DNA from: a virus
DNA length: 21,260 nucleotides
IMG/VR virus record: IMGVR_UViG_3300025449_000065
Coordinates: 1 to 21,260 of that record
Direction: 5' to 3' (one strand)
Under the pieces are notes generated by a model. The model saw only the letters and a list, made by a program, of their open reading frames with translations. It made no database searches and was not told the DNA's origin. The number at the start of each line of letters is the position of its first letter. The stretch's first letter is position 1. This document shows, one piece after another, positions 1-21,260 of this stretch. Made by a program: the position numbers and the translations under genes.

Positions 1-573
1 GGCGGTCTAGACATCCGTACAGCAAGTAACTACATTGTGTTATCTGATGGTGCTGGTAATCCTAGGGGTGTGTTTGATAGCAATGGTGCGTTTTTATTAG
101 GCGCAACAGCAGAAGTTTTAGTTGGTTATCAAACAACTAGCTTTAATGGCTCAAGTTATCGTGGATTAGTCTTAAATGATACTGCTAATGCAAATACTTG
201 TGGCTTTATTTCTTTTGCAGAAAGTGGAACGCAAATTGGCTCTATTACTAGAGTTGGTTCAACTTCCGCAGTTATTTATAACACCACATCTGACCAAAGA
301 TTAAAATCTAATATTGTTGATGCTGCACCAGTTTTAGATAAATTAATGACTGTAAAAGTTCGTCAATTTGATTGGACTGAAGGTAATTTGCATCAAGATG
401 CTGGATTTATTGCTCAAGAGTTAGCACCAATTTTGTCAGGAATTGTTACTGAAGGTAAAACAGAAGAAGATATGTGGCAACTTGATTATTCAAGATTAAC
501 TCCATACCTTGTAAAAGCAATCCAAGAACTATCCGCAGAAGTAACCGCACTCAAAGCTAAATTAGGAGCATAA
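1..573 (+). CDS. Tail fibre C-terminus with S74 intramolecular chaperone (5' partial)
   Basis: The frame is open from base 1, so this is the end of a longer gene whose start lies left of the window. A start at GTG 37 would be an artefact of the cut. The C-terminal half has the hallmarks of a peptidase S74 (endosialidase-type) chaperone: TTSDQRLKSNI, then FDW, then DAGFIAQEL and a terminal helical stretch ending SAEVTALKAKLGA. These domains trimerise phage fibres and then cut themselves off in front of the Ser of the Ser-Asp pair. Here that Ser is encoded at 289-291 and Asp at 292-294, so cleavage would release about 94 residues. The part before it (1-288) is a beta-rich fibre stalk. It probably belongs to a receptor-binding tail fibre or spike. 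Domain call is strong; the receptor is unknown. Confidence 0.9.
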   Translation, partial: GGLDIRTASNYIVLSDGAGNPRGVFDSNGAFLLGATAEVLVGYQTTSFNGSSYRGLVLNDTANANTCGFISFAESGTQIGSITRVGSTSAVIYNTTSDQRLKSNIVDAAPVLDKLMTVKVRQFDWTEGNLHQDAGFIAQELAPILSGIVTEGKTEEDMWQLDYSRLTPYLVKAIQELSAEVTALKAKLGA

Positions 574-575
574 AA

Positions 576-917
576 ATGACAACCCAATATTCCACGACCA
601 TCAACTCGATGTACACACTAAACACACCTAACCCAGACTATGTAGTCAATGTTTTGTTTACTGTTAGCGGTACAGACGGCACTCATACTGCCTCTATTGA
701 CGGCAACATCCAATTTGCCCAAGAAGCTAAAGAGTCAGGATTTATTCCTTACGCTAACTTAACAGAAGCTATCGTATTAGGCTGGATTAACGAAGCTACT
801 GACAATCAGGCTAACTATTATGCCAATATTGATGGTCAAATTGCCTCAATTGTAAACCCACCAGTTAGCCCACAGAACACACCACTTCCTTGGGCAACGA
901 CTACATCTAAAGCCTAA
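576..917 (+). CDS. Small DUF7936-like phage protein, function unknown
   Basis: A 113-residue protein that starts 2 bases after the fibre stop, with an AGGAG ribosome site inside the end of the fibre gene, so the two are probably co-translated. The centre reads VLFTVSGTDGTHTASIDG, followed by GFIPYANLTEAIVLGWI. This pattern resembles a small family of phage proteins often found beside fibre genes (DUF7936 by memory; a profile search would settle it). No signal peptide, membrane segment or catalytic motif is visible. The C-terminus is Pro/Thr-rich (PPVSPQNTPLPW). Position suggests a fibre accessory or assembly protein, but this is inference. Confidence 0.75.
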   Translation: MTTQYSTTINSMYTLNTPNPDYVVNVLFTVSGTDGTHTASIDGNIQFAQEAKESGFIPYANLTEAIVLGWINEATDNQANYYANIDGQIASIVNPPVSPQNTPLPWATTTSKA

Positions 918-932
918 CAAGGTAAATAAACA

Positions 933-1181
933 ATGAACGAGATGGACCCAATCAAAACCGCAAGGGAGCTTGCTACCCATGCCAATGACATTGAGCACCT
1001 ACAAGCCGACATGGACAAGATGATTCAGGAGATGAAAGAGATCAAGGAGTGCATCCAAGCCATCCAGAAAACCTTAGCTGAGGCTCATGGTGGTTGGAGA
1101 CTGCTACTGGGCATCGGCGGTGCTGCGGCTCTTTTAGGCGCCATTCTGGCCAATCTGTTTCAAGGCTTTTTGAACAAGTGA
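933..1181 (+). CDS. XhlA-like coiled-coil membrane protein, putative holin
   Basis: An 82-residue protein with an N-terminal amphipathic helix rich in Glu/Lys/Ile (residues about 10-50, coiled-coil-like) and one hydrophobic C-terminal segment (about 55-77, LLLGIGGAAALLGAILANLF) ending with Lys. This layout matches haemolysin XhlA-type phage membrane proteins, which act as holins or holin partners. It opens the lysis cassette, upstream of a second membrane protein, spanins and lysozyme. A ribosome site AAGGTAA lies about 8 bases before ATG 933; ATG 942 is an alternative start four codons in. Its stop overlaps the next start by four bases (GTGA). Whether it is the holin itself or an antiholin cannot be told from sequence. 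Confidence 0.75.
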   Translation: MNEMDPIKTARELATHANDIEHLQADMDKMIQEMKEIKECIQAIQKTLAEAHGGWRLLLGIGGAAALLGAILANLFQGFLNK

Positions 1182-1408
1182 GCCAAATACTAAAACAGCT
1201 TCTAACCGGCAAAGACTGTCAAACTTATGACATCGGCCGGGTGACTTGGTTAATTAGTTTATTAGCCGTCATTGCGCTCGCTTTTTATGAGGTGATGAAC
1301 AACACTGTCAGCATCCGCGAACTGGCTGAGTCATTGGGCATTGTCTCAGCTGCTGGCGGAGCCAGTGTGGCCATGAAGGGCCGCACAGAGCCTAATGGGG
1401 AACAATAG
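1178..1408 (+). CDS. Small one-helix membrane protein, putative holin or antiholin
   Basis: I place the start at GTG 1178, overlapping the previous stop (GTGA). This gives 76 residues; a start further upstream (ATG 1094) would read through the preceding gene in another frame and gives an Arg/Cys-rich tail that looks non-coding. The protein has a short N-terminal region (LLTGKDCQTYDIGR), one membrane segment (about residues 22-38, VTWLISLLAVIALAFYE) and an Ala/Gly-rich C-terminal stretch ending TEPNGEQ. Small proteins with the LLTGKDGQTYD-membrane helix-AAGGA layout are common beside phage lysis genes. Two adjacent membrane proteins in a lysis cassette often act as a holin/antiholin pair, but which is which is inference. 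Confidence 0.7.
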   Translation: MSQILKQLLTGKDCQTYDIGRVTWLISLLAVIALAFYEVMNNTVSIRELAESLGIVSAAGGASVAMKGRTEPNGEQ

Positions 1409-1482
1409 TGCCGTATAAAGATCCAGCTAAAAATTCAGCTTGTAAACGTGCTTGGTATTTGAATAACAAAGAGCAAATTTAG
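1408..1482 (+). pseudogene. 24-codon frame resembling the N-terminus of HNH-type phage proteins
   Basis: A GTG start overlaps the last base of the previous stop (TAGTG). The frame reads (M)PYKDPAKNSACKRAWYLNN, then KEQI and a TAG stop. The MPYKDP-K-x-(A/R)-x-x-R-x-(W/Y) pattern is the usual N-terminus of many small basic phage proteins, including HNH homing-endonuclease-like ones, in which a Cys-rich zinc and nuclease part follows. Here nothing of that follows: reading past the TAG in the same frame runs into the spanin gene out of frame. It is either a deletion remnant of such a gene or a translated minipeptide that couples its neighbours. The 96-base gap 1409-1504 holds nothing else I recognise except the hairpin at 1493-1505. 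Confidence 0.45.
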
Positions 1483-1492
1483 AAAAAGGTAA

Positions 1493-1505
1493 TAGGTCAG
1501 ACCTA
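1493..1505 (+). promoter_or_regulatory. Small hairpin covering the spanin ribosome site
   Basis: TAGGT-CAG-ACCTA forms a 5-bp stem with a 3-base loop. Its 5' arm contains the only AGG at a suitable distance from the spanin ATG, and its last base is the A of that start codon. In mRNA it could lower spanin translation. The structure is short and could be chance. Confidence 0.3.
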
Positions 1506-1912
1506 TGTTCCCATTAGGAATCATAACTTATGCAAAAATTGGATTTTGTGCTTTACTGTTATGTGGCGCTGGCTATCTTGGCTACTCTTTGGAAGCTGCT
1601 CGCTTTGATCGTTATAAAGCTGAGCAACTGGCTCAAACGCAAAAAGCCGAACACGAACATCAAGCAGCGGCCGACCAAATAAGGAAAGAAAAAGATGCTC
1701 AAATTGCTGCTATCAACAACAGCCTCGCTGATGCTCTTGTGCAGCTGCGTAGCCGTCCCAGTCGCGCCCAAGCCTCCAGCAATGGACAAGGCGGAACTGG
1801 GCTGTCCCTTTCTGCAGAGGATGCAACTTTTCTTGAGCGGGAAGCTGCCAGAGCAGACGTGCTCAGAAGCGCGCTAGACGCTTGCTATAAACAATACGAC
1901 GCACTGAAATAA
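1505..1912 (+). CDS. Inner-membrane spanin subunit (Rz-like)
   Basis: A 135-residue protein with a single N-terminal membrane anchor (about residues 8-28, YAKIGFCALLLCGAGYLGYS) and a long charged helix (about 29-95) rich in Ala/Gln/Glu/Lys, then a Ser/Gly-rich linker and a second helix ending at DACYKQYDALK. This is the architecture of i-spanins, which sit in the inner membrane, span the periplasm as coiled coils and fuse inner to outer membrane with the o-spanin in the last step of lysis of Gram-negative hosts. The call is confirmed by the lipoprotein encoded inside it in the +1 frame. It lies between the holin-like genes and the lysozyme. The ATG may be partly masked by the hairpin at 1493-1505. 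Confidence 0.88.
   Translation: MFPLGIITYAKIGFCALLLCGAGYLGYSLEAARFDRYKAEQLAQTQKAEHEHQAAADQIRKEKDAQIAAINNSLADALVQLRSRPSRAQASSNGQGGTGLSLSAEDATFLEREAARADVLRSALDACYKQYDALK
1695..1877 (+). CDS. Outer-membrane lipoprotein spanin subunit (Rz1-like), nested in Rz
   Basis: A 60-residue frame lying wholly inside the i-spanin gene in the +1 frame, the same arrangement as lambda Rz/Rz1. The N-terminus is a lipoprotein signal: MLKLL, a hydrophobic stretch and the lipobox LCS-C, with the lipidated Cys at residue 18. The mature part starts CVAVPVAPKPP, a Pro-rich segment typical of Rz1 proteins. Mature length would be 43 residues, short but within the range of o-spanins. It would sit in the outer membrane and bind the periplasmic end of the i-spanin. 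The overlapping codons force the i-spanin to keep its helix here, which argues that both frames are under selection. Confidence 0.82.
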   Translation: MLKLLLSTTASLMLLCSCVAVPVAPKPPAMDKAELGCPFLQRMQLFLSGKLPEQTCSEAR

Positions 1913-1925
1913 GCGCGTCCCCCAA

Positions 1926-1950
1926 TTTGCATTATTATATGCAAAGTAAG
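1926..1950 (+). promoter_or_regulatory. Copy A of the TTTGCATTAKTATA intergenic element
   Basis: The gap before the lysozyme gene has TTTGCATTATTATATGCAAA, whose first 14 bases match the two other copies (2492-2510 and 9236-9254) at 13 positions. In this copy the sequence also forms an inverted repeat: TTTGCAT, a TATTAT loop and ATGCAAA (1926-1945), placed directly before the AAGGAG ribosome site (1948-1953). It could act as a promoter, an operator or an RNA hairpin. There is no good -35 box at the expected distance, which argues against a plain host sigma-70 promoter. Confidence 0.45.
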
Positions 1951-1958
1951 GAGCAAAA

Positions 1959-2480
1959 ATGAATAAAAAGATAGTTGTAATACTACTGTGGGTTTTAGGC
2001 ATATTTGCCGCAATTCACTTCACAGACCGTTATACCCAGATTGAAGAAAACATCATGGCAATTGCTAAATCAACCCTAGACTTCATCACCAAAGAAGAAG
2101 GCGCCCGCAACAAGGCCTACAAGGACTCTAAGGGTTTGTGGACTATTGGGGTAGGACACCTCATCAAAGCGGACGAGCAATATCTCCTAACAGCCACCTT
2201 GACAGACGAGCAGGTAGAAGACCTGCTTAAAAGCGATTTAAAGTGGTGTAGCGAGGCCGTAGAGACCTCGGTGAAGGTACCCCTACAGCAACATCAATTT
2301 GACGCCTTATACAGCCTCTGCTTCAATATTGGGGAGACTAACTTCCGTAAGTCTACTGTTGTTAAGAAGATTAACGCAAATGATATGCAGGGGGCGGCAG
2401 ATGCCATCCTCATGTGGAATAAGCCAGATGTGCTTATTAACCGCAGAAAACGCGAAAGAGCATTGTTTTTAGGGGCGTAA
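1959..2480 (+). CDS. T4-type lysozyme endolysin (GH24) with N-terminal membrane/SAR-like segment
   Basis: A 173-residue muramidase that cuts the glycan chains of peptidoglycan. The catalytic region EEGARNKAYKDSKGLWTIGV (starting at residue 46) carries the Glu-Asp-Thr triad E47, D56, T62, with exactly the spacing of T4 lysozyme E11, D20, T26. The C-terminal domain has FDALYSLCFNIG and a terminal NRRKRERALF, as usual in this family. Ahead of the enzyme is a hydrophobic stretch (residues about 5-20, IVVILLWVLGIFAAIH) not present in T4 lysozyme; it resembles a signal-anchor-release or signal sequence, which would allow export through the host Sec system. A second ATG (M33, at 2055) directly before the catalytic domain could give a 141-residue cytosolic form. 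Ribosome site AAGGAG is strong. Confidence 0.92.
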   Translation: MNKKIVVILLWVLGIFAAIHFTDRYTQIEENIMAIAKSTLDFITKEEGARNKAYKDSKGLWTIGVGHLIKADEQYLLTATLTDEQVEDLLKSDLKWCSEAVETSVKVPLQQHQFDALYSLCFNIGETNFRKSTVVKKINANDMQGAADAILMWNKPDVLINRRKRERALFLGA

Positions 2481-2491
2481 ACCACCCATTT

Positions 2492-2510
2492 TTTGCATTA
2501 GTATAAGTAG
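2492..2510 (+). promoter_or_regulatory. Copy B of the TTTGCATTAKTATA intergenic element
   Basis: TTTGCATTAGTATAAGTAG, preceded by three more T, lies in the 71-base gap before the Lys/Gly-rich gene. It matches copy C (9236-9254) at 18 of 19 positions. TATAAG could serve as a -10 box, but the region 17 bases upstream (AAACCA) does not look like a -35 box. I take it as a candidate phage-specific promoter for the structural block. Confidence 0.5.
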
Positions 2511-2551
2511 GACTGATCATCCTTTTTTAATCAATTACTCGAGGAATTGCC

Positions 2552-3673
2552 ATGGAAGGCTTTAAAAAGATAGTTAAAATGAAGACAGGCGGCGGCGTGT
2601 CTAAGGCTGTAGCTAAGTGCTATGGCGGCAAGATGAAAAAAGGCGGAGAAGTTGATGCTGCTGATATCAAGCAAGATAAAGCAATTGTTAAAAAAGCCTT
2701 TGCTATGCACGATAAACAAGAGCATGGTGGCGAAAAGACTGATCTTTCCAAACTCAAGCGCGGTGGCCGTTCCAAAAAAGAATGTGGTACTGTCCGTAAA
2801 TACAAGACCGGTGGCTCTGTAACCAACGTTTACGAAGCTAAGAAATCTTCTGGTGACTTAGATAACATCCGCAAAACCAAGTTAATCAAACCCGGTAAAG
2901 CAGCTGCCCCATCTAAAGCAACTGTAAAAGGCAAAGACGTCGGTGCTAAAACCACCGGTGCATCTGGTCACAAAGACCCATACATTAAGAGCAAAGAATC
3001 TGGTAAAGCAGCTGCAGCTCCATCTGGTGCTAAAGGTGGACCAAACAAATACAAGTGCGGCGGTAAAGTAAAGAAAATGGCCGGTGGTAAGCAAGTAGGC
3101 GCAACTGAAGCCCAACAAAAATACTACGACAAGAACATGGCTGAAGGCGACAAAAAAGCAGCAAAAGCCGATTACGAAGCCTTTGGTTCACGTGGCGATG
3201 CAGCTCGTAAAGGTATGTCAGAAGGTCGTATGGATGCACTTGGCAACCCATATAAGAAGGGTGGCAAAGCAAAAGTAAAAAAGTTTGCTGACGGCGGCTA
3301 TACTGGTGACGATCCGATTGTTAAGTATCGTATGGGTATGACTGACGCTGCTGGCAATCCAACAATACCAACTCCGGCTGCTGCACCAGCTCCTACAGCA
3401 CCTAATCCAGCTATGATTGAAGACGAAAGCGATCGCGGCAATGTAAGCCCAGCTGCTGCAGCTTTCAACAAAGATATCCCTGGCGCAGGTCCAGTGGCCC
3501 CATCTACAGCATTACGCCCAACTCCAAGAGTGCGTCGTGTTACAGCAATGAAAAAACCTGGCATGATGGATAATCTATTAGCTAAGCCAAGCGTTAAAAA
3601 CTTCTTAAACAACTTTAACCAGTCTGCTTTAATAGGTGCTAAAAAAGGCGGCAAAATTAAAGGTAAATGCTAA
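2552..3673 (+). CDS. Lys/Gly-rich basic protein with KxGGK/FADGG repeats, function unknown
   Basis: A 373-residue, strongly basic protein of low complexity; the ribosome site GAGGAA sits 8 bases ahead. The first 250 residues are built from Lys, Gly and Ala with recurring Gly-Gly motifs: CYGGKMKKGGE, KYKCGGKVKKMAGGK, KKGGKAKVKKFADGGY and, at the very end, AKKGGKIKGKC. Residues about 270-310 are Pro/Ala-rich and the last 70 contain RPTPRVRRV. Cys residues recur beside the Gly-Gly motifs and close the protein. No known enzyme fold is visible. It heads the structural block, directly behind copy B of the shared intergenic element. Binding to nucleic acid, or a role as a virion component or scaffold, would fit the charge, but this is inference. 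Confidence 0.75.
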   Translation: MEGFKKIVKMKTGGGVSKAVAKCYGGKMKKGGEVDAADIKQDKAIVKKAFAMHDKQEHGGEKTDLSKLKRGGRSKKECGTVRKYKTGGSVTNVYEAKKSSGDLDNIRKTKLIKPGKAAAPSKATVKGKDVGAKTTGASGHKDPYIKSKESGKAAAAPSGAKGGPNKYKCGGKVKKMAGGKQVGATEAQQKYYDKNMAEGDKKAAKADYEAFGSRGDAARKGMSEGRMDALGNPYKKGGKAKVKKFADGGYTGDDPIVKYRMGMTDAAGNPTIPTPAAAPAPTAPNPAMIEDESDRGNVSPAAAAFNKDIPGAGPVAPSTALRPTPRVRRVTAMKKPGMMDNLLAKPSVKNFLNNFNQSALIGAKKGGKIKGKC

Positions 3674-3674
3674 T

Positions 3675-3845
3675 ATGCCATCCAAAAGCCAAGCACAAGA
3701 GCGCTTGATGGCCGCTTCGGCTCACAATCCTAAGTTTGCTAAAAAGGTTGGTGTGCCCACTAAAGTTGCCAAAGAGTTTAACAAAGCCGACAAAGGCGTC
3801 AAACTTAAATCATTACCAAAGCGGGTTTCTGGTAGGGGGCGCTAA
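3675..3845 (+). CDS. Small basic phage protein (MPSKSxxQ family), function unknown
   Basis: I start at ATG 3675, one base after the previous stop, rather than at an upstream in-frame ATG (3636) that lies inside the preceding gene. This gives 56 residues: MPSKSQAQERLMAASAHN, then FAKKVGVPTKVAKEFNKADK and a basic tail ending SGRGR. The MPSKSxxQxxxMAA...FAKKVGVPxxVAKEFxxADKG pattern is frequent in small phage proteins beside head or connector genes. Function is not known. It is strongly basic, has no Cys and no membrane segment. A Gly-rich AGGGGG site precedes the next gene, whose ATG follows this stop without a gap. Confidence 0.75.
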   Translation: MPSKSQAQERLMAASAHNPKFAKKVGVPTKVAKEFNKADKGVKLKSLPKRVSGRGR

Positions 3846-4913
3846 ATGGCGTACAGCAACACAACTGGTCAAACAACAATCAATGTTGACCAGCTAATTT
3901 CATACGCATTTCGTGACTCCGGCAAAGCTGCCGAGGAAATGACACCTGAGCTAGTTAACGCTGGCAAACAGGCGCTTTTTTACAACCTTCAAAATCTTTC
4001 CAATTTAGGCGTTAATCTTTGGCTTTTGGAAAACCAATTATACGGAGCCTTAACAGCCCAGCAACAATTGGTTCTTCCAAAAACCACAATTGATGTTCGT
4101 GAAGCAAACTGGGTTTATATTATTAACCAGTCAGCTTCTGAATATTTACCAGTAGATAACCCAAGCTCCCCCGCAGTATTTGATCAAAACTTAGATTTAG
4201 TTTCCACATCCACTGTAGGTAAAAACTATTTTGGTCTTGAATACACATCTGCCCAGCCTGTTTATTACGTTGGTTTTAATGGTTACGCTGCTAACGGCGG
4301 TACAACTACATACAATTTTGCGTATGAAGTAAGCAATGACGGCGTGACTTGGAAAACTGTGCAACAATTTCCAGCTACCACATTGTCTGATAAACAATGG
4401 CAATATTTTAATATTAGTATTACCCCAACATACAAATATTATAGATTACGTGAAACAGTAGCAACAACTTTTTCTATTCGTCAAATTGTGTTTTCAACCA
4501 GCCAACAAGTTATTCCTTTGGCCCGTTTAAACCGCGATGATTACTGGAATTTACCAAACAAACAGTTTCCATCGGTTCGTTCGTTACAATACTGGTATGA
4601 CCGAACCATTGAGCCTTCAATGTATTTATGGCCTGTGCCAAATAATGATTTCCAAATGTTTCAGCTTCTTGTTGAAAAACAAATGGAAGATGTTGGTTCA
4701 TTAACAAACCAAATTTATGTTCCTGATCGTTGGATTAACTCTGTGCAAGCTACACTATCACATCGTTTATCTCTTCAGATACCTGGTGTAGATTCAAACC
4801 GTATTCAATATTTAGAAGGCTTGGCAGAGAAATATTTCATGCAAGCTAATAACGAAGAGCGTGATAAATCGCCTATTTACTTCCAACCTAATATAAGCTA
4901 TTACACAAGATGA
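3846..4913 (+). CDS. Head-tail connector/adaptor-type protein with discoidin-like insert
   Basis: A 355-residue protein. The N-terminus (about 1-105) begins TTINVDQLISYAFRDSGKAA and is mainly helical, the usual start of a podovirus connector family; the C-terminal part (about 222-335) has the conserved LNRDDYWNLPNK, YDRTIEPSMYLWPVP and PDRWINSVQATLSHRL. Between them (about 110-217) lies a beta-sandwich-like stretch with YYVGFNGYA, VSNDGVTWKTV and KYYRLRE, the pattern of F5/8 type C (discoidin, galactose-binding-like) domains, probably an inserted surface domain. It overlaps the next gene by four bases (ATGA). The neighbour is an SU10-type adaptor, so this is probably another ring of the head-tail interface. 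The exact ring it forms is inference. Confidence 0.72.
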   Translation: MAYSNTTGQTTINVDQLISYAFRDSGKAAEEMTPELVNAGKQALFYNLQNLSNLGVNLWLLENQLYGALTAQQQLVLPKTTIDVREANWVYIINQSASEYLPVDNPSSPAVFDQNLDLVSTSTVGKNYFGLEYTSAQPVYYVGFNGYAANGGTTTYNFAYEVSNDGVTWKTVQQFPATTLSDKQWQYFNISITPTYKYYRLRETVATTFSIRQIVFSTSQQVIPLARLNRDDYWNLPNKQFPSVRSLQYWYDRTIEPSMYLWPVPNNDFQMFQLLVEKQMEDVGSLTNQIYVPDRWINSVQATLSHRLSLQIPGVDSNRIQYLEGLAEKYFMQANNEERDKSPIYFQPNISYYTR

Positions 4914-5524
4914 GCGTAATAATGACCTACGATTCGCTGGTTTTAAATATCCAGCAATACATGGAGCGTGATGACGCAGATTTTGTTGCGCAGATTCCTA
5001 ACCTTATTGCGTTAGCAGAATCTTCTATTGCTGCTGAACTTAAAACATACCTCCAGCTTATTGTGGTAGAAACCAATCTAGCAACTAATCAGACTGTGCT
5101 TAATAAGCCAGCTCGTTGGCGTAAAACTGTTTCTATGAAAGTTAATGGTAAACCAGTGCTGCTTCGTAGCCAAGATTATGTAGCCCAGTATCTTTCAGAA
5201 TCTAGCAACGGTCAGCCACAGTATTATTCAGAGTACGATTTTAACAACTGGAATTTTGCACCGGCACCAAATACAAGCTACCCAGTAGAAATTATTTACT
5301 ACGCCGAAGTGCAGCCATTGGATGAAACAAATCAACAGAATTTATGGACTGCTATTGCACCACAAGCTATGTTGTACGGAGCACTTTTACAAGCTCAAGG
5401 ATATTTAAAAGCCTTAGATAAATTGCCTGTTTGGAAGGGCTATTACACAGATGCTATTGCAGCACTTAAGAAAGAAGACAATTCTCGCCGGGTAGATCGT
5501 AACACTTCGGTACAGGAACCCTAA
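4910..5524 (+). CDS. SU10-type phage adaptor protein
   Basis: A 204-residue protein matching the SU10 adaptor family by pattern: MTYDSLVLNIQQYMERDDAD, FVAQIPNLIALAESSIAAEL, then KPARWRKTVSM, QPQYYSEYDFNNWNFAP and a C-terminal helix with LLQAQGYLKALDKLPVWKGY. Such adaptors bind the portal ring and join the head to the short tail. ATG 4910 overlaps the previous stop; the in-frame ATG 4922 is an equally likely start, because relatives usually begin MTYDSL. The close coupling to the previous gene fits two proteins made in similar amounts. No anomalies seen. Confidence 0.85.
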   Translation: MSVIMTYDSLVLNIQQYMERDDADFVAQIPNLIALAESSIAAELKTYLQLIVVETNLATNQTVLNKPARWRKTVSMKVNGKPVLLRSQDYVAQYLSESSNGQPQYYSEYDFNNWNFAPAPNTSYPVEIIYYAEVQPLDETNQQNLWTAIAPQAMLYGALLQAQGYLKALDKLPVWKGYYTDAIAALKKEDNSRRVDRNTSVQEP

Positions 5525-5527
5525 TAT

Positions 5528-6796
5528 ATGACTACTCCAGTTTACGTATCACCTTTTACAGGAACCGTTGTTACAGCAACAGATGTGTCTTACTATGCTC
5601 TTGCATTTAGTTCAAATACACAACTTTTTTGGCCTTCTACAGTTAATAATTCTCAAACTCCTGCTGCAAGAATTATTGATTGCGTTGCTTCTTCTTCTGG
5701 CCTATCTATTGCTCTTCCTCCAGGTAATCAAGGGACATTAGGTGCCGATATTTTGTTTCGTAACTTAGGTGCTCAAGCATTTACTGTTACAGATTACGAT
5801 AGCGGCGCTTCATTTACTGTTCCTGTTGGTATATCTAAATACGTTTATTTAGTAGATAACACTACTGAAGCTGGTGTTTGGCATAATGTAACTTTTGCAG
5901 CTGGAACATCATACGCAGATGCAGCATCATTAGCCGGTGCCGGATTAACGACTGCATCTGGTAAATTAGCAACAACACAAAATCCAATTGATTTAACATC
6001 ATCTCCATTAATTAACGATGCCAGCCGTGCTGCCACGTTTGTTTGGAATGGCGGAACAGGAACATTTACACTTCCAGTTGTTTCTAGTTTATCCGCCGGT
6101 TGGTTTATTGGCTTTCGTAATAACGGAACCGGTTCTTTAAATATTAACCCAACATCTCCAAATACTATTAATGGTTTAACAACTATTGTAGCAAACCCCG
6201 GTGATTCTGGTTTTATTATGTTGGATACCAACAGTGGTGGTTTTATTACCGTTGGTTTAGCGCCAGTAAACAATGTAACTTTTACAGCGGCAACATACGA
6301 CGTTGACACCATTCCAGGTAACACATTTAGCTTAACTTCTTTTGCCCCAATTATTCAGACTTATATTGCACAATCTGGTACACGTACTAGCACTTTAGCA
6401 GTAACGTTACCCGCTATTACTCAAATTTATATTCTGGTTAATAACACAAACCAAACTGGTTATAATATTACATTCCAAAATCAAGGAAGTTCACAACCTC
6501 CTTTAATATTATCGGCCGGCACAGTTCAAACAGTTCTTAGCGACGGTTTAAACCTTTATCCTTTAACTACTTCATCTGCTGGTTTGTTTTATGCAGCAAA
6601 TGGTACAGCTTCTGTTCCGTCGTATTCTTTTAATAATGACACTGCAACAGGTATGTATCTTGTAGGTTCTTCTATTCTTGGATTGACAGCCAATGGACAT
6701 GAAATTATTCAAATGGATAATTCAAACTTGTCCGCACCTCTTGTAACTGTAAACGCAACACTTAAAGCTCAATTAATTCCTGGTGGGACGTTCTAA
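5528..6796 (+). CDS. Fibre-like virion protein with three beta repeats, no S74 domain
   Basis: A 422-residue beta-rich protein poor in Lys. It contains three degenerate repeats (about residues 58-122, 176-245 and 290-346), each with a Leu-Pro start, a central 'F(R)N.G' strand (ILFRNLG, FIGFRNNG, ITFQNQG), a Pro/Ala-Gly turn and a terminal L.D or LSDG. Near the end is PSYSFNNDTATGMYLVGSSI (364-383), a stalk motif commonly found in fibres just upstream of S74 chaperones, but the protein stops soon afterwards (LIPGGTF). It lies between the adaptor and nozzle-like genes, so it is probably a tail-attached fibre or a decoration of the nozzle. The exact role is not known. Confidence 0.65.
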   Translation: MTTPVYVSPFTGTVVTATDVSYYALAFSSNTQLFWPSTVNNSQTPAARIIDCVASSSGLSIALPPGNQGTLGADILFRNLGAQAFTVTDYDSGASFTVPVGISKYVYLVDNTTEAGVWHNVTFAAGTSYADAASLAGAGLTTASGKLATTQNPIDLTSSPLINDASRAATFVWNGGTGTFTLPVVSSLSAGWFIGFRNNGTGSLNINPTSPNTINGLTTIVANPGDSGFIMLDTNSGGFITVGLAPVNNVTFTAATYDVDTIPGNTFSLTSFAPIIQTYIAQSGTRTSTLAVTLPAITQIYILVNNTNQTGYNITFQNQGSSQPPLILSAGTVQTVLSDGLNLYPLTTSSAGLFYAANGTASVPSYSFNNDTATGMYLVGSSILGLTANGHEIIQMDNSNLSAPLVTVNATLKAQLIPGGTF

Positions 6797-8962
6797 ATGG
6801 CGGCTGATAATCAGCAACAGGACACCTCGCAATATACATCAATTTATTCCCTGGCTATTCCAGCTGGCATTAAACGCGATGGTACACAATTTCAAAACGA
6901 CCAATACACCGATGGTGTATGGTGCCGTTTTCAACGTGGCGACCCCAAAAAAATGGGTGGTTACCGCACACTATTTCAAAGCCTAGTTGGTATTTACCGC
7001 GGTTTGGTTGCGCAACCATTTAATGGTGTAAATTACATTTTTGCAGGTAACTATCAAGAACTAGATGTATTTACAACCGGCACAACTTATGCCACAGGTA
7101 GCGGTCCATTTACTGTAAATATTTTACCGGGCACTGTTTATTTTACATTGGTGTCTAATACAACATCTTCTTTTGTTGTTGCTGGTAACCAAACAACTTT
7201 ATTTTCAACGGGTACTAAAGTTATTTTTAGCCAGACTGGTACACCTACTGTTTATACAGTAAGTACATCTTCCTACACCTCCCCAAACACCACAGTAAAC
7301 GTTACTGGCGGTTCTATTTCTGGTACTCCCGCTAAAGCATGGTTAGATAATACTCCGGTATTTACCGGAGACGCAGATCTTCAAACAGACCCATCTATTG
7401 GCAACTATCGAGTTACTTGGCAATTTGATTCAATATTTAGCCCATCTGGCGGCAATTTGCAAATTCTTGCACATCCAGGCTATAATTTGGAAAATATTGA
7501 TAACGGTGTTGTAAGCCAAGTTTTAATTGGTAACATTACCCCAGACTCAACCGGCACTTGGAATTTTTCTGGACTGTCTGATAGTGCCGGTCAAAACCCA
7601 ACATATAGGCCAATCAGTGTTGACGGTGGTGTTTGTGTTTTGTATCCATTTATTTTTGTTTATGGTTCTAGTGGATATATTGCAAATAACAACGTTAGCA
7701 CAACCTATGCTAATCAAAGTCCATACGATTGGAACGGTACATTTGCTAACCAAGTAAACGTAGCATCCTCAAAAGTAGTTAAGGGTATGCCAATGCGTGG
7801 TGGTACTAACTCACCATCTGGTTTGTTTTGGGCTACTGACTCCCTTATTCGTGCGTCTTTTAATTCACAGGCAACTGGAATTTACTGGACATACGATATT
7901 ATTTCTAGCCAAATCTCCATCATGTCTTCCAACGCTGTTGTGGAAATGGACGGAATTTATTTCTGGATGGGTGTTGATCGTTTCTATCTATACAACGGTT
8001 CTGTACAAGTATTACCAAACGATAAAAACGTAAACTGGTTGTTTGACAACATTAACTACGAACAACGCCAAAAAGTGTGGGCTACTAAGATTCCACGCTA
8101 CAATGAGATTTGGTTTTTTTATCCACGTGGCACAGCAACAGAATGCACAGATGCAATTATTTACAACGTAAAAGATAAACTTTGGTACGACGCCGGTTCT
8201 GCTGCTGGAGCACAACGCTCTTGTGGATATACTACTGAGATTTTTCCGGCCCCTATTTGGGCTGATTGGAACTATGATCCAGTGTTTAGTAAACCTTTTA
8301 CAGTTATTGCTCACCCAGCTAGTTTGCCAGCACCAAATCAAAATCAATTTTATTTATATGGTGACCAGACTATTACGTTCAGCCCCGGTGATTCAGTATC
8401 GCTGTCTACTACAAATACATTTAATAAAACCTATAAAATTACAAACAGTATTAATATATACAACACTACTATTGGAACCCCTGGTGTTACTAGAGTAACA
8501 GTTTCTGAAAACTTTTCACCGTCACCAATAGTTGGTCAAAACGTATTTTTTGTTGCCGGTGGATTTAACATTTGGCAACATGAATCCGGCCAAAATCAAA
8601 TCGGTTTGTTAGGTGAAACTGCTGTTTATTCCAGCATTACAACCAGTGATATTGGTTGGTTAACTGGGACACCTAGCCAAGATGGTTTGGTTGGTGTTAA
8701 TCGCCGTATGCACTTACGTCGTGTTGAGCCTAACTTTTTACAAACCGGTGTAATGTCTATGAGTATTTTAGGTCGTAAATTTGCTGGTAGCCCAATGCAG
8801 GAAATTTCTGGCCCGTATTACTTTAACCAAGATACTGGGAAAATTGACCTTCGTGTAGAATACCGTTTGGTTCGTTTAAAGTTTGAATCTAACGTAATTA
8901 ACGGTAACTATGAAATGGGTCGTAACCTAATTACAGCAGAGTTTGGTGATGAGCGCCCTTAA
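6797..8962 (+). CDS. Tail nozzle-like protein (beta-propeller type)
   Basis: A 721-residue protein starting directly behind the previous stop (TAAATG). Near the N-terminus it has DGVWCRFQRGDPKKMGGYRT (39-58), the pattern shared by podovirus nozzle/tail-stabilisation proteins of the P22 gp10 and T7 gp12 kind. The central part (about 330-480) contains LFWATDSLIRASF, DGIYFWMGVDRFYLYNG, PRYNEIWFFYPRG and DAIIYNVKDKLWYDAG, typical blade-like repeats of that group. The end has a conserved RMHLRRVEP. Two beta domains (about 93-190 and 498-590) look like insertions of the same kind. The protein would form the distal tube of the short tail through which DNA leaves. Confidence 0.78.
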   Translation: MAADNQQQDTSQYTSIYSLAIPAGIKRDGTQFQNDQYTDGVWCRFQRGDPKKMGGYRTLFQSLVGIYRGLVAQPFNGVNYIFAGNYQELDVFTTGTTYATGSGPFTVNILPGTVYFTLVSNTTSSFVVAGNQTTLFSTGTKVIFSQTGTPTVYTVSTSSYTSPNTTVNVTGGSISGTPAKAWLDNTPVFTGDADLQTDPSIGNYRVTWQFDSIFSPSGGNLQILAHPGYNLENIDNGVVSQVLIGNITPDSTGTWNFSGLSDSAGQNPTYRPISVDGGVCVLYPFIFVYGSSGYIANNNVSTTYANQSPYDWNGTFANQVNVASSKVVKGMPMRGGTNSPSGLFWATDSLIRASFNSQATGIYWTYDIISSQISIMSSNAVVEMDGIYFWMGVDRFYLYNGSVQVLPNDKNVNWLFDNINYEQRQKVWATKIPRYNEIWFFYPRGTATECTDAIIYNVKDKLWYDAGSAAGAQRSCGYTTEIFPAPIWADWNYDPVFSKPFTVIAHPASLPAPNQNQFYLYGDQTITFSPGDSVSLSTTNTFNKTYKITNSINIYNTTIGTPGVTRVTVSENFSPSPIVGQNVFFVAGGFNIWQHESGQNQIGLLGETAVYSSITTSDIGWLTGTPSQDGLVGVNRRMHLRRVEPNFLQTGVMSMSILGRKFAGSPMQEISGPYYFNQDTGKIDLRVEYRLVRLKFESNVINGNYEMGRNLITAEFGDERP

Positions 8963-9212
8963 AAACTTTCAACAGTTTTTTCCCTGTTTACCAGACTATA
9001 TGACATGGGAAGATTGGAATGGTAATTTGGCAATTTACTATGGCCAAAAGAACATTGAGTTTTCCCCAGAAGAAAATTGGCAGTACGGAGCTATGAATAT
9101 TGTGCTATCCGAGACTTTTGGTACATATCCTGTACCTTCTCCCAGTACCTATGATAATTGGCAGGATTGGGCTAAAGATTTTACTGAAATAATTAATGGT
9201 CCAAGTCGTTGA
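8949..9212 (+). CDS. Small acidic phage protein, function unknown
   Basis: I start at ATG 8949, giving 87 residues; an upstream TTG at 8943 would add only two codons. It overlaps the end of the nozzle-like gene by 14 bases. The protein is rich in Trp, Tyr and acidic residues (LPDYMTWEDWNGNLAIYYGQ, EENWQYGAM, TYDNWQDWAKDFTEIING), so it may be a compact virion or assembly protein. I do not recognise the family. A terminator follows immediately, making it the last gene of this transcription block. Confidence 0.7.
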   Translation: MSALKNFQQFFPCLPDYMTWEDWNGNLAIYYGQKNIEFSPEENWQYGAMNIVLSETFGTYPVPSPSTYDNWQDWAKDFTEIINGPSR

Positions 9213-9214
9213 TT

Positions 9215-9238
9215 TAGGGCGAAAAACGCCCTATTTTT
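9215..9238 (+). terminator. Rho-independent terminator
   Basis: TAGGGCG, an AAAAA loop, and CGCCCTA form a strong 6-7 bp GC-rich stem followed by TTTTT, three bases after the stop of the preceding gene. The T-run also begins copy C of the shared intergenic element, so transcription probably stops and restarts here. Confidence 0.85.
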
Positions 9239-9254
9239 GCATTAGTATAGGTAG
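9236..9254 (+). promoter_or_regulatory. Copy C of the TTTGCATTAKTATA intergenic element
   Basis: TTTGCATTAGTATAGGTAG lies between the terminator and the GNAT-like gene, and differs from copy B at a single base (TATAGG versus TATAAG). Because a terminator directly precedes it and an eight-kilobase operon follows, a promoter role is the simplest reading. No -35 box is seen at the right distance (AAAACG). Confidence 0.55.
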
Positions 9255-9275
9255 AAATATTTAATAAAAGAGAAC

Positions 9276-9770
9276 ATGTCCTCATTTGTTGATTCTAAAC
9301 ATCAAAAATTAAGCCAAGAGGAAATCTTTGCGATTGCCGCTAAAGAGACTGGCGGTAAATACACGCCTGAGCAAATCAAGGCTAGTATGGCTTTGGAAGT
9401 ATCACAATTGCATGCTCTTTGTATGCAACAAGGAAACACAATTTTTGTAGTGCATCCAACACCAGTGGACAAAACCATTGGTGTTTTTCGCGCTTTAAAC
9501 GCGGATACAATGCCTAACTATTTAAAAAACAGTTTAGTATTTACTAAAGCTATGGGCTTGGCTGGGTTTAAACATCTGGTTACTCAGTTTGAAGAGCCTT
9601 CTTTATTAAATATTTTTAAATACGTTAAACGTAATCGCCCGTTTCCTAACATGGGATACATGGTTCAAAAAACTAAAGATCACCAATATAAAGTTACTGT
9701 CAATTTAGGCGACGCTAAAAAAGGTGGTCTCCCAGACCAAGCACAACCTCAAGAACAAGGGGCGCTATAA
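9276..9770 (+). CDS. GNAT-fold-like small virion-associated protein
   Basis: A 164-residue protein with AAAAGAGA ribosome site, the first gene behind the terminator/element pair. The order of elements resembles a degenerate acyl-CoA N-acyltransferase (GNAT) fold: a beta strand FVVHP, VFRALNADTMPNYLKNSLVF, a helix AKAMGLAGFKHLVTQFEEPS, then LLNIFKYVKRNRPFPNMGYM and a closing strand YKVTVNLG. Such proteins occur in podovirus ejection-protein operons. The usual acetyl-CoA loop (Q/R-x-x-G-x-G/A) is not obvious, so enzymatic activity is doubtful. The tail is Gln/Pro-rich. Its stop overlaps the next start (TAATG). Confidence 0.55.
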   Translation: MSSFVDSKHQKLSQEEIFAIAAKETGGKYTPEQIKASMALEVSQLHALCMQQGNTIFVVHPTPVDKTIGVFRALNADTMPNYLKNSLVFTKAMGLAGFKHLVTQFEEPSLLNIFKYVKRNRPFPNMGYMVQKTKDHQYKVTVNLGDAKKGGLPDQAQPQEQGAL

Positions 9771-12700
9771 TGGGTGGAGTGGCAGATGCAGTTTCCAACG
9801 TAGTAAGTGATATTGGCGGTGCAGTTGGCGACGTTGTAAATACCGTTGGAACTATTGCAGAAGATACCGTCCACGTTGTTGAGCAAGCTGCTAATACTGT
9901 AGGACATGCTTTAGAGTCTGTTGGAAAAACTGTTGTTAATGATCCTATAGGCACACTTGCCAAAGTTGGTGCCGTTGTAACACAACAGTATTGGGCTTTG
10001 CCGCTTATTTCTGCCGCAGATGTAGTTGCTCACGGTGGTAACTTAGAACAAGCCGCTATTGCTGGCGGGGTATCATACATTGGCGGTAATATTGCTGCGG
10101 GTGTTAGTGATGCTTTAGCAACTAGTGCAGATTCAACATTGCAAGGCGTTCAAACAACAGCAGACGGTAGCACAGTGTATACCTATAGTGATGGTAGTAC
10201 AATGACTCAAACTGCTGCCGGTGAAACTTCATACACAGATCCAACCGGATTAAGTCAGGGCACAGCAAATGCTCTTGGTGGTGCTGCAGCAAATGCTGCT
10301 AAAACACTAGTTCAAACAGGTGATATTACTAAAGCAATTACATCTGGTGCTATTAGCGGAGCTGGTGGTTATCTTGGTTCAGAAGCTAGCGGCGCCCTTC
10401 AAGGTGAGGGTGTTGGTACAGGAACTGCTAATGTAACTGGCGGTATTGCTGGTTCTACAGCAGCTGGTATTCTTGCAGGAAAAACCGGCAGTGATGCGTT
10501 AGCTGGTGCAATTTCTGGTTCCATTATGAAAACTGTAATGGGTCAAGCTAGTAGCACATTAAAGTCTGCATGGAATGATGCAAACAATACAGTTTCCGAA
10601 TACAATACTCAATTAGATTCAGCAAAACAATTTTTATCAAACGAGTTAACACCAGCACAACAAGATGCAACCGCAGCACAAACTGCTGCTAAAACATCTT
10701 ATGATAATTACAATAATTTAAATAGTCAATTTAATGATTTAGTAAGCAAATATAATGATGCTAAAAATTCTGGTGATACTGCATCTGCAAATACTTATGC
10801 TGATCAAGCCAATGCGTTAATACCACAATTAAACGCAGCTACAGACCAGTATAACAAAGACGCTGGAACTTACCAAACAGCCTTAGATAAATTTAATAAT
10901 TTAAATAGCCAGTTTACAGACACAACTAGTAAGCTGTCAGATTTAAAAAATACGTATTCAGAACAAAACGCAGCATTAACGCAACAGTCTGCAGAGTTAC
11001 AAGCAGCAGCTCAAAAAGTTGCTGGCATGTCTACAGAAGCCCAAACAGCTTTTACAAATGCAACAGGTACTGGCGCCGATATTGCAACAGCATTAGATAC
11101 AACTACTAAAGTTAATAGCATGAATGATGCCGCACAAGCAACATTCAATAGGCAGTTTGCTCAAAATGGTAGTTTAACAGATTCATTAAATCAAGCTAGT
11201 ACTGTTAACTCTTTAGATTCTAATCAGTTATCTGCTTACACTCAAGCAGTTAAAAACAATTTGAATTACGACCAGTCTTTGACTGTGGCAAGTAACGCTG
11301 CTAATTTTAATGCTGCTGGTCAGGACGCGTATGCTCAAGCATTAAAAGCTGGTAATAGTGCGCAAGATGCTTCAGAATTGGCATTGTTAACACAAGCAAC
11401 AGCACCGGATACGCCATCTATAACTGGCAGTGATGTAGTAAGTGCTTTAACTGGTAGCTCGACTGCAAACGCAGCTGAAACACCGGCGCCAGCTAGTACA
11501 GTTGAAGGTACGTATCACCAAGACCCAAGCACAGGTATGTGGAGTGTTGTTGGAACTGGACCAGATGGTAAGCAAGTAACATTAGTGCCTTTAGCTCAAG
11601 GAGCAGGTGCTCCATTAGTTGAAGGCGCTTCCGCTGGTCAATATAGTCTTGGTGCCGACAATACTGCGGTTCCTGTTTCATCTACCCCAACATTGGTATC
11701 TGAAACAACGGACCCAGCAACTGGTAACGTAACACAAAAACTTAGCGATGGTACAACTAAAGTATTAGATGCTAATGGTGATCCTGTTGCAACAACAAGT
11801 CCAAGTCAAACAGAAGCCCAACCAGGTGCTACAGGAACAGAAACACAGCCGCCTGCAACAGCATCTGATAGTTCTTCTGGAACCGGCGGAACGTCTATTG
11901 CTGCAGCATTAACAAACACAACTGGTTTGCCAGTTGGTGGTACACCTAGCAGTACAGGTACAGCTCCTGTAAAAGCTCCGCTAGTATGGAGTCCATCTTT
12001 AGGTAAATGGATTCCAGCTGGTTCTGCCGCAACTGCTGCGGCTGCAGCGGCACCGGTAGCTTCTACTGCTACTACCGCAACGGCACCAGCAACTACAGCA
12101 CCAGTGACAACACCAGCACCAGTTGCTAGTACAGACATTAAAGATTTAACCCCAGGTTTAACTAAGGGATCTGAGTTTAAATTTGCTAATGAACCAACGT
12201 TTACACCGCAATTAACCCAAATGCCACAACAGGCTATTAACCCAGACTATGCGACTGAAATTATGAGTGCAGCTACAGGCGGATCAACTAACAACGCTAA
12301 TACAACTTCATCGTCAACTATTACGGATTTGACTCCGACGTTGACACAAGCTGGTAATAAGTTTAAATTTGCGTCTTCACCAACATTTACACCGGGTACA
12401 TTTACTCCTGTAATGACTGGTGCTTTACCATCGTCGCAAAACATTTTAGCTGCTGCAACAGGTGGTCAAGTTCCTGGATATGCTGAAGGTCAAAGCGTTC
12501 AAATGCCAGATGCCCCATCACCCTATTTGCGCCCAACATTAACACATGGTCGTGGTTTACAACCATTTAGCCATTTTGGTGGTGCGCAATTTCCAGGATA
12601 CCAGCCACAGCGTTTTGCTGCAGGTGGTAGTCCAGATATTCCAGAAGGGCATGATCCACAGTTCTTTAGTGAAGGTGGTTTAAACTCATTAGAAAACAAA

Positions 12701-12949
12701 TTTGTTACTGGTGACGGTGACGGAACTAGCGATAGCGTAGCAGCTATGCTGGCAAAGGGTGAGTTTGTAATCCCTGCTGATGTAGTATCAGATTTAGGAA
12801 ACGGTAGCAACGATGCTGGTGCAGAAGTTCTTGATGAGTTTTTAAAAACAATTCGTGAGCACAAACGTGCAGCAGACGCAAAAAATTTACCGCCCGACAG
12901 TAAGGGCGCCCTCGCATATTTATTAGACGCAAAACGTAAGGTAGGCTAA
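9770..12949 (+). CDS. Large internal virion / DNA-ejection protein candidate
   Basis: A 1059-residue protein rich in Ala, Gly, Thr and Ser. The N-terminus (1-65) is an amphipathic Val/Gly-rich helix region, followed by Ala/Gly-rich hydrophobic segments (about 85-250) able to enter membranes. Residues about 264-425 look coiled-coil, with an internal repeat FNDL/FTD after NNLNSQF (near 311 and 372). Then a Thr/Pro/Ala-rich linker, and a repeated unit DLTP-x-LT-FKFA-PTFTP-AATGG (about 790-880). The C-terminal 80 residues have GDGDGTSDSVAAMLAKGEFV and IPADVVSDLGNGS, a recurring end motif of long phage internal and tape-measure proteins. It probably rides inside the head and helps form the DNA channel across the host envelope; this is inference from context and composition. 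Confidence 0.65.
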   Translation: MGGVADAVSNVVSDIGGAVGDVVNTVGTIAEDTVHVVEQAANTVGHALESVGKTVVNDPIGTLAKVGAVVTQQYWALPLISAADVVAHGGNLEQAAIAGGVSYIGGNIAAGVSDALATSADSTLQGVQTTADGSTVYTYSDGSTMTQTAAGETSYTDPTGLSQGTANALGGAAANAAKTLVQTGDITKAITSGAISGAGGYLGSEASGALQGEGVGTGTANVTGGIAGSTAAGILAGKTGSDALAGAISGSIMKTVMGQASSTLKSAWNDANNTVSEYNTQLDSAKQFLSNELTPAQQDATAAQTAAKTSYDNYNNLNSQFNDLVSKYNDAKNSGDTASANTYADQANALIPQLNAATDQYNKDAGTYQTALDKFNNLNSQFTDTTSKLSDLKNTYSEQNAALTQQSAELQAAAQKVAGMSTEAQTAFTNATGTGADIATALDTTTKVNSMNDAAQATFNRQFAQNGSLTDSLNQASTVNSLDSNQLSAYTQAVKNNLNYDQSLTVASNAANFNAAGQDAYAQALKAGNSAQDASELALLTQATAPDTPSITGSDVVSALTGSSTANAAETPAPASTVEGTYHQDPSTGMWSVVGTGPDGKQVTLVPLAQGAGAPLVEGASAGQYSLGADNTAVPVSSTPTLVSETTDPATGNVTQKLSDGTTKVLDANGDPVATTSPSQTEAQPGATGTETQPPATASDSSSGTGGTSIAAALTNTTGLPVGGTPSSTGTAPVKAPLVWSPSLGKWIPAGSAATAAAAAAPVASTATTATAPATTAPVTTPAPVASTDIKDLTPGLTKGSEFKFANEPTFTPQLTQMPQQAINPDYATEIMSAATGGSTNNANTTSSSTITDLTPTLTQAGNKFKFASSPTFTPGTFTPVMTGALPSSQNILAAATGGQVPGYAEGQSVQMPDAPSPYLRPTLTHGRGLQPFSHFGGAQFPGYQPQRFAAGGSPDIPEGHDPQFFSEGGLNSLENKFVTGDGDGTSDSVAAMLAKGEFVIPADVVSDLGNGSNDAGAEVLDEFLKTIREHKRAADAKNLPPDSKGALAYLLDAKRKVG
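12137..12395 (+). repeat. Tandem imperfect repeat inside the 1059-aa gene
   Basis: Two units, beginning at 12137 and 12319, encode IKDLTPGLT...FKFANEPTFTP and ITDLTPTLT...FKFASSPTFTP, each followed by an AATGG motif (12274-12288 and 12454-12468). The DNA has diverged but the protein pattern is kept, so the duplication is old. Confidence 0.7.
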
Positions 12950-12951
12950 TC

Positions 12952-14046
12952 ATGGCTGGATTAAATAATTTATTATCCGATTCCCAACAAACAACCACAA
13001 CGATGCCAGCTTGGTATGACCAAGCACAACAGGCAATTGTTAATCAGGGGACTCAAGCAGCTGCTGCGGCGCCTACAATGGCCAATACAACAGCTCAGCA
13101 AGCTATTAACACGCTGCAAGGGCCTACTAATCCTTTTACCCAAGCTCAGGGCACATTACAACAAATTTCTAGTGGTGCAGCCAATCCTTGGATTACTAAT
13201 CCCGTAACTGGAGCTGTAACACCTAATACCCAAACAGCTATGGGTGGTTTGTTCCAAGCTGAAAATCAACAGTTAAATCAACTGTTACCTAACTATACTG
13301 CCGGCGCAGAAGCTAGTGGTATTGGTTCTGGTAACTTTGGTAGCTTGCGTGGTCAGACTGCAGTAGATAAAGCTAAAGCTGACGCGTTCTCTAACCTTAC
13401 AGCTCAACAAATGGCTGCTGCACTGCAAAACCAGCAAACAGGTCAGGCAGCTGCTGCTAACTTAGGTAACGTTGGTTCACAAGGTATTACATCAGAAATG
13501 AACGTTGGTACAGCCCAACAAAATGCCCCATTCCAAACTGTTGGAAACTTGGCCAGCTTGTTAGGAACGTTGCAAGCCCCCACAACAGTTACAAGCCAAA
13601 AACAACTTTCACCATTGGGTCAAATGACAACCCTTGGAAATACATTACAAGGTGGCTTGACAGCACTTGGCAATACTTCAGCTGGTGCAAGTTTATTAAA
13701 ATCTTTAGGATTAACTGGTTTAGTACCAGGTAGCAATAAAACTACTACAACTGGTGGTGGCACTTCTACAGGCGGTGTTAATACAACAGGTCAAGGTCAA
13801 ACTACTGTAGCTCTTCCTGTTGACCCAAGTTGGGGTGCCCCTGTTGCTGGTACTGGTGCTAATGGTGGTGCTGGTGCTGGACAGATTTTAGGAACCGATG
13901 GCAACGTGTATAATGATCCTTCTTATGGAACAAACGCTGGCGGATTAGATACAGGCATTTACGGCCCAACACCAAGTGGTAGCAATATTGATTTGCAACC
14001 AACTGATACAACTGTAACCGATACGCAGCAACAATACGGAGTTTAA
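12952..14046 (+). CDS. Gln/Ala/Gly/Thr-rich internal virion protein candidate
   Basis: A 364-residue protein starting MAGLNNLLSD two bases after the previous stop. It is dominated by Gln, Ala, Thr and Gly, with a middle part resembling phage ejection proteins: LFQAENQQLNQLLPNYTAGA, then EASGIGSGNFGSLRGQTAVD and KAKADAFSNLTAQQM (about 100-160), which suggests helices with short linkers. Residues about 250-300 are Gly/Thr-rich and probably disordered. There is no signal peptide and few charged residues. Its size and place, ahead of two larger helical proteins, are reminiscent of the T7 gp14-gp15-gp16 series, but sequence identity to those is not claimed. Confidence 0.6.
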   Translation: MAGLNNLLSDSQQTTTTMPAWYDQAQQAIVNQGTQAAAAAPTMANTTAQQAINTLQGPTNPFTQAQGTLQQISSGAANPWITNPVTGAVTPNTQTAMGGLFQAENQQLNQLLPNYTAGAEASGIGSGNFGSLRGQTAVDKAKADAFSNLTAQQMAAALQNQQTGQAAAANLGNVGSQGITSEMNVGTAQQNAPFQTVGNLASLLGTLQAPTTVTSQKQLSPLGQMTTLGNTLQGGLTALGNTSAGASLLKSLGLTGLVPGSNKTTTTGGGTSTGGVNTTGQGQTTVALPVDPSWGAPVAGTGANGGAGAGQILGTDGNVYNDPSYGTNAGGLDTGIYGPTPSGSNIDLQPTDTTVTDTQQQYGV

Positions 14047-14048
14047 TA

Positions 14049-15899
14049 ATGGCAGACCCAAAAGGCAATTTGCCTACAGAAGAATTAGATCAAGCTGATA
14101 CCGAAGCGGCAACACCTTCTGCTGCTGGAGCGCTTCCTGGTGCAGGTGCTACCGTTAAAGTAACACCAGGTAAAGGTAGTAATATTTCTGTTCCTGGTGC
14201 TACTTCTATGGATGAAGCACAAACTATGGCTGTCTTGGATCGCTTGCAAAAGTTTGTGGATGAAAAAGACACCAATAAAGGCATTATCAATCCATTGATG
14301 AAAGGTTTAAATCTTGGCTATGCTACTACATACGGCCCAGATGCTTTCCAACGTGCCCAAGCACAATACGATTTACAAGATAAAGATGTACAAAATACAC
14401 TAGCCACTATGGGTAGTTTGGCATCTAGCTTGTCACAAAACAAAGCGTTTTTGCAAGCCGCTAACACAGCCCCTGGAGGCGGTGGTGCGGCTGGTGCAGG
14501 AGCAACAGGCCCTGGTAGCACAATGCAAATGCAAGGCACACAGCTTTCCCCTATTGATACTATCATTGCCGGTTTACCTCCAACGTTGCAAGAACAAGCT
14601 CAAATCTATAAAAAGATGGGCACCCGTGCTGGCTACGATGAAATTATGAAAATGGGTCGTGAATACGAAACTAAAGGTCGTACTAGTGAATCTAAGAACC
14701 GTGCTGAAATCTTTGCTATGCCAGAAGGCCCAGAAAAAGATATCGCTATGCAAGAGTTCTTTAGCAAAGCATACCAGCCTGTTTCTACCTTTCAAGGTGG
14801 TTTCGAAAGCAAAACAAGTGGCGCTGGCGCTGCACGTGGTGCTGGATATGGTGGCTCTAATTTGGGCAACATGCGTCCACCGGGTCAAAGCACTGGTTTC
14901 CAACAAGGTATGGCTCCTGCGGATGATTTAGCACGTATTGATAATAATCTTAAGTCATACGGGGATAAAGGTATTAACACTTTAAGTGGTGTTATTAGCC
15001 GTTGGTCTCCTCCAAACGAAAACGATACTCCAACTTTAATTAACAACGCTTCTAAATTTCTTGGTATTGACCCCAATCAAAAAATTGATTTGTCAAACCC
15101 CGCAGTTCGGCAAGCTATTAGTACTGCTATTATTAAACAAGAAGGTAACCTGCCTAAGGTGTTTAGCACCCCTGGTAGAGGAACACCAACTGGTATCCCA
15201 TCTGGTACTGTTGAAGGTGCTAAGTACCAAACTGAACAGTTGGTACAGCAAAACAATATGGATCGTGAAGCGATTGTTAAGCCACTGCGTGAAACACAGC
15301 AAAAGAATTTAGCGTTGCCATCACAGATTGATAGCACGTTGGCTACAGTTGAAAAAGGTAAGTTTGGACCTGGTACTGGTTTGCGTAAATTTGCTTTGGA
15401 AACAGAAGGCATGTTTACCAACTTAAGCAAGAAAGAACTCAAAGAACTTACAGACTCTAGAACATTAGAATCCACAGCTAAGAAACTTATTTTGTCAGAT
15501 GCAAAAGGTTCTTTACCAGGTTCGTTCTCTGACTCTGACCGTGCATACATTGATAGCACTGGTGCAAGCATTAACGATCCTAAAGACTTTATTAAAGCCA
15601 CACTGCAGCTCAAAAAGGCTTCTATCCTTGCTAACAATGATTTGGCTAACTACCTTAGCAAACCTGAGAACTCTGGTCGTATTGCTGAAGCATACCAACA
15701 ATATCAAGACGAAGGTCGTGGTATGAAGATTTTGCGTGAAAATGCTCCGACATTATTTAAGTATGAAAAGAAAGCCGCCCCTACTGAAAATAAAGCACCT
15801 ACAACAGTTCACACAGATGACGCAGCACGTGCTTGGTTGGCTCAAAACCCAAATCATCCTAAAGCAGCAGCAGTAAGAAAATCTTTAGAAGGTAAATAA
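14049..15899 (+). CDS. Internal virion protein with putative murein-degrading domain
   Basis: A 616-residue protein. The N-terminal 290 residues are Ala/Gly-rich with helical parts and a Gly-rich linker. Residues about 292-370 contain NNLKSYGDKGINTLSGVISR, RWSPPNENDTPTLINNASKF and IIKQEGNLP. This matches a domain I know from other phage virion proteins, usually written as '(I/V)NT(I/V)xGIISRWAPPxEND ... HENG', thought to be lysozyme-like. Here the usual His before the Glu (E365) is Gln, so activity is uncertain. The C-terminal half is a long helical region (TLATVEKGKFGPGTG onward) with few hydrophobic stretches. It probably helps the ejected DNA pass the cell wall. Its stop overlaps the next start (TAATG). 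Confidence 0.62.
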   Translation: MADPKGNLPTEELDQADTEAATPSAAGALPGAGATVKVTPGKGSNISVPGATSMDEAQTMAVLDRLQKFVDEKDTNKGIINPLMKGLNLGYATTYGPDAFQRAQAQYDLQDKDVQNTLATMGSLASSLSQNKAFLQAANTAPGGGGAAGAGATGPGSTMQMQGTQLSPIDTIIAGLPPTLQEQAQIYKKMGTRAGYDEIMKMGREYETKGRTSESKNRAEIFAMPEGPEKDIAMQEFFSKAYQPVSTFQGGFESKTSGAGAARGAGYGGSNLGNMRPPGQSTGFQQGMAPADDLARIDNNLKSYGDKGINTLSGVISRWSPPNENDTPTLINNASKFLGIDPNQKIDLSNPAVRQAISTAIIKQEGNLPKVFSTPGRGTPTGIPSGTVEGAKYQTEQLVQQNNMDREAIVKPLRETQQKNLALPSQIDSTLATVEKGKFGPGTGLRKFALETEGMFTNLSKKELKELTDSRTLESTAKKLILSDAKGSLPGSFSDSDRAYIDSTGASINDPKDFIKATLQLKKASILANNDLANYLSKPENSGRIAEAYQQYQDEGRGMKILRENAPTLFKYEKKAAPTENKAPTTVHTDDAARAWLAQNPNHPKAAAVRKSLEGK

Positions 15900-18112
15900 T
15901 GGCTGATTTTAATCCAGATGAGTACATCGCCCAAAAAAGCGGTGACTTTAATCCTGATGAGTACATTGCTCAAAAAGGCAAAGTAACAGTAGAGGCTGCT
16001 CCAGAAGAAGAAAAACCAAGTAGCCTACCAAAGCTAGGTACTTGGAAAGATGCTGCTAAATCTGCAGAACGTATGGCTATTGCTGTAGCTAAGCCACCTG
16101 CAGCTATTGCAGAGTATCTTGGTTGGGGTGCTCCTGCTAAACAACTCTTGGCCCGTGATGAACAGCTTAGAGAAGAAACTGGACTTGGTGGTTCGTTGTC
16201 CAGTTTGGCTGGTGATGTTCTTGGTTATATGATGCCAGCTAAAGCTATTTCTACTGGCGTACAAGCTGCAAAGACAATTCCTAAAGTAGCAGAATTAACT
16301 GCTAAAATTCCACAAGCATTAGAAGCTGTCCCAGCTCTTAATAGGATTGTTCAAAATCCATACGCTCAAGCATCCGCAACCGGCGCTGGCGCAACACTAT
16401 TAAACCCAGCTGGTAAAGATATCACTGAGGAAGGATTTGGTGAAGAACGTGCTAAGCAAGCTATTACTGGCGCTGTTGCTGGTCCTGTATTGGCTGGTGC
16501 AGCTAAAGGATTTAGCAATGTATTAGATCCGCAGCTCAAGCGTTTGGCTGAACTTAGAGCTAAGGGTATTGATACTGATGCGCTAATCAAGGGCGACTCT
16601 ACACTAGGTCAGATTCTAGGTGGTGGTACACAAGCAGTTGAAAACTTCTTAAAGGTATTCCCATTTAGCGGTCTTAAAAAGGCTACTGAAAAGGGTGACG
16701 TAAACCTTAAGAACCTAACTACTGCTAGAAACGATATCACTAAACAGACAGCTCAAGAAGCTACTGATGATATTACTAGAACTATCGACCAAGATATTGC
16801 TAAACAAAAAGCAGCGTTAAACTTTAAGAACACAGCTTTAGACCAAGGACATAGAAACCTGGTACAGCAGGAAAACCAAGCCTTAGCAGATGAAGTTAGT
16901 GGTTATAGCCACCCCGTTATTAACCGCGCATTGGCTCCGATTGGCCATGAATTACCAGCTGGTGTTAAAGGTACAGAAGCAGTTGATTGGGCTACTAATA
17001 AAGTATCTCAGGGCTACCAAGATACTCTTAAAGATATCGGTAAAATTCCATTTGCAAAAGTGCACAAAGATGATATCTCATCATTCTTAGACCCCAAAAA
17101 CTTAAAACAATTTGATTTAACCCCCGCATTTAAAGAAAGACTTGCCGCAGACGTAGCAGATCTTACATCTGCGGCAGGTAGTGCTCGTACATTACCAGCT
17201 ACCGTATGGCAAGCCAAGTTACAGAAGTTGGGCGATAAAGCCTATTCAATTCGTAATGAAGCAGACAACAAGTTTGAAAAAGGTGAATACGCTAAGGCTT
17301 TGTTAGAGCTCAAAGACAAGTGGATGAAAATGATGGAAGATGCTTCTGGCAACACCAACATCCGTAAGCTCAACGAAGCCCATTCATTGTTGCAAGCTCC
17401 TATCCGTGCTTCTACACACCTTAAGACTATGCTTGAAGGCGGAGACTTTAAACCAGAAACTTTGGTTGCTGCATTTAAATCTGAGATGCCACAAAAGCGT
17501 TTTGCTAAAGCACAAGATGAGTATGTTCAAGACGCTATTAAAAAGTATCAAGAAATTGCCAAACGTAAGGCTGCATTAAAATCGGCACAAGAGCAACGGG
17601 CACTTGATTTAGAATCTGTTAAGGGCACTAATAAACAGGCGCACGATGATTTTGTTTCTCGTATGCAAGAAGCTGAAACAAAAGCTACCCGCAACGTAGC
17701 ACAGCAATCTGCTAAGACTCAAGAGCAATTAAACGAGTTAGTTGGTGGTATTCATAAAGAAGGTTTACCAAGTGGCATTCTAAACAAATTAGGATACGTA
17801 TTGGCGGCTGCTCCAGCGGCTCGTATTGTTAGTGGTGCTGGTAGCTTTATGGGTGTTCCGGGTGCTGGCTTAGCTGCTTCTGCTTTGAACTGGCCTGCTA
17901 TTGGTGCTGCCGCAGTTGGCCCACTGACACGCTTAGGCTATACATCACAACAGCAAGCGCTTAAAAAGCTAGCAACAGCCCCACGCTCCGAAGAGATGAA
18001 AGCTGCTGCTCAGCAGATTAGACAAAACCTACCACAGATTGGTGGGCTTGGTGGTTACTTAAAAGCAAGAACCGGCGAAGGTTACGCACCGGACGAAGGC
18101 GAAGAAGAGTAA
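15899..18112 (+). CDS. Large helical ejection-protein candidate with N-terminal duplicated motif
   Basis: A 737-residue protein. The first 28 residues contain DFNPDEYIAQK twice in tandem (3-13 and 16-26). Motifs of this FDPDxY(L/I)A type occur at the N-terminus of other phage internal proteins and may be a docking signal. Then come amphipathic helices (about 85-205), a charged helical body (about 240-630, rich in Lys/Gln/Glu, coiled-coil-like) and a C-terminal hydrophobic region (about 631-685, YVLAAAPAARIVSGAGSFMG, LAASALNWPAIGAAAVGPL) that could insert in a membrane. The acidic tail ends DEGEEE. Last gene of the plus-strand operon; its stop touches the stop of the opposing polymerase gene. 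Role as part of a trans-envelope DNA channel is inference. Confidence 0.62.
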   Translation: MADFNPDEYIAQKSGDFNPDEYIAQKGKVTVEAAPEEEKPSSLPKLGTWKDAAKSAERMAIAVAKPPAAIAEYLGWGAPAKQLLARDEQLREETGLGGSLSSLAGDVLGYMMPAKAISTGVQAAKTIPKVAELTAKIPQALEAVPALNRIVQNPYAQASATGAGATLLNPAGKDITEEGFGEERAKQAITGAVAGPVLAGAAKGFSNVLDPQLKRLAELRAKGIDTDALIKGDSTLGQILGGGTQAVENFLKVFPFSGLKKATEKGDVNLKNLTTARNDITKQTAQEATDDITRTIDQDIAKQKAALNFKNTALDQGHRNLVQQENQALADEVSGYSHPVINRALAPIGHELPAGVKGTEAVDWATNKVSQGYQDTLKDIGKIPFAKVHKDDISSFLDPKNLKQFDLTPAFKERLAADVADLTSAAGSARTLPATVWQAKLQKLGDKAYSIRNEADNKFEKGEYAKALLELKDKWMKMMEDASGNTNIRKLNEAHSLLQAPIRASTHLKTMLEGGDFKPETLVAAFKSEMPQKRFAKAQDEYVQDAIKKYQEIAKRKAALKSAQEQRALDLESVKGTNKQAHDDFVSRMQEAETKATRNVAQQSAKTQEQLNELVGGIHKEGLPSGILNKLGYVLAAAPAARIVSGAGSFMGVPGAGLAASALNWPAIGAAAVGPLTRLGYTSQQQALKKLATAPRSEEMKAAAQQIRQNLPQIGGLGGYLKARTGEGYAPDEGEEE
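15905..15982 (+). repeat. Two tandem 39-base units encoding DFNPDEYIAQK
   Basis: Units 15905-15943 and 15944-15982. Over the 33 bases encoding the 11 shared residues there are four differences (GAT/GAC, CCA/CCT, ATC/ATT, GCC/GCT), all silent. The peptide is therefore likely under selection in both copies. Confidence 0.85.
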
Positions 18113-20041
18113 TTACTTTCTATAGCGTTTAGAAATCCAACCTTCCGCAGCTAGCGGAAAGTCTGGTGCCCAGGCTGGTGGAGTAACCATAATACTGGTT
18201 ACATCTGCCAGCGCTTTATCCGCATTACCCTCATCAACTAGGAGTAACACCTCGTCATGGATAGAGTTGATAATGTTATAACCAGCTCCCTCGAGAGCTA
18301 TCATAGCAAACGCCAAGAAATCGCGAGCCGTACCCTGAACAGCACTTTGGAAAATACTACTTCCAATCAGGGGATTTCTACTCCACTGCCGTATGTAAGT
18401 GTTTTGGGAGTGGACAGTAACTCCAACCTTTTGACTACCCCATGGTGTGGTGAGCAACTCGAGCTCTGGCCTTTGCCAACAGATGAGACGCTTACTGGGT
18501 AACTGCATCCACAATGTATCTTTAGCACACTTAATCACAATCTTCCCACCAGCCATATAAGGAACCCCTGGGTTCTCTACAGCTTGGATTGCGGAAGTCT
18601 CGCACATCCCCCACAAAGCCTTAACACGTGAGTAGGCGGCACGATAGTTATCTACCGCATTTTTTGCTTGTCTTTCCGAGATTTGCACTCCCATCCCCTC
18701 AGCGTATTTGACAAGTCCTTTAGCCCCTTGTCCGAACATCGCTCCAAGAACTGCCGATTTGGATATCTGCCGTTGATCTTTTGTAACTTCATCATAAGGT
18801 ACGTGATATAAAGATTCCGAAGCAAATACTTTATACTCATCTAATCCCTTTCTAAACAGTTCTACTTTATCTTTTTGCCCAGCCAGCCAGACGCCAACTC
18901 GGTTTTCAATTGAGCTAAAATCCACATCAACGAAGGTCTTGCAGTTTGGAGCTTTAATTGCTGATCTAACGAGGGAGGAGAGTTCTGACATATTCCCCAT
19001 TCTTTTACCAAATACTTGTGGTATTGCCACCTCAATTGCAGCATCTTCCAAAGTGGGACGCGCAATATTCTGTAAATTAAGTCCCCCACGGGACGCCCAG
19101 CGGCCAGTACTAGCGCCATGATATACCAGTGTATTCCGAATCTTTCCTTCATGTTGTATCTCCAACATTTTAGCGTACTTAGCCACGCTAGTTTGGCTTC
19201 CTTCTTGGCGCAGTTCTAATACGCGTTTAATATTTGGGTCTAAGTTAGTATTCACTAACATAGCTGAAACGGTCTTTTCGGTCAGGTCGGCTAAGTCTGC
19301 ACCTTGTGCATTTAACCAACCTAGCAATTTAGCCCTCTCAGATGGCTTAAAACCGGTCAAGGAGACGCATTCAGCGTCGATGGCTGCCTGGGCATCATCC
19401 ACAGCTTTGACAGCATTCTGGAGCTCTATAGGGTCCACAGGAACGCCTCTTAAATTAATCCGCTGGGTGAGCTCCCAAACATCTTGTTCGACGGCTGTAA
19501 GGGGCCTTAAATCGCGTCCTAAAGCCATTTCCGTACGAACGTCCTGTGCGCAGTATGCAAACAGTTCCGCCATGAGTTCTGGGTCTTCGTTAAAGGTTCC
19601 GTCTTTCTGTGGCTTGCATAGCTTTTGGATTAACTTGCGACCAGTGGTATCTTTAAGATGTTCTGAGTTCATAAACAGGGCGGCATCTTCCAAGGCCTGT
19701 GGGATGTTGTTTGCTGCAGCTACTGCCATAGTATCTATTACTTGGGTCAGCTTTAATGGAGGCCAGCCGTACTTAGGCACACAGACGCAGCTCCAGATGG
19801 CGTACTCGAACATGGCGTTCCAAGCTGCAATTTTGCCGCCGTTCTTGACGTGAGCCAACAAAAACATTAGGTCTTCGTTTGACGGATCAACTCGAGGTTT
19901 TGTAACAACTACGGAATCTGTTGTTGGGTTGCCGAACGCAATACACAACACTTCTGTTGTGTCGTCGTTGGCGTAGATGTCTAGACCACGGTCAGGAAGG
20001 TCAATAGCTGAACGGGTTTCAAAGTCGATTGAGTAAATCAT
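18113..20041 (-). CDS. polA: Family A DNA polymerase with 3'-5' exonuclease
   Basis: A 642-residue replicative polymerase without a 5'-3' nuclease, as in T7-type phages. Exonuclease motifs: IDFET (D6, E8), WNAMFEYAIW (N75, E79) and YCAQD (Y163, D167). Polymerase: GASTGRWASRGGLNLQN (309-325), motif A VDVDFSSIENR (D374, E379), motif B RQISKSAVLGAMFGQG (R424, K428, L432, F436) and motif C SIHDEV (H595, D596, E597). L432 is in the place of E. coli Pol I Phe762, the Leu762 type frequent among environmental phages; F436 replaces the usual Tyr766. AGGAG lies 7 bases before the ATG. It follows a terminator and a possible promoter and converges with the virion operon. Confidence 0.95.
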   Translation of the reverse strand: MIYSIDFETRSAIDLPDRGLDIYANDDTTEVLCIAFGNPTTDSVVVTKPRVDPSNEDLMFLLAHVKNGGKIAAWNAMFEYAIWSCVCVPKYGWPPLKLTQVIDTMAVAAANNIPQALEDAALFMNSEHLKDTTGRKLIQKLCKPQKDGTFNEDPELMAELFAYCAQDVRTEMALGRDLRPLTAVEQDVWELTQRINLRGVPVDPIELQNAVKAVDDAQAAIDAECVSLTGFKPSERAKLLGWLNAQGADLADLTEKTVSAMLVNTNLDPNIKRVLELRQEGSQTSVAKYAKMLEIQHEGKIRNTLVYHGASTGRWASRGGLNLQNIARPTLEDAAIEVAIPQVFGKRMGNMSELSSLVRSAIKAPNCKTFVDVDFSSIENRVGVWLAGQKDKVELFRKGLDEYKVFASESLYHVPYDEVTKDQRQISKSAVLGAMFGQGAKGLVKYAEGMGVQISERQAKNAVDNYRAAYSRVKALWGMCETSAIQAVENPGVPYMAGGKIVIKCAKDTLWMQLPSKRLICWQRPELELLTTPWGSQKVGVTVHSQNTYIRQWSRNPLIGSSIFQSAVQGTARDFLAFAMIALEGAGYNIINSIHDEVLLLVDEGNADKALADVTSIMVTPPAWAPDFPLAAEGWISKRYRK

Positions 20042-20059
20042 TTAATGCTCCTAGGGCAA

Positions 20060-20073
20060 GCAGACGTATCTGC
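20060..20073. repeat. Inverted repeat in the polymerase leader
   Basis: GCAGA-CGTA-TCTGC forms a 5-bp stem with a 4-base loop between the possible promoter and the ribosome site of the polymerase gene. It could be an operator or an mRNA hairpin; chance cannot be excluded. Confidence 0.3.
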
Positions 20074-20082
20074 GGAATAAGT

Positions 20083-20111
20083 ATTGTAACATAAAAAAGG
20101 GGCGCTGTACA
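20083..20111 (-). promoter_or_regulatory. Possible sigma-70-type promoter for the polymerase gene
   Basis: On the minus strand TGTACA (4 of 6 to the -35 consensus), a 17-base spacer and TACAAT (5 of 6 to the -10 consensus) precede the polymerase gene, about 41 bases before its ATG. The -35 part lies in the loop of the terminator, so the two signals overlap. The match is moderate. Confidence 0.35.
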
Positions 20112-20120
20112 AGCCGCCCC
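20093..20120 (-). terminator. Rho-independent terminator after the DUF1289 gene
   Basis: On the minus strand GGGGC(G)GCT-TGTAC-AGCGCCCC forms an 8-bp stem with one bulged G and a 5-base loop, followed by TTTTTT. It lies 5 bases after the DUF1289 stop and separates the ribonucleotide reductase unit from the polymerase gene. On the plus strand there is no T-run, so it acts in one direction only. Confidence 0.8.
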
Positions 20121-20125
20121 AAACT

Positions 20126-20320
20126 TCACCACCATGTGAATCTATTTAATACTTCTAACTTTTCATCATTGGACATAACATACCATTTAGAAATCTCCTC
20201 CCTGGTTCGTTTGCATCCTCGACATACATCTTGAGTGTCAAGGGTACAGATTCCGTTACATGGAGATTTAACTTCCACGTCTCCGGCCAGTTCCACAGAT
20301 TTAGTGGAGGGCAAGCCCAT
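20126..20320 (-). CDS. DUF1289 small Cys-rich protein
   Basis: A 64-residue protein with four Cys in the spacing C21-x3-C25-x7-C33-x2-C36, within SPCNGICTLDTQDVCRGCKR, followed by TREEISKWYVMSNDEKLEVL. This is the DUF1289 pattern (SPC-x-x-x-C-x-L-x(6)-C-x-G-C-x-R-T-x-x-E-I-x-x-W-x-x-M). These proteins are thought to bind a metal or Fe-S cluster; their function is not established. The ATG follows the reductase stop by three bases with no good ribosome site, so translation is probably coupled. Its presence directly behind a class II reductase suggests a role near it (metal supply or redox), which is inference. Confidence 0.85.
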   Translation of the reverse strand: MGLPSTKSVELAGDVEVKSPCNGICTLDTQDVCRGCKRTREEISKWYVMSNDEKLEVLNRFTWW

Positions 20321-20323
20321 GGA

Positions 20324-21260
20324 TCAGATTTCACAAGCGCCTGCACTACATGCTAGCTGTTGCGCCCCTTCGACGTTGTCCGTGTTTTCTTTGAAGTCTT
20401 CCCAGTTGATTTTGGGGAGGCTGGCTTTGAGGCTTTCGTAGTCTTCTTGGCTGCACTCTTCGTACGGGGCTTGGCGGTACGTGCCTCCGTCGTACGGGAG
20501 ATAGGAAACTCCGGAAATTTCGCTAAAGTTTTCCCACGTCCAGGCACCGACGGCTGGCCAGTCTTTTTCTTCGACAGAGATTGTGACAGAGGGTTTATGT
20601 TCGCACCAGTAGCGTTGGTAAGTAAGCCAGAGAGATAAGTGGCTAATTGGAGTGACGTCGGATCTAGTGATACCGTCTGGGGCTTTGATTGGAAAACTGA
20701 ACACAACCGTTTGATCAGGTTTGTAAACACATGCTTCATTTGGTATTCCTTGTGAAATTAAAAATTGGGTGAGAGGGTCTTTTTTATCCCCTCTAACTCT
20801 TCGGATGTAGAATTTAGAGTGGCGCGGGTGGATTCCAGAAGCGCTATCAACAAGTTGACTGACTGTTCCGGAGGGTTTAACGCAAGTAATTGCGCTACTC
20901 TTAGGTATTCCAAGCAGTTCTGCAAACTCTTCATTGGCTCTTCTAGCTTCCTCTCTAAGCTCGGTAAGTAATCCATTTAACTCTTCTCCTTGCGTGGTGA
21001 GTAGTGGGTTGTCGTAAATTCCGGTGAGGGAAACACCAAGGAGTCGTTCTTCCTCGGTATTGCGCTGCCACACTTTCCGCAGATAAGGGAACTTTGTGAA
21101 GGTGGCCTGGATTGTACCAAGGATGGAAGCAATCCGCACTTTGCGCATAAGCGTTTCTTTTGTGTCGTCATGGCGTACTACAGCCTCAGTAAGATTACAA
21201 AATTGGTATGGTCTGAGAATGATCTCTGAGCACGGATTAGTTCCGAACTCAAAATTTGGA
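20324..21260 (-). CDS. nrdJ: Class II (B12-dependent) ribonucleoside-triphosphate reductase, C-terminal part
   Basis: The frame runs in from the right edge, so the N-terminal part is missing; ATG 21148 is internal. The visible 311 residues contain GTNPCSEIILRPYQFCN, in which the two Cys are 11 apart, as are the radical Cys408 and Cys419 of Lactobacillus leichmannii reductase, with Glu two after the first Cys as Glu410. Next come RKVRIASILGTIQATFTKFP and NTEEERLLGVSLTGI, typical of this monomeric family. The extreme C-terminus ACSAGACEI keeps two Cys five apart, equivalent to Cys731 and Cys736, which re-reduce the active site. The enzyme makes dNTPs from NTPs with adenosylcobalamin, without oxygen. 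No truncation seen at the C-terminus. Confidence 0.93.
   Translation of the reverse strand, partial: PNFEFGTNPCSEIILRPYQFCNLTEAVVRHDDTKETLMRKVRIASILGTIQATFTKFPYLRKVWQRNTEEERLLGVSLTGIYDNPLLTTQGEELNGLLTELREEARRANEEFAELLGIPKSSAITCVKPSGTVSQLVDSASGIHPRHSKFYIRRVRGDKKDPLTQFLISQGIPNEACVYKPDQTVVFSFPIKAPDGITRSDVTPISHLSLWLTYQRYWCEHKPSVTISVEEKDWPAVGAWTWENFSEISGVSYLPYDGGTYRQAPYEECSQEDYESLKASLPKINWEDFKENTDNVEGAQQLACSAGACEI

Follow-up and report, generated by a model that had tools for sequence, protein, structure and literature searches.

The window, i.e., the whole stretch of DNA analysed here, is a virus record of 21,260 bases. Its plus-strand genes, up to position 18112, are structural or lytic in appearance as judged by eye, and the stop codon of the plus-strand gene at 15899-18112 adjoins that of a polA gene on the minus strand. 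Toward lower coordinates, the minus strand carries the end of a ribonucleotide reductase (RNR) gene, a small DUF1289 gene and polA, the ORF of which runs from an ATG at 20041 to a stop codon ending at 18113. The features considered are:

20324..21259, minus strand: part of an RNR gene coding for the last 311 aa of the enzyme (adenosylcobalamin-dependent, class II, RTPR-like), running off the window (TIGR02505, 148 bits for the fragment)
20126..20320, minus strand: gene for a small DUF1289 protein of 64 aa, between RNR and polA (Pfam PF06945, 64 bits)
20083..20111, minus strand: possible, weak sigma-70-like promoter upstream of polA (TGTACA-17-TACAAT)
18113..20041, minus strand: polA, family A DNA polymerase of 642 aa, polymerase domain at about residues 261-640
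18725..18772, minus strand: motif B / O helix, RQISKSAVLGAMFGQG, residues 424-439, read from the sequence and aligned to E. coli R754 onward
18746..18748, minus strand: Leu432 codon, position 762 by alignment to E. coli Pol I
18734..18736, minus strand: Phe436 codon, position 766 by alignment to E. coli Pol I

The gap between RNR and polA measures 282 nt and contains the DUF1289 gene, which is present in 21 of the 74 relatives having at least 300 nt upstream of polA. The promoter-like match is only a suggestion of a polA promoter, as one such match was found in the region vs. 0.9 expected by chance. No transcription terminator is claimed between the DUF1289 gene and polA, since the hairpin located there (-14.6 kcal/mol) has a z of only -1.24 and a terminator scan found none.

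The polA product scored 109.4 bits against Pfam DNA_pol_A, well above the gathering score of 34.3, and was assigned to PHROG 17. An AlphaFold model, built from a 40-row alignment (A2), had a mean pLDDT of 90.4, with the block 431-440 at 90 and a weak stretch at residues 311-320 (pLDDT 55). The top solved structures in VIA-align were the Bst fragment 4dsj (Z 28.6, rmsd 4.2, 517 residues aligned) and the Klenow fragment 1kfd, which aligned with Z 27.9 and rmsd 4.4 over 490 residues. The alignments run over model residues 1-642, and the predicted fold is Klenow-like. Residues identical to E. coli R668, D705, E710, R754, K758, Q849, H881, D882 and E883 are found in the window polymerase, and motif A (D374, E379), motif B (R424, K428) and motif C (H595, D596, E597) are all intact. 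On the template side, R841 and N845 of E. coli are replaced by Ser561 and Gln565.

The N-terminal part aligns with the exonuclease domain of Klenow-type fragments, and a Pfam search with E up to 0.01 returned DNA_pol_A alone, with no exonuclease or 5' nuclease family. D6, E8, N75, F78, E79, Y163 and D167, which we take to be exonuclease motif residues, are invariant in the 40-row alignment. Residues 75-79, presumably exonuclease motif II, read N-x-x-F-E, with Glu at the place of E. coli Asp424. Based on the fold alignment and these motifs, the N-terminal part is a putative proofreading exonuclease. A weak match to NCBIfam phage_DpoZ_2 (30.8 bits) would fit a DpoZ-like polymerase adapted to a modified base, as in 2-aminoadenine genomes. 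This score lies far under the cut-off of 350, and the adenylosuccinate-synthetase family (PurZ-type, PF00709) was matched in 0/20 contigs examined, which may be incomplete. The modified-base reading is disfavoured on both counts and considered very improbable.

Residue numbering follows E. coli K-12 Pol I (from NC_000913), which was included in an alignment of the window protein with its relatives. In this alignment R424, K428, L432 and F436 correspond to R754, K758, F762 and Y766, and an alignment with 101 relatives that left out E. coli gave identical motif columns. In the predicted structure, a helix at 421-435 stops just short of F436, as expected for the O helix. The ORF and the motif are as the initial annotation gave them, and its placement of Leu at 762 and Phe at 766 agrees with the alignment to E. 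coli Pol I, no other residue occupying position 766.

A scan of IMG/VR with the window protein gave 170 relatives, the best 80 of which are 69-95% identical and all carry Leu762 and Phe766 (80/80). One further member was added by the contig CAIPQU010000110.1 (L192), giving a clade of 82 (the window, L002-L081 and L192). Leu762, Phe766 and the nine catalytic-residue equivalents from R668 to E883 are each constant in 82/82 members. The L192 contig is binned as an uncultured betaproteobacterium and contains RNR, polA and, by eye, SSB-like and kinase-like ORFs; its binning may be either a host hint or a binning artefact. The codon for Phe766 is TTT in 66/82 and TTC in 16/82 members. Such synonymous drift is as expected under purifying selection, and the residue being held while its codon drifts argues against chance or a sequencing slip. 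An assembly or sequencing error might be suspected, as the window is a single contig, but the agreement of 80/80 relatives from other contigs and the use of two different Phe codons refute it, leaving an error at this codon practically inconceivable.

The initial annotation had regarded Tyr766 as the normal, almost invariant residue, and Phe766 as a mark of an exceptional enzyme. The former was confirmed among the polymerases sampled. Tyr766 was found in 51/51 Pol I sequences from one bacterial phylum (L282 and L284-L333, read out of 194 matching genomes), in 7/7 Phe762 phage polymerases chosen from one listing, and in 79/79 readable T7-like polymerases, one of the 80 being unreadable. Phe766 is therefore seen in 0/137 readable Phe762 or Tyr762 polymerases, a control set that is small and phylogenetically clumped, with all Tyr762 rows T7-like and all cellular rows from one phylum. 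The latter claim did not hold: Phe766 occurs throughout the clade and recurs in three other Leu762 lineages. Many close relatives with the same residue and ordinary behaviour had been named as what would speak against the claim, and of these two elements the shared residue is what was found.

The three other lineages emerged from 21 phage-collection records, hand-picked from 1687 that matched the window polymerase (best-ranked match 36.9% identical). All 21 carry Leu762, with Tyr766 in 18/21 and Phe766 in 3/21, namely, the environmental phage ctNMl277, Achromobacter phage JWX and Pseudomonas phage RSP; two of these lineages are thus known from cultivated phages. The relatives of RSP in IMG/VR have Phe766 in 3/3 cases, and those of ctNMl277 (best 80 of 109) have Phe766 in 76/80 and Tyr766 in 4/80. 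Among six further loci, Phe766 was present in two (JWX itself again and an 87% relative) and Tyr766 in four, and a scan of viral_contigs with the ctvy9321 polymerase found no relatives. Within this sample, Phe766 is apparently restricted to polymerases with Leu762. Among the open-access papers searched, none dealt with variation at position 766 of phage polymerases.

At positions 765, 768 and 845, the window clade departs from the residues of most other Leu762 enzymes. Gln845 was considered as an obligatory partner of Phe766 and rejected, as JWX and the ctNMl277 group combine Phe766 with Glu845. Several sampled records show peculiarities of their own. Two polA genes of the ctNMl277 type, with 60% and 59% identity to the query, lie about 37 kb from each other on one 72.5-kb contig (IMGVR_UViG_3300007734_000751; L144 and L149), which is perhaps an assembly fusion of two phage genomes. 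In the Thiohalocapsa phage record OP947166.1 (L085), the polymerase is annotated as two overlapping ORFs, each named DNA polymerase. An unusual motif B with Pro759 and Arg767 (KPxxLGxxYR) is found in L085, L099 and L100; its carriers are Thiohalocapsa phage MD04, Pseudomonas phage SS2019XI (Casjensviridae) and Salmonella phage PMBT19.

To place these lineages, a tree was built from 50 polymerase-domain representatives with columns 762-768 left out. Support was 100/100 for each of three groups, the window clade, the ctNMl277 group and the RSP group, and the window clade stands apart from the other two and from JWX. The state at 766 needs at least five changes on this tree. A single origin of Phe766 was rejected, as forcing the 30 Phe766 rows together cost 277 log-likelihood units (AU test, p-AU 4e-127), a constraint that also breaks up the ctNMl277 group since one Tyr766 row sits there. 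The position of that row suggests reversion as well. In a quicker tree with an E. coli root, the window clade had L085, L099 and L100 as its neighbours (SH-aLRT 94), a fork that the careful 50-representative tree leaves open. Judged from these sequences, the Leu762/Phe766 pairing is a variation on the Leu762 type that has arisen repeatedly and is constant in the window clade as far as it has been read.

The recurrence of Phe766 solely on a Leu762 background raises the possibility that Tyr766 is dispensable or disfavoured once Leu762 is present. The three further Leu762 lineages with Phe766 and its absence from the 137 Phe762/Tyr762 polymerases would both be expected from such a contingency. 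However, the rows are related and their effective number is small, given the makeup of the controls described above, and Leu762 also exists with Tyr766, as in most of the phage-collection records and in a few ctNMl277 relatives. The contingency, which is compatible with our preferred explanation, is therefore held only tentatively, at somewhat less than even credence.

What the substitution does to the enzyme can be considered from work on Klenow-type polymerases. Tyr766 hydrogen-bonds to the Glu710 steric gate, and in the Klenow fragment Y766S is reported to be a mutator and Y766F is not. It was proposed in the initial annotation that loss of the 766 hydroxyl may alter nucleotide selection; in its strong form, fidelity and ribo-/dideoxy-discrimination would be materially changed and Phe766 selected for that effect. 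The proximity of 766 to the steric gate is in line with this, as is the Tyr766 of all 137 control polymerases, in which the hydroxyl is normally kept. Conversely, Tyr to Phe is a conservative change, and several separate lineages have Phe766 with the other catalytic residues intact. In simulations of a Bacillus Pol I fragment (E. coli numbering), Y766F was mostly wild-type-like, which further weakens the proposal, and showed the largest stabilisation of the closed form, a result described as agreeing with the experiments of Hohlbein 2013, while Y766A disturbed the closed state (PMC4882331). The same text notes decreased thumb-fingers coupling for Y766F and calls it a mutator in passing, so that it may affect fidelity after all (PMC4882331). 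Overall, a material change in nucleotide selection is regarded as unlikely.

The explanation that we prefer, and consider probable, is that this tailed phage replicates with an ordinary family A enzyme of the Leu762 type, which belongs to a well-supported clade that keeps Phe766 and in which a hydroxyl contact is lost with a small open/closed shift. With Phe, the side chain would remain aromatic where the O helix ends, and the loss would be confined to the contact of the hydroxyl with the Glu710 steric gate; the fingers would still close, and DNA would be copied with a small change in the open/closed balance. That the enzyme is active and that Phe766 has a mild effect are both expectations, and Klenow-type results may not carry over given Ser561, Gln565 and the clade differences at 765, 768 and 845. 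As for Leu762 itself, it is described as lowering the specific activity of the T7 enzyme by 97% and as making Taq slower and more accurate (PMC13228545, PMC6302109), and Leu762 enzymes are argued to need compensating changes (PMC13228545). It is a conjecture that Phe766 is one of these.

The second distinctive trait of the clade is its RNR companion. An RNR gene lies upstream of polA on the same strand in 69/69 clade loci whose upstream sequence is 1500 nt or longer, mostly within a few hundred bases and in some cases at distances up to about 2.4 kb. Among 11 loci with less upstream sequence, an RNR fragment was found in six and none in the five with 0-141 nt upstream. Three full-length clade RNRs scored 296-305 bits against TIGR02505, by far the best family listed, albeit under its curated cut-off of 340. 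In 104 other loci, many with short flanks, no match to the window RNR was found. Between the RNR of L192 and phage RNRs such as that of Lentibacter phage ICBM2 (annotated as cobalamin-dependent), identity reaches 65.8%, vs. 36.9% for the best-ranked phage-collection match of the window polymerase. The two genes may have separate histories, or RNR may simply be the slower-evolving protein.

In 20 clade contigs, RNR (PF02867) was matched in 20/20, weakly but over the cut-off, and an SNF2-like helicase in 19/20; no DnaB match was found in these 20, nor any tyrosine integrase (PF00589) or serine recombinase (PF00239), with the caveat that the contigs may be incomplete. According to published surveys, Leu762 polymerases are accompanied by helicases of the SNF2 and UvrD types, an RNR is seldom close by, and temperate phages are their typical carriers (PMC6302109, PMC9069017). 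Of 140 contigs carrying both a polymerase and an RNR gene, 2% had Leu762, which indicates that some exceptions have already been seen (PMC6302109, PMC9069017). In PMC10547690, a class II RTPR is taken as a sign that a virus is lytic. The reported absence of RNR from Leu762 phages, which is an association and not a definition, does not extend to the window clade, and the link between Leu762 and lifestyle that the initial annotation had drawn fits the clade poorly. The clade is likely lytic, as far as contigs that may be incomplete allow this to be read. In the mostly Phe766 ctNMl277 group, neither RNR nor tyrosine integrase was found in any of 22 contigs examined, and Phe766 was for this reason rejected as a marker of RNR linkage.

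These observations can be combined into a broader reading, in which loss of the aromatic residue at 762 releases Tyr766, so that Phe766 would be recurrent in Leu762 phage polymerases only, and in which a lytic-looking Leu762/Phe766 clade with an RTPR-type reductase goes against the 762-lifestyle rule. This reading falls a little short of an even balance in our judgement. As first stated, i.e., as one odd residue in one enzyme, the finding is ordinary; the remaining interest is that Phe766 seems confined to Leu762 enzymes and that an RNR constantly accompanies polA in the clade. Position 762 is used for predicting phage lifestyle from environmental sequence, and such predictions should allow for this Leu762 clade, a counter-example that has RNR upstream of polA at all testable loci and in which no integrase was found. 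The recurrent Phe766 offers natural replicates for studying the role of the 766 hydroxyl and the dependence between 762 and 766.

Compared with known systems, the window polymerase shares the Klenow-type fold and the catalytic residues with the E. coli Pol I Klenow fragment and T7 gp5, but it combines Leu762 with Phe766, whereas E. coli Pol I has Phe762/Tyr766 and T7 gp5 has Tyr762/Tyr766. The JWX and RSP polymerases have the same Leu762 with Phe766 (LGLGFGMG and LGAGFGMG), although they are 32-34% identical to the window polymerase, belong to other tree lineages and have Gly and Met at positions 765 and 768, at which Met765 and Gln768 predominate in the window clade. Lastly, the window clade resembles the Leu762 phage polymerases described as Leu I and Leu II (Nasko 2018, Keown 2022) in having Leu762 and an SNF2-like helicase with no DnaB match, and differs from them in Phe766, in the MFGQG that follows position 762, in Gln845 and in the RNR upstream of polA in every testable locus.
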